Positions 1-64,000 of a stretch of 64,000 bases of DNA are shown here, in pieces; the first letter of the stretch is position 1, and the number at the start of each line of letters is the position of its first letter. The translations under genes and the position numbers were made by a program. The notes beneath the pieces are model-generated. The model ran no database searches, was not told the DNA's origin, and saw nothing but the letters and a program-made list of their open reading frames with translations. The stretch comes from Gammaproteobacteria bacterium (GTDB taxonomy: Bacteria > Pseudomonadota > Gammaproteobacteria > Steroidobacterales > XN24). Location: contig JARFQW010000034.1 in the NCBI GenBank assembly GCA_029287575.1, positions 1 to 64,000 on the forward strand. Reading direction: 5' to 3'.

Positions 1-2463
1 TGTTTCCACTGCGGCGAACCGGTCACGACCGGGAACCGCTATACGGTGCGGCTGGACGGTGCCGACCGTCCCGTGTGCTGCCCGGGCTGCCGCACCGTGG
101 CGGAGCTGATCCGCGACAGCGGGCTCGGCGAGTTCTATGACTATCGCACCCTGCCCGCGCCCCGACCGGACGAAGATCGCCTGGCGGCGTCATGGGCTGC
201 CTGGGACGAACCGGCCCTGAGCGACACGGTTGCCACCCGGGACGCCGCCGGCAGCCTGGAGGCTGCCTTCCCGGTAGAAGGCGTCCGCTGCGCCGCCTGT
301 GCCTGGCTGATCGAGCGCGGCCTGGAGGATGAACCGGGCCTTGAGAGCGTCGAGGTCAATCCGGCCACGGCCCGGGTCAAGCTGCGCTGGGATCCGGACC
401 AGGTCGGCCTCGGGCGCCTGCTTGCGGGTATTGCCCGGCTCGGCTATCAGCCCCACCCCGGGGCATCCGGCCAGGGACATGCCATCGCCCGCCGGGAGCG
501 GTCCGCCGCCATCAAGCGGCTCGGCGTGGCCGGCATCGGGATGATGCAGGTCATGATGTATGCGGTTGCCCTGTACGCTGGCGCGTTCCAGGGCATGGAC
601 CCGTCTCTGGAGCGGTTTCTCCGCCTGGTGAGCCTGGTGGTCGCCACGCCCGTGGTGCTGTACGCCGGCTATCCGTTCTTCGCCGGCGCGTGGCGAGACC
701 TGAGATCGGGGCACGCCGGCATGGACGTGCCGGTGGCGCTGGCCATCGGCGGAGCCTACGTCGCCAGCGTCGTGCATACGATCCAGGGCGCGGGCGAGGT
801 GTATTTCGATTCGGTGACCATGTTCGTGTTTTTCCTGTCGCTGGGCCGGTTCGTCGAAATGCTCGCCAGGCACCGGACGGGGGACACCGCCGATGCCCTG
901 GGGGCCTTGTTGCCGGCAAGCGCGCAGCGCATCTCCCCTGCCGGCGCGACGGAGACCGTGGCGCTGGCGGAGCTGGCGGCCGGGGACGTGGTGATTGTTC
1001 GCGACGGCGACGCGGTGCCCGCCGACGGGCGAATCCTGCAAGGGGCGACCCGCATGGACGAGTCCCTGCTCACGGGCGAATTCCAGCCCCGTCGCCGGGA
1101 GACCGGGGACCGGGTGCTGGCGGGCAGCCTGAACCGGGGCAGCCCCATCCGGGTCGCCATCGAGCGCACCGGCCAGGAAACCCTTTTGTCGGGCGTCGCC
1201 CGGCTGCTGGATCGCGCCCAGGCTACTCGGCCCCGGGCCGCCCGCGCGGCGGACCGGGTGGCCCGCTGGTTCGTGGCGGCGATTCTCATAACCGCCGCGG
1301 TCGTGTTCACCGTCTGGTGGCAGATTGCGCCGGAACGCGCCTTCGAGATCACCCTGGCGGTGCTTGTGGTCACCTGTCCCTGCGCGCTCTCCCTGGCCAC
1401 GCCGACGGCATTGTCCGCCGCGATCGGGGCCCTGTCGCGGCAGGGACTTCTGGTGGCCCGCAGCGATGCCCTGGAGCCCCTGGCCGACGTTGACGTCCTG
1501 CTCGTGGACAAGACTGGCACCCTGACCCGGGGCAAACCGGAAATTCGCGGCATCGAACCCCGCCCGGGCTGGACCGCGGAAGACGCCGTGGCCCGCGCTG
1601 CGAGCCTGGAAGCGGCCTCGGGCCATCCGCTGGCCGCCGCCTTTCCGATTGCCGATGCGATCGCGGCCGAAGAACTGCACACCGTTCAGGGCGCCGGGGT
1701 GGAGGGCAATATCGACGGCGTCCGGCACCGCATCGGCCGGCCCGACTGGGTCGCCGAACTGGCCGGGCCAGCCGCCCGGACGCCGGCGCCCGCCGGCGAC
1801 GGGGAGGCCGGCGCGGAGACGGTCGTGGCGCTCGCCAGCAGCGACGGGCCGATTGCCGGGTTTCGCATCGGCGACGCCCTCAGGCCCCGGGTGGCGGAGA
1901 CGGTGACCGCTCTTCGGGACGAGGGAATCCGGCTCGAAATCATCAGCGGCGACGGGCCGCGGGCAGTCGAGGCCGTGGCCCGGTCCAGCGGCATCGCCGA
2001 CTGGCGGGCCGGGCTCGACCCGGCCGACAAACTCGACCGCCTGCGGTCGCTGCGGGCGGCCGGGCACCGGGTGGCCATGCTCGGCGACGGCGTCAACGAT
2101 GCCCCCGTGCTGGCCGGCGCGGACGTGTCCGTGGCGATGGGCAGCGGCACGACCCTGGCTCAGACCAGCGCGGATCTGATCCTGCTCGGCCGGTCGCTGG
2201 AGCCGATCGCCTCCGGCCATCGCCTCGCCCGCAAAACCCGGCGGGTCATACGCCAGAACCTGACCTGGGCGGCGGCCTACAACTCGCTCGCCATGCCCGC
2301 CGCCGCCCTGGGCTGGGTGCAGCCCTGGATGGCTGCCATCGGCATGTCCCTGAGCTCGCTGGTGGTGGTGCTGAACGCCGGCCGGCTGGGCCGGGCGCCC
2401 GGTCGCGACCGGGCCCGGAAGGCAGCGCGCGGCGGACCGGAACTTGCCGAGGCGCGTTCGTGA
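1..2463 (+). CDS. ccoI: Cation-translocating P-type ATPase of cbb3 oxidase maturation (5' partial)
   Basis: Inner-membrane P1B-type ATPase, expected to move copper needed to build cbb3 cytochrome oxidase. The frame is open from base 1 and starts upstream of the window: the codons before the first GTG (46) already encode CFHCGEPV, part of the Cys-rich N-terminal domain typical of CcoI/FixI (CFHC...CCPGC). Then come a heavy-metal-associated domain with CAAC in GVRCAACAW, transmembrane helices, the ion-binding CPC motif in TCPCAL, the phosphorylation motif DKTGT and the hinge motif GDGVNDAP. Its TGA overlaps the GTG start of ccoS by 4 bases. The domain order and the ccoS neighbour make the CcoI call much more likely than a generic copper exporter. 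Confidence 0.95.
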   Translation, partial: CFHCGEPVTTGNRYTVRLDGADRPVCCPGCRTVAELIRDSGLGEFYDYRTLPAPRPDEDRLAASWAAWDEPALSDTVATRDAAGSLEAAFPVEGVRCAACAWLIERGLEDEPGLESVEVNPATARVKLRWDPDQVGLGRLLAGIARLGYQPHPGASGQGHAIARRERSAAIKRLGVAGIGMMQVMMYAVALYAGAFQGMDPSLERFLRLVSLVVATPVVLYAGYPFFAGAWRDLRSGHAGMDVPVALAIGGAYVASVVHTIQGAGEVYFDSVTMFVFFLSLGRFVEMLARHRTGDTADALGALLPASAQRISPAGATETVALAELAAGDVVIVRDGDAVPADGRILQGATRMDESLLTGEFQPRRRETGDRVLAGSLNRGSPIRVAIERTGQETLLSGVARLLDRAQATRPRAARAADRVARWFVAAILITAAVVFTVWWQIAPERAFEITLAVLVVTCPCALSLATPTALSAAIGALSRQGLLVARSDALEPLADVDVLLVDKTGTLTRGKPEIRGIEPRPGWTAEDAVARAASLEAASGHPLAAAFPIADAIAAEELHTVQGAGVEGNIDGVRHRIGRPDWVAELAGPAARTPAPAGDGEAGAETVVALASSDGPIAGFRIGDALRPRVAETVTALRDEGIRLEIISGDGPRAVEAVARSSGIADWRAGLDPADKLDRLRSLRAAGHRVAMLGDGVNDAPVLAGADVSVAMGSGTTLAQTSADLILLGRSLEPIASGHRLARKTRRVIRQNLTWAAAYNSLAMPAAALGWVQPWMAAIGMSLSSLVVVLNAGRLGRAPGRDRARKAARGGPELAEARS

Positions 2464-2666
2464 ACGTTCTGTACCTGCTGATTCCGCTCAGCATCATCAT
2501 CATCGCGCTGGCGGTCTGGGCCTTCTTCTGGGCCGTGGGCAGCGGCCAGTTCGACGATCTCGAGAGTCCCGCCTGGAGAATCCTCATGGACGACGATTCC
2601 AAACCACCCGCCGCATCGAAGCCACCGGGCGCCGAATCAGATCAGGAGGACACCCGTGGGTCCTGA
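2460..2666 (+). CDS. ccoS: cbb3-type cytochrome oxidase assembly protein CcoS
   Basis: Small single-span membrane protein (68 residues) required for cofactor insertion into cbb3 oxidase. An N-terminal hydrophobic helix (about residues 3-26) is followed by the family hallmark FFWAVGSGQFDDLESPA and a polar, acidic tail. The GTG start overlaps the ccoI stop codon, implying translational coupling. Its 3' end overlaps the next gene by 11 bases. Size and order match the usual ccoGHIS arrangement; ccoG/H would lie upstream, outside the window. Confidence 0.95.
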   Translation: MNVLYLLIPLSIIIIALAVWAFFWAVGSGQFDDLESPAWRILMDDDSKPPAASKPPGAESDQEDTRGS

Positions 2667-3438
2667 GCTGACCCTCCTGGGCGCCCTTGTCGCCGGGCTG
2701 GTGGGCAGCGCTCATTGCGCCGGCATGTGCGGCGGCATCACCGGGGCGCTGGGTGTTGCCGCGCGCTCGAGCGGGGGTGGCACGTTCCGCCGCGTCGGAT
2801 TTACCACGGCCTTCAGCGTCGGTCGCATCCTCAGCTATGTTCTTGCCGGAGCGATTGCGGGATGGATCGGCGAAGGCCTTCGACCCGCCGGGCCGGGCTG
2901 GGCGGCGGCCTTCCGGATCCTTACCGCGCTGGTGTTGGTGCTCATCGGCCTGCAGGTGGCCTTTCACCTGAAGCTGCTCGCCCCGATCGAAGCCGCGGGC
3001 GCGCGGGTCTGGCGACACATCGGTCCCCGGCTGCGGCCTCTTCTGCCGCCGCGCCACCTCGGTCACGCCCTGCTTGTGGGCGCGGCCTGGGGCTGGCTTC
3101 CCTGCGGTCTCGTCTACGGGATGCTGGTCGCCGCCGCCGCGGCCGGCGGGGCCGCCGAGGGAGCCGCCGTCATGGCCGCCTTCGGGCTGGGCACCCTGCC
3201 GGCGATGACGGCCATGGGGCTGGCGGCAGGGGGAATGTCGGGAGCCGCGGGCAGGCTGCGGGGCGGCTGGCGCCGGACGGCCGGCATCATGCTCGTGATC
3301 TTCGGTCTGTGGACCGCGGTTTTCCCGGTCAGTCACCTGGCCGGCGGAGGGCATGCTGGCCACGGGTCGCATGATGCAGGCGCCACCCAGCCGGGGATGT
3401 CCCACGAAGGTCATGCCCCGGAGCATGACCATGACTGA
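2656..3438 (+). CDS. TauE/SafE (UreH-like) family membrane protein with His-rich tail
   Basis: Polytopic inner-membrane protein of 260 residues in the sulfite-exporter/UreH-like group that is often found with cbb3 assembly genes. Its N-terminus has the characteristic GSAHCAGMCGG motif, with two Cys that could bind metal, and there are about six hydrophobic segments. The last ~30 residues (GHAGHGSHDAG...EHDHD) are rich in His and Asp and could bind metal. GTG 2656 is chosen because AGGAGG lies 5-6 bases upstream, inside the ccoS 3' end. A role in copper handling for cbb3 oxidase is inferred from position and the CxxxC/His motifs; the transported substrate is not known. Confidence 0.85.
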   Translation: MGPELTLLGALVAGLVGSAHCAGMCGGITGALGVAARSSGGGTFRRVGFTTAFSVGRILSYVLAGAIAGWIGEGLRPAGPGWAAAFRILTALVLVLIGLQVAFHLKLLAPIEAAGARVWRHIGPRLRPLLPPRHLGHALLVGAAWGWLPCGLVYGMLVAAAAAGGAAEGAAVMAAFGLGTLPAMTAMGLAAGGMSGAAGRLRGGWRRTAGIMLVIFGLWTAVFPVSHLAGGGHAGHGSHDAGATQPGMSHEGHAPEHDHD

Positions 3439-3507
3439 AACAGTCGTAGGCTAGAATTGGTCAGGTGCGGGCGCTTCGCCCGCCGGTTTGATTTTCAGGA
3501 GGCCATC

Positions 3508-4611
3508 ATGTCCGAGCCAGTCCCCGCTGCCGCTGCGACCCGGGTTTCATCGGTTGCAGGCCCCGGTGTCGCCACCGGCGACACGGTATCCGGGATCTTC
3601 CGGATCGCCAAGGAGCAGGGTTTTGCCCTCCCGGCGGTGAACTGCGTGGGCACCAGCTCGGTGAACGCAGTGCTGGAAGCGGCGCGCGAGGTCAACTCGC
3701 CCGTCATCATTCAGTTTTCCCACGGCGGCTGCGGCTTCTACGCGGGCAAGGGCCTGTCGAATGACGACGAGAAGGCCACGGTACTCGGCGGCTACGCCGG
3801 CGCCCTGCACGTCCATTCGGTGGCCGAGGCCTACGGCGTGCCGGTCATCCTGCACACCGACCACTGCGCCAAGAAAATCCTTCCCTGGATCGACGGTCTG
3901 CTGACCCTGGGCGAGCAATTTTTTGCCGAGACGGGCAAGCCCCTTTACAGCAGCCACATGCTGGACCTTTCCGCGGAGCCGCTGGAGGAAAACCTGTCGA
4001 CCTGCGCGACCTATTTCGAACGCATGAGCAAGCTCGGCATGACCATTGAGATCGAACTTGGCGTCACCGGCGGAGAAGAGGACGGGGTGGACAACACGGA
4101 AGTGGACAACGCGTCCCTCTACACCCAGCCCGAGGAGGTCAACGAGGCCTGGGAGCGCCTCAGCCAGATTGGCGAGGCATTCACCGTGGCGGCGTCCTTC
4201 GGCAATGTGCACGGTGTGTACAAGCCCGGCAACGTGAAGCTCACCCCGGAGATTCTCAAGAACTCCCAGGACTACATCGCCGGCCAGCACGGCACCGGCC
4301 CCAAGCCGGTCAGCTTCGTGTTTCACGGTGGCTCCGGCTCCGAAAAGGCGAAGATCGAAGAGGCAATCTCCTACGGCGTCGTAAAGATGAATATCGACAC
4401 GGACACCCAGTGGGCCACGTGGCAGGGCGTTCTGGACTACTACCGGGACAAGCAGGCCTACCTGCAGGGGCAGATCGGCAATCCGGACGGGGACGACAAG
4501 CCCAACAAGAAGTACTACGACCCGCGAACCTGGCTCCGCAAGGGCGAGCAGGCCATGATCGAGCGTCTCAAGGAAGCTTTCGAGGATCTCAATTGCATCG
4601 ACCGATACTGA
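3508..4611 (+). CDS. fbaA: Class II fructose-bisphosphate aldolase
   Basis: Zinc-dependent aldolase interconverting fructose-1,6-bisphosphate with dihydroxyacetone phosphate and glyceraldehyde-3-phosphate in glycolysis, gluconeogenesis or the Calvin cycle. At 367 residues it matches the FbaA (class IIA) length. Visible motifs include the metal-binding LHTDHCAKK, the GVTGGEEDGVDN loop, FHGGSGS (phosphate/metal loop) and MNIDTDTQW. The frame is open further upstream, but ATG 3508 has an AGGAGG six bases ahead, so that start is chosen. A TAGAAT at 3452-3457 could be a -10 element, with only a weak -35. The 3' end overlaps the next gene's proposed TTG start. Confidence 0.96.
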   Translation: MSEPVPAAAATRVSSVAGPGVATGDTVSGIFRIAKEQGFALPAVNCVGTSSVNAVLEAAREVNSPVIIQFSHGGCGFYAGKGLSNDDEKATVLGGYAGALHVHSVAEAYGVPVILHTDHCAKKILPWIDGLLTLGEQFFAETGKPLYSSHMLDLSAEPLEENLSTCATYFERMSKLGMTIEIELGVTGGEEDGVDNTEVDNASLYTQPEEVNEAWERLSQIGEAFTVAASFGNVHGVYKPGNVKLTPEILKNSQDYIAGQHGTGPKPVSFVFHGGSGSEKAKIEEAISYGVVKMNIDTDTQWATWQGVLDYYRDKQAYLQGQIGNPDGDDKPNKKYYDPRTWLRKGEQAMIERLKEAFEDLNCIDRY

Positions 4612-5258
4612 TCGCCGCGGGGCTTTGCTCCGCCCTGCTGCTCGCTGCGGGGCCGGTTGCAGGCGAGGACCGGGCAGCGGATTTTGCCGAGTTCGAGGAG
4701 CGGCTGATCAGGGCGGAAGCCGTGCGCGTCGACTTCTCGATCGTCTCCGAGGGCGTGCTCACCACCGACCTGCAGGGCAGCCTGGACATCCGCGGGGAGA
4801 AAATCAGCCTGGAGGCGGACGGCACGTTCGGCGGTTCCCCGGTCGACCTGATCCTCGCGGTATCCGGCACGGAAATCTCCGGCGGCAATCTCGCTCTCGC
4901 CGACGCCAGCCTTCAGGAATTCACCATCAAGAACCCGGGGGCCGCCCGGGAGGCCGTGATACTGGGCATGACGCGCATGGGCCTGCTGCACAATCTGGCC
5001 CTGCTGACCGGTTCCCGGCCCCCTGACCGTGCCGCCGGCGGTATCCGCGACTGGGTCAGGGCGTCCAACGTGCGCTCCGCGGGGGATGGCGGCCTGGCGT
5101 TCGACATCCTCGTCGACGGCCAGGACGCCGCCGAAGCCGTGGTGCTCCTGGACTCGCGGACGCTGCCCGAACGTCGCGACCAGACCAACCGTTTCCCCGC
5201 GGGCGAGATGCGCGTGGTGGAGACGTATCGCGTGTTCGAGGTCGTGGACGGGCGCTGA
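4593..5258 (+). CDS. Secreted protein of unknown function
   Basis: Predicted 221-residue exported protein. TTG 4593 is chosen because it gives a classical signal peptide (LHRPILIAAGLCSALLLAAG, cleavage near VAG-ED) with GAGG seven bases upstream. The open frame extends further upstream, but only as an out-of-frame shadow of the aldolase gene. The mature part is acidic and rich in alternating beta-strand-like segments (FSIVSEGVLTTDLQGSLDI), loosely reminiscent of LolA/LolB or DUF2092-type beta-sandwich carriers, but I recognise no diagnostic motif. It overlaps the aldolase 3' end by 19 bases, so the two are probably co-transcribed. Confidence 0.7.
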   Translation: MHRPILIAAGLCSALLLAAGPVAGEDRAADFAEFEERLIRAEAVRVDFSIVSEGVLTTDLQGSLDIRGEKISLEADGTFGGSPVDLILAVSGTEISGGNLALADASLQEFTIKNPGAAREAVILGMTRMGLLHNLALLTGSRPPDRAAGGIRDWVRASNVRSAGDGGLAFDILVDGQDAAEAVVLLDSRTLPERRDQTNRFPAGEMRVVETYRVFEVVDGR

Positions 5259-5394
5259 AGCGGCCCACGGGGCTCGGTGCCGTCATTCGCGGCCGGCCAT
5301 CCGTTCGCGCGTATCTCTTCCCGGCTGCCCTGCCGGGGTACGTATGCTCCCGCCCACGGAGCCCGGCCAGCCGAGCGGCAACAGAAATCGCCGC

Positions 5395-5958
5395 CTAGCT
5401 CGGGTCCTTTTCGGATTCGGGTTGCGGCCCGGACTCGGCCTGCTCCAACGCTCCGGGAGCGGCATCGGGAGCCGCACCGGTCTCGCCCGGCTGTACCTCG
5501 AGGGCCGGATCCGTGTCAGCCTGATCGGTGACCGGCGCTTGCTCTTCGACGCCCGCTGACTCTCCGGCACCCTCGCTGTCTGCCTCGTCGTCGAAGGTTG
5601 TGGCGCCAAGAAGCGCTTGTTCCCGTTGAGCGCGCGCCTCCGCTTCGGCGGCCTCGCGGGCCAGGCGATCCTGCTCCTGGCGGTCGCGCAGGGCGGCGCG
5701 CTTGCGCTGGAACTCCTCTTCCCTCGCCTTGCGCACCCGCTCTTCATCGATAGCGGCCAGCCGCTCCGATGCCCGGCGGGCATTCTGACACTCCACGTCA
5801 CGCATGGACTCCGAGCCCATGCTCTCGCAACGGGCCAGGGCGCCGGTGAGAGCGACCTCGTCATCCATGAACTGCTGGACAGTGCGCGGCTCCGGTTTGC
5901 CACAGGCGGCGAGTGCCGCGATGACCGCCAGAGACGTGAGGGTGCGTGCAATCGTCAA
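5395..5958 (-). CDS. Small lipoprotein with charged coiled coil (EexN-like N-terminus)
   Basis: Predicted 187-residue lipoprotein. The signal peptide ends in a lipobox (LAAC, Cys19). A segment with two Cys follows (ARCESMGS...VECQNARRA), resembling EexN-family entry-exclusion-like lipoproteins. Next is an Arg/Glu-rich helical stretch (about residues 60-110) likely to be a coiled coil, then an acidic Ala/Pro/Glu tail. TTG 5958 is chosen because AAGAGG sits 7 bases upstream and it places the lipobox correctly; upstream extension would put a polar stretch before the signal peptide. No conjugation genes are nearby, so the resemblance should not be read as an exclusion function. Confidence 0.65.
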   Translation of the reverse strand: MTIARTLTSLAVIAALAACGKPEPRTVQQFMDDEVALTGALARCESMGSESMRDVECQNARRASERLAAIDEERVRKAREEEFQRKRAALRDRQEQDRLAREAAEAEARAQREQALLGATTFDDEADSEGAGESAGVEEQAPVTDQADTDPALEVQPGETGAAPDAAPGALEQAESGPQPESEKDPS

Positions 5959-6084
5959 GGTCGGGCCTCTTTTTGACTTAAGATCAGCGGAATTCAGGCG
6001 CCAGTGTACCGAATCGGCCGGCCCCGACAATGCGCGGCAGGTCACACTGCCGCACTCCGGCGGGCGTGTGCCCAAAGGCCCTTC

Positions 6085-7053
6085 TCAGCCGTCCCGGAAG
6101 CGGTCCGTGGCCTGGATCAGGGCCCGCGCGATGCCCCGTTCGAAGGCGGAATGACCGGCGTCCGGAATGACCTGGAAATCCGCTTCGGGCCACGCCCGGT
6201 GGAGGCTCCAGGCGGTGGTCATCGGACACACGACGTCATACCGGCCCTGCACGATCACCCCAGGAATGTGTCGAATCTTGTCGACATCATCCAGCAATTG
6301 GCCGGGATCGTCGAAGAAACCGCCATTTACGAAATAGTGACACTCGATCCGTGCGAGGGCCAGGGCAAACAAGTCCTCGCCGAATTTCCGCACCTGTTCG
6401 AGGTCGGTTTCGAGGAAACTCGTGCTGCCTTCCCAGACCGACCAGGCCCGGGCCGCCGCCATGGCCGCGGCGTGATCCTCGCCCGTCAGGATGCGGTAAT
6501 AGGCGCCCACGAGATCGCCCCGCTCTTCGGGCGGGATCGGCGCGAGATAGTCCTCCCACGCGTCGGGAAAGATCGCGCTGGCGCCCTCCTGGTAGAACCA
6601 GCGGATCTCCGAAGGGCGCAGCATGAAGATGCCGCGGAGCACCAGCTCCGAGACGGCTTCCGGATGCGACTGGGCGTAAGCCAGCGCCAGGGTGCTGCCC
6701 CAGGACCCGCCGAAGACCTGCCAGCGGTCAATGTTGAGATGCCCGCGCAGGGTCTCCATGTCCGCCACGAGGTGCCAGGTCGTGTTATCCACGAGGCTGG
6801 CGTGGGGACGGCTGCGCCCGCTGCCGCGCTGGTCGAACAGGACGATCCGGTAGGCATCCGGGTCGAAGAACCGGCGGACCTTGGCATCGCAGCCGCCGCC
6901 GGGCCCGCCATGAACGAAGACCACCGGCTTGCCGTCCGGGTTGCCGGACTCCTCGAAATACACCTCGTGAAGCTCGGAGACCGGAAGATAGCCCGTGTTG
7001 AACGGCTCGATCTCGGGATACAGCACATCCTCGCAGCCGGTCTTCGGCGCCAT
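6085..7053 (-). CDS. pip: Proline iminopeptidase
   Basis: Cytoplasmic alpha/beta-hydrolase (322 residues) that removes N-terminal proline from peptides. Motifs in order: oxyanion HGGPGGG, DQRGSGRSRPH, nucleophile elbow GGSWGS, the acid in QGRYDVVCP and the catalytic His in PDAGHSAF, all matching the prolyl iminopeptidase (S33) subfamily. ATG 7053 is preferred because GGGGAG lies about 10 bases upstream and homologues begin close to this point. It follows the DUF3149 gene by only a few bases on the same strand, suggesting co-transcription. Confidence 0.93.
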   Translation of the reverse strand: MAPKTGCEDVLYPEIEPFNTGYLPVSELHEVYFEESGNPDGKPVVFVHGGPGGGCDAKVRRFFDPDAYRIVLFDQRGSGRSRPHASLVDNTTWHLVADMETLRGHLNIDRWQVFGGSWGSTLALAYAQSHPEAVSELVLRGIFMLRPSEIRWFYQEGASAIFPDAWEDYLAPIPPEERGDLVGAYYRILTGEDHAAAMAAARAWSVWEGSTSFLETDLEQVRKFGEDLFALALARIECHYFVNGGFFDDPGQLLDDVDKIRHIPGVIVQGRYDVVCPMTTAWSLHRAWPEADFQVIPDAGHSAFERGIARALIQATDRFRDG

Positions 7054-7058
7054 GCGCT

Positions 7059-7190
7059 CTACTCTCCCCGGCCCGAACGGCTGATGAAGAACCACGCCAG
7101 CCACCCGCCGATGGCCAGCACCGAAAGGATCACCAGCACGCTGCTGAGACCATACGGGTTGCCGAACAACAACTCACCCCACAGTTCCAT
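7059..7190 (-). CDS. DUF3149 mini membrane protein
   Basis: A 43-residue protein beginning MELWGELLFGNPYGLSS and continuing into one hydrophobic helix (about residues 17-37) with a basic C-terminus. The pattern of a short amphipathic N-terminus containing LFG(N/S)xxGLxS, then one span, matches DUF3149 proteins. A GGAGGT lies 5 bases before the ATG at 7190; a second in-frame ATG directly upstream (7193) is too close to that site. It ends 5 bases before the proline iminopeptidase start. The function of the family is unknown. Confidence 0.7.
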   Translation of the reverse strand: MELWGELLFGNPYGLSSVLVILSVLAIGGWLAWFFISRSGRGE

Positions 7191-7247
7191 CATGCACCTC
7201 CATACTGACGCCGACCCGAGGCTAGCACAGCGCCGCCAGCGATGGGT

Positions 7248-7277
7248 TTCCCGATCACGTGCGACGGCTCGTATAGT
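7248..7277 (+). promoter_or_regulatory. Weak candidate sigma-70 promoter for cardiolipin synthase
   Basis: TATAGT (7272-7277) matches the -10 consensus at 5 of 6 positions. TTCCCG (7248-7253) is a poor -35 with an 18-base spacer. It lies 25 bases before the proposed cls ATG, in the divergent gap with the DUF3149 gene. Confidence 0.25.
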
Positions 7278-7302
7278 GGGCCTGCACCCGCAGGGCCCAC
7301 CC

Positions 7303-8709
7303 ATGCCTGACACCACGATCATCACCGGAATCGCGATTGCCCTGTTCGATATCGGCGTCGCGGTGCACGCGCTGACCCACAAGCGGGACCCCCGCTCCGC
7401 CCTCGGCTGGTGCGCGGCCTGCCTGTTCATCCCGCTCGCCGGCGGAATCGCCTACCTGATCTTCGGTATGAACCGGGTGCAGGCGCGGGCCCGGCTGGTC
7501 CGCCGGCGGCCCGTTGCCGAGCCCACGCCCGACAACTCCACGTCCAGCCTGATCGACGGTCCGCTCGCCCCGCTCGAACGGCTGTCCAACGCGCTACAGG
7601 CCTGGCCGCTTGTACCGGGGAACCGGGTCGAGCCCCTGTTCGGCGGTGAGCGGGCGTTCCCGGCCATGCTCGCGGCGATCGAGGCGGCGCGGGAACGCGT
7701 GTATCTCAGCACCTATATTTTCGACGCCAGGCACAGTGGCGCTCGCTTCATCGAGGCCCTGTCCGATGCCCGCCAGCGGGGCGTGGACGTCCGCGTACTG
7801 ATCGACGGCATCGGCGAGAAGTACTCCTGGCCCCGCGCCCGCAAAGTCCTTGGCAAAGCCGACGTGCCCGTGCGGCTGTTCGGGCCGCCCACCCTGCTGC
7901 CGCCGTCAATTCATATCAACCTGCGCAATCACCGGAAGATTCTGGTGACCGACGGCCGGACCGGCTTTGCCGGGGGAATGAATATCGGTGACCGGCAACT
8001 GCTGCGGCAGGCCAGCGGCAAGACGGGGTCGCGCGATCTGCATTTCCAGTTCGACGGGCCCGTTGCCGCCCAGCTGGAAACCGTGTTTCTCAACGACTGG
8101 CACGAGGCCACGGGCGAGCCGCATCCGGATCCATCGACACCCGCGGCACCGCTGCCCGGTGGTTCGCCGTGCCGCGTACTGACAGACGGCCCGGGCGTGG
8201 ACCTGGACAAGCTGACCCATGTCATCACCGGGGCGGTGTCCCTCGCGCGCCATCGCGTCGCGGTCATGACCCCCTACTTCCTGCCGCCCCGGGAGTTGGT
8301 CGGCGCCCTCATCGCCGCCGCCCTGCGCGGCGTGGCCGTGGATATCCTGCTGCCCGGTGAGAACAACCTGCCGATCGTTCACTGGGCCAGCCGCAACGGC
8401 CTCTGGGAGCTGCTGCAGCGTGGTGTCCGCGTGTGGTATCAGCCGCCGCCGTTCGATCATTCCAAGCTGCTGCTGATCGACGACCACTTCGCCCTGGTGG
8501 GTTCCGCCAACCTGGACCCCCGGAGCCTGCGGCTGAACTTCGAACTCGCCGTGGAAATCCACGGCGGACCGGTCGTCGCCGAAGCCGCCGCCCACGTGGA
8601 CGAACGCCTTGCGCTCGCCGACCCCGTCACCCTGCCCCAGATCGCCGGGCGCTCCCTGCCCGTGCACATCCGCGACGCGGTCGCCTGGCTTTTTTCGCCG
8701 TATCTGTAG
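7303..8709 (+). CDS. cls: Cardiolipin synthase (phospholipase D family)
   Basis: Inner-membrane enzyme that condenses phosphatidylglycerol to cardiolipin. Two N-terminal hydrophobic segments (within residues 1-55, with RDPRSALGW between) precede two phospholipase-D motifs: HRKILVTDG and HSKLLLIDD followed by VGSANLDPRS. At 468 residues it matches bacterial Cls proteins. ATG 7303 gives the expected N-terminal membrane segment; the frame is open far upstream, but that part is the antisense of pip. No strong ribosome site is visible. The candidate TATAGT at 7272 would give a very short leader. Confidence 0.93.
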   Translation: MPDTTIITGIAIALFDIGVAVHALTHKRDPRSALGWCAACLFIPLAGGIAYLIFGMNRVQARARLVRRRPVAEPTPDNSTSSLIDGPLAPLERLSNALQAWPLVPGNRVEPLFGGERAFPAMLAAIEAARERVYLSTYIFDARHSGARFIEALSDARQRGVDVRVLIDGIGEKYSWPRARKVLGKADVPVRLFGPPTLLPPSIHINLRNHRKILVTDGRTGFAGGMNIGDRQLLRQASGKTGSRDLHFQFDGPVAAQLETVFLNDWHEATGEPHPDPSTPAAPLPGGSPCRVLTDGPGVDLDKLTHVITGAVSLARHRVAVMTPYFLPPRELVGALIAAALRGVAVDILLPGENNLPIVHWASRNGLWELLQRGVRVWYQPPPFDHSKLLLIDDHFALVGSANLDPRSLRLNFELAVEIHGGPVVAEAAAHVDERLALADPVTLPQIAGRSLPVHIRDAVAWLFSPYL

Positions 8710-8851
8710 GGGCCGTCGGCTCCGGATGATTTGCTGCGAAAAACGCAATACACTCAGGGCGGTGGAGCCGTCGCGGGCCCATCATGCGAGAATGGATGAC
8801 ACCATTTGGGGGTGAATGCCGCGCGAAGACACGTCAGCAGAACGTGCAAAA

Positions 8852-8861
8852 GGGGGGGGGG
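8852..8861 (+). repeat. Ten-base poly-G tract upstream of a TonB-dependent receptor
   Basis: A run of ten G (8852-8861) ends 10 bases before the receptor ATG at 8872, at the place of the ribosome-binding site. An upstream in-frame GTG (8812) reads through the tract into the receptor at the present length. A change of one G would shift that frame or the spacing of the initiation region. Confidence 0.85.
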
Positions 8862-8871
8862 TAAGTCAACC

Positions 8872-11634
8872 ATGAAGCAGCGTCGTTCCGTGTCCGATTC
8901 GGTGCGTCTTGCGCTTGCCACCAGCGTCGCGGTCGCGGCGGGATCGCCCGGGGCCAGCCTCGGTCAGGAATCCGAGGACCGTGCGATCCAGGACAAGGTC
9001 ACGGTCACCGGCTCGCGGATCAAGCAGGTAGACATCGAAGGGCCGGCGCCGGTCTCGATCATCACCCGCGACGACATCGACGCCACAGGGGATATCTCCG
9101 TGGCCGAAGTGCTGCGCGGCTCGGTCTGGAACACGTTTGGATCGTATAAGCAGCGCTCCGGTTCGTCCGCCCAGTCCCAGTCCACGGTCAGTCTCCGCGG
9201 GCTCGGCCCGGAGCGGACACTCGTGCTGCTCGACGGCCGGCGCATGGCGGGCTCGCCCACCGCCGGCGCCGGCTCCGCGCAGAATCTCAACGTCATTCCC
9301 CTGGCCGCGGTCGAGCGCATCGAAGTGCTTCGCGACGGCGCCTCGGCCATTTACGGTTCGGACGCCATCGGCGGGGTGGTCAACATCATCCTGCGCCGGG
9401 ACTATGAGGGGATGACGCTCTCCTGGGGCATCGGCCGTCCCACCCAGACGGGCGGCGACGAGGACAGCTACAGCGTGGTCGGCGGGATTTCGTCGAACAA
9501 GGGCAACATCACCTTCGGTTTCGATGTCGAGAAGAAAGAGATCATTTTCCAGGGTGACCGCTCATACTCCGCAGTGGGGCTGTCGTCCTTCGGTTTTCCC
9601 GGAAGCTATTTCGGATATCTCACCACCAACGACCCCCGCAACCCCACAGGCGGTTTTCTGTCGGCGGGCCTGTTTCCCGATCCGCGCTGCCCGGCGGAAC
9701 TTGGCGCCTCCCGGGAATTTCCGGACTCCGTCTTCGAACGGGGCTTCTGTCGTTACAACTACTCGGGAGTGGCGGCCAACGAAGCCGACAACGACAACAA
9801 GGCGTTCTTTCTGAATGCCAACTACGACCTGAGCGAAACCGCGAGCTTCTTCGCCCGCGGCAATTTCAGCTTCAACGAGAGTTTCGGGCGTTATGCCGCA
9901 TCACCCTTCGTCACCGACTTGGGTCTGCCGACCCTGAGCCAGGACAATCCGAACAATCCGACCAACCCGGCAAACTCCACGAACATCGACGGTCAGCCTT
10001 TCGGCGGGCAGTCCGTCACACTGGAGGACGGCACAGTCGTGGAGGGCCCCTTCGACCTGTCGCTGTTCTACCGCAACGTCCCCGGAGGTTTCCGCGACAC
10101 GAACGTCGAGGACGTGCTCGTGGACTACCTGGCTGGCGTACAGGGGATCATCGACCTTTGGGGGGGCATGGACTGGGAGCTCGCCGGCCAGTGGTCTCAG
10201 CAGACAAGCAACAGCGCGTCTCCGGGCCTGAGCATCGAGCCTTTCCTGCAGGCAGCCATAGACAACGGGAGCCTGGATCTCTTTGCCGTCAATGGACCCA
10301 CGGACCCGGCGCCCCAGGCGGCCTCGACGTTCGACGGGATCTACGACGCGAAGACCCGCATCGCCAGTGTCGACGGCAGCCTCGGGTGGGACCTGCTGCA
10401 GATGCCCCACGGTCCGCTTCCCGTTGTCATCGGTGCCGAATACCGGGACGAGGATTTCGAACAGAACTACGATGCCCAGCAGAACGCCAACCGGGTCGCG
10501 GGATCGGCCGGGGGCACGGACACCAGTGGCGCGCGGGTGGTCAAGTCTTTCTTCGCCGAGACCCGCATTCCCATCCTCGCGAGCCTCGACCTGACGCTCG
10601 CGGGGCGCTACGACGACTACAACGACTTCGGCACGACATTCACGCCCCAGGCCAAGGTTGCTTTCCGCCCACTGGACAGCCTGTTGCTACGGGCGAGCTG
10701 GGGCAAGGGCTTCCGGGCACCGGACATGGCCGAGCTGTACGGCCCCCAGGATTTCGGTGTTCCACAAGTTCTCGACCGCTACCGGTGTTCAATGGACCCG
10801 GCGGATACGGACGGCGACGGCTTTCCCAACGTGGACCCGGACTCGCTGCCGGTACGCAGCCCCTGCAATTTTAACGAGGTGCCGGCGATTTCCGGCGGCA
10901 ATCCCGACCTGGATCCGGAGACCAGCACGCAATGGAACCTCGGCTTCGTCTGGAACCCGCTGGACGACCTGTCCATCGCCCTGGACTACTACAACATCGA
11001 GCTGGAAGACGAGAGCATCGCGCCTGATAGTCAGCTCCTGTTCAATCAGGAGTTCGCACTGCGCCAGGAGGGCGCAACGGGAGCGACGGTGGGCGCGGTC
11101 ACTCGCGACCTGCGAACCAACTTCGTGCAGGTGGCCGACCAGCGGCTGACTACCATCGGCGCCCGGGAAACCGATGGCCTGGACCTGGAGGCGATATACG
11201 GCTTTTCGGCCGGCGGGGTCGGCGACTTCCGGGCCCACCTGCTCTGGACCCACGTGCTGGAATACGAGCGGGACTACGGCGACGGAGAGGGGCTGCGGGG
11301 GCTGCTGGGAGACTTCGACCCGGATAATCGCGCCAGCCTGTCGCTGGGCTGGACCCGGGGTGATTTCAGCGCCAATGCCACGGTCAACTATATGGACGAG
11401 GCGGACGACGGAATCCCGGACGACAACTTCGTGAGCGAAGTGGACTCCTTCACTACCGTCGATGTGAGCTTTGTCTACTCGACGCCCTGGGCCGGCAAGA
11501 TCACCCTGGGCGCGCGTAACGTATTCGACGAGGATCCGCCGACGACCGCGAATCTCGGTAATCCGTTCTACACGAATTATCTGCACGACGTTTACGGCCG
11601 TGTGCCCTACGTCCGCTACGAGCAGGACCTCTGA
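8872..11634 (+). CDS. TonB-dependent outer-membrane receptor
   Basis: Outer-membrane beta-barrel of 920 residues importing an unidentified ligand with energy from TonB. After a signal peptide (basic MKQRR, hydrophobic stretch, cleavage near SLGQ-ES) come a likely TonB box region (VTVTGSRIK), a plug domain with SLRGLGPERTLVLLDGRR and RIEVLRDGASAIYGSDAIGGVVNII, and a 22-strand-type barrel rich in aromatic/Gly strands. A DTDGDGFPNVDPD calcium-binding-like loop with nearby Cys occurs near residue 645. The C-terminus ends YEQDL rather than Phe. ATG 8872 follows a ten-G tract; GTG 8812 is an alternative start. No substrate-specific neighbour is present, so the ligand is unknown. Confidence 0.9.
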   Translation: MKQRRSVSDSVRLALATSVAVAAGSPGASLGQESEDRAIQDKVTVTGSRIKQVDIEGPAPVSIITRDDIDATGDISVAEVLRGSVWNTFGSYKQRSGSSAQSQSTVSLRGLGPERTLVLLDGRRMAGSPTAGAGSAQNLNVIPLAAVERIEVLRDGASAIYGSDAIGGVVNIILRRDYEGMTLSWGIGRPTQTGGDEDSYSVVGGISSNKGNITFGFDVEKKEIIFQGDRSYSAVGLSSFGFPGSYFGYLTTNDPRNPTGGFLSAGLFPDPRCPAELGASREFPDSVFERGFCRYNYSGVAANEADNDNKAFFLNANYDLSETASFFARGNFSFNESFGRYAASPFVTDLGLPTLSQDNPNNPTNPANSTNIDGQPFGGQSVTLEDGTVVEGPFDLSLFYRNVPGGFRDTNVEDVLVDYLAGVQGIIDLWGGMDWELAGQWSQQTSNSASPGLSIEPFLQAAIDNGSLDLFAVNGPTDPAPQAASTFDGIYDAKTRIASVDGSLGWDLLQMPHGPLPVVIGAEYRDEDFEQNYDAQQNANRVAGSAGGTDTSGARVVKSFFAETRIPILASLDLTLAGRYDDYNDFGTTFTPQAKVAFRPLDSLLLRASWGKGFRAPDMAELYGPQDFGVPQVLDRYRCSMDPADTDGDGFPNVDPDSLPVRSPCNFNEVPAISGGNPDLDPETSTQWNLGFVWNPLDDLSIALDYYNIELEDESIAPDSQLLFNQEFALRQEGATGATVGAVTRDLRTNFVQVADQRLTTIGARETDGLDLEAIYGFSAGGVGDFRAHLLWTHVLEYERDYGDGEGLRGLLGDFDPDNRASLSLGWTRGDFSANATVNYMDEADDGIPDDNFVSEVDSFTTVDVSFVYSTPWAGKITLGARNVFDEDPPTTANLGNPFYTNYLHDVYGRVPYVRYEQDL

Positions 11635-11710
11635 CGCCGGGTCCGTGGCGTCCGGAACGAACACGGGGCCGACGCACTGCCCTCCTGGCCCGGCCGGGAC
11701 CCAACCGCCC

Positions 11711-13597
11711 TCATCGGCGAGCCTGCAGGCCATCGTCTGACCGGCCGCCGGGAATGTCCGCCGGACCCCGGAACCGTCGTTCGACCTCGAGTTCCGCGAT
11801 CTGGGACGGGGCCAGTCCGTCCCGGGCCAGCAATTCCGTCCAGCGGGGATCGTCGTGCAGCGAATGCAGCAGGGGATTCGTGTTCCATCTGTCGGGCGCC
11901 GGAGACTCCGGCGGGTCGATCCGCTCCTCGAGTATGCTGAAGGCATCATCCTGCCGCCCGACCCACGCATAGGCGCTGGCCAGGAAACTCTCGGGCCGCA
12001 CATGGAGCCGACCGTATTTTTCATCCCCGACCGATGCCTGGAGATCGGCAAGAGCAGCCTCGTAGTCGTCGCGTCGGCCCAGGGACCAGTAGGCCAGCGT
12101 CTTGCCCTGCACCACGACGAACTCGATGGTTCGTGCCGATTCGAAGGTCGCAAGCGCCGCTTCGGCATCGCCCTGCAGAAGCTGAATGACGCCGAGCATG
12201 TAGGTGCCCGAGCCGCCCGTCAGCTTGCGGTAGCGGCGATTCACCTCCTCCGCCGCCGCGTAGTCGCCGCTGCCCATCAGCGTAAGCATCAGTCCCCGCA
12301 GACAGGCCGCGCAAAGCGGATCCCTGCTCAACGCAAACTCGTAATAACCCACCGCAAGGCCTGAATAGCCGAGCCGGGCAAGGAGATTGGCCGCGTAGCG
12401 GTTGGTGTCGACGTCGGTTGGCAGGAGCCGGAGACCGAGCTCGGCGGCCGTCACCCTGGCCTCCCAGGAGCCCTGGCCCCAGGTGTCGAGCACGGCCAGC
12501 TCGGTGCGGGCTTCCGGATTGCCGGGGTCCAGTACGAGGACCCGGTTCATGGTCTCGCGCAGATGGGCTAGGAATTCATCCTCGGTGAGCTGGCCCCAGT
12601 AAAACCGCTGCTTGTCCACGGTGCGGTAAAGGAGCAGAGCCGCGACGTTGGTCGGATCGAGCTCCAGCGCCTCATGGAGAAGCCGGTCAGCCTCGGCGGC
12701 CGCCTCGCTCACCTGCTGGGTTAGCAGGTGACGGGCCTGAAGGTACAGCGCATAGGATTCGGGATCGGTGCGGTCCGCCAGTGGCAAATTCCCGCTGATC
12801 TGGAGTTCGAGCCGGTCCACGACCCGGGTGGCGATCGCCTCCTGGATGGCGAAAATGTCGCCGAACTCCCGGTTGAAGCTCTCCGACCACAGCTGCGTGT
12901 CGGTGTGGGCATCGACAATCGTCGCCGTAATGCGCAGGCGTTCGCCCATCCGTCGAACCGAGCCCTCCATCACGAAGCTGACGTTCAATCGCTCGGCGAT
13001 CTCGCTGGCGCTCAGATTCTGCCCCTTCAGGGCAAACGCGGAGGAGCGTGCGATGACCCGCAGATCGCGAATCCGGGACAGCAGGTTGATGATTTCCTCG
13101 GCGATGCCGTCGGAGAAGTACTCCTGGTCTTTCTCGGGTGAGAGGTCCGCGAAGGGCATGACCGCGATGGAGTGTTCCCCTAACGATTCAATCAACGCGT
13201 CGTCCCGGGCCTGCTCGGCGGCCTCGCTGGCGATCTCGGCGTCGCGGGCCGGGTCGATGATGAACTTGTCGAATGCAAAGTAGCTGACGGCCACGGCAAG
13301 GGTGACGATGACGACCCGGTCAAGTCGTCGGGCGGCGTCGCGCCGGGAAGGCGCGTCGTGATCCACCGCCCGGTCCTGGGCCAGACCCTCCGGGGTGAGC
13401 TCGAACAGCCAGGAGCCGATCAGCACCGGCACGAGCCCGATGGCAAGCAGGATTACCACGATCCGAACCGCCGAATCGGAGATCCCGAAGACCGGTGCCA
13501 GAGAGTCCAGCACCTGCACGATGAGCCAGGCGAAGGCCACGTAAGCCGTGCCCACCCGGATGACGTTGCGCCGTTGCAGTTCCGAGATCAGCGACAT
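11711..13597 (-). CDS. Membrane protein with TolB/FlgO-like domain and TPR repeats
   Basis: A 628-residue protein. The N-terminus (SLISELQRRNVIRVGTAYVA) leads into two hydrophobic spans (about residues 15-65) and a third (about 93-112). The domain starting HSIAVMPFADLSPEKDQEYF (about residue 142-260) is the TolB N-terminal/FlgO-like fold found in many CadC- and adenylate-cyclase-like regulators. The rest is tetratricopeptide-like helical repeats (about 275-600). There is no N-terminal winged helix or cyclase domain, so it is neither a CadC-type regulator nor a cyclase. Likely a membrane-anchored scaffold or sensor; the function is unknown. It converges on the TonB-dependent receptor with a 76-base gap. 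Confidence 0.8.
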   Translation of the reverse strand: MSLISELQRRNVIRVGTAYVAFAWLIVQVLDSLAPVFGISDSAVRIVVILLAIGLVPVLIGSWLFELTPEGLAQDRAVDHDAPSRRDAARRLDRVVIVTLAVAVSYFAFDKFIIDPARDAEIASEAAEQARDDALIESLGEHSIAVMPFADLSPEKDQEYFSDGIAEEIINLLSRIRDLRVIARSSAFALKGQNLSASEIAERLNVSFVMEGSVRRMGERLRITATIVDAHTDTQLWSESFNREFGDIFAIQEAIATRVVDRLELQISGNLPLADRTDPESYALYLQARHLLTQQVSEAAAEADRLLHEALELDPTNVAALLLYRTVDKQRFYWGQLTEDEFLAHLRETMNRVLVLDPGNPEARTELAVLDTWGQGSWEARVTAAELGLRLLPTDVDTNRYAANLLARLGYSGLAVGYYEFALSRDPLCAACLRGLMLTLMGSGDYAAAEEVNRRYRKLTGGSGTYMLGVIQLLQGDAEAALATFESARTIEFVVVQGKTLAYWSLGRRDDYEAALADLQASVGDEKYGRLHVRPESFLASAYAWVGRQDDAFSILEERIDPPESPAPDRWNTNPLLHSLHDDPRWTELLARDGLAPSQIAELEVERRFRGPADIPGGRSDDGLQARR

Positions 13598-14014
13598 GCC
13601 GCTATCTTAGCCAATAAGGTCCCAGGGGTAACGCCGGGGCGCGGGCCAACGTCCAAGGGTCCAGTCCGCCACCGCCCGGGAATATCTCCACCCGTCGAAA
13701 AAGCATTCTGCCTGCGAGGGATCCCATTGGCGTACGTCGAACCTGGCTTCGGAATCCGGGTTCACTTGCTCCGAAATGGCGTGCCGGGCTTGTCGTGTCG
13801 GCCGTAACGACTCGGGCGCACGGGATCAGTGCCGCCCTCCGGCAGCCACCAGTTCGTCCGGCCCGTTGGGCTATCACCATGACCTTAATCGAGAGTCCTC
13901 ACGTCACGGCGGCGATTGTCCTTCCCGCCCAACGCGTGTGTTGACACGTCCTCATGCAGTGCCAGATTGTTCAGCGGGGGACGTTCCCTACGCTGCATCA
14001 GGAGGCGTTGAAAC
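13598..14014. other. 417-base intergenic region without a convincing gene
   Basis: Lies between divergent genes. The open frames here are short and have no recognisable composition or initiation signals. It contains an inverted repeat TTCGGA (13748-13753)/TCCGAA (13770-13775) with a 16-base spacer, and near its right end the promoter-like TTGACA described separately. Confidence 0.5.
13935..13970 (+). promoter_or_regulatory. Candidate promoter with overlapping inverted repeat upstream of the His-repeat gene
   Basis: A perfect -35 hexamer TTGACA (13941-13946) is followed after 18 bases by GATTGT (13965-13970), a poor -10. An inverted repeat CGTGT (13935-13939)/ACACG (13944-13948) with a 4-base spacer overlaps the -35 element, as an operator would. 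The weak -10 is compatible with an activator-dependent promoter. The regulator is unknown. Confidence 0.35.
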
Positions 14015-14332
14015 ATGACACACTCCCGAAACAAAATACTCGCCGCCACCGTCATGGCCCTCGCTTTGAGCCTCGGCACGGCAGCCGTGATCGCGGGCGA
14101 CGAACATGCTGACGAGCACGCCCATCATCACGGCGACGATGGCCATGCGAACGAACATGAGCACCATCATGGCGACGACGGCCATGCCGATGAGCACGCC
14201 CATCATCATGGCGATGATGGCCATGCAGGGGAACATGAACACCATCACGGTGCAGACGGCCATGCCAATGAGCATGAGCATCACCACGCCGAGGGTGAGG
14301 ACCCGGAACCTCACGAGCACCACCACGAATAA
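14015..14332 (+). CDS. Histidine-repeat periplasmic protein
   Basis: A 105-residue exported protein. The signal peptide (MTHSRNKILAATVMALALSL, cleavage near VIAG-DE) is followed almost entirely by 13-residue repeats of the form EH(A/E)HHHGDDGHA(N/D/G), about four copies plus a degenerate one, ending HEHHHE. His and Asp/Glu make up most of the mature chain, giving obvious capacity for Ni, Zn, Cu or Co. AGGAGG stands 9 bases before ATG. It could be a metal buffer or periplasmic metal chaperone. No dedicated metal transporter is adjacent, although a TauE/SafE protein with a His-rich tail and a Cus system lie elsewhere in the window. Function inferred from composition only. Confidence 0.8.
   Translation: MTHSRNKILAATVMALALSLGTAAVIAGDEHADEHAHHHGDDGHANEHEHHHGDDGHADEHAHHHGDDGHAGEHEHHHGADGHANEHEHHHAEGEDPEPHEHHHE
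14104..14290 (+). repeat. 39-base tandem repeats encoding the His-rich units
   Basis: About four and a half imperfect 39-base units, each starting GA(G/A)CA(C/T)G and containing CATCA(C/T)GGCGA. Differences are mostly at third codon positions, so the array has been maintained at protein level rather than recently amplified. Confidence 0.75.
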
Positions 14333-14415
14333 TCTGGCGGCTCGTGCCGATGCCGGCACCCGGGCGATCCTTAGCTGATATCCTCGGCGGCCATGGAGCA
14401 GGAAACGATCACCTG

Positions 14416-16269
14416 ATGCCGGCACCGCGTGGCCTCTTGACCAACCGGGGGTTCCTGTCGCTCCTGGTCGTCCGGGCCACCGGATTCTTCACCCAGTCTC
14501 TGCTGCGCGTCAGCATTCTCACGCTGCTTCTGACCGCCGCTGATGCCCGCACCGATCCCGCGGGGTTTCCGGGCCATCTCATCGTGCTCCACGCCCTCGG
14601 CATGCTGCTGTTCGGCGCCCTCGGCGGGGCTATTGCCGACCGTCTGCGCCGTGATCACGTGGTCCAGCGGGTCAAGCTCATGGAGGTGTTTTTGGCCATC
14701 GCCATGGGCTGGCTGCTGGTTCAGGGCCATTTCGCCGGTCTTTATGTCTGCGTCTTCCTTCTCGGTGTCCGCGACGGGCTGACGGATCCCGCCATCAACG
14801 CCGCGATTCCGGACTACGTCCGCAAGACACGCCTCGCCCAGGCCAACGGCGTGCTGCTGGCCTGCGTCATCGGCGCGACCCTCGTCGCCGTCGCCGCCAT
14901 CCTGGAACTCGCCGACGCCGGAGAGCGCTCCCGTCTTGTGCTAGCCGGGCTCGCCGTCGGGAGCAGCCTGCTCGGCCTGGCTGGGGCGCACTTCATGCCG
15001 GCAATCCCGGCGGCCGCGTCATCCGTCGGCGATATCCCCGCGCCGCGGGCCTCCCCGGGCGACTGTTTCAGGAGCCTGGGCCTGGACCGCTACACCCTGC
15101 TGGCCGGTATCGGTATCGCTTGGTTCTGGATGCACGTCTCCGTCTACTTCGCCTATCTGCCGGAATATGCCCAGACAAACGCGGGCAACGGCCTGACGCC
15201 CGGCAACCTGGCCGGCGCCATGGCGGCGGGCTCCGTGATCGGCGCGCTGCTGCTCGGCCCCCTGTCCGGTCGCCGCGTGGAGGTCGGACTCGTTCCCCTG
15301 GGCGCGATCGGTCTGGCCGCCAGCGGCCTTTATCTGTACCTGGCCGCCCCGGGTTTCGGGCACGCCGCCGACCCGGGCCTGGGCATCGGTGATATCGCCT
15401 CACTCCTGTGCCTGGGGCTCATGGGGCTGTCCTCCAGCTTTTACGTGCTGCCGCTCTACGCCGTGCTCCAGCTGCGTCTTGCGCGCCGGCATGCCGGCCG
15501 CGCCTTCGGGGCGGTGGTCATCGCGACCGGACTGGTGAGCTCCCTCGGCCTGCTGCTGGCGGCCTGGTTGCAGGGGGAGGGCCTGTCCCCGAGCGCCATT
15601 CTGCTGGCCGGCAGCGTGATCCAGGCGGTGGCCGCCGTCTATGTCTTCACGGTCATTCCCGAATTCCTGATACGGCTGCTCATGTGGCTGGTCACCCACA
15701 CCCTCTACCGGGTGCACAGCAGCGGCCTGGGCAACGTGCCGGCGGAGGGGCCGGCGCTGCTGGTCTGCAACCATGTGTCGTTCATGGACGCGCTCGTGAT
15801 CGGTGGCTGCATCCGCCGGCCGGTGCGCTTCGTGATGCACAAGTATATTTTCGAGATCCCGGTCATCAACCAGCTCTTCCGCTGGTTCAAGACCATTCCC
15901 ATCGCGTCGGCGAAGGACGATCCACAGACGCTGACGATCGCCATGGACCGGGTGGCCGCCGAGCTGGAAGCGGGCCGGGTCGTTTGCATATTCCCCGAAG
16001 GCCGCCTGACCCGGGACGGGGAAATCGGCGAGTTCCGCAACGGTGCGCTCCGTATCGTGGACCGAACGCCGGTACCGGTCATCCCCATGGGGCTGTCGGG
16101 TTTGTGGGGCAGCTTCTTCAGCAACTGCGGCGGCCCGGCGATGAAGCACCGACCGCGCTGGCCGTTCTATCGCGTGGACCTCACCGTGGGCCCGCCTCTG
16201 CAGCCGGAAGGCCTGACCAACACCGAGCTCAAAGCCGAGGTTCAGCGGTTGCGGGGACCGGTGGGCTAG
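14416..16269 (+). CDS. MFS transporter (LplT-like) fused to 1-acylglycerol-3-phosphate acyltransferase
   Basis: Inner-membrane fusion of 617 residues. The N-terminal ~410 residues form an MFS-type bundle of 10-12 helices like the lysophospholipid flippase LplT. The C-terminal ~200 residues are a PlsC-type acyltransferase with NHVSFMD (HX4D catalytic motif) and FPEGRLTRDG. The pair would flip and re-acylate lysophospholipids. Related triple fusions also carry an acyl-ACP synthetase (Aas) domain, which is absent here. ATG 14416 is chosen from where homologous N-termini begin (LLTNRGFLSLLVVR); an in-frame GTG at 14344 is possible and neither has a strong ribosome site. The 3' end overlaps the convergent AAA/WD40 gene by 41 bases. 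Confidence 0.85.
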   Translation: MPAPRGLLTNRGFLSLLVVRATGFFTQSLLRVSILTLLLTAADARTDPAGFPGHLIVLHALGMLLFGALGGAIADRLRRDHVVQRVKLMEVFLAIAMGWLLVQGHFAGLYVCVFLLGVRDGLTDPAINAAIPDYVRKTRLAQANGVLLACVIGATLVAVAAILELADAGERSRLVLAGLAVGSSLLGLAGAHFMPAIPAAASSVGDIPAPRASPGDCFRSLGLDRYTLLAGIGIAWFWMHVSVYFAYLPEYAQTNAGNGLTPGNLAGAMAAGSVIGALLLGPLSGRRVEVGLVPLGAIGLAASGLYLYLAAPGFGHAADPGLGIGDIASLLCLGLMGLSSSFYVLPLYAVLQLRLARRHAGRAFGAVVIATGLVSSLGLLLAAWLQGEGLSPSAILLAGSVIQAVAAVYVFTVIPEFLIRLLMWLVTHTLYRVHSSGLGNVPAEGPALLVCNHVSFMDALVIGGCIRRPVRFVMHKYIFEIPVINQLFRWFKTIPIASAKDDPQTLTIAMDRVAAELEAGRVVCIFPEGRLTRDGEIGEFRNGALRIVDRTPVPVIPMGLSGLWGSFFSNCGGPAMKHRPRWPFYRVDLTVGPPLQPEGLTNTELKAEVQRLRGPVG

Positions 16270-19200
16270 CCTCGGGTTCGGCCAGCGAACCGGATTCCGC
16301 CCAGCCGGGTACGACCGCGCCCCTCTCGTCGAGCACCAGCTTCAGGCGCTCCGACCAGGGCTCTGCCTGAAGGGCAGACGGCACGGGCGTCGCCGGCAGC
16401 ACGCGGCTTTCCCAGCCCAGAACAGAGAGCATCGGCAGGAGGCCCGACTGGTCCAGAAACACCACCCGGCTGCCGTCGTTGCGAGCCGTCGTCCAGGCAC
16501 TGACAGGCACATACCCCGGCAGGAGCTGGCTGGCCGAGACTTCCAGTCGTGCGCCGTCGTCTTCGAGTCTGTGCAGCCATTCGCTGCTCTGCATCAGCAT
16601 GGCCTGCCCGGATTCAGGCAGCGCCAGCGCAAGAACCGGACCATCGATCCTGAGGGTTCTGCGGGCGCTGTCCGGGGCGTCCAGGTTCCAGACAAACACA
16701 TCGCCCATCCGCGAGCCGGCCGCCAGCCGGAGGCCGTCGGCCGAAAAGGCCAGGCTGATCGCTTCTTCAGGGATATCAATCTGCCACTCCAGGCGCAGAT
16801 GCGACACATCCCACACCTGAACCTGACCATCCGAAGCCACTGCCGCACGGGAACCCGACGGATCGAACGCGACCCCGGTCACCGCCCGGCCGGGGCCCAG
16901 CGGACCCAGGAGCTGCCCGGACGCTGCGTCCCAGATTTCCGCACCCGCCGCACCCGCCACGAGCGCCCGGTCGCCGCCCCGGGCAAGAGCCGCGACCGGT
17001 CTCTGGCCCACGCCGTGATAGAACACCGGACCTTCCCTGTCCCCGGTATTGGCATCCCACAAGGCAACGCTGCCATCGTCGGCAACGCTGAGCAGGCTGC
17101 CGCCAAGATCGTCGAAGGCCAGTGCCACGACGCGGCCGGGATGCTGAGGCGGCGGAATCCTGGCCGGTGCGCCGGCGGCCTGGCCGGCAACAACCGGGCG
17201 GAACAGCACGCGTCCGTCGCCGCCGCCCTGGGCCAGACGCCGGCCCCGGGGATCCAGGACCACCGCGCTGCTTCCGGCAAGATAGGGGTCGGTCCCCTGG
17301 GCCGCCGCATCCAGCCGCCAGATCCGGGCGGTCTCCGCACCGATTCCGGTGACCACGAATCCTCCCGCGCGGCTCACGACCGCGCCGTAGGTTCCGTCGG
17401 GAACCCGGCCCGCCGAAAGACGCCGTGAACTGTGCCTGAGCAGGGGGCTCACCGGCCGGCCTTCCGGCAGCGACCAGAGCTGATAGCTGCGACCGCGTAT
17501 GAGGGTCACGAGATGGTCGCCCGACGGATCGAAGGCCAGCGCCGCGGGGTCTTCACTGGAAACGACAAGGACCGTACCCGCGCGCCGGCTCGGCGGCAGC
17601 GCAAGGACACGGGCGAGCCCTGACCGCTCGGCCACCATCAGCCAGCGTCCGCTGGCATCGATTTCCAGACGCTCCACCGGCGTGTCGAGAATTTCCTCGA
17701 CGGCCTGGCGACCCGTGTCGCCATCCCATACCCGCACTACCTGCTGGGCATCCGCCATGGCCACGAAGCGCCCCGCCGGCCCCAGCGCGAGCCGCTGAAC
17801 CTCGCCGCCGGTCAGCACGGGAGCCAGTTCCTCGCCGTCGTCCAGGCGCCATCGGCGGATCTGCACCTGCCCTTCCGGTGCCATATCGGCCGCGGCCAGG
17901 TAGGCACCGGCAGCCGCCGCGACACCGCCGACGAAACGGCCATCCGGCGTGCTGGACAATGCGCGGGCGCCGGTTGCCGCCCGCCAGGCGCCCAACTCGC
18001 GTCCGCCGGCGCTGACAATCAACAGATACTCTCCGGATGCGTCGAAGCGTATCGAGCGCTCACCGGCATCCAGGGGTATGCGCGCCACCGGCCGGCCGAA
18101 CTCGAGATCCCAGATCAGGGCATGACCCCGGGCGTCCGGGTTGCGGCTGACGGCGGCCGCCCAGCGAGCGTCCGGGCTCAGAACGACGCGGACTCGTGCC
18201 GTGGTCCGGGGATCGGCCAGCGGCAGGGGATTCTCAGGCTGGTCCACCACCTGAATCCCGCTGGCACCACCCAGAAACAGGGACCACCCCAGGAGTTCGC
18301 CGGCGTTGTCGCCGCGACGATCCTCAAGGTCGAACCGCCAGGTCCCTCTGGCGTCCTCGCGGGCCAGATCGGCCAGGGTCGGCGCTTCCCGGCCGGTGAT
18401 ACGGATCCTGCCGTCCACGCCAACCACGGCGTTGCCGAGCGGGAATTCCACCTGCCGCCCGGAAGGGGCGGTCAGCTGGGCCACCAGATCCTGCAGGCGC
18501 CGATGGGTGGTGTCCACGGTGATCCGGAGATCGCGGGCCTGGCCTTCGGCGTCCACGGTCACCCGCCGGGTCACCGGGATGAAGTCCTCCGCCAGCAGCG
18601 CGCGGGTCTGGCCCATGGGCAGCCCGTTTCGCGGATCCCAGATCTCGACCTGATTGCCCATCGACAAGGTGGCGACCCGTGTTCCGTCCGGATGCACGGC
18701 CAGCGCTTCAACGCGTCCCGCCGGTCGCACTGCGGTAATCAGCCGAGGGTAGTCGGCGCCGATCAGCTGGGCGATCGCCGCATCCGGACCCGTCCCGCGG
18801 GTGCGTGCGGCCTCCAGCCGATAGATCAGCGCCTGGTCACGGTGTTCCCGGGCTTCGGCCTGGGACGCCAGCCGGGACCAGAAGTCCGCCAGCAGCTGAT
18901 CCGCCTGGCGGGGTCTGCCCAGCGTTTCCCTCAGCTCGGCGTCGGCGGCCCGAACCTCGTCCCATGTCACAGCCTGCAGGCTGCGCCGCGCCAGCACGCC
19001 GGAGAACAGGTCGTCCGCCATATCCCCGAAGCCGGGGATGCGGCGCAGGCTGGTGTAGGCGTCCACGGCAACGTTGTAGTCCACCGTGGAGCCCTCCAGC
19101 GCATGAACGTACGGCCGCGGCAGTATCTTTGCGTACCACAGGGGAATGCCCGCCACGATGAACAGGGCCGCCGCGCTCCTGAACAGACCGCGCCAGTCCG

Positions 19201-20368
19201 TTGGCCGGGTCTTTTTGGCCCAGCGGGCGCTGAACACATTGGCGTAGATCCGGTTGCGGACCACCAGACGGCCGCCGTCGGCCACGCGCACCAGACCGGC
19301 GACGCGCAGCAGATCGTGGACGGGGGAATCCGGGTCCAGAATGACGCTGCGGCCGGTGTGAATCTTCCGGTACAGGCGCAAGGCAGGCAAAACCAGTCGA
19401 CCGCCGCGGGCCAGCGTCTCACGGACGCGGCAGAGATTCGGTTCGGTATAGAAGGCGTTGCGGCCGAAGAAACGCTCGGCGACGAGGGTGTCCACGTCGG
19501 CGTCACTCACGATCCGCCCGCCGGCCCGGGCCGCCGCCCGCGAGACCTTCTGGGTCAGGAACGGCTGGCCGCCGGTCCAGTAGAGAATCCGGTAGAGAAC
19601 CCGGTCTGCCTCGCCCGGCGGCAGGCGCAGTCCACGGCACAGGGGCCGGGCTTCCTCGAACGTGAAGTCATTCAGCTCCACTCGCCGGCCGATATCGAAC
19701 AGCGATCGCTCCGCGGGGAGCATCCGGTCTCGGGGCGGCGCCGTGCCCACCAGCGCAAAGGCGAGACGCTCATAGTCCGGCTCGGTAGCGCGAGCGTCGT
19801 GGCATGCGCGGACACTGGCAAAAAAATCCGCGGCGAAGGGCAGTTCGTCCACCTCGTCGAGGCCGTCCAGGAAGATGACCACGGGGCCTTTCGTGGACCC
19901 GAGCACGACCTCCCAGAAAAACTCCGACAGGCGCTGGCTGGCCCCCAGCGCCATGTTTTCCTGCCACCACTGCTGAAGATTGACCTTCAGGCGCAGGTCG
20001 CGAACGATCCGGTAGGCGATCCCGTAGTACCAGCGGCCGGGCTCGGGCACGTCGTTGCGGCCGCCGAAATGCGCCAGATCCACCACCGCGGCCGACATAC
20101 CGGCCGCGCGGAGCCGCTTGGCGCAGCGCGCAACGAGGCTCGATTTACCGCTCTGACGGGGCGCCAGCACGTGGCAGAACTCGCAGGCGGACAGCAGCTC
20201 GTAGAGTTCCCGGTCGGCGGTCCGCTCGATATAGCAGTCACGGTCCGGCTGCACGGGACCGCCGACGGCATAGAACGACTCGTCCCTTGCCGAGCGCCGC
20301 AGGTCAAGACGCTGGACCTGTGAGCCGGGGTCTCCGGTGATCTCCTCCATTCGGCGGATTCTGGCCAT
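16229..20368 (-). CDS. Giant AAA-like ATPase / P-domain / WD40 membrane protein
   Basis: A 1379-residue multidomain protein. Residues ~30-390 are an AAA-like (PF14516-type) NTPase: VGGPVQPDRDCYIER, Walker A APRQSGKSS (~69-77), Walker B VVIFLDGLDE (~163-172). One hydrophobic span (~398-412) follows. The C-terminal ~830 residues are WD40-like repeats (units ending xIWD/xVWD, e.g. VEIWDP, VRVWDG, VQVWDV, FVWNLD). Between early blades (~599-700) lies a segment resembling a proprotein-convertase P-domain (DLRITVDTTHRRLQDL, then GTWRFDLEDRRGD and GELLGWSLFL). AAA-WD40 fusions typically act in signalling or scaffolding; the P-domain insertion is unusual. ATG 20368 is used; GTG 20386 and ATG 20350 are alternatives, none with a clear ribosome site. 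Confidence 0.85.
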   Translation of the reverse strand: MARIRRMEEITGDPGSQVQRLDLRRSARDESFYAVGGPVQPDRDCYIERTADRELYELLSACEFCHVLAPRQSGKSSLVARCAKRLRAAGMSAAVVDLAHFGGRNDVPEPGRWYYGIAYRIVRDLRLKVNLQQWWQENMALGASQRLSEFFWEVVLGSTKGPVVIFLDGLDEVDELPFAADFFASVRACHDARATEPDYERLAFALVGTAPPRDRMLPAERSLFDIGRRVELNDFTFEEARPLCRGLRLPPGEADRVLYRILYWTGGQPFLTQKVSRAAARAGGRIVSDADVDTLVAERFFGRNAFYTEPNLCRVRETLARGGRLVLPALRLYRKIHTGRSVILDPDSPVHDLLRVAGLVRVADGGRLVVRNRIYANVFSARWAKKTRPTDWRGLFRSAAALFIVAGIPLWYAKILPRPYVHALEGSTVDYNVAVDAYTSLRRIPGFGDMADDLFSGVLARRSLQAVTWDEVRAADAELRETLGRPRQADQLLADFWSRLASQAEAREHRDQALIYRLEAARTRGTGPDAAIAQLIGADYPRLITAVRPAGRVEALAVHPDGTRVATLSMGNQVEIWDPRNGLPMGQTRALLAEDFIPVTRRVTVDAEGQARDLRITVDTTHRRLQDLVAQLTAPSGRQVEFPLGNAVVGVDGRIRITGREAPTLADLAREDARGTWRFDLEDRRGDNAGELLGWSLFLGGASGIQVVDQPENPLPLADPRTTARVRVVLSPDARWAAAVSRNPDARGHALIWDLEFGRPVARIPLDAGERSIRFDASGEYLLIVSAGGRELGAWRAATGARALSSTPDGRFVGGVAAAAGAYLAAADMAPEGQVQIRRWRLDDGEELAPVLTGGEVQRLALGPAGRFVAMADAQQVVRVWDGDTGRQAVEEILDTPVERLEIDASGRWLMVAERSGLARVLALPPSRRAGTVLVVSSEDPAALAFDPSGDHLVTLIRGRSYQLWSLPEGRPVSPLLRHSSRRLSAGRVPDGTYGAVVSRAGGFVVTGIGAETARIWRLDAAAQGTDPYLAGSSAVVLDPRGRRLAQGGGDGRVLFRPVVAGQAAGAPARIPPPQHPGRVVALAFDDLGGSLLSVADDGSVALWDANTGDREGPVFYHGVGQRPVAALARGGDRALVAGAAGAEIWDAASGQLLGPLGPGRAVTGVAFDPSGSRAAVASDGQVQVWDVSHLRLEWQIDIPEEAISLAFSADGLRLAAGSRMGDVFVWNLDAPDSARRTLRIDGPVLALALPESGQAMLMQSSEWLHRLEDDGARLEVSASQLLPGYVPVSAWTTARNDGSRVVFLDQSGLLPMLSVLGWESRVLPATPVPSALQAEPWSERLKLVLDERGAVVPGWAESGSLAEPEASPPVPATAEPRL

Positions 20369-20447
20369 GCCGGGGCGGAATGTCACCCGGCAGGTCGCCC
20401 CACCGCCGCGCCGCGGTTAGACTCGCGGGCTTTACAGGCAGCGGCCT

Positions 20448-21098
20448 TTGCCCTTGAAATTGTTGTTGAAACAAGACGTTTTCGGCACCGTCAGCCGGGA
20501 AAACCGCGACGGTCGGCCGATTGTGGTCCGGGACCTGGATCCGGCCCGGTGGTGGGCGCGGCCCCTGGCGCGCTTTCTGGCGGGACGGGAAGCAAAGGCT
20601 CTGAGACGGCTCGATGGCCTGTCGGGCCGCGTGCCACAGCTGCTGTCCTGGGACGGCCGGCGTCTCGAGCGCACCTGGCTGGACGGGCGTCCGATGCAGC
20701 AGGCCCGGCCACGGCACCATGACTATTACTCCGAGGCGCTGAAACTGGTCAGGCGGATACACGCCGCGGGCGTTGTCCACAACGACCTGGCAAAAGAACC
20801 CAACTGGCTCGTGGATCCCGACGGCCGTCCCCTCGTGGTGGATTTCCAGCTGGCCTGGGCGCCGCGCCGCCGGACCCGGCTGTTTCGCCTGTTCGGGCGG
20901 GAAGACCTGCGTCATGCCTTAAAGCATCGCCGCTATTACGCCGCCGAGTCCCTCAGCGCCCGGCAGCGGGAAATCCTGGCCAATCCCGGCTGGATATCGC
21001 GGAGCTGGCGGGCGACCGTGAAGCCGGTCTACCTCTGGATCACGCGCCGCGTCCTTGGCTGGTCAGACCGGGAGGGAGCCGGCGACCGCCAGCATTGA
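20448..21098 (+). CDS. RIO/WaaP-like small protein kinase-fold phosphotransferase
   Basis: A 216-residue protein with the core of a small protein-kinase-like fold: the catalytic loop GVVHNDLAKEPNWLV (His-Asn-Asp, with Asn six residues after the catalytic Asp) and a metal-binding Asp in LVVDFQLAW in place of DFG. Such short enzymes belong to the RIO/lipopolysaccharide-core-kinase group; the substrate (LPS sugar or protein) cannot be told. The C-terminus is strongly basic (RRYYAAESL...SRSWRATVKPVYLW), suggesting membrane contact. The frame begins with TTG 20448; further TTG codons at 20454 and after are alternatives. It is transcribed divergently from the AAA/WD40 gene across 79 bases. Confidence 0.75.
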   Translation: MPLKLLLKQDVFGTVSRENRDGRPIVVRDLDPARWWARPLARFLAGREAKALRRLDGLSGRVPQLLSWDGRRLERTWLDGRPMQQARPRHHDYYSEALKLVRRIHAAGVVHNDLAKEPNWLVDPDGRPLVVDFQLAWAPRRRTRLFRLFGREDLRHALKHRRYYAAESLSARQREILANPGWISRSWRATVKPVYLWITRRVLGWSDREGAGDRQH

Positions 21099-21181
21099 GC
21101 GGCTGCGGGGTCGCGCGGCTTGCAGCTGCGAAGCCGAGCCGGAATACTCGGGCCGCCACAAACGAGAATCACCGGAGCCCC

Positions 21182-21430
21182 ATGGACGTCTGCCATCCTC
21201 ATAACCGCCTGGATCCCGGAGAGCGGGGACCGCTCAACTTCGGCATCCGGCTGAGCCTGCCGGCCGGCGATCCGATGCGGGATTTGCTGGGATCCGACTG
21301 GTCGGAGTACCAGTGGTTCGACTCCGAAGAGGCCCGCGACGCGAAGCTCAGTCAGCTGAAGGATCAATTTGTCTACTATCGGCGCGGCGACAGGCCCACG
21401 TTCGTTCTCGAGCGGGTCCAGCGTCCCTGA
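21182..21430 (+). CDS. Small conserved-looking protein of unknown function
   Basis: An 82-residue soluble protein (MDVCHPHNRLDPGERGP...FVLERVQRP) with a central acidic/aromatic segment SDWSEYQWFDSEEARDAKL. ATG 21182 is preceded by GGAG at 6 bases. I recognise no domain. It sits 83 bases after the kinase-like gene and 30 bases before the zinc-ribbon gene on the same strand, so the group may be co-transcribed. Codon use matches its neighbours. Confidence 0.6.
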   Translation: MDVCHPHNRLDPGERGPLNFGIRLSLPAGDPMRDLLGSDWSEYQWFDSEEARDAKLSQLKDQFVYYRRGDRPTFVLERVQRP

Positions 21431-21460
21431 CCCACCCGCCGGCCCCGCAGGAGGAGCCCC

Positions 21461-21667
21461 ATGGCCGAACCCCGCTGCCCCTCGTGCGACGTCGAGGGCC
21501 TTGAACACATCGTTTCGAAAAACAGCCTGGAAAAGGCCCAGAACGGGCGGCCCTGGTTCAACGTGGTTCATTGCGATGCCTGCGGGCATGTGTACGGGGT
21601 CTTCGCCAAGCATGTCCTCGGCGCCCGCAGCGGGCCCCAGCTGGTTGTCCCGGAGCGTTCGCGGTGA
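21461..21667 (+). CDS. Small zinc-ribbon protein
   Basis: A 68-residue protein with two CxxC knuckles (CPSCD near residue 6 and CDACG near residue 38), forming a likely zinc ribbon. AGGAGG stands about 6 bases before the ATG. Its TGA overlaps the GTG of the thioesterase gene by 4 bases, implying coupling. Such mini-ribbons often regulate or bind nucleic acid or partner proteins, but no function can be assigned. Confidence 0.75.
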   Translation: MAEPRCPSCDVEGLEHIVSKNSLEKAQNGRPWFNVVHCDACGHVYGVFAKHVLGARSGPQLVVPERSR

Positions 21668-22140
21668 GCGGCCGCGAAACGCCGGCCCCGTGGGAATCCT
21701 GGCCGGTCGTGATTTCCATCCCGGTGGCATGGGGCGAAATGGACGCCTTCGGGCACGTCAACAACGTCACCTATTTCCGCTATTTCGAAAGCGCCCGCCT
21801 GGCCTATTTCCAGGCCGTCGGATTTCTGGGCACCGAGTCGACCGAAAACCCGCCGGGCAGCGCCCCGACCGGGATCGGCCCGATCCTCGCACATACCGAG
21901 TGCCGGTTCCGGATACCCCTCACATGGCCGGACAGCCTCAAGGTCGGGGCGCGGGTGGTCGACGTGGGGACGGACCGTTTCACGATGGCCTATGCCGTGT
22001 TCGTCGAAGCCACCGGCGACCTGGCCGCAGAAGGCAGCGGCCGGCTGGTGTCCTTCGACTACCAGGCCGGCGTCAAGGCCCCCCTCCCGGCGAATGTCGT
22101 GGCCCGGATCCGGGCTCTCGAGGGTGACGACCCGGTCTGA
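21664..22140 (+). CDS. Acyl-CoA thioesterase (4-hydroxybenzoyl-CoA thioesterase family)
   Basis: A 158-residue hotdog-fold thioesterase. The active-site motif GEMDAFGHVNNVTYFRYFE matches the 4HBT pattern Dx(2)GHVNNxxY. GTG 21664 overlaps the zinc-ribbon stop (GTGA), giving the normal length for the family; the frame runs on upstream but only antisense to other content. It could hydrolyse acyl-CoA or acyl-ACP. Its 3' end overlaps the next receptor gene by 17 bases. Confidence 0.88.
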   Translation: MSGRETPAPWESWPVVISIPVAWGEMDAFGHVNNVTYFRYFESARLAYFQAVGFLGTESTENPPGSAPTGIGPILAHTECRFRIPLTWPDSLKVGARVVDVGTDRFTMAYAVFVEATGDLAAEGSGRLVSFDYQAGVKAPLPANVVARIRALEGDDPV

Positions 22141-24238
22141 CAGCATCCTCGTGGCGCCGGCCCTCGCGCTGGCCGCGGCGCTCGCGGGGACCGGGTCTTC
22201 GGCTGCCCGCGGCGCGGAGGCCGATCCACCCGCGATTCCCCCCACGATCACGGTGACCGCCACACGGCGGGCCGTGGACACGGCGGAGCACGCCGGCAAT
22301 ACCGCCCGAATCGGCCGTCCGGACATCCGCCGGGTCGGCCACCAGCACGTCTCCCAGATCATGTACCGCGCGCCCGGCACCTGGATCAGCCGTGGCAGCG
22401 GCCAGGAGCATCTCACCGCCATCCGTTCACCGGTGCTGACCGGCCCCGGGGCCTGCGGCGCGTTCCTGTTTCTCGAAGACGGCGTTCCGATCCGCCCGGC
22501 CGGGTTTTGCAACGTCAACGAACTGTTCGAGATCAATACCGAGCAGGCCGATGCCATCGAGGTCGTCCGCGGTCCAGGCAGCGTTCTCTATGGATCCAAC
22601 GCCATGCACGGGCTGATCAATGTCCTGTCGCCGCGTATCGATCAGACCGGCCAGCGGTTTAGTCTCGAGAGCGGATCCGATGACTTCTACCGGGCCCGGT
22701 TCAGCGTCGGCACATGGGACGGCAGGCAGGGATTTCGCGCCAGCGGACACGCGTCCCATGACGGCGGCTTTCGGGAGTCATCGGGCTACGACCAGGGCAA
22801 GCTGAACCTGGGCTGGCGGCGGGACACGGGGGACCGGCTGGCGGATATCCGCTTCTCCGCCACGCGTCTGCAGCAGGAGACCGCGGGCTTCATTCTCGGC
22901 GAAGACGCCTACAAGAGCAGCGAAGCGGCGCGCTCCAATCCCAACCCGGAGGCCTACCGGGACGCCGACAGCCTGCGCCTGACCGGCCTGCTCGGGCGGC
23001 GCGTCGGCCCGGGCCTCTGGCTGGAAACGCGCCCCTATCTTCGCTACTCCGACATGCAGTTTCTGCAGCATTTCCTCCCGGGCCAGCCGACCGAAAAGAA
23101 TCACCAGACCAGTGCCGGGGCGCTGACCTCGGTGACCGTGGAAGGCGCCGGCGGGCGGTTCTGGATCTTCGGCGCAGACGCGGAGTATACGGACGGACAC
23201 CTCGAAGAGACCCAGGCCCTGCCAATCGAGGACGGATCCGACTTTCTCAAGGAAACCCGCCCTGCCGGCCGCCACTACGACTTCAATGTCGAAGCCCTGA
23301 TGGCCGCCGCCTACGCTCGTCTCGAGCAGCCCCTGGGGCCAGCCACCCGCCTGAATGCCGGTCTGCGCTACGAACGCATCGGCTACGACTACGACAACCG
23401 CATGCTGGACGGCAACACCCGCGAGGACGGGACCGAATGCGGCTTCGGAGGCTGCCTGTTCAGCCGGCCGGCGGACCGCGACGACAGCTTTGACGCCTGG
23501 TCCCCGCGCCTTGGCCTGATCCACGATCTCGGTTCCCGCCACCAGGTCTACTTGGCGATGTCGCGGGGCTTCCGGGCCCCCCAGGCCACCGAGCTGTACC
23601 GCCTCCAGCGGCAGCAGCGGGTCGCCGATCTGGACAACGAGGAACTCTCTGCCGCGGAGGCCGGCTGGCGCTATGCGGGCAACCGGCTGGGACTGGAGCT
23701 GGTGGGGTTCGCCATGGAGAAGAAAAATTTCATCTTCCGCGACGCCGAGGGCTTCAATCGCAGCGACGGGGAGACCCGGCACCTGGGCATCGAGTACAGC
23801 CTGCGGGCCCGGCTGAGCGACAGCTGGCAGCTGGCCGCAGACGGCACCTGGGCTCGCCACACGTACCGCTTCTCGTCGGCTGCCGCGGGGGGCGAGCAGA
23901 TCGAGAAGGGCGACGACGTGGATACGGCCCCGCGGCACATGAGCAGCCTCAGGCTGGCCTGGGACGCCGGCGGCAGCGCCGGCGCGGAGCTGGAATGGGT
24001 CTCGCTCGGATCCTATTCGCTGGACGCGGCCAACACCGACCGCTACTCGGGCCACGATCTGCTCCACCTGAGCTGGCGGCAGAACCTCGGCGACCGCTGG
24101 ATCGTGCGCGCGCGGATCCGGAATCTGACGGATACGTCCTATGCCGAACGAGCCGACCTGGCCTTCGGGAACTACCGGTATTTCCCCGGCCGGCCCCGCA
24201 GCCTGTTCATGGAGCTGGCCTGGAACTCGTCTGAGTGA
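22124..24238 (+). CDS. TonB-dependent outer-membrane receptor
   Basis: A 704-residue TonB-dependent receptor. The signal peptide (TTRSDSILVAPALALAAALA, cleavage near ARG-AE) is followed by the TonB box-like PTITVTATRR, a plug with FLFLEDGVPIRPAGFCNVNEL and AIEVVRGPGSVLYGSNAMHG, and a barrel ending FPGRPRSLFMELAWNSSE. Length is typical of siderophore/cobalamin/heme-type receptors; a Cys pair lies in an extracellular-type loop (TECGFGGCLFSRP). The ligand is unknown. GTG 22124 lies inside the thioesterase 3' end and gives a complete signal peptide, which argues for coupling to that gene. The end is separated by 12 bases from the convergent lipoprotein gene. Confidence 0.88.
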   Translation: MTTRSDSILVAPALALAAALAGTGSSAARGAEADPPAIPPTITVTATRRAVDTAEHAGNTARIGRPDIRRVGHQHVSQIMYRAPGTWISRGSGQEHLTAIRSPVLTGPGACGAFLFLEDGVPIRPAGFCNVNELFEINTEQADAIEVVRGPGSVLYGSNAMHGLINVLSPRIDQTGQRFSLESGSDDFYRARFSVGTWDGRQGFRASGHASHDGGFRESSGYDQGKLNLGWRRDTGDRLADIRFSATRLQQETAGFILGEDAYKSSEAARSNPNPEAYRDADSLRLTGLLGRRVGPGLWLETRPYLRYSDMQFLQHFLPGQPTEKNHQTSAGALTSVTVEGAGGRFWIFGADAEYTDGHLEETQALPIEDGSDFLKETRPAGRHYDFNVEALMAAAYARLEQPLGPATRLNAGLRYERIGYDYDNRMLDGNTREDGTECGFGGCLFSRPADRDDSFDAWSPRLGLIHDLGSRHQVYLAMSRGFRAPQATELYRLQRQQRVADLDNEELSAAEAGWRYAGNRLGLELVGFAMEKKNFIFRDAEGFNRSDGETRHLGIEYSLRARLSDSWQLAADGTWARHTYRFSSAAAGGEQIEKGDDVDTAPRHMSSLRLAWDAGGSAGAELEWVSLGSYSLDAANTDRYSGHDLLHLSWRQNLGDRWIVRARIRNLTDTSYAERADLAFGNYRYFPGRPRSLFMELAWNSSE

Positions 24239-24250
24239 CGACGGGCCCGG

Positions 24251-24622
24251 CTACTGGCGTCCCGATTCCCGCACGATGATGGCTTCCGGGGTCCCGGCGA
24301 GGTCCTCCTTGAGGCCCAGCTCGTAGCGGCGCCCGGCACGAAGGTCCAGGTCCAGGTAAAGGATTTCGCCGTCGCGATTCGCGCCGGCCCGCAGCGGGGT
24401 CTGATCCGGAGGCCCTTCAACTACCGGCCTAAGCCCCACCCGCACGACGCCCGGGTCCAGGTAGTGTATGCGGCGTTCCGGTGTGACCCGGCGGCCCGCG
24501 ATTTCCACGATCCAGGCCGGGCTGAACCCGGCCGGCAGAACCGTCTCCGTGGTATCGGAGATGACGGCCAGCCGGGGGTTTTGAACGGTGCACGCCGCCG
24601 CCGCGAGGACGACAAAGGCCAT
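24251..24622 (-). CDS. Small lipoprotein of unknown function
   Basis: Short exported protein with a lipobox (LAAAAC). From ATG 24622 the Cys is residue 11 and there is no basic N-region, which is too short for a signal peptide. Extending the same frame upstream gives IFKRLMAFVVLAAAAC, a proper lipoprotein signal. The first upstream codon in the right place is ATT (24637-24635), with GGAGG exactly 5 bases before it, and no ATG/GTG/TTG exists upstream before the in-frame stop. Initiation at ATT is therefore plausible. The mature region (~110 residues) is beta-rich (EILYLDLDLRAGRRYELGL) with no recognised domain. It converges on the receptor gene. Confidence 0.65.
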   Translation of the reverse strand: MAFVVLAAAACTVQNPRLAVISDTTETVLPAGFSPAWIVEIAGRRVTPERRIHYLDPGVVRVGLRPVVEGPPDQTPLRAGANRDGEILYLDLDLRAGRRYELGLKEDLAGTPEAIIVRESGRQ

Positions 24623-24726
24623 CAGGCGCTTGAAAATCCGGACCTCCGTGGTAAAACGTTGGCCGCCCGGAGTCGTTCAGGCTCCGCGCTCAACTAAACC
24701 CAGCATATCAGGATGAGCGTTCTTCG

Positions 24727-25665
24727 ATGATTGAGACGGAAGCGCTGACGAAGTCGTATGGCAGCCTCACGGCGGTGGACAATCTCACGTTCACGGTCAC
24801 GGCCGGCCAGGTGCTCGGCTTTCTCGGCCCCAACGGCGCCGGAAAATCCACCACCATGAAGATGCTTGCCGGTTTCCTGACCCCCAGCTCGGGAAAGGCC
24901 TCTATCTGCGGATTCGACGTCGAGGCCGAGCCGGTCGAGGCGAAGAAGCGTATCGGCTATCTGCCGGAAGGCGCGCCGGCCTATGGGGAAATGACCCCGG
25001 CGGGATTTCTGGAATTCGTTGCGGACATCCGGGAACTCGAGGGTCCCCACCGCGCACAGCGCCTGGACGAAGTGATCCAGCGGCTGCACCTGGACCGGGT
25101 TCTGCACCAGCCCATCGAAACCCTGTCCAAGGGATACAAGCGCCGCGTGGGTCTGGCTCAGGCCATTCTTCACGACCCGCGGGTGCTGATCCTCGACGAG
25201 CCGACGGACGGTCTGGACCCGAATCAGAAACACGAGGTCCGGGGGCTGATCCGGGAGATGGCCGCCGACAAGATCATCGTCGTCTCAACCCATATTCTCG
25301 AAGAGGTCCATGCGGTTTGTAACCGGGCCATCATCATTGCCGGCGGCCGGATCCTCGCGGACGACACCCCCGCCGCTCTCGAAGCCCGTTCTCCGCGGCA
25401 CCGGGCCATCAGGCTCGCTCTGCCCGAACCGGTGCGCGCCGCGGCCGCGGAGGCAGTCGGCCAGATCGACGGTGTCGCGTCGGTAGAGCAGCAGGACGAC
25501 GGCCTGGTGGTGGTGCCCGCCGGGGACGCGGTCATTCTTCCCGAAATCGGCCGTGTGGCCCTGAGCCAGGGCTGGGACGTTTCCGAGCTGCAGGTGCAGA
25601 CCGGGCAGCTGGACGAAGTGTTCCGGCAGATCACGACCAGCGACGCCACGGGGGTGCGGGCATGA
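24727..25665 (+). CDS. ABC transporter ATP-binding protein (GldA-like)
   Basis: Cytoplasmic ATPase subunit of 312 residues. Walker A GPNGAGKST, signature LSKGYKRR, Walker B VLILDEPTDGLDP and the switch His in VVSTHILEE are all intact, followed by a ~90-residue C-terminal domain typical of ABC-2 exporters. It opens a four-gene operon with a permease (4-base ATGA overlap), a GldG-like protein and a DUF4340 protein. That set resembles the GldA-GldF-GldG module outside gliding bacteria; the substrate is not known. Confidence 0.93.
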   Translation: MIETEALTKSYGSLTAVDNLTFTVTAGQVLGFLGPNGAGKSTTMKMLAGFLTPSSGKASICGFDVEAEPVEAKKRIGYLPEGAPAYGEMTPAGFLEFVADIRELEGPHRAQRLDEVIQRLHLDRVLHQPIETLSKGYKRRVGLAQAILHDPRVLILDEPTDGLDPNQKHEVRGLIREMAADKIIVVSTHILEEVHAVCNRAIIIAGGRILADDTPAALEARSPRHRAIRLALPEPVRAAAAEAVGQIDGVASVEQQDDGLVVVPAGDAVILPEIGRVALSQGWDVSELQVQTGQLDEVFRQITTSDATGVRA

Positions 25666-26396
25666 ACCACACGCTCACCATCATGCGCCGCGAGCTGGCC
25701 AGCTATTTCGCGACGCCGGTCGCCTATGTCTTCATCATCATTTTCCTGGTGCTCGCCGGCTGGTTCACGTTCTACATCGGCGGCTTTTACGAGCGCGGCC
25801 AGGCGGATCTCGCGCCGTTCTTCAGCTATCTGCCCTGGCTCTACCTGTTTCTGATACCCGCCATTTCCATGCGGCTGTGGGCCGAGGAACGGCGCAGCGG
25901 AACGGTTGAGCTGCTGCTGACGCTGCCGGTCACGATGTTCGAGGCGGTCCTCGGCAAGTTTCTGGCCGCGTGGCTGTTCACCGGCATCGCCCTGGCGCTG
26001 ACCTTCCCGCTGTGGCTGACGGTCAACTATCTGGGTGAGCCGGACAACGGCGCGATCCTCGCCGGCTACGTCGGCAGTTTCCTGCTGGCCGGCGGATTTC
26101 TGGCCATCGGCGCGTGCGTCTCGGCGGCCACGCGCAACCAGGTGGTCGCGTTTATTCTGACCGTGGTGATCTGTTTCCTGTTTCTGCTGAGCGGACACCC
26201 CGGGGTACTGGCCGGCTTCAGCGCCTGGGCCCCGGACATCCTGGTCAGCGCGATCGCCTCGCTGAGCTTCCTGACCCATTTCGACGCCATTTCCAAAGGC
26301 GTGATCGACCTGCGGGACATCGTGTATTTCGCGCTGGTCATCGGCTTCTTTCTGGTCGCTAACGCGATCATCCTGGACCTCCGGAAGGCGGAGTAA
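25662..26396 (+). CDS. ABC-2 type permease (GldF-like)
   Basis: Inner-membrane permease of 244 residues with six hydrophobic helices. It starts MNHTLTIMRRELASYFATPVAYVFI, characteristic of GldF-type ABC-2 permeases, and contains RLWAEERRSGTVELLLTLP, the conserved cytoplasmic segment of the family. ATG overlaps the ATPase stop by 4 bases. It partners the upstream ATPase; the downstream GldG-like protein starts 6 bases after its stop. Confidence 0.92.
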   Translation: MNHTLTIMRRELASYFATPVAYVFIIIFLVLAGWFTFYIGGFYERGQADLAPFFSYLPWLYLFLIPAISMRLWAEERRSGTVELLLTLPVTMFEAVLGKFLAAWLFTGIALALTFPLWLTVNYLGEPDNGAILAGYVGSFLLAGGFLAIGACVSAATRNQVVAFILTVVICFLFLLSGHPGVLAGFSAWAPDILVSAIASLSFLTHFDAISKGVIDLRDIVYFALVIGFFLVANAIILDLRKAE

Positions 26397-26401
26397 CGAC
26401 C

Positions 26402-28297
26402 ATGTCGACGTCGAGCAAACAGTCCACCGGAGGCACCGCGCTGCTGGTCCTCGCGGTGCTCTTCATCGCCCTCGTGATTCTGAACCAGGCCCTGGTGCGC
26501 GGACTGCGCGCGGACCTCACGGACGGAAGGCTCTATACCCTCTCCGACGGCACCCGCGAGGTGCTCGAGGGCCTGAACGAGCCGGTCAATCTGTATCTGT
26601 TTTTCTCCGACCGGGCGGCGCGGGATTTCGCGCCCCTCAAGACCTATGCCAGCCGGGTGGAGGAAATGCTCGAGGAGTTCGAGCGCGAGTCCGGCGGCAA
26701 GCTGCGCCTGGAAGTCATCGAGCCCCTGCCGTTTTCCGAGGAAGAAGATCTGGCCTCCGGTTACGGGCTGCAGGCGGTGTCGCCCGGCGGCGCGGGTGAC
26801 CCGATCTATTTCGGCCTTGCCGGCACCAACGCCGTGGACGACCTGGAAGTGATCGAGTTCTTTCAGCTCGACCGGGAAGAATTTCTCGAATACGACTTGG
26901 CGCGCATGGTCTACAGCCTGGCGAACCCGGACCAGCCGGTCCTGGGGCTGATGAGCAGCCTGCCCATGTCCGGCGGATTTGATCCGGCCGCGGGGGCGCC
27001 CACGGAGCCGTGGGTCGTGATCTCCCAGATGCGGGAACTGTTCGACGTGCGCAGCCTCGGCGCGGATGTGACCCGCATAGACGAAGACATCGACGTTCTC
27101 ATGGTCGTGCATCCGAAGGATCTCGGCGACGCCGCGCTGTATGCCATCGACCAGTTTGTAATGGCCGGTGGACGGCTAATTGCCTTCGTCGATCCCCACG
27201 CTGAAATCGAACAGCCTCAGTCGCCGGGAATGGGCCAGAGTGCCGCCATGTTCGAGAGCCGGGCATCCGACCTGAACACGCTGTTTCGCGCCTGGGGCTT
27301 CGAGGTGGATCCCGAATTCGTGGTGGCCGACGGCGGCACCGCGCTGGAGGTCCGCAGCAGCACGACCGGCGCTCCCGTGCCCCACGTCGGGTGGCTGGGC
27401 CTGCGGACCGAGGAGCTGGACGCCGACGACGTCATCACGGCCGATCTGTCCTCCGTGAATCTCGCCGTCGCCGGGCGCCTTTCGGAGACCGGCGAAACCG
27501 AAGGGCTCTCGATCACGCCGCTGGCCGTGAGTTCCTCGAAGGCCATGCTGATGCCGGCGGGCCGATTTCAGTTCCTGCCGGACCCGGCCAGCCTTCTGGA
27601 AGGCTTTGAACCCACCGGCGAGATCTACACCCTGGCGGCACGCATCGAGGGGAAAATCGCGAGTGCGTTTCCCGGCGGACCGCCCGAGGGCGTGGAGACC
27701 GAAGGCACCCATCTGGCCGAGTCCGCGGAGGCGGCCAACCTGATCGTGGTCGCAGACGCGGATCTGCTCGCCGACCGCATGTGGGTCCAGGCGCAGAACT
27801 TCTTCGGTCAGCGTATTTTCAGCCCGTTCGCGAACAATGGCGCGCTGGTGGTCAATGCCCTGGACAATCTCACCGGCAGCAACGCCCTGATCAGCGTGCG
27901 CAGTCGCGGCCAGTTTTCGCGGCCCTTCGACCGGGTCGACGAAATCCGCCGCGAAGCAGACGACCAGTTCCGCGCCCAGCAGCAGCGCCTCCAGCAGCAG
28001 CTCGAGGAAACCGAGCAGAAGCTGGCCGAGCTGCAGACGGTGCGGGACGATGACAATCCGCTGATCCTGAGCCCCGAACAACGGGCCGAGATCGAGCGGT
28101 TCCGCGAGGAGAACCTGCGCATCCGCAAGGACCTGAGGGAGGTCAACCGAAACATGGATCGGGACATCGAGCGCCTCGGCACGACCCTCAAGGTGTTGAA
28201 TATCGTGCTGGTGCCGCTCCTGGTTGCGGGCCTCGCCCTGCTGCTGTCGGGGTGGCGCAACCGCCGCCGCCGGGCAGCCCGGGAGGGCGCGGCATGA
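26402..28297 (+). CDS. GldG-like membrane-anchored periplasmic protein
   Basis: A 631-residue protein. An N-terminal anchor (TALLVLAVLFIALVILNQ) is followed by RADLTDGRLYTLSDGTREVL, the signature of the ABC-type_uncharacterised/GldG family, a large periplasmic body, a charged coiled coil (about residues 515-595, Gln/Glu/Arg-rich) and a C-terminal helix (IVLVPLLVAGLALLLSGW) with a basic cytoplasmic tail. GGAG lies 8 bases before the ATG. It is the usual third member of GldA/GldF/GldG modules, probably forming an envelope complex with the permease. Confidence 0.9.
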   Translation: MSTSSKQSTGGTALLVLAVLFIALVILNQALVRGLRADLTDGRLYTLSDGTREVLEGLNEPVNLYLFFSDRAARDFAPLKTYASRVEEMLEEFERESGGKLRLEVIEPLPFSEEEDLASGYGLQAVSPGGAGDPIYFGLAGTNAVDDLEVIEFFQLDREEFLEYDLARMVYSLANPDQPVLGLMSSLPMSGGFDPAAGAPTEPWVVISQMRELFDVRSLGADVTRIDEDIDVLMVVHPKDLGDAALYAIDQFVMAGGRLIAFVDPHAEIEQPQSPGMGQSAAMFESRASDLNTLFRAWGFEVDPEFVVADGGTALEVRSSTTGAPVPHVGWLGLRTEELDADDVITADLSSVNLAVAGRLSETGETEGLSITPLAVSSSKAMLMPAGRFQFLPDPASLLEGFEPTGEIYTLAARIEGKIASAFPGGPPEGVETEGTHLAESAEAANLIVVADADLLADRMWVQAQNFFGQRIFSPFANNGALVVNALDNLTGSNALISVRSRGQFSRPFDRVDEIRREADDQFRAQQQRLQQQLEETEQKLAELQTVRDDDNPLILSPEQRAEIERFREENLRIRKDLREVNRNMDRDIERLGTTLKVLNIVLVPLLVAGLALLLSGWRNRRRRAAREGAA

Positions 28298-29403
28298 ATC
28301 GCCGGCTGCTGCTTGTTCTGGCCCTCATGGCGGCGGTTGCCGTCGTCCTGGTAACACTGACCGGACGCAGCGACCGTGATCCGGCCCGGGAAGACGCCTC
28401 GGCCATCCTGCTGCCCGGGTTGTCCCACGGCATAAACCAGGTCGAACGCATCCGGCTGACCGCACCCTCGGGGGACGGAGTGATCACCCTGGAGCGTCAC
28501 GCCGACGGCTGGAGTGTTGCCGAACGGGACGGCTACCCGGCGGATGCCGGCAAGGTGCGCCAGCTGCTGATTCGGCTCTCGGAAGCCCGCTCGCTCGAGG
28601 AGAAAACCGCCGATCCGGCGTTCTACGAGCGCCTCGGCGTAGAAGATGTCAGCAGCGACAGCGGCAGCGGTGTCCTGGTGGAGATCTCCGGCGGCGCGGA
28701 CACGCGCCTGATCGTCGGCAAGCAGGAGCCCCGCTCCGGGCGGGGGACCTATGTGCGCTCCGCCGACAGCGCCGGCAGCCTGCTCGTGGACCAGGAACTC
28801 TCTCCGGGGACCAAGATCGCCGACTGGGTGGTCCGGGACATCACGGACATACCCGAAAGCCGGATCGTTTCGGTGGACGTGACTCATGCCGACGGCAATG
28901 TCGTCGAGGTCCGGCGCGACGAGAGCGGCGCATTCAAACTTGCCAATCTCCCCGACGGCAGAGAGGTCAGCGCAGCGAACGGACCGGCAACCCTGGCGCG
29001 AACCCTGAGCGCGCTGAACCTGGACGACGTGCGCAAGCTCGCGGAGGGCGAACCGCCGGCGGATGCGGCCCGGGCGCTCTTCGTGACCGAAGACGGACGG
29101 CTGATCACCGCGTCACTCTGGGAAGAGACCGAGGAGCGGCTGCTGGCACTGGACATTGCCCGGGCGGCGCCCGCCCCGCAAGACACGGGTGCGGCGGACG
29201 CCCCGAGCCCCGAGACCCCGGCCACCGGCGAGGGACCGGAGGCTGAAGAGGCCGCCGTGGCGCAGGTTACCGACGCGGAACTGGACGCCGAGCGCGAACG
29301 GCTGTCCGGGTGGGTTTTCCGGATTCCCGTCTGGAAATACGACCAGATCAACCGGCGTCTGGAGGACCTGCTGGTACCGCTGCCCGAGGCCGGGGAAGAC
29401 TGA
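28294..29403 (+). CDS. DUF4340 domain protein of the GldG-like operon
   Basis: A 369-residue protein with an N-terminal membrane anchor (RLLLVLALMAAVAVVLVTL) and a periplasmic region showing the DUF4340 pattern (VERIRLTAPSGDGVITLERHADGWSVAE, in pieces LERHADGWSV and DWVVRDITDIP). A Pro/Ala/Glu-rich linker (about residues 290-325) precedes a short C-terminal segment (SGWVFRIPVWKYDQINRRLE). ATG overlaps the GldG-like stop (ATGA). DUF4340 proteins routinely follow GldG-like genes; the biochemical role is unknown. Confidence 0.9.
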   Translation: MNRRLLLVLALMAAVAVVLVTLTGRSDRDPAREDASAILLPGLSHGINQVERIRLTAPSGDGVITLERHADGWSVAERDGYPADAGKVRQLLIRLSEARSLEEKTADPAFYERLGVEDVSSDSGSGVLVEISGGADTRLIVGKQEPRSGRGTYVRSADSAGSLLVDQELSPGTKIADWVVRDITDIPESRIVSVDVTHADGNVVEVRRDESGAFKLANLPDGREVSAANGPATLARTLSALNLDDVRKLAEGEPPADAARALFVTEDGRLITASLWEETEERLLALDIARAAPAPQDTGAADAPSPETPATGEGPEAEEAAVAQVTDAELDAERERLSGWVFRIPVWKYDQINRRLEDLLVPLPEAGED

Positions 29404-29453
29404 CGGCAGGATCCGGGTGGGCGTTGACCGGCGCGGCCGATAGACTGGCCGCC

Positions 29454-30377
29454 ATGATCGAAACGGCAACATCGCCCGCGGCCGGCGGCCGCCCGAACTC
29501 CCAGCCGGCGCATCCGGACTACGAACGGATGGCCGCCGCGATTCACTGGATTCGCGACCACTACGCCCTGCAGCCTTCCGTGGACGACATGGCGGCCGCC
29601 GCAGGTCTCAGCAGCTCCCGGTTCGCGCGGATATTTCGCGCCTGGGCCGGCGTGACTCCGGGCCAGTACCTGCGGGTGGTTACCCTGGCCCATGCCAAGA
29701 GCCACCTGGCCGCCGGTCTGCCGGTCCTGGACGCGGCCCTGGAGAGCGGCCTGTCGTCCGCGGGCCGCATCCACGACCTGTTTGTGGACCTCGAGGCGGT
29801 CACGCCCGGGGATTTCGGGCGGCGCGGCGCCGGTCTCGTCATTCGCCACGGCCGCCAGGCGACGCCTTTCGGCGACGCGCGCATCGGCGTCACGGACCGG
29901 GGCGTCTGCTTCTGGGCCTTTCTGGACGGCTTCTCGCCGGACGCGGGCGTCCCCCAGCTGCGGCAACGCTGGCCCGGTGCCCGGTTGGAAGCGGCCCCCG
30001 AAGCCGCCGCTGCAGTAGTGGAGACCGCGTTCGGCGACGCCCATCGCGACAGGACGCTGCGGGTCGCGGTCCGCGGCACGCACTTCCAGCTGACCGTCTG
30101 GCGGGCACTGCTGCAGATCAGCCCCGGGGCGGTGACCTCCTATGGCGAGCTTGCCCGGCAGATCGGCCAGCCGGGCGCATCGCGCGCTGTCGGCACGGCG
30201 ATTGGAAGCAACCCCGTGGCCTGGCTGATCCCCTGCCACCGGGTCCTGCGCGCGGACGGCACCCTGGGGGGCTATCGCTGGGGCCCCGGGCGCAAGCAGA
30301 CCATGCTGGACTGGGAATCCTTGCGCCGCACCACCGGGGCGCATGGCGAACCCTCCGGTGCTGCGGGTATCATCTAG
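29454..30377 (+). CDS. AraC-type HTH fused to O6-methylguanine-DNA methyltransferase (Ada-like)
   Basis: A 307-residue fusion. Residues ~20-115 form an AraC-family helix-turn-helix (SVDDMAAAAGLSSSRFARIF...TPGQYLR). Residues ~190-290 are the methyltransferase with the suicide Cys in IPCHRVLRADGTLGGY and the DNA-binding segment GAVTSYGELARQIG. It repairs O6-alkylguanine by transferring the alkyl group to its own Cys. The N-terminal Ada zinc domain (phosphotriester sensor) is missing, so methyl-phosphotriester sensing as in E. coli Ada is not expected. ATG 29454 sits 50 bases after the DUF4340 gene with no clear ribosome site. Confidence 0.92.
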   Translation: MIETATSPAAGGRPNSQPAHPDYERMAAAIHWIRDHYALQPSVDDMAAAAGLSSSRFARIFRAWAGVTPGQYLRVVTLAHAKSHLAAGLPVLDAALESGLSSAGRIHDLFVDLEAVTPGDFGRRGAGLVIRHGRQATPFGDARIGVTDRGVCFWAFLDGFSPDAGVPQLRQRWPGARLEAAPEAAAAVVETAFGDAHRDRTLRVAVRGTHFQLTVWRALLQISPGAVTSYGELARQIGQPGASRAVGTAIGSNPVAWLIPCHRVLRADGTLGGYRWGPGRKQTMLDWESLRRTTGAHGEPSGAAGII

Positions 30378-30435
30378 CGCTCAAACGGGACGCGGGGCCA
30401 CCTGCGACCGATAAGAATCAGAGGAGCTCCCAGTC

Positions 30436-31734
30436 ATGGCCGAACTCAAGCTCGCCGTCCCCGAGGGGGGCGCGAAGATCACGATAGAAAACGGCGAACT
30501 CCAGGTTCCGGACAATCCGATCGTCCCCTTTATCGAGGGCGACGGAACCGGCCCGGATATCTGGCGCGCCACGGTCCGCGTACTCGATGCCGCGGTGGAG
30601 AAAGCCTACGGGGGCTCACGCAAGATTCACTGGATGGAAATCTATGCCGGGCAGAAGTCCAACGATCTGTTCCACACCTGGCTGCCGGACGAGTCCGTCC
30701 AGGCCTGCCGCGACTTCCTGGTCAGCATCAAGGGGCCGCTGACCACCCCGGTCGGCGGCGGCATCCGTTCCCTGAACGTGGCCTTGCGGCAGATGCTCGA
30801 TCTGTACGTCTGCCTGCGTCCGGTCCGATGGTTCAACGGCGTTCCCTCACCGGTGCGCACGCCGCAGGACGTGGACATGGTGATCTTCCGGGAGAATACG
30901 GAGGACATCTATGCGGGTATCGAGTTCGAGGAGGGCAGCAGCGAAGCCGCCCGGTTCATGGGCCTGTTCAAGGAGAACTTCCCGGACGAATACGGCAAGA
31001 TCCGCTTCCCGGAAACCTCGGGCGTGGGACTGAAACCGGTATCCCGGGAGGGGACGGAGCGGCTGGTCCGCGCCGCCATCGAGTACGCGTCGAAAAACGG
31101 CCGCAAGAGCCTGACGTTTGTCCACAAGGGCAACATCATGAAGTTCACCGAGGGCGCCTTCCGGAACTGGGGCTACGAGCTGGCCGAGCGCGAGTTCCCC
31201 GAGCAGACCTACACGTGGGGCCAGTGGGAGCGAACCGCGGCAGACAAGGGCGTGGAGGCGGCCAACGCCGAACAGTCCTCGGCCCTGGAAAGCGGCAAGG
31301 TGCTGGTCAAGGACGCGATCGCGGACATCACCCTCCAGCAGGTGCTCACCCGACCGAAGGAATTCGATGTCATCGCCACCATGAACCTCAACGGCGACTA
31401 TCTCTCGGATGCCCTCGCCGCGCAGGTCGGCGGAATCGGCATCGCTCCCGGCGGGAACATCAACTACACCACCGGTCACGCGGTCTTCGAAGCCACCCAC
31501 GGCACGGCCCCGAAATACGCCAACCTGGACAAGGTCAACCCGGGCTCGCTGATCCTGTCCGGGGAGATGATGCTGCGCTACATGGGCTGGACGGAAGCGG
31601 CGGATGCCCTGATCTCGGCCATGGACACGACCATCGGCGCCCGCACCGTGACATACGACTTCGCCCGCCTGATGGAAGGGGCCAGGGAAGTCAAATGCAG
31701 CGAGTTCGGAGACGCGCTGATCGCGAACATGTGA
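30436..31734 (+). CDS. icd: NADP-dependent isocitrate dehydrogenase
   Basis: TCA-cycle enzyme oxidising isocitrate to 2-oxoglutarate, 432 residues. The substrate loop [10 protein letters not shown] carries Ser112, equivalent to E. coli Ser113, the residue phosphorylated by Ace[10 protein letters not shown] has the Lys-Tyr pair associated with NADP preference. AGAGGAG lies about 9 bases before the ATG. The kinase/phosphatase gene aceK follows 7 bases later on the same strand, so target and regulator are co-transcribed. A TATCAT upstream near 30370 may be a -10 element with a weak -35. Confidence 0.97.
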
Positions 31735-31741
31735 GGACCCG

Positions 31742-33475
31742 GTGACCGCGGAATCGGACACGGCCCTGGCGCGGGACTGCGCCAGGGCCATTTGCGAGGC
31801 CTTCGGGGACTACAACACCGAGTTCCGCCGGGTAACCCAGCGGGCCAGGACCCGCTTCGAGACCCGCGACTGGGCGGGTGCCAGGGAAGACGCGGTCGAG
31901 CGCATCGATCTCTATGAGCGATACGTCCAGCACATGGTCGGCTGGCTCAAGGAGCAGCTCGGTGATCGCCAGACGGAACGGGACCTGTGGATCCTGATCA
32001 AGGAGGATTTCAGCAACGAGATCCGCTACTACCTGGACCTCGAATTCACGAAAACCTATTTCAGCTCCATAACGCGACGGATATTCGCGACTGTCGGCGT
32101 GGATCCGGACGTCGAGTTCGTTGCCCTGGACATGGAGCCGATCGCCGGCATCCGCCAGCCCATCGCCCTGAACGTCTACGAAAACCGGGGCTCGCTCTGG
32201 CAGGCCTGCAAGCAGCTCCTGGAAGACTTCGCCTTCGACGTGCCCTGGGCCGATCTGACCCGATGCGTATCCAGCATCACCGACGCGGTCAGCAGCCACT
32301 GGGCGGACCTGGGCGGACAATGGCGCCTGAAACGCGTCGAGTTCATGCGGCCGGTGTTCTATCAGAATACCCGCGCCTACCTCGTGGGCCGGGCGCTGGG
32401 CGAAGAAGGCGAGATCGAGCCGCTGATCATCGCCCTGCGCCATGACGAAGCGGGTGTGGCGGTCGACGCGGTGATTACCAGCCGGGAGGACACGAGCGTC
32501 CTGTTCGGGTTCACTCGCTCGTACTTTCACGCGGACCTGGAGACTGTTCATGATGCCGTCGTGTTCCTGCGCAGCATCATGCCCCACAAGCCGCTGGCGG
32601 AACTGTTCACGGTCCTGGGCCGGGCCAAGCAGGGCAAGACCGAACGCTACCGGAGTTTTTTCCGTCACCTGGGCAACTCCTCCGACCTGTTCGTGCACGC
32701 GCCGGGTGACAAGGGCATGGTCATGGCCGTGTTCACCCTCCCCTCCTACGACATCGTCTTCAAGATCATTCGCGACAAGTTCGCCTATCCCAAGACCGTG
32801 GCCCGCAGGGACGTGCTCGCCAAGTATCAGCTCGTGTTCAAGCACGACCGCGCGGGCCGCCTCGTCGACGCACAGGAATTCCGCATGCTGCGCTTCCCCA
32901 GGTCCCGGTTTGCACCGGAACTGCTGGAAGAACTGCTGACCGAGACGGCCAGCACTTGCCGTATAGAAGACGATCATCTCGTCATCGACCACATGTACAT
33001 CGAGCGGCGCCTCGCGCCGTTGAACCTGTTCCTGCGCGACGCACCGGCGGAGCAGGCCGCCGAGGCCATCGTCGACTACGGCCAGTCCATCCGGGACCTG
33101 GCCTGCTCCAACATATTTCCCGGCGACCTGCTCCTGAAAAACTTCGGGGTCACCCGCAACGGCCGGGTGATTTTCTATGACTACGACGAGCTGTGCCTGG
33201 TCACCGAATGCAACTTCCGCGAGATGCCCCAGGCACGCACGCTGGAGGAGGAAATGCAGGCCGAGGCCTGGTTCTACGTGGGAGAGAACGACGTTTTTCC
33301 CGAGCAGTTCGGCGATTTCCTCGGTCTGGAACCCGACCACCTGGCGCTGTTTCGGGATCATCATCAGGACCTGCTCAACGCCAGCTACTGGCGTGACCTG
33401 AAGAACCGCCACGAGGCCGGCGAGATCATCGAGGTGCTGCCGTACCGCCGAAGCCTCTCGGCGTCGATTTCGTGA
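31742..33475 (+). CDS. aceK: Isocitrate dehydrogenase kinase/phosphatase
   Basis: Bifunctional enzyme that phosphorylates (inactivates) and dephosphorylates Icd to direct carbon to the glyoxylate bypass. At 577 residues it equals E. coli AceK in length. The catalytic block NIFPGDLLLKNFGVTRNGRV followed by FYDYDELC is conserved, including the Asp that serves both activities. GTG 31742 has GAGG 5 bases upstream. In E. coli aceK follows aceBA; here it follows its substrate gene icd and no isocitrate lyase or malate synthase is in the window. Confidence 0.97.
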   Translation: MTAESDTALARDCARAICEAFGDYNTEFRRVTQRARTRFETRDWAGAREDAVERIDLYERYVQHMVGWLKEQLGDRQTERDLWILIKEDFSNEIRYYLDLEFTKTYFSSITRRIFATVGVDPDVEFVALDMEPIAGIRQPIALNVYENRGSLWQACKQLLEDFAFDVPWADLTRCVSSITDAVSSHWADLGGQWRLKRVEFMRPVFYQNTRAYLVGRALGEEGEIEPLIIALRHDEAGVAVDAVITSREDTSVLFGFTRSYFHADLETVHDAVVFLRSIMPHKPLAELFTVLGRAKQGKTERYRSFFRHLGNSSDLFVHAPGDKGMVMAVFTLPSYDIVFKIIRDKFAYPKTVARRDVLAKYQLVFKHDRAGRLVDAQEFRMLRFPRSRFAPELLEELLTETASTCRIEDDHLVIDHMYIERRLAPLNLFLRDAPAEQAAEAIVDYGQSIRDLACSNIFPGDLLLKNFGVTRNGRVIFYDYDELCLVTECNFREMPQARTLEEEMQAEAWFYVGENDVFPEQFGDFLGLEPDHLALFRDHHQDLLNASYWRDLKNRHEAGEIIEVLPYRRSLSASIS

Positions 33476-33882
33476 CCCGAAGCCGTTCAGCGATCGTCGC
33501 TGTCAGCGTGTTCGCCGAACCGCTGCGGGCCGAGGGTGTACTGCCGGACAAGGAGCCGACCGACGTCGACCTGGTGCCTCCGGTTGACCTGTTCGACCGC
33601 GCGGACCGCAGCCTGCAGCTCCAAGGGGCGCTGGTCGCGGTAACCCTGCGGGGGCGGATCCCCGTGACCCTGCTCCCGGCCGATCCGGCCATCGTCAGCG
33701 CCCGTCTGGCGGAAGCGGAGCAGGGCGACCCGGGAACGGTGGCCACCTTCCGGCATCGCACCCCGGTGGGGATCCGGTATCACGTGTTCGTGCGCTTCGC
33801 GGACGCCGACTCGGCGCGTACGGCCATGGGCGGTGAGGCGGTGCTGGACGAGGCGCGGCTGGCACCGGGGCAGAATCGGTGA
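33472..33882 (+). CDS. Small protein of unknown function in the icd-aceK operon
   Basis: A 136-residue protein with GTG overlapping the aceK stop (GTGA) and its own stop overlapping the next GTG, so it is locked into the operon. No signal peptide or membrane span. Predicted beta-strand content is high (LQLQGALVAVTLRGRIPVTLL; GIRYHVFVRFADADSA). I recognise no family. Codon use resembles the neighbours. Confidence 0.6.
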   Translation: MTRSRSAIVAVSVFAEPLRAEGVLPDKEPTDVDLVPPVDLFDRADRSLQLQGALVAVTLRGRIPVTLLPADPAIVSARLAEAEQGDPGTVATFRHRTPVGIRYHVFVRFADADSARTAMGGEAVLDEARLAPGQNR

Positions 33883-34643
33883 AAGGCCGGGCCGCCGGCA
33901 ACGCGGGCGCACGTTTCCGGCACTTGCTGGTGTTCATACCCGCCGCCCTCCTCGCCAGCCTTTACGTGGCCTGGCAGGTGTCCGCCGCGCTGAACTTTTT
34001 CTATCCCGTCTGGTACCGGGCTCTCGACATCGACGGTCACATTGCACACTTCGGACCCCAGAACCGGTATCGGGATGGTTTCGAACTCACCACCGATGCA
34101 GAGCGGTTCCGGCTGTTCGCCGACATTGTCGACTCAGTGCAGGGCGGCGGCGCGGGGCTGGAAACCCTCGAATACCACGATGCCTCGGGCAGGCGCCTGG
34201 GCGGCCTGTTCCGGCCGCCGGAGATTGTTCACCTGCAGGACGTCGCCAACCTGGTGGCAGCCCTGAAGCCCTGGGGCTGGGCGGCCGTTGTCTGGGTCAT
34301 CCTCCACGGCTATCTGATCCGCCGCCGGAACTGGCCGATGCCGGGCCCGGCACGAATGTTCGCCCTGACGATCGCAGGCTTTTTCGCCGCCGTGGCGGTC
34401 ATTCTTCTCGCCGGCCCCAGGCGGATTTTCTACAACCTGCATGAACTGGTGTTCCCGGAGGGCCACCAGTGGTTTTTCTATTACCAGGATTCGCTGATGT
34501 CCACGATGATGAAAGCGCCTGACCTGTTCGGCGCGATCGCCGGACAGTTGGCGGTGTTCACCATCGCCGTTTTCTGGTGCCTTGCGGTGATCGCGTACCG
34601 TCTGTCCCCGGAGACCGCGGCGGCTCAGCCGGCCGCACGATAG
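33879..34643 (+). CDS. DUF1461-like integral membrane protein
   Basis: A 254-residue membrane protein with about four hydrophobic spans (residues ~15-40, ~130-148, ~160-182, ~220-245) and a large extracytoplasmic loop after the first. The pattern EIVHLQDVANLV and NLHELVFPEGHQWFF...SLMSTMMKAPDLF resembles DUF1461 proteins (HxxDV and HELxF...W motifs). GTG 33879 overlaps the preceding stop by 4 bases. The last 19 bases overlap the convergent aminopeptidase gene. The function of the family is not known. Confidence 0.65.
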   Translation: MKGRAAGNAGARFRHLLVFIPAALLASLYVAWQVSAALNFFYPVWYRALDIDGHIAHFGPQNRYRDGFELTTDAERFRLFADIVDSVQGGGAGLETLEYHDASGRRLGGLFRPPEIVHLQDVANLVAALKPWGWAAVVWVILHGYLIRRRNWPMPGPARMFALTIAGFFAAVAVILLAGPRRIFYNLHELVFPEGHQWFFYYQDSLMSTMMKAPDLFGAIAGQLAVFTIAVFWCLAVIAYRLSPETAAAQPAAR

Positions 34644-36007
34644 CGCGCATCCAGAAACGTGGCGAGGGCGCGAAGGCCCTGAGCCGCCCCGCCCTCCGGG
34701 CGTCCGGCGCGGTTGCGGGGGTTCCACGAAAAGACATCGATGTGCATCCAGCCGATCTCCGCGGGCACGAAGCGCTGGAGAAAGAGCCCGCCGAAAACGG
34801 CGCCGGCAAATCCGCCGGAGGGAATGTTGTTGATATCGGCAACCGGCGATTTCAGCTCCGCGTCATAGGGGGCCCACAAGGGCATCGTCCACAGCGGATC
34901 CCCCTGCTCGTGACCCATCTGTTCCAGCTGCCGGGCCAGTTCCAGCGGACGCGCGAACAAGGCCGGCAGATCGGGCCCCAGGGCGACGCGCGCGGCCCCG
35001 GTCAGCGTGGCCATGTCGATCACCAGGTCCGGAGTTTCCTCACAGGCCAGCGAGAGGGCGTCGCAGAGCACCATCCGGCCCTCGGCGTCCGTGTTGCCGA
35101 TCTCGACGGTCAGGCCCGCTCGGGTGGCAACGATATCACCCGGCCGGTAGGCGTTGCCGCTGATGCTGTTTTCCACCGCCGGCACCAGAACCCGCAGGCG
35201 GACGGGAAGGGCCGAGGCCATGACCAGGCTGGCCAGCCCCAGGACGTGGGCGGCGCCGCCCATGTCCGTCTTCATGAGGCGCATGCCAGCGGCCGGTTTG
35301 ATGTCCAGACCGCCGGAGTCGAAGCAGACGCCCTTGCCCACCAGGGTCAGACGAGGATGCTCCGGATTACCCCAGGTCAGGTCGATGAGCCGTGGCGCTC
35401 GGCTGGCCGCCCGGCCGACGGCGTGTATCGCCGGAAGTCCGGCCTCCAGGAGATCCTCGCCGACCGTGACGTCGAGGTCCGCGCCCCACTCGCCGGCGAG
35501 GCTGCGGGCGGCTGCCTCGAGCTCCTCCGGGCCCATGTCCTCGGCCGGCGTATTCACGAGATTCCGGGTCAGCGTATCGGCCTGGATCTGGGCCACAACC
35601 TGCTGGCGATCCGCACCGTCCGGCCACATCAACCGCCGGGGCGGACGGCCGGCGGCGGGACGGTAGCGGTCGAATCCATACTGTCCCAGGCCCCATGCCA
35701 GCGCCGTTGCCGTCGGATCGTCGGCGGGCGAGGCAAGCCGATAGTCTCCCGGCGGCAGCTGTCGGGCCACACCGGCCACGCTCCAGAACGGCTCAGGTCC
35801 GCCGGTGAGCCCCAGGTAGCGGCATTGGCCCTCGTCGCCGTCGGGTAGCGCAAGGACCGCGGCGGAGGCCGGTTCGGGCAGGTTGCGCCGGGCCCAGGCG
35901 GCCACATCCGACGGCGCCTCGTCGGCCCAGGACGCGAAGTCCGACACGTCCACCAGTTGGAGTTCACGCAGCGACTTGGTCGGATCGTCAAAAAAGAAAC
36001 TGGACAT
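34625..36007 (-). CDS. Leucyl aminopeptidase family protein (M17)
   Basis: Cytoplasmic di-metal aminopeptidase of 460 residues. The M17 core is intact: VGKGVCFDSGGLDIKPAAGM (metal Lys/Asp), MKTDMGGAA and NTDAEGRMVLCDAL (metal Asp/Glu and catalytic Arg). The N-terminal ~150 residues differ from E. coli PepA and resemble the shorter PepA-like branch. ATG 36007 has AAGGAG 7 bases upstream. The frame continues further upstream only across the next gene's antisense. Its 3' end overlaps the DUF1461-like gene. Confidence 0.92.
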   Translation of the reverse strand: MSSFFFDDPTKSLRELQLVDVSDFASWADEAPSDVAAWARRNLPEPASAAVLALPDGDEGQCRYLGLTGGPEPFWSVAGVARQLPPGDYRLASPADDPTATALAWGLGQYGFDRYRPAAGRPPRRLMWPDGADRQQVVAQIQADTLTRNLVNTPAEDMGPEELEAAARSLAGEWGADLDVTVGEDLLEAGLPAIHAVGRAASRAPRLIDLTWGNPEHPRLTLVGKGVCFDSGGLDIKPAAGMRLMKTDMGGAAHVLGLASLVMASALPVRLRVLVPAVENSISGNAYRPGDIVATRAGLTVEIGNTDAEGRMVLCDALSLACEETPDLVIDMATLTGAARVALGPDLPALFARPLELARQLEQMGHEQGDPLWTMPLWAPYDAELKSPVADINNIPSGGFAGAVFGGLFLQRFVPAEIGWMHIDVFSWNPRNRAGRPEGGAAQGLRALATFLDARYRAAG

Positions 36008-36135
36008 ACACGAACTCCTTGCACCCAGCGACCGAGCATACTGAAGCCCCGCCGCGGGCGACAGCCCCGGGGCCCGCGGCCCGTGATGGCGGGCCGCGAC
36101 CCGCGTGGCGTGCCGGAAACTCGGGCCGGGACCGC

Positions 36136-36804
36136 CTAGCGGCCGTCCAGATACCACTGTGTGTCGAACAGGCGCACCCAGTCGGGCCGAAAGACCACCA
36201 GCAGGCTCATCACCGCCCCGTTGATGAAGGCCTCCGGAAACATAACGAGCGGCAGGAATGCCGACAGGCTGACCCCCGTGCCCTGTATCCCCGGCATGCC
36301 GGTCAGCCCCATCAGCACCGCGACGATCAGATGGATGGCAAGAACGCAGCCCGCGGCGCCGAAGAAACAGCACACGAACACAAACACGAACAGGTTCGGC
36401 GGCAATGCCCGCCGGGCTGCCCTGGCGATCAGCGCCGTGATCGTGGCCGGGACGACCGCGCTGAGCAGCCAGTTGGGTCCGATCATGATCAGCGCCGGCG
36501 TTCCGGTGAGCGAAATGGCCAGCTCGGCCAGGAGCCCCGCCCACAGGGCATAGCGCCAGCCGATGAGAAGCACCGCCGCGGTCATGCCCAGAATGTGCAG
36601 ACCCACGCCGGGATCGACCGTCGCGCGCACGCTCCACAATACGCTGAGCGCAACGGCGGTACCCAGCACGAGGTGCTGGCGGGCGGAGCCCTGGAGCAGA
36701 TCGGAGAGGGCGCGCAGGCTAAACGACAGCGCCAGCACCAGACCGGCCACGAGCCACCCGGCCCACAGGACGACGGGCCCGATCAGTTCAGGCGCCAGCT
36801 GCAA
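36136..36804 (-). CDS. CbiM-like energy-coupling-factor permease family membrane protein
   Basis: A 222-residue protein with 6-7 hydrophobic helices. Segments GLHILGMTAAVLLIGWRYAL and NWLLSAVVPATITALIA, and the late MFPEAFINGAVMSLL, match the group of predicted membrane proteins (COG3235) related to CbiM/NikM metal-uptake S-components. It lacks the N-terminal MHIxDG of true CbiM and has no adjacent CbiN/Q/O, so a cobalt or nickel uptake role is doubtful. It lies 128 bases upstream of the aminopeptidase on the same strand. Confidence 0.7.
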   Translation of the reverse strand: MQLAPELIGPVVLWAGWLVAGLVLALSFSLRALSDLLQGSARQHLVLGTAVALSVLWSVRATVDPGVGLHILGMTAAVLLIGWRYALWAGLLAELAISLTGTPALIMIGPNWLLSAVVPATITALIARAARRALPPNLFVFVFVCCFFGAAGCVLAIHLIVAVLMGLTGMPGIQGTGVSLSAFLPLVMFPEAFINGAVMSLLVVFRPDWVRLFDTQWYLDGR

Positions 36805-36957
36805 GGGTTCTCACCGGGACCCTCAGCCCCTGGTCTCGCACACCGTTCATCGGCCCATATCCGGAAATGCTCCCGCACCCGCCCCCGCCGGGATCAGGTG
36901 AAATGCGCCGCGGCCCGGCGCCGCGGCGCAACTATGGTCGCACAGGCCATCATTGCC

Positions 36958-37695
36958 TCATAGGGAACCTTCCTGGCTGCGGGCGAGCCGGCCGTCATCC
37001 GGCAGCAGAAGCACATCGACACGCCGGTCGAAGGCCAGCCCTTCGGCGTCGCCGGGGTCGGCCTGGGCCGCTTCGGCACCATAGCTCCAGAGCTGTATGC
37101 GAGCAGACGACACCCCGTGGGAGGCCAGCACGCGCTCGACGGTTCTGGCCCGTTCCCCCGACAGCGTGAGGTTGGCCTCCGGGTCCCCGCGGACGTCCGC
37201 ATGGCCTTCCAGATGGACCACCAGGTCCGGCATGAGGGCCAGCATCTCGGCAAGATCAGCCAGCCGCTGTCGCGCACCGTCGTCCAGCTCGGCGCTCCCG
37301 GTCCGGAAGTGAACACCGGCGGACAGACCGATGGCTGCCTGCTCGAAACGCTCCAGGCGCTCCGTCAGCGCCCGCTGCGTGTCGGCACGTGCTTCGAGCA
37401 CCGCCATCTGTGCCGCGAGAGCCTCCGCCCGCTGGTCTGTCTGAGCCAGGCGGACACGGCTGTCGTCCAGCTCCGCGGCGAGCACCGCCCGCTCTTCGAG
37501 GACGGCGCCCACGGTTCCGCCCATCGCGCCGCCCAGGGCAGCGCCGACGATGGCGCCCGGCGGGCCGGCCAAAAGCGCCCCGGCAACGGCGCCGGTGCCC
37601 ACGCCCGCGGTGATTTCGGGCGGCGCCGGTTCGGCGCTTGCGATGGGTGCGGCAAGAACGAGGACCGATGCGGTCAACGTGGATAGCTTGTTCAT
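36958..37695 (-). CDS. OmpA-family protein with glycine zipper
   Basis: A 245-residue exported protein: signal peptide (MNKLSTLTASVLVLAAPIAS), a glycine-zipper segment (GVGTGAVAGALLAGPPGAIV, about 30-62) likely to associate with the outer membrane, a short coiled coil (~66-110) and a C-terminal OmpA-type peptidoglycan-binding domain (FRTGSAELDDGARQRL, then HADVRGDPEANLTLSGERA). The layout fits a cell-wall anchor. ATG 37695 is preferred to an upstream start because it yields the signal peptide and has GGGAG ahead of it. Confidence 0.85.
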   Translation of the reverse strand: MNKLSTLTASVLVLAAPIASAEPAPPEITAGVGTGAVAGALLAGPPGAIVGAALGGAMGGTVGAVLEERAVLAAELDDSRVRLAQTDQRAEALAAQMAVLEARADTQRALTERLERFEQAAIGLSAGVHFRTGSAELDDGARQRLADLAEMLALMPDLVVHLEGHADVRGDPEANLTLSGERARTVERVLASHGVSSARIQLWSYGAEAAQADPGDAEGLAFDRRVDVLLLPDDGRLARSQEGSL

Positions 37696-37822
37696 GATTC
37701 GAATCTCCCTGGGTCTCGGGGCCGCTTGCCCCTTGGTTCCCAAGGAAACGCCACCCGCCGGTTGGCGGGCTGCCGAAACATGCGCCCCGGCGGGGCGATT
37801 CTGACGAATCCGGGCGGCCGGC

Positions 37823-39916
37823 TCAGGCCCGGTGGTTCAGCTCCGCCAGCAGGAGAACGATGCTGTGGGCCGGCACGTCGACGGATCCGGCGACCGGGAC
37901 CCCGTCGGAAACGGCAACCAGGTCCGCCGGAGCGGCCTGCGACGTGTCCATGACCCGCACCCAGCCCTTCCGGGAGCGCTCCGGAGCCGGGGGTATGTCG
38001 AAGCTCAGGGCCTCCCGCCAGGAGTTGAGCATGACGTGCATCATGCGCGTATCGGCCACGTTGCGGGCGGTCGCGGCGATGGAGAAATCGTCATCCGACC
38101 AGCTGTGCTCATGCAGGCGGACCCCGTGCCACTGGATCCGGGTCTGGGCCACGAGGTCTTCCAGCGTCAGACCGCCGCTGGCGGCCACATCGTCCATGGT
38201 CATGCCCCGTTCCCGGTCCGAGCGCAGCCCGATGAGCGCGCGGACAAAGCGCAGAATCTCGCCGTGCCGCTCCACGTCCCGCCAGTCGAACCAGCTCAGC
38301 TCGTTGTCCTGGCAGTAGACGTTGTTGTTGCCCTTCTGCGTGCGCCGCACCTCGTCACCCATGAGGAGCATCGGGACGCCGATAGACAACAGGTTGATGG
38401 CGAAGAAATTCTTGATCTGGCGTACCCTCAGGGCCTCGATCCGGGGGTCGTCCGTCGGCCCTTCCACGCCGCAGTTCCAGCTCCGGTTGTGATTCTCTCC
38501 GTCCCGGTTGCCCTCCCGGTTGGCGGCGTTGTGTTTCTCGTTGTAGGAGACGAGATCGTTCAGGGTGAACCCGTCATGGGCGGTGACGAAGTTGATACTT
38601 TGCTCCGGCCCGCGGGCGTCGGGCCCGTAGAGATCGGGACTGCCCAGCAGGCGCGCGGGAAGCGGCCGGACCGCGCCGCGGGTGCCGCGGACAAAGTCCC
38701 GAACGTCATCGCGGAAGCGGCCGTTCCACTCGGTCCAGCGCTGGCCGACAAAATTGCCCACCTGGTAAAGGCCGGCGGCATCCCACGCTTCGGCGATCAG
38801 TTTCGTGCCCGCAAGCACGGGGTCGGTTTCGATGGCCCAGATCAGCGGCGGACTCTGCATGGGTTCGCCGCTCTCGCTGCGGGTCAGCGCCGATGCGAGG
38901 TCGAAGCGGAAGCCATCCACGTGCATTTCCCTGACCCAGTAGCGCAGGCTGTCGCGAATCACCCGGCGCGCGACGGAGTGGTTGGCATTGAAGGTATTCC
39001 CGGTACCGCTGTAGTTCGAATACCGCAGCCCCGCCTGCTCCTGGAGATAGTAGACACCGTCTTCCAGGCCGCGAAAGGAAAACGTCGGACCGCGCTCGTC
39101 GCCCTCCGCGGTATGGTTGTAAACCACGTCCAGAATGACTTCGATGCCGGCGGCGTGGAGCGCGCGCACCATGTCGCGGAACTCGTTGACCGCATCGACC
39201 GGGTCGCCGCTCACGCTATAGCCCACATGCGGCGCGAAAAACGACACCGGGGCATAGCCCCAGTAGTTGGACAATCCCGGCGGGCAGTCCTGCTCGTCGA
39301 ACTGGGACACCGGCAGCAGCTCCACCGCGGTGATGCCCAGTGACTGGAGATAGGGGATCTTCTCGACCAGTCCCCGGTAGGTGCCGCGCAAGCCGTCGTC
39401 GAGTCCGGAACTTGGATGCCGTGTAAACCCGCCGACGTGCATCTCGTAGATGATGGTCTCGTTCCATGGACGGGCCAGCGGCCGGTCGCCGCCCCAGTCG
39501 TACCGGGACCCGTCGATCGCCACGCTTTTCATGGCCAGCCCCGAGTTGTCGCCCGGCCGGCAGGCCGCCGCGCGATCGTAGTTCGCCCCGACCGCAACGC
39601 CGCGGGCGTAGGGGTCCAGCAGCAGCTTGTCACCGTCGAATCGAAGGCCCCTGCCCGGATCGTTGGGTCCGCTCGCCTTCCACCCGTAAACCTGGCCGTG
39701 AACCACGTCGGGAACCTCCACATGCCAGTAGTGGAAGGTCCGGTGCACCGACGGGTCCAGCTCGATGGACCGGGCCGGACGGACGTCGTCGGCGTGGTCG
39801 AAGAACTGCAGCGTCATTGCCAGCGCACTGGGCGAATAGATGCAGAAGTTCACGCCCTTGTCGGTAAATGACGAACCAAGGGGATACGTCGAGCCGGGGT
39901 TTACGTTCGCGGGCAT
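37823..39916 (-). CDS. glgX: Glycogen debranching enzyme GlgX
   Basis: GH13 isoamylase-type enzyme (697 residues) that hydrolyses alpha-1,6 branches of phosphorylase-limited glycogen. N-terminal CBM48-like domain (YPLGSSFTDKGVNFCIYSP), then catalytic motifs DVVYNHT, DGFRFDLA (nucleophile Asp), IAEAWDAAG (acid Glu) and VTAHDGF (transition-state Asp). ATG 39916 is taken because homologues start close to this point; no good ribosome site is visible. No other glycogen gene is in the window. Confidence 0.95.
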   Translation of the reverse strand: MPANVNPGSTYPLGSSFTDKGVNFCIYSPSALAMTLQFFDHADDVRPARSIELDPSVHRTFHYWHVEVPDVVHGQVYGWKASGPNDPGRGLRFDGDKLLLDPYARGVAVGANYDRAAACRPGDNSGLAMKSVAIDGSRYDWGGDRPLARPWNETIIYEMHVGGFTRHPSSGLDDGLRGTYRGLVEKIPYLQSLGITAVELLPVSQFDEQDCPPGLSNYWGYAPVSFFAPHVGYSVSGDPVDAVNEFRDMVRALHAAGIEVILDVVYNHTAEGDERGPTFSFRGLEDGVYYLQEQAGLRYSNYSGTGNTFNANHSVARRVIRDSLRYWVREMHVDGFRFDLASALTRSESGEPMQSPPLIWAIETDPVLAGTKLIAEAWDAAGLYQVGNFVGQRWTEWNGRFRDDVRDFVRGTRGAVRPLPARLLGSPDLYGPDARGPEQSINFVTAHDGFTLNDLVSYNEKHNAANREGNRDGENHNRSWNCGVEGPTDDPRIEALRVRQIKNFFAINLLSIGVPMLLMGDEVRRTQKGNNNVYCQDNELSWFDWRDVERHGEILRFVRALIGLRSDRERGMTMDDVAASGGLTLEDLVAQTRIQWHGVRLHEHSWSDDDFSIAATARNVADTRMMHVMLNSWREALSFDIPPAPERSRKGWVRVMDTSQAAPADLVAVSDGVPVAGSVDVPAHSIVLLLAELNHRA

Positions 39917-39993
39917 GCGCGGTGCATTACTATTGGGGCAGACCGCTTGAGTATAGGCGGCGGAAATGACAGGTTGAGGGAGTCGAGGTATCC

Positions 39994-40863
39994 GTGGCAC
40001 TGCGGATCTGGTCCATCGAAGGAAATCGCCAGCGGCTGGACGGCGGCAGCATGTTCGGCAACGTGCCGCGAGCCCTCTGGGCGCGCTGGATCGAGCCGGA
40101 CGAACTGCATCGCATACCGCTGGCCTGCCGGGCGCTGCTGGTCGAACTCCCCGACGGCCGGCGCGTGCTGTTCGAGACCGGCATCGGCGCGTTTTTCGAA
40201 CCGGTCATGAAGGACCGGTTCGGCGTCGTGGAGGCCCGTCATGTCCTCCTCGACTCCCTGGCCGCCCTCGGGCTGGGTCACGAAGACATCGAGGTGGTCG
40301 TGCTCAGTCACCTGCATTTCGACCACGCCGGCGGTCTGCTGACCCGCTGGACCGAGGGAGAGGATTCCTCGCTGCTCTTCCCGAACGCCCGCTACCTGGT
40401 CGGCCGCCAGCACTGGGAACGGGCCGTCGCCCCTCATCCCAGGGACCGGGCGTCGTTCATTCCCGGGCTCTGCGACCGGCTGCTGGGCAGCGGGCGGCTG
40501 GACCTCGTCGACGGTCCGGGCTCGGAGACGCTGGGGGACTGCGTCCGGTTCGAATACAGCCAGGGACATACCCCGGGCCTCATGCTCGCTGAAATCGGCG
40601 GTGACGGCGGAGTGGTCTATTGCGCAGACCTGATACCCGGTGTGCCCTGGGTGCATCTGCCGGTCACGATGGGCTATGACCGGGCACCCGAGACACTCAT
40701 CGACGAGAAGCGCCGTTTCCTCGAGGACAAGCTCGAGCGGGACGTAAAGCTGTTCTTTACCCACGACCCGGACACGGCGATGGCGCACGTGGCACGTGGC
40801 GACCGCGGCCGTTTCCACACAACCGGGGAGGTTGCGGCGGTTTCGGGACTGGCGCTGGGCTAA
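39994..40863 (+). CDS. Metallo-beta-lactamase-fold hydrolase
   Basis: A 289-residue MBL-fold protein with the metal motif [10 protein letters not shown] (HxHxDH), later His in GHTPGLM, Asp in YCADLIPG and a C-terminal THD. There is no signal peptide, so it is cytoplasmic. The subgroup contains lactonases and other hydrolases; the substrate is not predictable. GTG 39994 has GAGG six bases upstream. It is divergent from glgX and convergent with the YkvA gene. Confidence 0.9.
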
Positions 40864-40885
40864 GCGCGCCCGGGCGCCGGCCGAA

Positions 40886-41455
40886 TCAGCTGTCGAGGAA
40901 CGACTTGACCTTGCGGGTCCACGGCGCCCACCCGCGCTCCGCCTCCCGCTCCTTGCCGATCCGCTTGCGCTGCTCGGCCAGCCAGTCAGCCCGGGTGACC
41001 GGGGTCTCGTCACCGCTGCTGCTGCGCCGGGCGACTTCGGCCTCGCGGAACTCACAGAACGAGTCGTAGGCCTTGATTTCATGGGCCAGTTCCCGGCGTA
41101 CCAGGTCCACCATGACCGCGTCGTCCAGGTAGCCCAGGCCGGGAACGTCGTCCGGGATCAGGTCGTGAGGATTGGCGAAATAGGCCAGCGCGCTGATAAC
41201 CCGGGAAACGTCTTCCTGGGGCAGACTCCAGCCCTGGTCCTCCACCATGTCCACCAGCGGCTTCAGCCCTTCCAGGCGGCGCAGGATGAATGCGGGCGGA
41301 CCCACCCGTCTGGCATCGTCCAGCAGTTCGTGGCAGGCCTTCAGAATGTCGCCGGCGTCGCACTCCTGCGGATCCATGCGGGCCTGGCGGAAGACTTCCT
41401 CCAGATGCTTGAGATCCTCGGCATCCAGTTCGATTACCAGCTTGTCGTTGCTCAT
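40886..41455 (-). CDS. YkvA/DUF1232 family protein
   Basis: A 189-residue protein containing the DUF1232 signature (ANPHDLIPDDVPGLGYLDDA) around residues 95-120, in a longer chain than the single-domain YkvA. The C-terminus is basic (RKRIGKEREAERGWAPWTRK). Some family members associate with membranes through this motif; the function is unknown. ATG 41455 is used. It begins 55 bases after the stop of the last gene of the nine-gene operon on the same strand and could be a tenth member or simply read-through. Confidence 0.8.
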   Translation of the reverse strand: MSNDKLVIELDAEDLKHLEEVFRQARMDPQECDAGDILKACHELLDDARRVGPPAFILRRLEGLKPLVDMVEDQGWSLPQEDVSRVISALAYFANPHDLIPDDVPGLGYLDDAVMVDLVRRELAHEIKAYDSFCEFREAEVARRSSSGDETPVTRADWLAEQRKRIGKEREAERGWAPWTRKVKSFLDS

Positions 41456-41510
41456 CGCGTTTTCCCCCGTCAGACCGTCACGATAAGGCGGGAGGCAGGC
41501 CGGAGCAAGC

Positions 41511-42521
41511 TCAGGGTCGGAAAGTGTTGAGGCCGACGAACGTTCCGCCATTGCGGTCGCACAGCGCTCTCATGAGAGTCGCAAAGCGCAGACCGGTGTA
41601 CTGGAGATTCTGCGCCTGAGCAAACATCACCGGGAATCCCACGGCATGAATCCGCACCAGGCGATCGCCCCGGGCGTCTTCCTTGTTGATCAGCTCCACC
41701 GTCCGGATCACGTTCTCGATGGAATTTCCGGTGAACTCGTCCCCGAAAACGTACAGGCTGATCTTCTTGCCGGGCTCGTAGAAGGTCTGAATGGCCTTCG
41801 TTATGCCCTCTACCGGGCTGGAGTTACTGAACGGATTCCAGGTCTTGAGGGTATTGATGATGGCCTTGCGCCGCGCGGGAGAATCAGGAATCCACTTCCC
41901 GGAATAGCGGGTGAACATGTAGTTCCCCATGTCATTCATGACCTGGATGCCCTTGACCTGGGGATAAACCTGGAGGGTCTCCTCGACCTTTCTCAGCACC
42001 ATCGGCCAGCTGTAATTGAACATGCTGCCGGAGGTGTCGATGATAAAGATGATGTACTCGCTGTCCACGGGCACACCGCCGACTGTGGTGTCGTCGACCG
42101 CGCGCCGGTACTGGTTGGCCTGAAGACGCTTCATCTCCTCGGTCAGGCGCTGGCGGGCCTCGGCCAGCTGGCCTTCAATGATCGAGGAGACCGATGCGGT
42201 GTCCGCGGACGAGGAAAACTGGCCCTGAATCCGGGACAGATCCCCCTGGAGACGAGCGACGCGGTCCTTGACCTCCGAGAGCTGCTCTTCCTTGCTCTTG
42301 AGCCGATCGTTGACGATCCGTGTTTCGCCCTTGAGGTCCTCCAGCTGCTCTTCGAGGGTCGTGATGACCGCTTCGAGTTCGTCGGTGGTCTGTTCCAGCA
42401 GTACCGGTTCGGCAAACTTGGTCAGCACCAGCAGCAGGATGACCGCTCCAAAGCCGCAGCAGATGCAGTCCAGAAACGAGAGCCCGAAGGCCTCCATGTC
42501 CCGGCGCTCGCGCTTCTTCAC
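41511..42521 (-). CDS. ExbD-like transmembrane helix / coiled-coil / vWA protein 2
   Basis: A 336-residue protein. A single N-terminal helix (about 15-35) is preceded by a basic, acid-mixed start and begins with SFLDCICCGFGAVILLL; Asp18 falls where ExbD/TolR/MotB carry the proton-relay Asp (ExbD PxxDVM). A coiled coil (~40-135) leads to a von Willebrand A domain with the MIDAS motif DTSGS (Asp162, Ser164, Ser166). It would project the vWA domain into the periplasm on a stalk. GTG 42521 overlaps the stop of its paralogue by 4 bases. Partner of the ExbB-like protein; what the vWA binds is unknown. Confidence 0.85.
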   Translation of the reverse strand: MKKRERRDMEAFGLSFLDCICCGFGAVILLLVLTKFAEPVLLEQTTDELEAVITTLEEQLEDLKGETRIVNDRLKSKEEQLSEVKDRVARLQGDLSRIQGQFSSSADTASVSSIIEGQLAEARQRLTEEMKRLQANQYRRAVDDTTVGGVPVDSEYIIFIIDTSGSMFNYSWPMVLRKVEETLQVYPQVKGIQVMNDMGNYMFTRYSGKWIPDSPARRKAIINTLKTWNPFSNSSPVEGITKAIQTFYEPGKKISLYVFGDEFTGNSIENVIRTVELINKEDARGDRLVRIHAVGFPVMFAQAQNLQYTGLRFATLMRALCDRNGGTFVGLNTFRP

Positions 42522-43609
42522 GGCCAGTCCCTCGACGGGCTCATGAACGATCCGCCGGTCGCGATCGCCAGCTTCCAGTAGGCGCTGGCCGCCTGGGCAT
42601 CGCCTTCCATGGGGAAGAGCACCACGTTCACCGGCACACCTTCGACCAGCTCTTTCATTGCGGCGTTGAAATGGCGCACACGGCCGTCTCCGCTCACCGT
42701 CTTGCGAAGAGGATTACCCTTCCCGCGAGTCGGCAGACTGTCGATGATCAGAAAGATGTTGTCCGGCCTGGGTTCGAGCGCCGCTGCCGAGGCAAAAGCA
42801 TGCCACAGGCTGGTGCCGCCGCCGGGGACGACCTTGCGCATGTTCTCCACGGCCGCGGCCACGTCGTCCGGCTGGGCGGCGTCGATCCAGCCGTCGGAAT
42901 TCGGCACGACCGAGGCCGCCGCCTCGTTGAACGTGTAGATCTGAAAACGGGAGTCCGTGCCGATCTGGGTCGTGATCCACTCGGCCGTCGACAGGGCCCG
43001 CTGCCACTTCCGGGAAGCGATTTTCTGCTCGTCCGGCAGGTTCCGTCGCCGGATAATGTTCACCACGGTATCGTCCAGCATGCTGGCGGAGGCATCCAGC
43101 AGAATCAGCACCCGTTCGCCGCCGACCCGCACGCCGGTCAGGTACTGGCGGTCGCCGTCGCCGGTAAAGGACCGAATCCGCTCGCCGGTTTCGCTGGGCT
43201 GGCTGCTTGCCGCGGAGAGCCGCTTGTTCTCTTCCTCGATGGCCTTGAGGTCGGCCTTCAGCTTCTCGATTGCCTCCTGCTTGGCGAGGGTCTCGGCATC
43301 CATTTCCGAAAGCTCTTCCTGGTTCTCCCTGAGGATGTCGAGAATCTCCTTTGCGCGGCCCTCGGCTTCGACCTGTTCCTTCTCCGCCTCCTCGATGCTG
43401 TTCTTCAGGGCAACCAGGTCGTCCTCCCCTTCCGCCACCTCGATCTTGAGCATTTCGGCGCGGATGTTCAGTTCCCGGTTCAATTCGTCGGATCGCTTGG
43501 CCATCGTCGCGTTGATGATCATAAAAAACAGCACGACGGCGCCGAAGCCGCAGCTCATGATGTCGAGAAACGACATGCTGAACGTATCCAGGCGACGACT
43601 ACGAGGCAT
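42518..43609 (-). CDS. ExbD-like transmembrane helix / coiled-coil / vWA protein 1
   Basis: A 363-residue paralogue of the next gene. N-terminal helix (about 13-35) starts SFLDIMSCGFGAVVLFF, with Asp16 in the ExbD proton-relay position. A long Glu/Lys-rich coiled coil (~38-132) is followed by a vWA domain with an intact MIDAS (DASAS, Asp172-Ser174-Ser176) and a GGGTSLW loop carrying the metal-site Thr. The architecture equals protein 2, but the two differ over most of their length. ATG 43609 lies inside the preceding FHA gene (11-base overlap). Expected in the inner membrane with the vWA in the periplasm. Confidence 0.85.
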   Translation of the reverse strand: MPRSRRLDTFSMSFLDIMSCGFGAVVLFFMIINATMAKRSDELNRELNIRAEMLKIEVAEGEDDLVALKNSIEEAEKEQVEAEGRAKEILDILRENQEELSEMDAETLAKQEAIEKLKADLKAIEEENKRLSAASSQPSETGERIRSFTGDGDRQYLTGVRVGGERVLILLDASASMLDDTVVNIIRRRNLPDEQKIASRKWQRALSTAEWITTQIGTDSRFQIYTFNEAAASVVPNSDGWIDAAQPDDVAAAVENMRKVVPGGGTSLWHAFASAAALEPRPDNIFLIIDSLPTRGKGNPLRKTVSGDGRVRHFNAAMKELVEGVPVNVVLFPMEGDAQAASAYWKLAIATGGSFMSPSRDWP

Positions 43610-44984
43610 GGTCGTCCCCCGTGTCGCGAAGCGCGATGGCCAGCAGTTCGCGCCCCGGCGAACCGATGCGCAGATGGTCGCCGATCCGCAGCGGCAGACG
43701 CGCCTCGACCCGTTCGCCGTTGACGAACGTGCCATAGCGGCTCTGGTCCTCGACGATCAGCACGCCGTTCTCGCGGCGCACCAGGCAGTGCTGGCGGGAG
43801 ATCCCGCTGGTCTGACCCGTGACGCGGATACCGGGGCGGTCGGCGGGCGGGCGGGTGCCGACGATCACGCCGGCCTCCCCGACGGGATAGGCATGGGCTT
43901 CCAGCAGAAGATGCGTTGGCAGGTCCGCTTCGAGCTCCGGGGCCGGCGCCGGCGCGGCGACCTCGAAGTCCGCCACGGAAAGGGCGGGAAGCTGGGTGAT
44001 GTACCGGACCTCACCGTCCGGCGACAGCACGCTGCCGGACCGCTCGAGAACGCCGCGAAGCGGCGCGCCTGCCTCCAGACAGGTCACGGTGGCCCGGCCG
44101 ACAGATCCGAGGGTGTCCAGCAGTCCGGTCAGGTGCCCGCCGCGCGCGGCGACATTCACGACCGCGGGGCGGCCCTCACCACGCAGCTCGTCCAGCCCGC
44201 CGAGGACCGCCCGCCAGGCCGGCGTTGCCTGTCGCAGCACCGCCTCGCGCGCGAGGGATGCCGTCATGTCGTCGCCCCGAAAGTTCACGGACATCTGAAC
44301 CTCCTCGCCGGTCTCCAGGGCGGCGAGCCAGGCATGGAGACCGTCGTAGAGCTGCTGCTCGGAAGCGGCGTCGTGCAACGGGTCGAAGCGGGTCTGGGAA
44401 ACAAATGCTTCGGCCGCGGCGGATACCCAGGCAGCGCGGAGCCGGCTGACACCCGCTTCCGGGATCTGAAGCTGGGTTCCGCGGCTCAGGCGATGCCCCT
44501 GTTCCAGGCGCGTGAGCAAGGCCTCGTGCTGGAAAAAGTCGAGATGAAACAGATCCGCTCCCGGAGCACTGGCCACCGTGCTCGCGATCGCGGCGTCCAC
44601 CAGGCCCCGGACCGGCATGGACAGCTCCTGGGCCATCCCGAGAATCAGGCCGAGCGCCTCGCGGGGGAAGCTGCCGGGAACAACCAGCAAAACCCCGTCA
44701 GTCTCCGCCGGTCGTTCTTCCCAGACGCTCTCGAGCTGCGCGTAGGCAAGATCGGCGAATGTGGCCGCATAGGCCGTGGGATGCGGCAGTGTCTGCATGG
44801 ACAGGTCTGCCCAGTAGCGATCGACCACCCGTCTGGGCCGCAGCCGGGCCTGGGCCCGGGCGGCCTCGCCGAGAAGGAGGCCCTCCGGATCGAGAAGCGC
44901 GATGCCGGGACCGTGCGAGCGCGCGGCCGAGCCATCTCCACTCTGGAGATCGACGTCGTTGAGCTCGATAGCCAGCAGCGACAT
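43599..44984 (-). CDS. Degenerate Hsp70/actin-like protein with C-terminal FHA domain
   Basis: A 461-residue soluble protein. The first ~330 residues follow the Hsp70/actin fold in outline: LLAIELNDVDL at the start, GVLLVVPGSFPREALGLIL then GLVDAAIASTVA (compare Hsp70 VxTVPAxF...EPTAAAL), and PAVVNVAARGGHLTGLL (compare LVGGxxRxP). The phosphate loops (DxGTT, DxGGGT) are not recognisable, so ATP hydrolysis is unlikely. Residues ~362-452 form an FHA domain with GISRQHCLV and the YGTFVNGERV strand, which bind phosphothreonine in known FHAs. It probably assembles on the cytoplasmic face of the complex; a phosphorylated partner is not identified. Confidence 0.75.
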   Translation of the reverse strand: MSLLAIELNDVDLQSGDGSAARSHGPGIALLDPEGLLLGEAARAQARLRPRRVVDRYWADLSMQTLPHPTAYAATFADLAYAQLESVWEERPAETDGVLLVVPGSFPREALGLILGMAQELSMPVRGLVDAAIASTVASAPGADLFHLDFFQHEALLTRLEQGHRLSRGTQLQIPEAGVSRLRAAWVSAAAEAFVSQTRFDPLHDAASEQQLYDGLHAWLAALETGEEVQMSVNFRGDDMTASLAREAVLRQATPAWRAVLGGLDELRGEGRPAVVNVAARGGHLTGLLDTLGSVGRATVTCLEAGAPLRGVLERSGSVLSPDGEVRYITQLPALSVADFEVAAPAPAPELEADLPTHLLLEAHAYPVGEAGVIVGTRPPADRPGIRVTGQTSGISRQHCLVRRENGVLIVEDQSRYGTFVNGERVEARLPLRIGDHLRIGSPGRELLAIALRDTGDDHAS

Positions 44985-44995
44985 GGTTCGCTTCC

Positions 44996-45793
44996 TCAGC
45001 GCACCTGGAGATGACGAATCAGGTGCCGGTCGATATAGGTCTTGGCTTCCAGGGTCAGGCGTTCCTGCTGGAGCTGGAGCTGGTGGACCAGAAACATCAG
45101 CACAATGCTGATCAACAGGGCGATGAAGGTGGAATTGAAGGCCACACCCAGGCTCTGGGTGACACCGGTGATGTCGCCTTCGACGGCTTTGTGGGCCTGG
45201 GCCAGGGCCTCACCGATACCCCGCACGGTGCCGATAAACCCGATCGACGGGATGGCCCAGGCAATGTAGCGGATCATGGCGAGTTCCGAGTCCAGCCGCT
45301 CGGATTCCTCGTCGCAGACCGAGTAGGCCGCCGAGGCGACATCCTGGACATTGCGGGTGGAGCTGAACCGGTGCAGACCGGTCGAGATGGCTCGCGGCAG
45401 CAGACGGTCCTGGGTCCGGTCCGGCAATGCCTGGATCTGGCGCTGGTACTCACGGGTGTCCTCGGGAAGTATTCGCATCCCCTCGGCAACCGGAACGAGT
45501 TCTTCGTCCATGAGGTTTCCTTCGCGCAGGTTGGCCACCGCCTTGTAGCCCATGATGGCCATCGCCCACAGCATCAGGATGAACGCTGCTTCCTGCTCGA
45601 AATCCCGCACGATCACCCACAGGGACCGCTCGGCAACGTAGTCGGGATCCTCCTCGATGCGGATCTGCTGTTCGCGCATGTCCGCGTCCGCCTTGGGCCT
45701 GACCACGGACACGTACACACCGTGCACGATGATGACCGCCACGATGAGCGAAAAAATCTGGAAAACGAATTCAACGGGAAACTTTTTGTTCAT
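44996..45793 (-). CDS. MotA/TolQ/ExbB proton-channel family protein
   Basis: A 265-residue inner-membrane protein with four hydrophobic segments (about 8-30, 68-87, 172-192, 212-238). The channel signature GFIGTVRGIGEALAQ and GVTQSLGVAFNSTFIALLIS matches the MotA_ExbB domain (GLLGTVxG; TxxGLxxA). In known systems five copies surround two ExbD/MotB helices and use proton flow to power force or gating. The N-terminus resembles a longer periplasmic-loop variant. It starts 6 bases after the small exported protein and precedes the FHA gene by 11 bases. No canonical exbD or tolR is present; the two vWA proteins supply the D-type helix. Confidence 0.88.
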   Translation of the reverse strand: MNKKFPVEFVFQIFSLIVAVIIVHGVYVSVVRPKADADMREQQIRIEEDPDYVAERSLWVIVRDFEQEAAFILMLWAMAIMGYKAVANLREGNLMDEELVPVAEGMRILPEDTREYQRQIQALPDRTQDRLLPRAISTGLHRFSSTRNVQDVASAAYSVCDEESERLDSELAMIRYIAWAIPSIGFIGTVRGIGEALAQAHKAVEGDITGVTQSLGVAFNSTFIALLISIVLMFLVHQLQLQQERLTLEAKTYIDRHLIRHLQVR

Positions 45794-45799
45794 GCTGGC

Positions 45800-46048
45800 T
45801 CAGATGTCGACCGGGAACGAGATGGCGGCGTCGGCAGGAATTTTCTCCGTCGGAATGAATACTTCGGTACGCCCACCGCTGGCGGGGGCGGGCGGTGGCG
45901 CCGCGACCGGCGCCTCTTGTGCGGGCGGCGTCGTCTCCGCCTCGTTGTCGCGCTCCTCCTCGGCCTCCTGGGCGAGGCCGGCATTCGCCGTCAGCAGCAC
46001 CGCGAGGCTCGTGGCAATCCAGCCTGGGCGGGGTGTCGTTGCCTTCAC
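45800..46048 (-). CDS. Small exported protein of the vWA/ExbB operon
   Basis: An 82-residue protein: basic start (VKATTPRPGW), hydrophobic signal (IATSLAVLLTANAGLAQ), an acidic/Pro/Ala-rich linker and a short conserved-looking C-terminus (TEVFIPTEKIPADAAISFPV). GTG 46048 has GGGAGAG about 5 bases upstream. An alternative GTG/ATG (46075/46072) overlaps the stop of the previous gene. Such a peptide could be a periplasmic accessory of the channel complex. No family recognised. Confidence 0.65.
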   Translation of the reverse strand: MKATTPRPGWIATSLAVLLTANAGLAQEAEEERDNEAETTPPAQEAPVAAPPPAPASGGRTEVFIPTEKIPADAAISFPVDI

Positions 46049-46071
46049 GTCGTCTCTCCCGATGCAGCGCA

Positions 46072-48504
46072 TCACTCGAGGTAGCGGACGATGCGGAAAC
46101 CCACATCGGCTCGCGGCTTGTCACCATAGTCCCGGTAGGTCCAGCGCAGTTCGGTGATGCTCGAATGCATCCAGCTGGAGCCCCGGATCACCCGGAACTC
46201 ACCGCTCTGGGCTCCGGTCGGGTCGACCACCAGTTTACTCCGGTCGCCCGGGTAAACGCCGTAGATGTCATTTGTCCACTCGGCCACGTTGCCGCCCGCA
46301 TCGTTCAGCCCCAGCCCGTTCGGGGGAAAACTGCCGACCGGGGCAGAGACCGGAAACTTGTCGTTGTAGCCGGCGATCACGCGTCCGGCAGTCGCCCGGG
46401 CCGACTCATCGGCGAAATTTCCCGCCTCACCGGTGGGCGGCATTTTCGGGCCCCACGGGTAGCGCGGCGCATCGCCGGCGCGGCCGGCGTAGCGTGTGAC
46501 CCAGACCCATTCTGCCTCGGTGGGCAGCCGGTACCCGATGGGGACGGGCGCAACGGGCAACATCTTCCCGTCCTCCTCCCGGTAGGCCGGCGGCAGCTTG
46601 TCGCGGGCAGAAAGCCAGTTGCAGTAGCGCGCGGCCTGGTCCCAGGACACGTTGGCTACCGGCTGTTTGGCCGCGTCCAGGCCGAGCCCCCCCACGGCCC
46701 CGGAATAGTGCTTGCTGTCGAATTCCCTGAACTGCCCGTTCGTGGTCTCGGTCACGGCAATGTAGAAGGGTCTCGTAAGCTCCACCTGGCGCAGGCTTTC
46801 GTTGGACCGCCGGCCCTGATCCCGGCGCGATGAGCCCATCAAGAACCGGCCGGGCTGCACCAGACGCATTTCCAGACCCTGGGCGGTGGCGATCACCGGC
46901 TTGATGGACTCCGCCTTGACCTGAGCGTCGGTCTTCAGGCGCAGGCTGACCCGCTGTTCGAATCCGGGCCGAGGGGTTACCGAAACGGATGCACTGGCAT
47001 GCCCGGGGGCCCTCGCCTCGATGCTGTGGGGCACGGAGGTCAGCTCCAGCACGCCGTCCTTCGGCGCCGCCGGACGGCCATCCACGTAGATCTTTGCATC
47101 CGGTGGTGAAACGTCCACCCGCACGAGTCCCGTCCGCCCGGCGAGATCGACTCGCAGCGTCTTCGATTCCCCGGAAGCCAGGGTCACCGTCCGGCGGGCG
47201 TCCTGGGAGCCGGCCCGACTCAGCTGGATCCGGTGCGCCTCACCGCCTTCCAGAGAAAGTTCCAGGGGCGTGCGGCCCACGTACTGACCGTCCAGCAATA
47301 CGCTGGCTCCGCTCGGCCGGGTAACGACACTCAGGCGGGCATCGGCGGGCTCCAGCACGATGTCATCGAGTACCCGGTCGTCTCCCGCGGTCACTTCGAG
47401 GCGTTCGGACCAGGTCTTGAAGCCCTCCTTGCTGATCAACACCTCGCGGGTGCCCGACAACAGCTCCAGGCTCAGCGGCGTCGTCCCTGCCAGCTCGTCG
47501 CCGACCCTCAGCTCAGCGCCTTCGGGCCTTGTGCTGATGGAATAGACGGCCCAGTCCGGTGCAAGCTCCACGTCGACACTGCGGCGTGCCCCGCCACCGG
47601 CGATATCGAGGGTTTCCTCGTGGGCCTGGTAGCGGGGCGCCTCCACCCGGAGCACGTAGGAGCCCTCGCGCAGCGGCCAGTCCTCCAGGGGCGCCTCGCC
47701 CACGCGCTCACCGTCAACGAGCACGACGGCATCGGCTACGTCCTGCACCTGGACGGTGACCGCGTCCGGAAGCCGAACGAGCGCGAGGCGGATGCCGTCG
47801 GGACCGTCCCCGGTGACTTCAAGGGTCTGCTCCAGGTCCTCGTATTCCGGATGGCGGGCGGTTACCTGATAGGTTCCGGGGCGCAGGAGATAGTGATCCG
47901 ATAGACGCCACCGAAACAGGCCGCCGTCGAGCTCGACCTCGGCAGTCGCGGGATCCGCCTCGATCCGGACCGGCGTGGCCGTGAAGATAAACCAGGCCAG
48001 CAGGGCGAGCACGGTCAGCAGGCCGTAGACCAGCACATTGAATCCCGTTCTGCGACGCCGTTCCGATGGCGGTGCCGGCGCCGTTTCACGGCGAAATTCC
48101 ACCGCGGAGACTGTTTCTGCGGTCACCGGCTCCGCGCCGGCGGCAGGTTCGTCCACGAGCAGCGGCGGTGCCGTGACGTCCTCGGACTCTTCGAGATGCA
48201 TCTCCAGCGAATCGCTCACGCTGCTCACAGTCAGCGTGGCGTCGCCTATCAGGATGGCATCGCCGGCAGCCAGCCATCGGGAGCCCGCGAGCGCTTCGCC
48301 GTTGACCTCGATACCGCGCGCTCCGGGGGCAGGCTGCACGTAGAACCGGTCACCGCTGTGGCCAACGAACGCCGCGACCGCCGGCAGATCGCCTCCCGGC
48401 ACCGGCACGGCCGCCTGCGATCCGGGTCCGACGGACAGCGGCAACGCCTGCTCGTCGAAATCCAGCGTATCGCCACGCACGGTCACTCTGACGACGGTAC
48501 TCAA
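46072..48504 (-). CDS. FHA / TM / five PEGA-like repeats / SUMF1-domain protein
   Basis: An 810-residue single-span protein. Residues 1-100 are an FHA-like cytoplasmic domain (LSVGPGSQAAV; IEVNGEALAG; GDAILIGDATLTV). A basic segment and span (GFNVLVYGLLTVLALLAWFI, ~154-175) follow. Periplasmic residues ~178-525 hold five PEGA-like repeats (e.g. VTRPSGASVLLDGQYVGRTP). Residues ~542-808 are a SUMF1/EgtB/PvdO-type domain (FLMGSS, RLPTEAEWVW, GGNVAEWTND, VIRGSSW, GFRIVR). The Cys residues used by formylglycine-generating enzymes are absent, so it is probably a ligand-binding or structural version. It overlaps the pseudokinase stop by 4 bases. Confidence 0.88.
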   Translation of the reverse strand: MSTVVRVTVRGDTLDFDEQALPLSVGPGSQAAVPVPGGDLPAVAAFVGHSGDRFYVQPAPGARGIEVNGEALAGSRWLAAGDAILIGDATLTVSSVSDSLEMHLEESEDVTAPPLLVDEPAAGAEPVTAETVSAVEFRRETAPAPPSERRRRTGFNVLVYGLLTVLALLAWFIFTATPVRIEADPATAEVELDGGLFRWRLSDHYLLRPGTYQVTARHPEYEDLEQTLEVTGDGPDGIRLALVRLPDAVTVQVQDVADAVVLVDGERVGEAPLEDWPLREGSYVLRVEAPRYQAHEETLDIAGGGARRSVDVELAPDWAVYSISTRPEGAELRVGDELAGTTPLSLELLSGTREVLISKEGFKTWSERLEVTAGDDRVLDDIVLEPADARLSVVTRPSGASVLLDGQYVGRTPLELSLEGGEAHRIQLSRAGSQDARRTVTLASGESKTLRVDLAGRTGLVRVDVSPPDAKIYVDGRPAAPKDGVLELTSVPHSIEARAPGHASASVSVTPRPGFEQRVSLRLKTDAQVKAESIKPVIATAQGLEMRLVQPGRFLMGSSRRDQGRRSNESLRQVELTRPFYIAVTETTNGQFREFDSKHYSGAVGGLGLDAAKQPVANVSWDQAARYCNWLSARDKLPPAYREEDGKMLPVAPVPIGYRLPTEAEWVWVTRYAGRAGDAPRYPWGPKMPPTGEAGNFADESARATAGRVIAGYNDKFPVSAPVGSFPPNGLGLNDAGGNVAEWTNDIYGVYPGDRSKLVVDPTGAQSGEFRVIRGSSWMHSSITELRWTYRDYGDKPRADVGFRIVRYLE

Positions 48505-50780
48505 ATGGGCTCCTCGCAGCGTACCGTCACCGGCGCGACGGGCTCTCCGGGCATGATAGTGAACTCCACGCGAACATCGCGATACCCCACACGGGTTCCG
48601 ACCGCTGTGTACCGGCCGGGTTTCAGGCTGAGCTGATGCGTGTCGAAGGCGCCCAGCCGGCCGACGCGGTAGACGGTGACTTCGGTGGCGTTGTCCGAAA
48701 CGACCGAGACCGGCACCGGCTGGGCCGCCAGGCGGAGCTGCCGGTCAAGGCGCTGAATCTGTTCGTCGAGACGGGGCGTTACCGGGCTGATGGCGCGGGC
48801 CGCCGCCAGATCCCTGGCCGCCGATGCTGACACCGCATCGGCCGCCAGACGCAGCGGGTCGCCCAGGTAGGCTTCGATCCGCTCGTCGAGCGCCTGGCGA
48901 TAACGGGCCTGGGCCACGCCTTCCTGAGCAAATGCCAGACTGGCATCCTCCTTCAGGATGGCCTCGTAGGCCGCGACAGCCGCGGCCCAGCGCTCGGCCG
49001 AGACGGCGGTCTCGGCATCGGCCCGATGGCTCTCGATACGCACCCGCCGTGCCCCCTCGTCGGCCTGCACCAGGCCGTCCCGGGGCCCCTCCGCTGACGG
49101 CCGCATGGCCGCCGCTGCCTCGAACCGGGCACGCGCCGTGGCAAAATCCGCCGCCTCCAGGGCTGCGTACCCCTGACTCATGAGCCGGCGAAAACCGGCC
49201 CCGGCCCGTGCCGAAGCGACCCGGTCGCGGGCCTCGATGGCCGGCGCGTACTGGGGATCCGCAGCCGCCGCCTTCCCGTAGGCTTCAGCCGCCGCGGCCA
49301 GTTCGCCGGCACTCTCGGCCGCGGCCCCGTCAGCCATGAGCACCAGCACGTCCGGAAGCTGCCGGGCCCGGGCCAGGCCGGCGTCGGCAACGCCATTGGC
49401 GGGATCCATGATCAGCGCCGCCTCGAACGCTTCCACGGCACCCTCGGCATCCGCCTGCTCGAGGGCCTGCGCGCCGTTGGCCAGGTGCTCGGCCAGCCGC
49501 TGCGGGATGCCGCTCTCGACCTCGCGAAACCCGGCCAGGGCCGATTCCCAGGCCGCGCTCGCCACCGCATAGTCCCGCCGGCCGAACGCCTCCTCGCCAT
49601 CGAGGAACTGCTCCTCGGCGGTCCGCCATACCGGCCCGCCCCAGCGCTCCACGGTCCGGCTGGCCAGCCCGGCCCGGACGGGCTCGATGTCGGTCAGCAA
49701 CGCTTCGGCGGCCCGTTTCGCCTCGAGAAGCCGGCGTATCTCCGCCTGGGGGTCTTCGGCCTCCTCGGGGGACTCGGCGGTGACCGGATCCGGCGCCTGG
49801 GGAATGTCATCATTCACCATCCGGGGCAGAACGAAGATAACGCCGAGCATCCCGGCCAAAAGGAGCGCCAGACCGCCCCAGACGGCGAGGGTCATGCCGC
49901 GGCCGGTTCCCGCGGGCCTTGGACTCGCCACCGGGGACGGTCCCGGGGTCGTCCTGCGGAACCCGGCGCCGTCTCGTGGCATCGGCGTCAGCCGCTCGCC
50001 CGCCGGCGCCTCCAGCGATCCGTCCGCGCCCGGACCCAGCGCAGCCAGCTCCCGCGCCGCCTCCCCGAGGTCGGAAAGACGCTCGGCCAGCGCCGGGGCG
50101 CGGAGCCGTTCGATCAATGCCGCCAGCACCCGGGGTACCGGCTCGCCCGCGGCGTCGCTCGCCGGCAACGGCTCCCCGGGGCCGGTCCCGAGCAGCCAGG
50201 CCGCGATCTCGCCGATCGCGAACACGTCGTCCGCCGGCGCTGGCGGGTCGCCGGCGGTCTGCTGCGGGCTCATGAACCGGTTTGCCGGCAAGCCGGCGGC
50301 CGCTGCGAGAATTGCCTCGCAGGCGAATCCCCAGACCCGGGGCCGACCGGCGGCATCGAAGCGCACGTGTACCGGCGTGAGGCTGCGATGAACCACTCCC
50401 TGGCGATGGGCTTCCGCCACGGTCTCGGCGATTTGCGACAGCACCGGCAGCCATTCCTCGGACGGCCGCCCCGCCCAGCCAACGAGGGCCTCCCCGTCGG
50501 CAGGCTCCATGCTAATGGAAGGCGTGTCGTCGTCCGGGTGGAAATCCAGCAGTCTCAGGACACCGCGATGGTGCAATCGGCGCGCCTGGACGCAGGCCCT
50601 GCGCAGCGCATCGAGAGCATCACCCGTCCAGGGCGGTCCCTTGCGGCCGGTGCGAAGCAGCACCGGCTCGTCGAGCGTGGTGTCGCGGGCGGTCCAGAGT
50701 TCGCCCAGTTCGTCCTTGTCCACCCGGCGTATGAGCTGGAATCGGGTGGAGGGAGTCGGTCCCTCGACTAGTCCGGTCAT
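48501..50780 (-). CDS. Membrane-anchored pseudokinase with periplasmic TPR-like region
   Basis: A 759-residue protein. Residues ~10-250 have a Ser/Thr-kinase fold but key residues are gone: the Gly-rich loop is DKDELGELW, the VAIK lysine is replaced by Arg (VLLR, ~40-43), the catalytic Asp of HRD is Ser (HRSLTPVHV, 131-139) and DFG is WGF (~150-152). The F-helix Asp (DVFAIG, Asp185) persists. A span (TLAVWGGLALLLAGMLGVIF, ~297-316) leads to a helical, Ala-rich TPR-like region (~340-690) and a short beta-rich C-terminal domain (GRYTAVGTRVGYRDVRVEF). Likely binds, rather than makes, phosphate signals. It begins 10 bases after the lipoprotein gene. Confidence 0.85.
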   Translation of the reverse strand: MTGLVEGPTPSTRFQLIRRVDKDELGELWTARDTTLDEPVLLRTGRKGPPWTGDALDALRRACVQARRLHHRGVLRLLDFHPDDDTPSISMEPADGEALVGWAGRPSEEWLPVLSQIAETVAEAHRQGVVHRSLTPVHVRFDAAGRPRVWGFACEAILAAAAGLPANRFMSPQQTAGDPPAPADDVFAIGEIAAWLLGTGPGEPLPASDAAGEPVPRVLAALIERLRAPALAERLSDLGEAARELAALGPGADGSLEAPAGERLTPMPRDGAGFRRTTPGPSPVASPRPAGTGRGMTLAVWGGLALLLAGMLGVIFVLPRMVNDDIPQAPDPVTAESPEEAEDPQAEIRRLLEAKRAAEALLTDIEPVRAGLASRTVERWGGPVWRTAEEQFLDGEEAFGRRDYAVASAAWESALAGFREVESGIPQRLAEHLANGAQALEQADAEGAVEAFEAALIMDPANGVADAGLARARQLPDVLVLMADGAAAESAGELAAAAEAYGKAAAADPQYAPAIEARDRVASARAGAGFRRLMSQGYAALEAADFATARARFEAAAAMRPSAEGPRDGLVQADEGARRVRIESHRADAETAVSAERWAAAVAAYEAILKEDASLAFAQEGVAQARYRQALDERIEAYLGDPLRLAADAVSASAARDLAAARAISPVTPRLDEQIQRLDRQLRLAAQPVPVSVVSDNATEVTVYRVGRLGAFDTHQLSLKPGRYTAVGTRVGYRDVRVEFTIMPGEPVAPVTVRCEEPI

Positions 50781-50790
50781 AGGCTCCGGA

Positions 50791-52059
50791 TCAGGGTTCG
50801 GACGACTCCGAGGTGGCAGCCACCTCGGTTTCGGAGCCGGTGGCGGGCAGACCTGTCTCGGTGGTCCAGATTTCCTGCATCAGCCGCTGCCACTCGCCGT
50901 ACTGGGTTGCCGCCGAACCCGTCAAGCGCCGCTCCTCACCCTGCACCTCGACAACCGCGGGCTGAATGTCCGCATTGAACGACTCGCCCAGTTCCGAAAT
51001 GGCGTCAGCGTGGATCTTGGCCTCCTTCGCGGTCTGCAGGCCGGCGCGGAATATCCCGATACCGCCAATCAGCGCCACGTCGCTGGCGACGGCCGCGGTC
51101 CGGCTGTCCGCCTCCGCCCCCATGGCCACGGCGCCGATCACCGCGGCCGCGCCGATCATTTGCTGCCAGCGGGCCGTGCGCTTGACCTCGCGCAGGTTGA
51201 GAATTTCCTCATAGGAGAATTTGCGCCAGCTTTCGTAGGGCTCTTCCATCTGCCGGTGAAAGGTCCCGTAGTGGTCATTGAGGGTGTCGATGAACATGTA
51301 GTCCCGCTCCCTTACCAGCCGCACGCGCGCCAGCATCGGGTCGTCCACCGCGGGGAGCCGCGCCACTTTCAGATCCCCTTCACGGTCCTCGGTCAGGTGC
51401 TCGCCGAAAGCCGCCGGCGCGATACTGCCCGCAAAGCGGAGTTCGGCGACCTGCCGGACATTCTGCAGGTCCTCGGTGGCCAGCGTTTCGCGGTATTCCA
51501 GCAGGTCATTGGCGACCGCGTTGTAGAGGCTCTGGAACGGATCGCGGTCCAGCACGCTGCTGTCGGAATAGGACGCACCGTCGGCCCGGCCCTTGTAGCG
51601 GTTCTTGAACCAGACCCGGTTGGTGGCGTCCATTGCCTTGATCTCCAGGACCAGAATCTCACCGTCGGACTCGACTATCTTTCCCTTCAAATGCACATCC
51701 AGGGAGTTGGACCGCTCCGGCACGACCCGCACCATGCCCCAGTGGCCGGTCTTTTGCAGCGTATCCTTCAGCTGGACGGCGATATAGCTGGCCTCGGCCT
51801 CGCGGACATTGCGGAACACGCCTTCCTCGGTAGCCTCACCCTCATCGGGCAATCCGGTTTCGAACACCCCGACGCCGATGTCCAGAAGCCGGGCCTCGGG
51901 GATCTCCACCTGCGCCTGCGCGGCCGGCGTGTAGGGTTCCGGACGCGTTTCGCTGACCACGCACCCGGCGAGCGGCAACAGTGCCATGACGACGATCCAG
52001 CGCCGGGCACGGAGAGAAAAAAGCTTGCTTGCGTTCATAGCCCGATGAGACCTACTCAT
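50791..52059 (-). CDS. Lipoprotein of the vWA/ExbB operon
   Basis: A 422-residue lipoprotein with lipobox LAGC (Cys33 from ATG 52059). The body is alpha/beta and acidic (ESDGEILVLEIKAMDATNRVW). Near the C-terminus a glycine/alanine hydrophobic stretch (MIGAAAVIGAVAMGAEADSR, ~290-310, then VALIGGIGIF) could insert in the membrane. ATG 52059 overlaps the stop of the Ser-rich lipoprotein; internal ATG 52038 also gives a good signal peptide. I recognise no domain. With the Ser-rich lipoprotein it may form the outer-membrane end of the complex. Confidence 0.75.
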   Translation of the reverse strand: MSRSHRAMNASKLFSLRARRWIVVMALLPLAGCVVSETRPEPYTPAAQAQVEIPEARLLDIGVGVFETGLPDEGEATEEGVFRNVREAEASYIAVQLKDTLQKTGHWGMVRVVPERSNSLDVHLKGKIVESDGEILVLEIKAMDATNRVWFKNRYKGRADGASYSDSSVLDRDPFQSLYNAVANDLLEYRETLATEDLQNVRQVAELRFAGSIAPAAFGEHLTEDREGDLKVARLPAVDDPMLARVRLVRERDYMFIDTLNDHYGTFHRQMEEPYESWRKFSYEEILNLREVKRTARWQQMIGAAAVIGAVAMGAEADSRTAAVASDVALIGGIGIFRAGLQTAKEAKIHADAISELGESFNADIQPAVVEVQGEERRLTGSAATQYGEWQRLMQEIWTTETGLPATGSETEVAATSESSEP

Positions 52060-53626
52060 CCACTCCCGTCTTGTACGTCCGGTATTCCTCCCAGAGCTTC
52101 TCCCTGAGCACCGGGTCCTTTTCGTTCATGGCCGCCTCGCGAAGCTGACGGGCAACGATGTCGTCATCCCTGCCGTCGCCGACGTCGCTTGGAACCTCGC
52201 TCGTTCCGGCCTGGCCCTCGGCATTGCCCGACGGCGCGCCGGACCGGCCGGTCGGACCACCGATCGGGCCGCCGCCCGCGGACTGCTGGCCCTGGCCCTG
52301 GCTTTGCGAACCGGTCCCCTGGGAACCCGCTTCGCCCATGCCGCCGGCGGACGCCGCATCGCCCGGTCCGCCGGGGTAGCCGCCCTCGGCCGACCCCATG
52401 CCGCCGGGACCGCCGCCCTCCATGCCCGCGCCGGCGCCGGAAGCGGCGGCAACCGCGCGGCCGCGCTCGGAAATCCGGCCCTGTTCTTCCAGAATCATCC
52501 CGTCGAAGTCCCCGAGGGACTCCGAAAGCTCCTTGTCCAGGCCCGCGATCCGATCACTGTTGGTCTGTCCTCCCGGCCCGGATCCGGCCTCACCGGCTCC
52601 GGTTCCGGCCTCGCCGCCGGTCCCGCTCTGGGGGCCACCGCCGGGAGCACCCTCGGACCCGCTGCCGCCAGGTTCCCCGCCGGACGCGCCGCTGGCGCCC
52701 GTGCCCTGGGGACCCGATCCGCCCTGCGCGCCGCCCTCGGCTCCCGCCTGGCCACCGGCTGTACTCGAACCATTCGCGCCACCGGCACCGTCGGATCCGG
52801 GCACGCCACCGGCCGACCCCGCGCTGCCGCCGGGCTGACCCTGGCTTCCCGCCGCGGCCGCACCCTGGCCCTCGCCCTGGGTGCCGCTCTGCTCCCCTGC
52901 GGTGCCGGCGCCCGAGGACGATCCGCCACCGGCCTGGGAGCCCTCCGAACCCTGCGCGCCCTGCTGGCTTCCCGCAGCGCCGCCCGAGCCCGCCTGTTGC
53001 TGAGCCCCGGGCACGTTGGCGACCTCGCCACCGCCGGCCTGCGAACTGGCACCCTGCTGGGACCCGGTCTGGCCGGCCTGCTGACCCTGACTACCGCTTT
53101 GCTGGGCTCCGGACTGCCCCGCCTGCTGGCCCTGGGCGCCATCCTGCTGGGCCCCGGACTGACTCTGCTGGCCGCCGCTTTCGCCGGCCGCCGACTGCTG
53201 CCCGCCGGCGACCTCCGCCGCGCTGCCCGCCTGACCCGCCTCACTGGCCGAGTCGCCCGCCGAACTGGCCTCACCGGCACTTTGCTGCTGGCCCTGCTCC
53301 GACTGGCTGTCAGAACTCTCGCTCTGGGCGCTGGAACTCTCGGAGCTGGAGCTTTGCGACGAACTGCTCGAGGAACTCGAAGAGCTCGACGAGCTGCTCG
53401 AGGAACTGGGAGTCGGCAGCGGCGGAAGCCCCGGGATCTGCACGGAACTGGAGCTGCTGGACGAGCTCGAGGGGCTCGGCATCGGCGGCGGCGGACTGGA
53501 CGACGAGGATGAGGAACTGGAGCTGCTGGACTGGCTCTGGCTACTCGCGCATCCGGCCAGCACCAGGGCCAGACCGAAAGTCATCGCCGCGGCCGATAAC
53601 CGCCTCGTTGCGTGGTCAGAACCCAT
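52052..53626 (-). CDS. Lipoprotein with Ser-tract and Gly/Gln/Ser-rich low-complexity stalk
   Basis: A 524-residue lipoprotein: signal and lipobox (LVLAGC, Cys26), then serine runs of 12, 9 and 18 residues interrupted by Pro-rich pieces (VQIPGLPPLPTP), then ~300 residues of Gly/Gln/Ser/Ala-rich, probably disordered sequence. A small helical island (DRIAGLDKELSESLGDFDGM, about 360-380) and a charged C-terminal helix (DDDIVARQLREAAMNEKDPV, then LREKLWEEYRTYK) look like the functional contacts. The serine codons are mixed, so this is not a simple triplet expansion. First gene of the operon. A flexible tether crossing the periplasm is a reasonable inference. Confidence 0.75.
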   Translation of the reverse strand: MGSDHATRRLSAAAMTFGLALVLAGCASSQSQSSSSSSSSSSSSPPPPMPSPSSSSSSSSSVQIPGLPPLPTPSSSSSSSSSSSSSSSSSQSSSSESSSAQSESSDSQSEQGQQQSAGEASSAGDSASEAGQAGSAAEVAGGQQSAAGESGGQQSQSGAQQDGAQGQQAGQSGAQQSGSQGQQAGQTGSQQGASSQAGGGEVANVPGAQQQAGSGGAAGSQQGAQGSEGSQAGGGSSSGAGTAGEQSGTQGEGQGAAAAGSQGQPGGSAGSAGGVPGSDGAGGANGSSTAGGQAGAEGGAQGGSGPQGTGASGASGGEPGGSGSEGAPGGGPQSGTGGEAGTGAGEAGSGPGGQTNSDRIAGLDKELSESLGDFDGMILEEQGRISERGRAVAAASGAGAGMEGGGPGGMGSAEGGYPGGPGDAASAGGMGEAGSQGTGSQSQGQGQQSAGGGPIGGPTGRSGAPSGNAEGQAGTSEVPSDVGDGRDDDIVARQLREAAMNEKDPVLREKLWEEYRTYKTGVDE

Positions 53627-53708
53627 CAGCCCCCTCCGGCGCCAACGCAGCGCCCGTTGCTATAGACGGTCAATTCCGCCCCCGAGTTCCTCGGCGAGCC
53701 CACTCGGA

Positions 53709-53726
53709 CCCGGGGCGAACCCCGGG
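53709..53726 (-). promoter_or_regulatory. Leader hairpin upstream of the nine-gene operon
   Basis: Perfect 7-bp stem CCCGGGG/CCCCGGG with a 4-base loop (TTCG on the minus strand). It would lie close to the 5' end of the operon mRNA if the promoter at 53744-53773 is used. No U-run follows on the minus strand, so it is not a standard terminator of the operon itself. Confidence 0.45.
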
Positions 53727-53743
53727 CAGAATGCCCTGTAATG

Positions 53744-53773
53744 ACTATACGCCAACACCCGGACCGCCCCCAA
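53744..53773 (-). promoter_or_regulatory. Candidate promoter of the nine-gene operon
   Basis: On the minus strand TTGGGG (53773-53768) and TATAGT (53749-53744, 5 of 6 to consensus) are spaced by 18 bases, about 120 bases before the first ATG. The site sits just past the cusA stop codon. The -35 is weak, so activator control is possible. Confidence 0.35.
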
Positions 53774-53797
53774 ACCGGAGAACGGGTGCCGGACGGA

Positions 53798-56700
53798 CTA
53801 TCTTGCCCCTCCACGGCGGGTCAGCAGAAACAGGGCGGGAACCACCAGCAAGGACAGCAAGGCGACACTGATGACGCCGCCCACCATGGGCGCCGCAATC
53901 CGCCGGGTCACCTCCGAGCCTGTCCCCGAGCCCAGCATGACCGGGGCCAGGCCGGCGAGCGTGGCCAGCACCGTCATCGCAATGGGACGAACCCGGCGTA
54001 GCGCGCCTTCCTCCACGGCCGAGCGGAGCGCTGCCCCCCTCGAGAAGGACGGGTCCGTCGGCGCGGCCCAGGCCTGATTGAGGTAGGTGAGCATCACGAC
54101 ACCCACCTCCACGGCCATCCCCGCCAGTGCGATGAACCCCACGGCCACGGCGACCGACATGGGGTACCCCAGCAGGTAAAGAAGCCAGAAACCGCCGGCC
54201 AGGGCCAGCGGCAGCGTTCCCAGCACGATCCCGACATCCACGAAGCTGCGCAGCTGCGCATACAGCAGGAGCACGATCAGCCCCAGGGTCGCCGGCACCA
54301 GTACCGATAGACGCGCCCGCGCACGCTCCAGATACTCGTACTGTCCGGACCAGCTCAGGCTGTACCCCGGCGGCAGGGCGAGATCCTGCGCGACCCTCGC
54401 CCGGGCCTCGCGGACCCAGGCGCCCAGATCGCGATCGCTGAGATCGACGTAGACCCAGCCGTTGAGACGGGCGTTCTCGCTCTTGATCAGGCCGGGCCCG
54501 TCCTCGACCCGGATGTCCGCCACGTCTCCGAGGGCTATCCAGGTTCCCCCCGTTCCGGCGATCGGCAGGCTCCGAAGGCTCTCGATGGAGTCCCTCCAGT
54601 CCCGGAAGTAGCGGAGGTTGATGGCGTATCGCTCCCGGCCCTCCACCGTCTCGCCGACCTGCATGCCGCCGACGGCAAACGCGATGGTCTCGTGGACGTC
54701 GGCGATGTTCATCCCGTAGCGGGCGGCCTCCACCCGGTCCACGTCCACCGTGAGATAGCGGCCACCCAGCACCCGCTCGGCGTAGACCGACCGGGTTCCC
54801 GGCATTTCCCGGACCAGGCTTTCGACCTGGCGGCCCAGGTCCTCGATCACGGCCAGATCCGGCCCGGCGATCTTGATCCCCACCGGCGTCCGGATGCCGG
54901 TGGCCAACATGTCGATGCGGGTCTTGATGGGCATCACCCAGGCGTTTGTCAGCCCGGGCAGCCGGACCTGTTCGTCCAGTTCGGCCTTCAGCCCTTCCAG
55001 GGTGAGACCGGCACGCCACCGGGATCGGGGTTTCAGCATGATCACCGTCTCGATCATGGTCAGCGGCGCCGGATCGGTGGCGGTATCCGCTCTTCCCACC
55101 TTCCCGAAGACCCGTTCGACTTCGGGAATCTGCCGGATCAGCCGATCCGTCTGCTGCAGAATCTCCCTCGCCTTTCCCGCCGATACCCCCGGCAGAGTCA
55201 CCGGCATGTACATGAGGTCGCCTTCGTCCAGCTCGGGCATGAATTCCGTGGCGAGACGGGAGGCCGGCCACAGACTCAGCAGCACCAGCACGAAGGCCAT
55301 GCCGACCACCAGCCGCGGAACCCGCAACACGACATTCACGGCCGGCCGGTACGCGGCGATCAAGAGCCGGTTCAGCGGATTGGTGGCCTCCGGCCGTATC
55401 CGCCCGCGCACGCAGTAGCCCATCAGCACCGGAACGACGGTGACCGCGATGATCGCCGCGGCCGCCATCGCAAACGTCTTCGTGTAGGCCAGCGGCTTGA
55501 ACAGGCGACCCTCCTGGGCTTCCAGCGCAAACACGGGGAGGAAGCTCACGGTCACCACGAGCAGGGAGAAAAAAATCGCGGGTCCGACTTCGGTTGCGGC
55601 ACGGGCCACGGTCGCCCAGCGTTCCGCCGGTCCGCTCGGGGGACTGCGTTCCAGATGCCGATGCAGGTTTTCGACCATGACAATGGCGGCATCCACCATG
55701 ACGCCGATCGCGATCGCGATCCCGGCCAGCGACATGATGTTCGCGTTCACATTCAGTCCGCGCATCGCGAGAAACGCAGCGAGCACTCCGAGGGGCAGAC
55801 TGATGGCCGGGACCAGGGTCGACGGCAGGTGGAGAAGAAACGCCGCGCAAACCAGAATGACCAGCAGCAATTCACCGCCGAGCTTGGTGCGCAGATTGTC
55901 GACGGCCCGCAGGATCAGATCCGACCGGTCGTAGACGACGACCAGTTCGACGCCATCCGGCAGACTGGCCGAGAGCTGCGCCAGGCGATCCTTGACGCGA
56001 TTGATCACTTCGACCGCGTTTTCGCCCCAGCGCATCACGACGATCCCGCCGACCGCCTCCCCCTCACCGTCCAGATCGGCCGCGCCCCGGCGCATGGCGG
56101 GACCGAAACGGACTTCCGCCACGTCTCCCACGGTCACCGGCGCCCCCGGCTTGCTGCGCGGCAATGGAATGCTCTGAAGCGCTTCGAGGCTCGTCACGTA
56201 GCCGGTGGCCCGGACCATGTACTCCGCCTCCGCCATCTCGACGACCGAGCCGCCGACCTCCTGGTTGCCGGCCTGAATGCCCTTGCGCAGGTCAGCGAGG
56301 GTCAGTCCGTACGCGTGCAGCCGCTCCGGATCCACGACCACCTGGTACTGGCGCACCATGCCACCGACGGTCGCCACTTCGGCCACCCCGTCGAGGGCCT
56401 GCAGTTCGTACTTGAGGAACCAGTCCTGGAGGCTGCGCAGCGCGGCCGCGTCATGGTTCCCGCTTCGGTCCACCAGGGCGTACTGGAAAACCCAGCCCAC
56501 TCCGGTGGCGTCCGGCCCGAGCCCCGGGCGTGCGCCCTGGGGAAGGGATGCGGCCGCCTGGCTCAGATACTCCAGGACCCGGGACCGGGCCCAGTACAGG
56601 TCCGTGCCGTCCTCGAAAATCACATAGACATACGAATCGCCGAAAAACGAGTAGCCCCGCACCGTAACCGCCCCGGCAACCGCCATCAGCGCGCTGGCCA

Positions 56701-56905
56701 GCGGGTACGTCACCTGGTCCTCGACCACTTGCGGGGCCTGGCCGGGAAACGGGGTCCGCACAATGACCTGGACGTCGGACAGGTCCGGAATGGCATCCAC
56801 GGGCGTGGCCCGCATGCTCCCCCAGCCCGCTACACCCAGCAGCACCGCGGCCAGCAGCACGCCGGCTCGGTTTGCGAGCGACCATTCGATCAGCCGGGCA
56901 ATCAC
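53798..56905 (-). CDS. cusA: CusA-type heavy-metal efflux RND transporter
   Basis: Inner-membrane proton-driven RND pump of 1035 residues, expelling monovalent copper/silver through a CusCBA tripartite channel. The helix-4 motif GVMVDAAIVMVEN is the form seen in CusA-like (Cu/Ag) pumps rather than the VDGAVIIVEN of CzcA. Periplasmic motifs LMYMPVTLPGVSAG and RIDMLATGIRTPVGIK retain Met residues placed like CusA metal ligands. Residues 1-30 give the usual first helix. ATG 56905 overlaps the adaptor stop by 4 bases. Confidence 0.94.
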   Translation of the reverse strand: MIARLIEWSLANRAGVLLAAVLLGVAGWGSMRATPVDAIPDLSDVQVIVRTPFPGQAPQVVEDQVTYPLASALMAVAGAVTVRGYSFFGDSYVYVIFEDGTDLYWARSRVLEYLSQAAASLPQGARPGLGPDATGVGWVFQYALVDRSGNHDAAALRSLQDWFLKYELQALDGVAEVATVGGMVRQYQVVVDPERLHAYGLTLADLRKGIQAGNQEVGGSVVEMAEAEYMVRATGYVTSLEALQSIPLPRSKPGAPVTVGDVAEVRFGPAMRRGAADLDGEGEAVGGIVVMRWGENAVEVINRVKDRLAQLSASLPDGVELVVVYDRSDLILRAVDNLRTKLGGELLLVILVCAAFLLHLPSTLVPAISLPLGVLAAFLAMRGLNVNANIMSLAGIAIAIGVMVDAAIVMVENLHRHLERSPPSGPAERWATVARAATEVGPAIFFSLLVVTVSFLPVFALEAQEGRLFKPLAYTKTFAMAAAAIIAVTVVPVLMGYCVRGRIRPEATNPLNRLLIAAYRPAVNVVLRVPRLVVGMAFVLVLLSLWPASRLATEFMPELDEGDLMYMPVTLPGVSAGKAREILQQTDRLIRQIPEVERVFGKVGRADTATDPAPLTMIETVIMLKPRSRWRAGLTLEGLKAELDEQVRLPGLTNAWVMPIKTRIDMLATGIRTPVGIKIAGPDLAVIEDLGRQVESLVREMPGTRSVYAERVLGGRYLTVDVDRVEAARYGMNIADVHETIAFAVGGMQVGETVEGRERYAINLRYFRDWRDSIESLRSLPIAGTGGTWIALGDVADIRVEDGPGLIKSENARLNGWVYVDLSDRDLGAWVREARARVAQDLALPPGYSLSWSGQYEYLERARARLSVLVPATLGLIVLLLYAQLRSFVDVGIVLGTLPLALAGGFWLLYLLGYPMSVAVAVGFIALAGMAVEVGVVMLTYLNQAWAAPTDPSFSRGAALRSAVEEGALRRVRPIAMTVLATLAGLAPVMLGSGTGSEVTRRIAAPMVGGVISVALLSLLVVPALFLLTRRGGAR

Positions 56906-58212
56906 GGCTGGTCGTCCGCGGCGCCGGCGAGCCGATCGAGTTCCCCGGTCAGGCTGGCCTCGGAATCAATCATGAACTGGCCGGAAACCACAACGGCCTC
57001 CCCCGCCTCGAGCCCGGACCCGATGGCCGCCTGGCCCTCCGCTTCAAATGCCACGGTGACGGGCCGCGGCTCGAACCGCCCGGGCGATGACTCCACGATG
57101 ACCCGCACGGCGCGGCCGGAACGGATCACCGCTGCGGCCGGGATCTGAATCACCGGGTCCGGTGAGGGCTCGATGATCCGGACGCTCGCAAAGCTGTTGG
57201 GCCGGAGCAGGCCGTCCGGATTTTCGAACTCCAGGCGGACCACAACCGCCCGGGACACCGGATCCACCTCCGGGTAAACGTAGGCCACCCCGCCGCGCCA
57301 GACTCGCTCCGGGTGTCCCGGGATCCGTACTTCGGCAGGCAGGCCGGCCTTGATCCACCCGGCCTCGCGGGCCAGCACGTCGGCCTCGATCCAGACCCGG
57401 CTCAGGTCGGCCAGGACGACAATGTCCGTCATGGGCCGGACGAACATGCCCTGGCGGGCGTCGAGGCCGACGACGATGCCATCGATGGGCGCGGGAAAGC
57501 GCACCCGACCGTCCACGCTGCGGGTCTTGCGGAGCCGCGCGATGGCCGATTCCTCGATACCCAGAGCCCGCAGACGATTCGCGGAGGCCGAGATCAGGCC
57601 CTCGCCACCCATTTGCAGAGCCTGCAGGTACTCCTCTTCGGCGCTCGCAAGCACGGGCGAAAAGATCTCGAACAGAGTCTGGCCCTGGCGTACCTCGTCT
57701 CCGAGCGAACCGACGTTGAGGGCTTCGATCCAGCCCTCGGCCCGGGTGTGGATGTGCCGCAGGCGGCGTTCGTCGAAGCTGACGAAGCCCGGAGCATGGA
57801 CGCGCCTGGGCAACGGCTCCAGCCGTGCCTGGGCAACACGAATACCGAGGTTGTGCCGGACCGTCCCGGTCACCGTCACGCCGCCGGCGCGGGGCTCCGG
57901 GTACACCGGCACGAAGTCCATGCCCATCTCATCCTGCATCGGCTCCGGGGATGTAATCTCCGGTCGGTGGGGATGGCGGTAATACAGGGGAGCACCCTGA
58001 CTCGCCGACGGTGTCCTCCGGACGAGGTCCATCCCGCAGACCGGGCAGGACCCGGGCTCATCCGAGGTGACGTCGGGATGCATGGGACAGACGTAGCCGG
58101 GCTCCATGTGGCGCGCGAGATGCTCGCGGGCCGTTTCATTACCGGAACCGGGGGCGGGATCCGTGCATCCGGCAAACGCCGCCACGACCGCCAGCAGGGC
58201 CAGCATCTTCAT
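56902..58212 (-). CDS. cusB: CusB-type periplasmic adaptor with heavy-metal-binding domain
   Basis: Membrane-fusion protein of 436 residues linking CusA to the outer-membrane channel. Lipobox FAGC (Cys15) followed by a heavy-metal-binding domain YVCPMHPDVTSDEPG/CPVCGMDL and a second, Cys-free variant (YYRHPHRPEITSP, DEMGMDFVPVY), then the barrel/lipoyl/hairpin adaptor core (GWIEALNVGSLGDEVRQGQ). Several Met residues (MDFV, GMFV) fit Cu/Ag binding. It overlaps both neighbours by 4 bases, within the cusCBA operon. Confidence 0.93.
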   Translation of the reverse strand: MKMLALLAVVAAFAGCTDPAPGSGNETAREHLARHMEPGYVCPMHPDVTSDEPGSCPVCGMDLVRRTPSASQGAPLYYRHPHRPEITSPEPMQDEMGMDFVPVYPEPRAGGVTVTGTVRHNLGIRVAQARLEPLPRRVHAPGFVSFDERRLRHIHTRAEGWIEALNVGSLGDEVRQGQTLFEIFSPVLASAEEEYLQALQMGGEGLISASANRLRALGIEESAIARLRKTRSVDGRVRFPAPIDGIVVGLDARQGMFVRPMTDIVVLADLSRVWIEADVLAREAGWIKAGLPAEVRIPGHPERVWRGGVAYVYPEVDPVSRAVVVRLEFENPDGLLRPNSFASVRIIEPSPDPVIQIPAAAVIRSGRAVRVIVESSPGRFEPRPVTVAFEAEGQAAIGSGLEAGEAVVVSGQFMIDSEASLTGELDRLAGAADDQP

Positions 58213-59471
58213 CGGGCACCTCCGGTGAGATAGAGCAGTTCGGCGCGGTTGATCAGCCCGTCGCTCAGCAGCCGAAGTTCCTGCATCCGGGCGGTCAGGA
58301 GCATCCGCTCCGCCCGTACCAGTTCGTCGAAGGGTACGAGATCGTTCCGGTACGCCTGGCGCACCGCATCCACGTTGGCACGGGCTGCCGGAATCACCTC
58401 GTTGTCGAACAGCGCGACCCGGTCGCTGATCCCCCGCTCGGTGGCCCGGGCCGTGGCCAGCCGCAGACGCAGCGCCCTCACCTGCTCCGCCAGTCGCTCC
58501 CGGCCGGCCTTCTCGTCCGCGCTGGCGGCGGCCAGGCGCTGATCCTGGCGGTCCCGGGTAAACAGGGGCACATCGAAGCTGATCATGGCCGAGACGAAAT
58601 CCGGGCGGTCTTTGCCGTTGGCGTTTTCGCCGTCCCGGAACCCGTAGCTCACGTCGAAGGCCCAGGCCGGCCGGTAGGACTGACGGGCAATCTCCACGCC
58701 GAGACTGGCTCCGTCCACCCGCCTTGCCGTTGCCAGGACGCTCGGGTGATTCCTGACCGCGATATCGTCCTCCACCTCGGGGGCCACCGGCGGCAGCACC
58801 GGCGATGGCGCAAGATTCGCGGACCGTGCATCCGGCCCGGCCCAGCGCTCCAGCTCGGCCAGCCAGGTTGCGAGCGCCTGACGGGTGGCCACCGCCTCAG
58901 CCTCCAGCTGGTCCTGCTCCAGCGCCAGCCGCAGCAGTTCGTGCTGACGGCGGCGTCCCTGCGCATACGCGGCTTCCACCACCTCGCCGAACTGGCGGTA
59001 CCAGGCCAGTTCCTCTTCGATCAGCCCAAGAGACTCCTGCTGATAACGTGCTTCGAACCACGCATTGCGAACGGCCCTGGCCACTTCATGGGCGCGTTCT
59101 TCGCGCAGCACGTTCTCGGCACTGGCCAGCGCCTCGCCACGCTCCCGGGTAAGCGCGCGGCTGTCTCCGCGTGGGAAGCGCTGCCGGAACCCGACCAGGA
59201 GCTGGGTCATCGGCTCCTGGTCGCGCTCGAAATCGTCGGCCGGAAAATTCAGCGCACCGAAGCGCAGTTCGGGATCCGGCAGCTGCCCCGAGGCGACTGC
59301 TCCGGCGTTGATGGCGTCCCTCCTGGCATCCAGTTCACGAAGAACCGGATCATTCTGCAGAGCGATGGCCTCTGCTTCCGCCAGCTCAAGGGCATGGGCC
59401 GCGGGCAGAAGGCCCGCGAGGACGAGGATGATGAAAAGACACCGGGCACCGCCCGGACTCGGTAGGGACAT
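58209..59471 (-). CDS. cusC: TolC-family outer-membrane efflux channel (CusC-like)
   Basis: Outer-membrane factor of 420 residues. Signal peptide (hydrophobic FIILVLAGLLPAAHA) followed by two tandem helical/strand repeats typical of OEP proteins (LELAEAEAIALQNDPVLREL; YRQFGEVVEAAYAQGRR). ATG 59471 is chosen because AGGAG lies 7 bases upstream; an earlier ATG (59492) lacks a site. It forms the exit duct for CusBA. Its stop overlaps the start of cusB (ATGA). Substrate assigned from the CusA motif. Confidence 0.9.
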   Translation of the reverse strand: MSLPSPGGARCLFIILVLAGLLPAAHALELAEAEAIALQNDPVLRELDARRDAINAGAVASGQLPDPELRFGALNFPADDFERDQEPMTQLLVGFRQRFPRGDSRALTRERGEALASAENVLREERAHEVARAVRNAWFEARYQQESLGLIEEELAWYRQFGEVVEAAYAQGRRRQHELLRLALEQDQLEAEAVATRQALATWLAELERWAGPDARSANLAPSPVLPPVAPEVEDDIAVRNHPSVLATARRVDGASLGVEIARQSYRPAWAFDVSYGFRDGENANGKDRPDFVSAMISFDVPLFTRDRQDQRLAAASADEKAGRERLAEQVRALRLRLATARATERGISDRVALFDNEVIPAARANVDAVRQAYRNDLVPFDELVRAERMLLTARMQELRLLSDGLINRAELLYLTGGAR

Positions 59472-59520
59472 GACAACACTCCTGTCGCGCAAACGGGGAA
59501 AACCGGACGCGGCAGGGGCG

Positions 59521-59919
59521 CTAATTCAGCTGAACGCAGTGAACCAGGTGGAGGGCAATATTGGGCGGGGGCGGTTCCGGCGGCGGCCGGGGCATCAGTG
59601 GCCGGGCGCTGAACCGGGGCTCGAACGCGAGACCGGCAACCGGCAGCAGAACCCCTGCCGTCGGCTCCGGGTCCGCCGAAGCCTGCCGGCCATCGTAGTC
59701 GTAGCCGTCCACCCAGGTACAACGACTCGCGGATACGTCGTCGCAGTGTGTGGCCGGCTCCGGGCAGTGCGGGCAATCGCCCATGGCCTCGCCGACCAGC
59801 GGCGCGGCGGCCATCAGGCAGGGCTGAAGCGCCATGTTCAGCCACACCACGAGGAACGCCGAGACCATGAAGCGGCCCAGGCGGCGTTCCCGGCTTCTGA
59901 AGTGGCTTAACAAATTCAT
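59521..59919 (-). CDS. Small Cys-containing membrane/exported protein leading the cus operon
   Basis: A 132-residue protein with an N-terminal signal or anchor (FMVSAFLVVWLNMALQPCLM) and a short Cys cluster CPHCPEPATHC near residues 49-59 with a further Cys at ~67. The remainder is Pro-rich. Proteins of this look commonly precede copper/metal RND genes in Proteobacteria, but I cannot give a family name. It starts the operon, 50 bases before cusC, and is divergent from the beta-propeller-like gene. Metal binding by the Cys/His cluster is an inference. Confidence 0.7.
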   Translation of the reverse strand: MNLLSHFRSRERRLGRFMVSAFLVVWLNMALQPCLMAAAPLVGEAMGDCPHCPEPATHCDDVSASRCTWVDGYDYDGRQASADPEPTAGVLLPVAGLAFEPRFSARPLMPRPPPEPPPPNIALHLVHCVQLN

Positions 59920-59981
59920 CAGACGCTATCCTGAGGCTCACTATTCACCCAATCACGCGGTTTTTCAAGGAGCGGGATCAA

Positions 59982-61229
59982 GTGTCCGTGAATAATGTAA
60001 TCGGACGGCGGGCGGCCGGCAGACCGCGCGTTCCGGGCCGTTCCCGGCCCGGCTCGATGGCAGCCGGATGGCTCCTCGCCGCGCTCGGCGTCGCCTGCAC
60101 GCCCGGCGGCCAGGAACTCCGGGTTCCGGCGGGCGCCGGCGCGATGCTGCCAAGGCTTACCGGCGGCGAAACGCCCCTGCTCAGCTGGGTCGAGCCCGCC
60201 GGCACGGGCCATCGCCTCATGTTCGCGGAGTTCGGCGGCAATGACTGGGGCATGGCCAGGGAAGTGGCCGCCGGCTCTGACTGGTTCGTGAACTGGGCGG
60301 ACTTCCCGTCGGTCGAGCGTCTGGGCGACGGACGCCTCGCGGCTCACTGGCTACAGAAAGAGGGGACCGCCCCGTACGCCTATGGGGTGCGCATTTCGCA
60401 GACTGACAATGACGGATCCTGGAGTCCCGCTGTCACGCCCCACGACGACGGAACACCCACCGAACACGGGTTTGTGTCCCTGTTCCCCGTCGGAACGGCT
60501 CTGGGCGCGGTCTGGCTCGATGGCCGCAACATGGCCGCGGACCCGCCCGGCGGCATGACGCTCAGAGCCGCCCGTATCCGTCCGGACGGCCGCATTTCGG
60601 CCGCCTGGGAGATCGATGCGCTGACCTGCGACTGCTGTCAGACCGGCGCGGCCGCGGGCCCCATGGGCGCCGTGGTCGTGTACCGGGATCGAAGCGAACA
60701 CGAAGTGCGGGACATTTACGCGAGCGTCCTGGGACCTGAAGGGTGGTCATCCCCGGCGCGGGTCGCCGCGGACGGCTGGCGCATTGACGGCTGTCCGGTG
60801 AACGGCCCGGCCGTGGCGGCATCGGGCAGCCTGGTCGTCACGGGGTGGTTCACGGCGGCCGACGGGCCCACGCGGGTCCGCGCCGCCATTTCCCGCAACG
60901 GCGGCTACCGGTTCGAACAAGCCATGGATCTGTCCGAGGGGCCGGTGCTCGGCCGCGTGGATGTCGCGGCGCTGCCAGGCGGGCGGGCGGCCGTTTCGTG
61001 GGTGGCGGCCGGTCACGGGAAGGCCGACGGGAGTTCGGGAGCACGATTGCGATACCGGGTCATTGGCGCGTCCGGTCCCGGACCGGTTCAGGACGTGGCG
61101 TACCTCGAGGGGTCGCGGGCCGCGGGATTTCCGCAGATGGCCGCAACGGCGGACCGCCTGATCTTCGCCTGGACCGAGACCGGCGCCGGCGGCCCGGGGA
61201 TACGCAGTCTGGCAGTCAGGCTGCCATAG
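59982..61229 (+). CDS. Secreted beta-propeller-like (sialidase/BNR-like) protein with CDCC motif
   Basis: A 415-residue exported protein, probably a lipoprotein (ALGVAC, Cys39, after an Arg-rich start). The body consists of repeated four-stranded modules with Asp/Trp turns (WSPAVTPHDDG; GAVWLDGRN; AAISRNGGYRF), like BNR/sialidase propellers, but without an Asp-box set clear enough to claim hydrolase activity. A striking DALTCDCCQTGAA motif plus a later Cys (DGCPVNG) suggests metal or disulfide chemistry. GTG 59982 has AAGGAG 9 bases upstream. It is divergent from the cus operon across 62 bases, so shared metal control is likely. Confidence 0.75.
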   Translation: MSVNNVIGRRAAGRPRVPGRSRPGSMAAGWLLAALGVACTPGGQELRVPAGAGAMLPRLTGGETPLLSWVEPAGTGHRLMFAEFGGNDWGMAREVAAGSDWFVNWADFPSVERLGDGRLAAHWLQKEGTAPYAYGVRISQTDNDGSWSPAVTPHDDGTPTEHGFVSLFPVGTALGAVWLDGRNMAADPPGGMTLRAARIRPDGRISAAWEIDALTCDCCQTGAAAGPMGAVVVYRDRSEHEVRDIYASVLGPEGWSSPARVAADGWRIDGCPVNGPAVAASGSLVVTGWFTAADGPTRVRAAISRNGGYRFEQAMDLSEGPVLGRVDVAALPGGRAAVSWVAAGHGKADGSSGARLRYRVIGASGPGPVQDVAYLEGSRAAGFPQMAATADRLIFAWTETGAGGPGIRSLAVRLP

Positions 61230-61273
61230 CGCGGAGAAACCCCCGTCAGTCCCGTAATCGCTCGCCCCGACAG

Positions 61274-62416
61274 CTAGTCGCCGCCTTCGGCTTCCAGTTC
61301 CTTGCGCAAGGCTTCCGCTTCCCGCTCCAGCGCCTCCAGACGCTCCTCCAGGGCTTTCTGGCGTGCATCTTCATCGGCGGGAGACGCGGCCGCCGGTGCC
61401 GCGTCCGGAGCGGCCGAAGCTTCAGGAGCCATGGCCGGCGCTTCGCCCGCCGCGGGCTCCGCCGGCGGGGTTTCGCGGCCAGGCTCGGCCCGGGCATCGG
61501 GCACGCCGTCACCGTCCGTGTCGCGTACGAAGACCACGCCGGGCAGCAGGGGAGACACGGTTCGCTCAGGGACGGATCCGCGCTCGAGGGATGCTCCCGT
61601 GGGCGCAAACCGGGCCAGCACCGGCCGGTAGCCGCTGGTGCGGTCGCTGTCCCGGCAGTAATTGCTCTGCCGGAACATGATCTCCGCCTCGGCGGTCCAC
61701 CCGTCGGCCCCGCCCGAGACGAACACGAAGTCATTGAGTCGTCCACCTCGCTCGCAGCGTGTCGGCACGAGTTCGCGCGGCGTGATCCAGCGCCACTGGC
61801 CCGCCGCGGTCAACGCCGCGAGAGCCTCGACGGAGTCCGGGGCATCACCGATGGGCAGATCGAAGTAGAAGGTCCCGGCGGCGACGGCGGGAACGTCCCG
61901 GCCGGCCGCCCAGCGGTTCAGCGCCCGCGCCTGCTCGGCGCGGCGCGATTCACCCTTGCTCAGATGCACGCCCACGACCTCGAATTCCCTGCCCCGCGAA
62001 TCGGCGAATCGCGCCACAAGCGGCGCGGCCTCCCGTTTGCCGTGGGGAATATCGGTGAGTTCCCGCGTATCGACCAGCCGCAACCGGTCGGGACGATAGA
62101 GCAACAGAACCCGGTTGCCGCCGCCGCTGGTTCCCAGGATGCGCTCGTAGGGCATGCCATCGGCCTTGCGTGCCGCATCCGCCAGCCGGCCGGGCCACTT
62201 GTGGTCCCACACCTCGGTGAGCACCCAGAGGTCGATGTCATGGGATGCGGCGAGCTGCTCGCCGATGACGTAGTCCGAAGAATTGTCGGATTCGACGTTG
62301 AACGCGACGATGCTCACGGCATCCGCCCGAACGGCCATCGGGAGGCTCGCAAGGCAGAGAGCCAACATCGCGAAGGCCGTGCCCGCCCGGCTCCGGCGTC
62401 TGCTTACAGCGTTCAT
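61274..62416 (-). CDS. Exported endonuclease/exonuclease/phosphatase-fold protein, catalytic residues degenerate
   Basis: A 380-residue secreted protein. Signal peptide ([19 protein letters not shown]) then an EEP-like core: [18 protein letters not shown] and VVGVHLSK fit the fold. The catalytic GDFN is GTFY and the terminal SDH is SGY, so phosphodiesterase activity is doubtful. After residue ~295 come a [11 protein letters not shown] calcium-loop-like piece, an Ala/Pro linker and a Glu/Arg-rich coiled coil (~345-380). ATG 62416 overlaps the htpX stop by 4 bases with GGAGG 8 bases upstream, so it is coupled to htpX. Confidence 0.8.
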
Positions 62417-63300
62417 ACGGTGATCCTCCGCAGGGCGTCGATGCGCTCGTCGAGGGGGGGATGAGACATGAAGAAACGTTTCAGGCCGCCGTCCCGCCTG
62501 CCCGAAATGCCGAAGGCCGCCATCTGCTCGGGCAAGGTCGACTGGCCCTCGCCGCCCTTGAGACGCTGCAGCGCGGCCACCATCTTGTCCCTCGAGGCCA
62601 GCCGGGCCGCTCCGGCATCGGCACGGAATTCCCGGCGCCTGGAGTACCACATCACCAGCATGCTCGCGAGGATCCCCAGGAAAATCTCCGCCACGATGAC
62701 CGAGATCCAGTAACCGATCCCGAGACCGCGCTCGTTCTTGAACACGACCCGGTCCACAAAGTGGCCGACGATGCGGGAAATGAAGATCACGAAGGTATTC
62801 ACCACCCCCTGCATCAGGGCCATCGTGATCATGTCGCCGTTGGCGACGTGGCTTACTTCGTGGGCAAGGACCGCCTCCACCTCGTCCTGCTTCATCGACC
62901 GAAGCAGGCCGGTACTCACCGCGACCAGGGCGTCATTGCGGCGGGCGCCGGTGGCGAACGCATTGGGCTCCGGGGCGTCATACACCGCCACCTCCGGCAT
63001 GCCGATCCCCGCCTCGCGGGCCTGGCGGCGCACCGTTTCCACCAGCCAGGTCTCCGCCGGCCCTGAAGGCTGCTCGATCACGCGGGCCCCGGTCATCCGC
63101 TTGGCCATGAACTTGGACATGGCCAGGGAGATGAACGAGCCCGCAAAGCCGATGACAGCGGCGAAAACCAGCAGCGAATTGTAGTCCAGGTCGACGCCCT
63201 GGGCATCGAGAATCCCCTCCAGACCGAGCAGTCGCATGGTCACGGAAAGCACCAGGAGAACCGCGATGTTCGTGGCCAGAAAAAACAGGATGCGTTGCAT
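62413..63300 (-). CDS. htpX: Membrane zinc protease HtpX
   Basis: Inner-membrane M48 metalloprotease of 295 residues that degrades damaged membrane proteins in envelope stress. Motifs: zinc site [14 protein letters not shown] (HExxH), upstream NAFATG, and third ligand region [11 protein letters not shown]. Four hydrophobic spans (about 4-25, 42-62, 160-180, 195-217). Length equals E. coli HtpX. No heat-shock promoter is evident upstream. It follows the nhaA gene by 56 bases on the same strand. Confidence 0.96.
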
Positions 63301-63356
63301 TGGAAGCCTCGTTCAGAACTGCCGTCGCGTCCGACGTGGGGGCGAAAACACCCGGA

Positions 63357-64000
63357 TCAAGTCTGTGCCGCCGGGACCGGGCCGTCGGCATCCCTGGTGC
63401 TGGTCGTCAACCGGATCAGGAGATAACCGCAGACCGCGGACAACAAGGAACCCACCAGGACCCCCAGGCGCACGGCGGCACTGTAGTCGAATTCGCCGTG
63501 CTCGAAGGCCAGGGTTCCGATGAAGAGGCTCATCGTGAAGCCGATACCCGTGAGCATGGCGGCGCCGTAGAGCAGCGGCCAGGTGCCTCCCGCCGGCATC
63601 CGCGACCAGCCGAGCTTGATCACGATCCAGCTGGTGAGAAAAACGCCGATCTGCTTGCCGACGAACAGCCCCGCGATAATACCGAGCGTCACGGGCTGGC
63701 CAAGGTCTTTCATGCCCATGCCGGCGAACGAAACACCCGCGTTGGCAAACGCAAACAGCGGCAAGATGACAAACGCCACCCACGGGTGCAGCGTGTGTTC
63801 CAGATGTCTCGCCGGCGAATGCCCGTGCTCGTCCTTGACCTTCAGAGGTATGGCGAGAGCAACCATGACGCCATTCAGGGTGGCGTGCACGCCGGACTTC
63901 ACGACCGCAACCCAGATGATCGTGCCGATCACCAGGTACACCGCGGTACGGGTCACCCCCATCCAGTTCATGAAGAACAGCAGCATCCAGCCGGCGAACG
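63357..64000 (-). CDS. nhaA: Na+/H+ antiporter NhaA (5' partial, cut by window edge)
   Basis: C-terminal ~214 residues of an inner-membrane sodium/proton antiporter. The frame is open to base 64000 with FAGW before the first internal Met, so the start lies outside the window. Conserved NhaA motifs: GVHATLNGVMVALAIPLK, LPLFAFANAGVSF, KQIGVF and ammonia-like TGIGFTMSLFIGTLAF. It seems complete at its 3' end. The Asp pair of the sodium site lies upstream, outside the window, so activity cannot be checked. Confidence 0.93.
   Translation of the reverse strand, partial: FAGWMLLFFMNWMGVTRTAVYLVIGTIIWVAVVKSGVHATLNGVMVALAIPLKVKDEHGHSPARHLEHTLHPWVAFVILPLFAFANAGVSFAGMGMKDLGQPVTLGIIAGLFVGKQIGVFLTSWIVIKLGWSRMPAGGTWPLLYGAAMLTGIGFTMSLFIGTLAFEHGEFDYSAAVRLGVLVGSLLSAVCGYLLIRLTTSTRDADGPVPAAQT

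Follow-up and report, generated by a model that had tools for sequence, protein, structure and literature searches.

An AAA_35 NTPase with a P-domain inserted among its WD40 propeller blades, inherited within one bacterial order

P-domains are known as partners of secreted proteases, and most STAND-like NTPases as switches in the cytoplasm. One gene of the window (the whole stretch of 64,000 nt analyzed here) raises the question of how the two came to be combined in a single protein, and what such a protein may do. The reading frame, 16229..20368 on the minus strand, encodes 1379 aa counted from the ATG at 20368 (residue 1), further candidate starts being GTG at 20386 and ATG at 20350. Pfam identifies AAA_35 (PF14516) over residues 37–278 (97.1 bits, cut-off 27; 100.5 bits in the genome-wide search), P_proprotein (PF01483) over residues 613–697 (32.1 bits in the whole protein, cut-off 21), and numerous WD40 and propeller models between residues 831 and 1254, so that the fusion of an AAA-like NTPase to WD40 repeats, proposed in an earlier note on this DNA, is borne out. 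Neither a peptidase family nor an N-terminal domain before the AAA_35 start (residue 37) is present among the 25 of 34 Pfam matches listed, and NCBIfam yielded nothing useful (best score 13.3 bits vs 225). As judged by Pfam and the structural model described below, the part ahead of the P-domain consists of AAA_35, a membrane span and a helical stalk, and not of the catalytic protease domain found at this place in kexin and furin. The observation of an AAA NTPase with a P-domain among propeller blades is confirmed as a whole, and we regard the proposed architecture of the 1379-aa protein as nearly certain. In the open-licence literature we found no paper uniting all its elements, nor one describing P_proprotein together with WD40.

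The inserted P-domain comprises residues 596–710 (18239..18583, minus strand). Scanned by itself, this region matches PF01483 with 37.6 bits (E 2.4e-9), the only such match in the assembly at E ≤ 0.001, and its profile matches in PDB include the Aeromonas extracellular serine protease (2.6e-8) and furin (0.012). The model of the segment (pLDDT 92.4) superimposes on the P-domain of furin with Z 9.5 (rmsd 2.5 Å, 97 residues aligned), and on those of kexin and the Aeromonas protease with Z 9.4 and 8.3, respectively, the margin being modest, since unrelated sandwiches reach Z 7.7 and lower. The profile search suggested in the earlier note thus upholds its P-domain assignment, and the PF01483 match together with the furin-like fold rules out that the segment is just another propeller blade.

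The surroundings of the insertion are seen in the AlphaFold2 model of the C-terminal part (pLDDT 91.0, pTM 0.90, 96 sequences). It starts with a helical, presumably extracytoplasmic stalk of seven helices (residues 419–537, 18758..19114, minus strand, as are all protein segments below), followed by two propellers. Propeller 1 opens with a blade-like group of four strands (residues 543–577, 18638..18742) that precedes the P-domain, and the next group begins at about residue 721, placing the P-domain, as had been claimed, inside a propeller, between its first two blade-like groups. The remainder of propeller 1 occupies residues 721–1017 (17318..18208), with the blade count deduced from the strands of the model. 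Propeller 2 (residues 1026–1321, 16406..17293) is a seven-bladed WD40 propeller with Z of about 23–26 to WD40 propellers over model residues 609–904 (e.g., WD repeat protein 61, Z 25.5, 277 aligned). Among the best Foldseek matches of the tandem propellers is Apaf-1 (3shf, 3sfz); Foldseek comparison with viral models returned generic propellers. The domains, their folds and the insertion site are established computationally.

The NTPase region (residues 30–394, 19187..20281), predicted to be cytoplasmic, is conserved in 101 proteins. It contains GKS at residues 74–76 (20141..20149), which we take to be Walker A, and D168 (19865..19867), presumably the Walker B aspartate. G74, K75 and D168 are present in all 101 proteins, so computation establishes the STAND-type nucleotide-binding residues as intact. 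Another STAND trait, a C-terminal repeat sensor, is represented in the model by the two propellers; an N-terminal or linked effector domain, common in STAND receptors, though not universal, is absent among the 25 of 34 Pfam matches listed. Against PDB, the profile of the NTPase part found only RecA fusion chains, aligned over 40 residues, and none of the stretches passed alone; we regard this as a Walker A cross-match. PADLOC placed a repeat-type match, HEAT-ARM_XIII, inside the WD40 part and, with E 0.0076, a weak PDC-S01 match at the Walker A region; we accept neither as a sign of a defence gene.

The single membrane span, identified by hydropathy and alignment, covers approximately residues 399–416 (19121..19174) and is followed by a conserved WYxxxLPxPY-like motif. 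In the window protein the most hydrophobic 19-mer (residues 398–416) has a Kyte–Doolittle mean of 1.68, borderline by itself, yet the strongest hydrophobic segment is at this position in 99 of 101 relatives and the family median is 2.07, which sustains the span suspected in the earlier note. Over the 101 relatives, cysteine constitutes 0.98% of residues before the span (360 in 36,789) and 0.012% after it (11 in 94,106), an 84-fold drop, with no cysteine after the span in 93 proteins, while the net charge summed over the 101 sequences is +83 before the span and –51 after. For comparison, cysteine content in proteins from the same loci is 0.86% for isocitrate dehydrogenase, 1.14% for AceK, 1.68% for ProA and 0.25% for the outer-membrane patatin, and it is 0.51% after the AAA part in AAA_35 relatives of other phyla (70 of 80). 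Hydropathy, cysteine and charge all follow the pattern of a single-pass protein with the C-terminus outside, that is, a span and opposite residue biases on its two sides. The cysteine drop and the charge difference indicate that the NTPase is inside and the propellers with the P-domain outside, in agreement with the suggested topology. We thus predict with considerable confidence a cytoplasmic NTPase and a periplasmic double propeller with the P-domain; the support for this topology is strong, and indirect.

Of 296 genomes from the same order, 139 have the gene, as a rule in one copy. We considered 101 proteins (the window protein and 100 relatives), leaving out the other 38 gene-bearing genomes, in many of which the gene is a contig-end fragment; the P-region alignment omits L142, where the region is absent, and a second alignment omits L132, L141, L142, L171 and L173, which are short or truncated or contain unread bases. 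The tree, built from 41 of the 101 proteins, follows bacterial families, each family group forming one side of a branch, and the gene is vertically inherited within the order. The full architecture (NTPase, span, P-domain, propellers) was not found outside it. A recognizable P-domain is retained in 97 of the 101 proteins at 18–43% identity to the window copy, and 97 of 100 P-regions scanned apart (the window's own and 99 relatives) match PF01483, with P61, G101 and W103 (numbering of the P-region alignment) invariant; conservation over such divergence suggests selection. Still, the domain is not strictly required, as it is lost in L142, whose sister L123 retains it, and diverged in the family f173, where a profile built without f173 recovers all four P-regions (E 7.6e-15 to 2e-7 in a search of just these four sequences). 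Outside the order, P-domains were found in secreted-type M36, M6 and S8 proteases (three out of three scanned).

The divergent neighbour (20448..21098, plus strand) encodes a small RIO-like kinase of 216 aa (PF01163, 26.3 bits vs 22; Rio2 kinase in PDB, E 6.5e-5). It adjoins the NTPase gene divergently in 81 of the 83 genomes having both, and the two genes occur together more often than expected (odds ratio 6.5, Fisher 2e-13, a p-value that is no true probability, the genomes being related). Nevertheless, we reject the kinase as an obligate partner, because at E ≤ 1e-20 it is absent from 56 of the 139 genomes with the NTPase gene, and in 29 genomes it occurs alone. Ten of these 29, examined for a substitute partner, have no relative of the NTPase protein at E ≤ 1e-3 (one of them, L253, is a short contig), and in two of the ten the acyltransferase gene is directly upstream of the kinase, hence the adjacency may merely mark the insertion site of the NTPase gene. 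This acyltransferase, fused to an MFS transporter (14344..16269, plus strand; PF01553, 96.8 bits, PF07690, 62.8 bits) and presumably Aas/LplT-like, is encoded by the convergent neighbour, which overlaps the 3' end of the NTPase gene in the window and is adjacent and convergent in 16 of 41 loci. A patatin-BamA-like gene is found in 12 of 41 loci, and genes of isocitrate dehydrogenase, AceK, ProA/ProB and GlpD are also conserved nearby (all identified from sequence); small families that only mirror genuine genes on the opposite strand (e.g., families 1, 6, 7) were excluded by visual inspection. A single sigma-70-like site between the divergent genes, on the minus strand (hexamers 20386–20358), was discarded, because it lies at or inside possible start codons.

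The reading we prefer, at about an even chance, is an AAA_35/STAND-like signalling NTPase that sits in the inner membrane in an inside-out arrangement, the sensor being extracytoplasmic; a putative role as a sensor switch we rate slightly lower. The N-terminal NTPase would remain in the cytoplasm, one span would traverse the inner membrane, and the stalk would carry the two propellers in the periplasm, propeller 1 bearing the P-domain. A propeller face and the P-domain, a borrowed binding module, may bind an envelope ligand or a partner protein; binding would move the stalk and the span and so alter how the NTPase oligomerises or which nucleotide state it is in. The NTPase could then relay the signal to a partner in the cytoplasm, for which the kinase of the divergent neighbour is the first candidate. 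We infer the sensing, the switching and the kinase partnership. Points against this model are the lack of an N-terminal effector domain among the 25 of 34 Pfam matches listed, the borderline hydropathy of the span (1.68), the loss of the P-domain in L142 and its divergence in f173, and the kinase being no obligate partner. A bolder version, tentative and rather unlikely in its entirety, is a receptor resembling an inside-out Apaf-1. Here a STAND-like NTPase that spans the membrane and is inherited as a core protein of one order would read the periplasm via the double propeller, with the protease-derived P-domain as a binding arm; it might sense unfolded or cleaved envelope proteins and signal through the RIO-like kinase.

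BamB and TolB are examples of periplasmic propellers that dock partners, and the protein might similarly be an energy-coupled envelope scaffold, in which the NTPase powers or gates periplasmic work (assembly, remodelling, holding of envelope proteins), and the propellers and the P-domain are docking surfaces. The cysteine and charge evidence for topology fits this equally well, a single vertically inherited copy per genome suits a housekeeping role, and envelope lipid or protein genes are neighbours in part of the order (of 41 loci, 12 have the patatin-BamA-like gene and 16 the MFS-acyltransferase). However, this conservation is partial and may be general synteny, as isocitrate dehydrogenase, AceK, ProA/ProB and GlpD genes are conserved too, and AAA_35 relatives elsewhere resemble receptor proteins (e.g., TIR-AAA_35 in L004); we consider a scaffold unlikely, slightly more so than the bolder receptor. 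The same L004, the top-scoring named-record match, lies in a cluster with TIR-AAA_35 and hints at an NLR-like conflict receptor, a STAND protein that would sense phage or other invaders and then kill or arrest the cell. Known conflict proteins, as described in PMC7159879, pair a STAND-like NTPase with a propeller, resembling the window protein. Single copy, vertical descent and family-level monophyly, the lack of an effector domain among the 25 of 34 Pfam matches listed and of a convincing defence-family match in PADLOC, and a sensor apparently outside the cytoplasm make this quite improbable.

Two further alternatives concern parts of the protein. The P-domain might be a passenger, captured once from a secreted protease (the M36, M6 and S8 enzymes being a plausible source) and tolerated as a loop insert without a function of its own. 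Its clean loss in L142, with L123 keeping it, and its divergence in f173 are in line with that, whereas its recognizability in 97 of 101 proteins at 18–43% identity, with three invariant residues (P61, G101, W103), argues for the opposite, and we find a passenger improbable, if less so than a conflict receptor. Least credible of all is that the hydrophobic segment does not cross a membrane and that the protein resides entirely in the cytoplasm, as typical WD40 STAND proteins do. Most propellers of the WD40 type are found there, and the window value of 1.68 is borderline, but the family median of 2.07, the position of the strongest segment in 99 of 101 proteins, and the near absence of cysteine after the span speak against it; in 70 of 80 AAA_35 relatives of other phyla, the part behind the AAA region has 0.51% cysteine.

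If the inside-out signalling model is true, a conserved family joining a protease companion and a STAND-like switch across the inner membrane would extend STAND-type sensing to the bacterial envelope, and the P-domain would gain a role apart from proteases. Among known systems, the AAA_35-WD40 proteins, mostly cyanobacterial (e.g., L030, L042), likewise have an AAA_35-like domain, a hydrophobic segment and a long WD40 array, and are 33–42% identical to the window protein, essentially across the AAA part. Unlike it, they show no P-domain match at E ≤ 1 when all ORFs of 250 aa or longer from 80 loci are searched, and contain 0.51% cysteine after the AAA part (70 of 80), vs 0.012% after the span here. 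Apaf-1, an NB-ARC STAND protein with two WD40 propellers, has the same order of an NTPase switch, helices and tandem propellers; it is cytosolic, with an N-terminal CARD and without a span or P-domain, and its place among the top structural matches of the modelled C-terminal part would reflect the common propeller fold and does not imply kinship. The P-domains of furin, kexin and the Aeromonas extracellular serine protease share the profile and the fold of residues 596–710, but stand behind a secreted protease, whereas here the domain is in a propeller behind a span, with no peptidase among the 25 of 34 Pfam matches listed. Another WD40 protein from bacteria, PkwA of Thermomonospora curvata, is a kinase joined to one propeller, and its WD40 domain (5yzv) matches propeller 2 with Z 25.4; we know of no AAA_35 or P-domain in it.

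The minus-strand frame at 16229–20368 encodes 1379 residues, counted from the ATG at 20368, and was described in the earlier note as containing a P-domain among WD40 blades after a single membrane span. Comparison of the whole protein with Pfam yields AAA_35 at residues 37–278 (97.1 bits, cut-off 27), the P-domain PF01483 at residues 613–697 (32.1 bits, cut-off 21), and WD40/propeller models in a long series from residue 831 to 1254; no second P-domain was found elsewhere in the assembly at E≤0.001. As the nucleotide-binding residues G74, K75, and D168 are invariant in all 101 proteins compared (this one and 100 relatives from the order Steroidobacterales), the NTPase is probably active.

The P-domain is real, on four lines of evidence. 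The isolated P-region scores 37.6 bits in Pfam (E 2.4e-9), and the same region cut from 100 proteins (our own and 99 others, with locus L142 left out) is named P_proprotein by Pfam in 97 cases; in the alignment of these regions P61, G101, and W103 are invariant, and H48, G63, D109, G116, and W121 nearly so. Searched against PDB, the alignment profile picks up the Aeromonas extracellular serine protease (E 2.6e-8) and, weakly, furin and kexin (E 0.012–0.06), followed by unrelated L18 chains at E about 0.1. Finally, residues 575–728 modelled alone with AlphaFold2 (mean pLDDT 92.4, pTM 0.82) match the furin P-domain with Z 9.5 and rmsd 2.5 over 97 residues, spanning residues 596–703, and kexin with Z 9.4, with unrelated sandwiches scoring from Z 7.7 downward. 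The P-domain assignment of the earlier note thus stands, and the agreement of profile, recurrence, PDB, and fold matches rules out that the segment is just another propeller blade. In one family of the order (loci L131, L132, L138, and L139) the P-domain region has strongly diverged, and a profile built without this family still detects it. Outside the order, an M36 protease (L216:1174-3330) and an M6 protease (L218:1495-3294) contain two P-domain stretches apiece.

For residues 418–1362, a high-confidence model was obtained with 96 sequences (pLDDT 91.0, pTM 0.90). It starts with seven helices (residues 419–537), followed by a four-strand group at 543–577, the P-domain, and more strand groups. 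Thirteen further blade-like groups were counted after the P-domain, so that there would be two propellers of seven blades each. The modelled second propeller (1026–1321) is confirmed as a WD40 propeller by structural alignment (e.g., Z 25.5 over 277 residues), while the blade count of the first one is inferred from the strand groups in the model.

The strongest hydrophobic 19-mer is located around residues 390–416, in the same place in 99 of the 101 proteins, with the median Kyte-Doolittle mean of 2.07 (1.68 in the window protein). Cysteines number 360 in 36,789 residues before the span and 11 in 94,106 after it, with none after it in 93 of 101 proteins; cysteine avoidance is typical of the Gram-negative periplasm. 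Among comparators encoded in these loci (stop-to-stop frames, genes named from sequence), the cysteine content is 0.86% in isocitrate dehydrogenase, 1.14% in AceK, 1.68% in ProA, and 1.28% in GlpD, versus 0.25% in the outer-membrane patatin and 0.35% in the YSC84-like protein. The TonB receptor family (0.75%) does not follow such a simple inside/outside rule, because disulphides can occur in receptors of this kind. The net charge summed over the 101 proteins is +83 before the span and –51 after it. Together, hydropathy, cysteine content, and charge place the NTPase on the cytoplasmic side of the membrane, with the propellers and P-domain on the outer side, the predicted topology agreeing with that proposed previously.

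Among the 296 genomes of the order, 139 contain a match to the gene (E≤1e-10), usually a single one; these represent 33 of its 68 genera. In the class sample of 274 genomes, the first search matched two, both of this order; AAA_35 itself exceeds its cut-off in eight of the 274. Full-length matches to the span–stalk–P-domain profile are present in three of 369 class genomes, all of this order, and in one of 398 phylum genomes, which is the source genome itself; the remaining matched genomes (26 and 19, respectively) match essentially over the P-domain part only, and three such matches that we inspected are M36, M6, and S8 proteases. Among named sequences, the closest AAA_35 relatives come mainly from cyanobacteria and match over the AAA part, and no P-domain was found in 80 loci of such relatives. 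In the tree of 41 proteins, each family that has two or more members there makes up one side of a branch. The P-region is wholly absent from L142 (L142:8104-11787), and this loss is secondary, since the sister protein, L123, retains the P-domain. We infer that the architecture was assembled once, anciently, with subsequent vertical descent, probably from an AAA_35–WD40 protein acquired from elsewhere and the P-domain of a secreted protease. A Verrucomicrobiales contig (L004:2662-9225) encodes three consecutive AAA_35 proteins: a TIR-AAA_35, a second one with a weak match to DUF2092, and a third one with TPR-like repeats.

A divergent RIO-like kinase gene (20448–21098, plus strand) starts 80 bases from the ATG (PF01163, 26.3 bits, cut-off 22; Rio2 kinase in PDB at E 6.5e-5). 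In its sequence, DFQ takes the place of the usual kinase DFG. The kinase is present in 112 of the 296 genomes (E≤1e-20), the P-domain NTPase gene in 139, and both in 83, being adjacent and divergent in 81 of these, with the exceptions on different contigs. The MFS-acyltransferase gene overlaps the 3' end of the NTPase gene and is its convergent neighbour in 16 of 41 loci. Among ten kinase-only genomes that were inspected, two have the acyltransferase gene directly preceding the kinase on the same strand, with gaps of 4 bases (L254:6151-8730) and 138 bases (L260:6491-9495), which suggests that in the lineage of the window the NTPase gene was inserted, antisense, between an older acyltransferase–kinase pair. 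Thus, the NTPase–kinase adjacency speaks primarily for a common history and only secondarily for a common function. A minus-strand TPR-type protein at 11711–13597 has apparent N-terminal hydrophobic segments.

Since the sensor-like part is placed outside and the switch inside, transmembrane signalling offers the simplest working model: a ligand or partner would bind the propeller or the P-domain, the stalk and span would then move, and the NTPase would change state in response. The chief alternative is that the protein acts as an energy-coupled envelope scaffold. We consider it less likely that the P-domain is a passenger, that the protein is a conflict receptor, or that the propeller is cytoplasmic.

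Every module of the P-domain NTPase is already known, and we found no published description of their combination, topology, or order-wide inheritance in the open-licence literature. P-domains appear next to subtilase domains in a survey of prokaryotic serine proteases from 2008 (PMC2605481). For the tandem propellers, Apaf-1 is among the best Foldseek matches.
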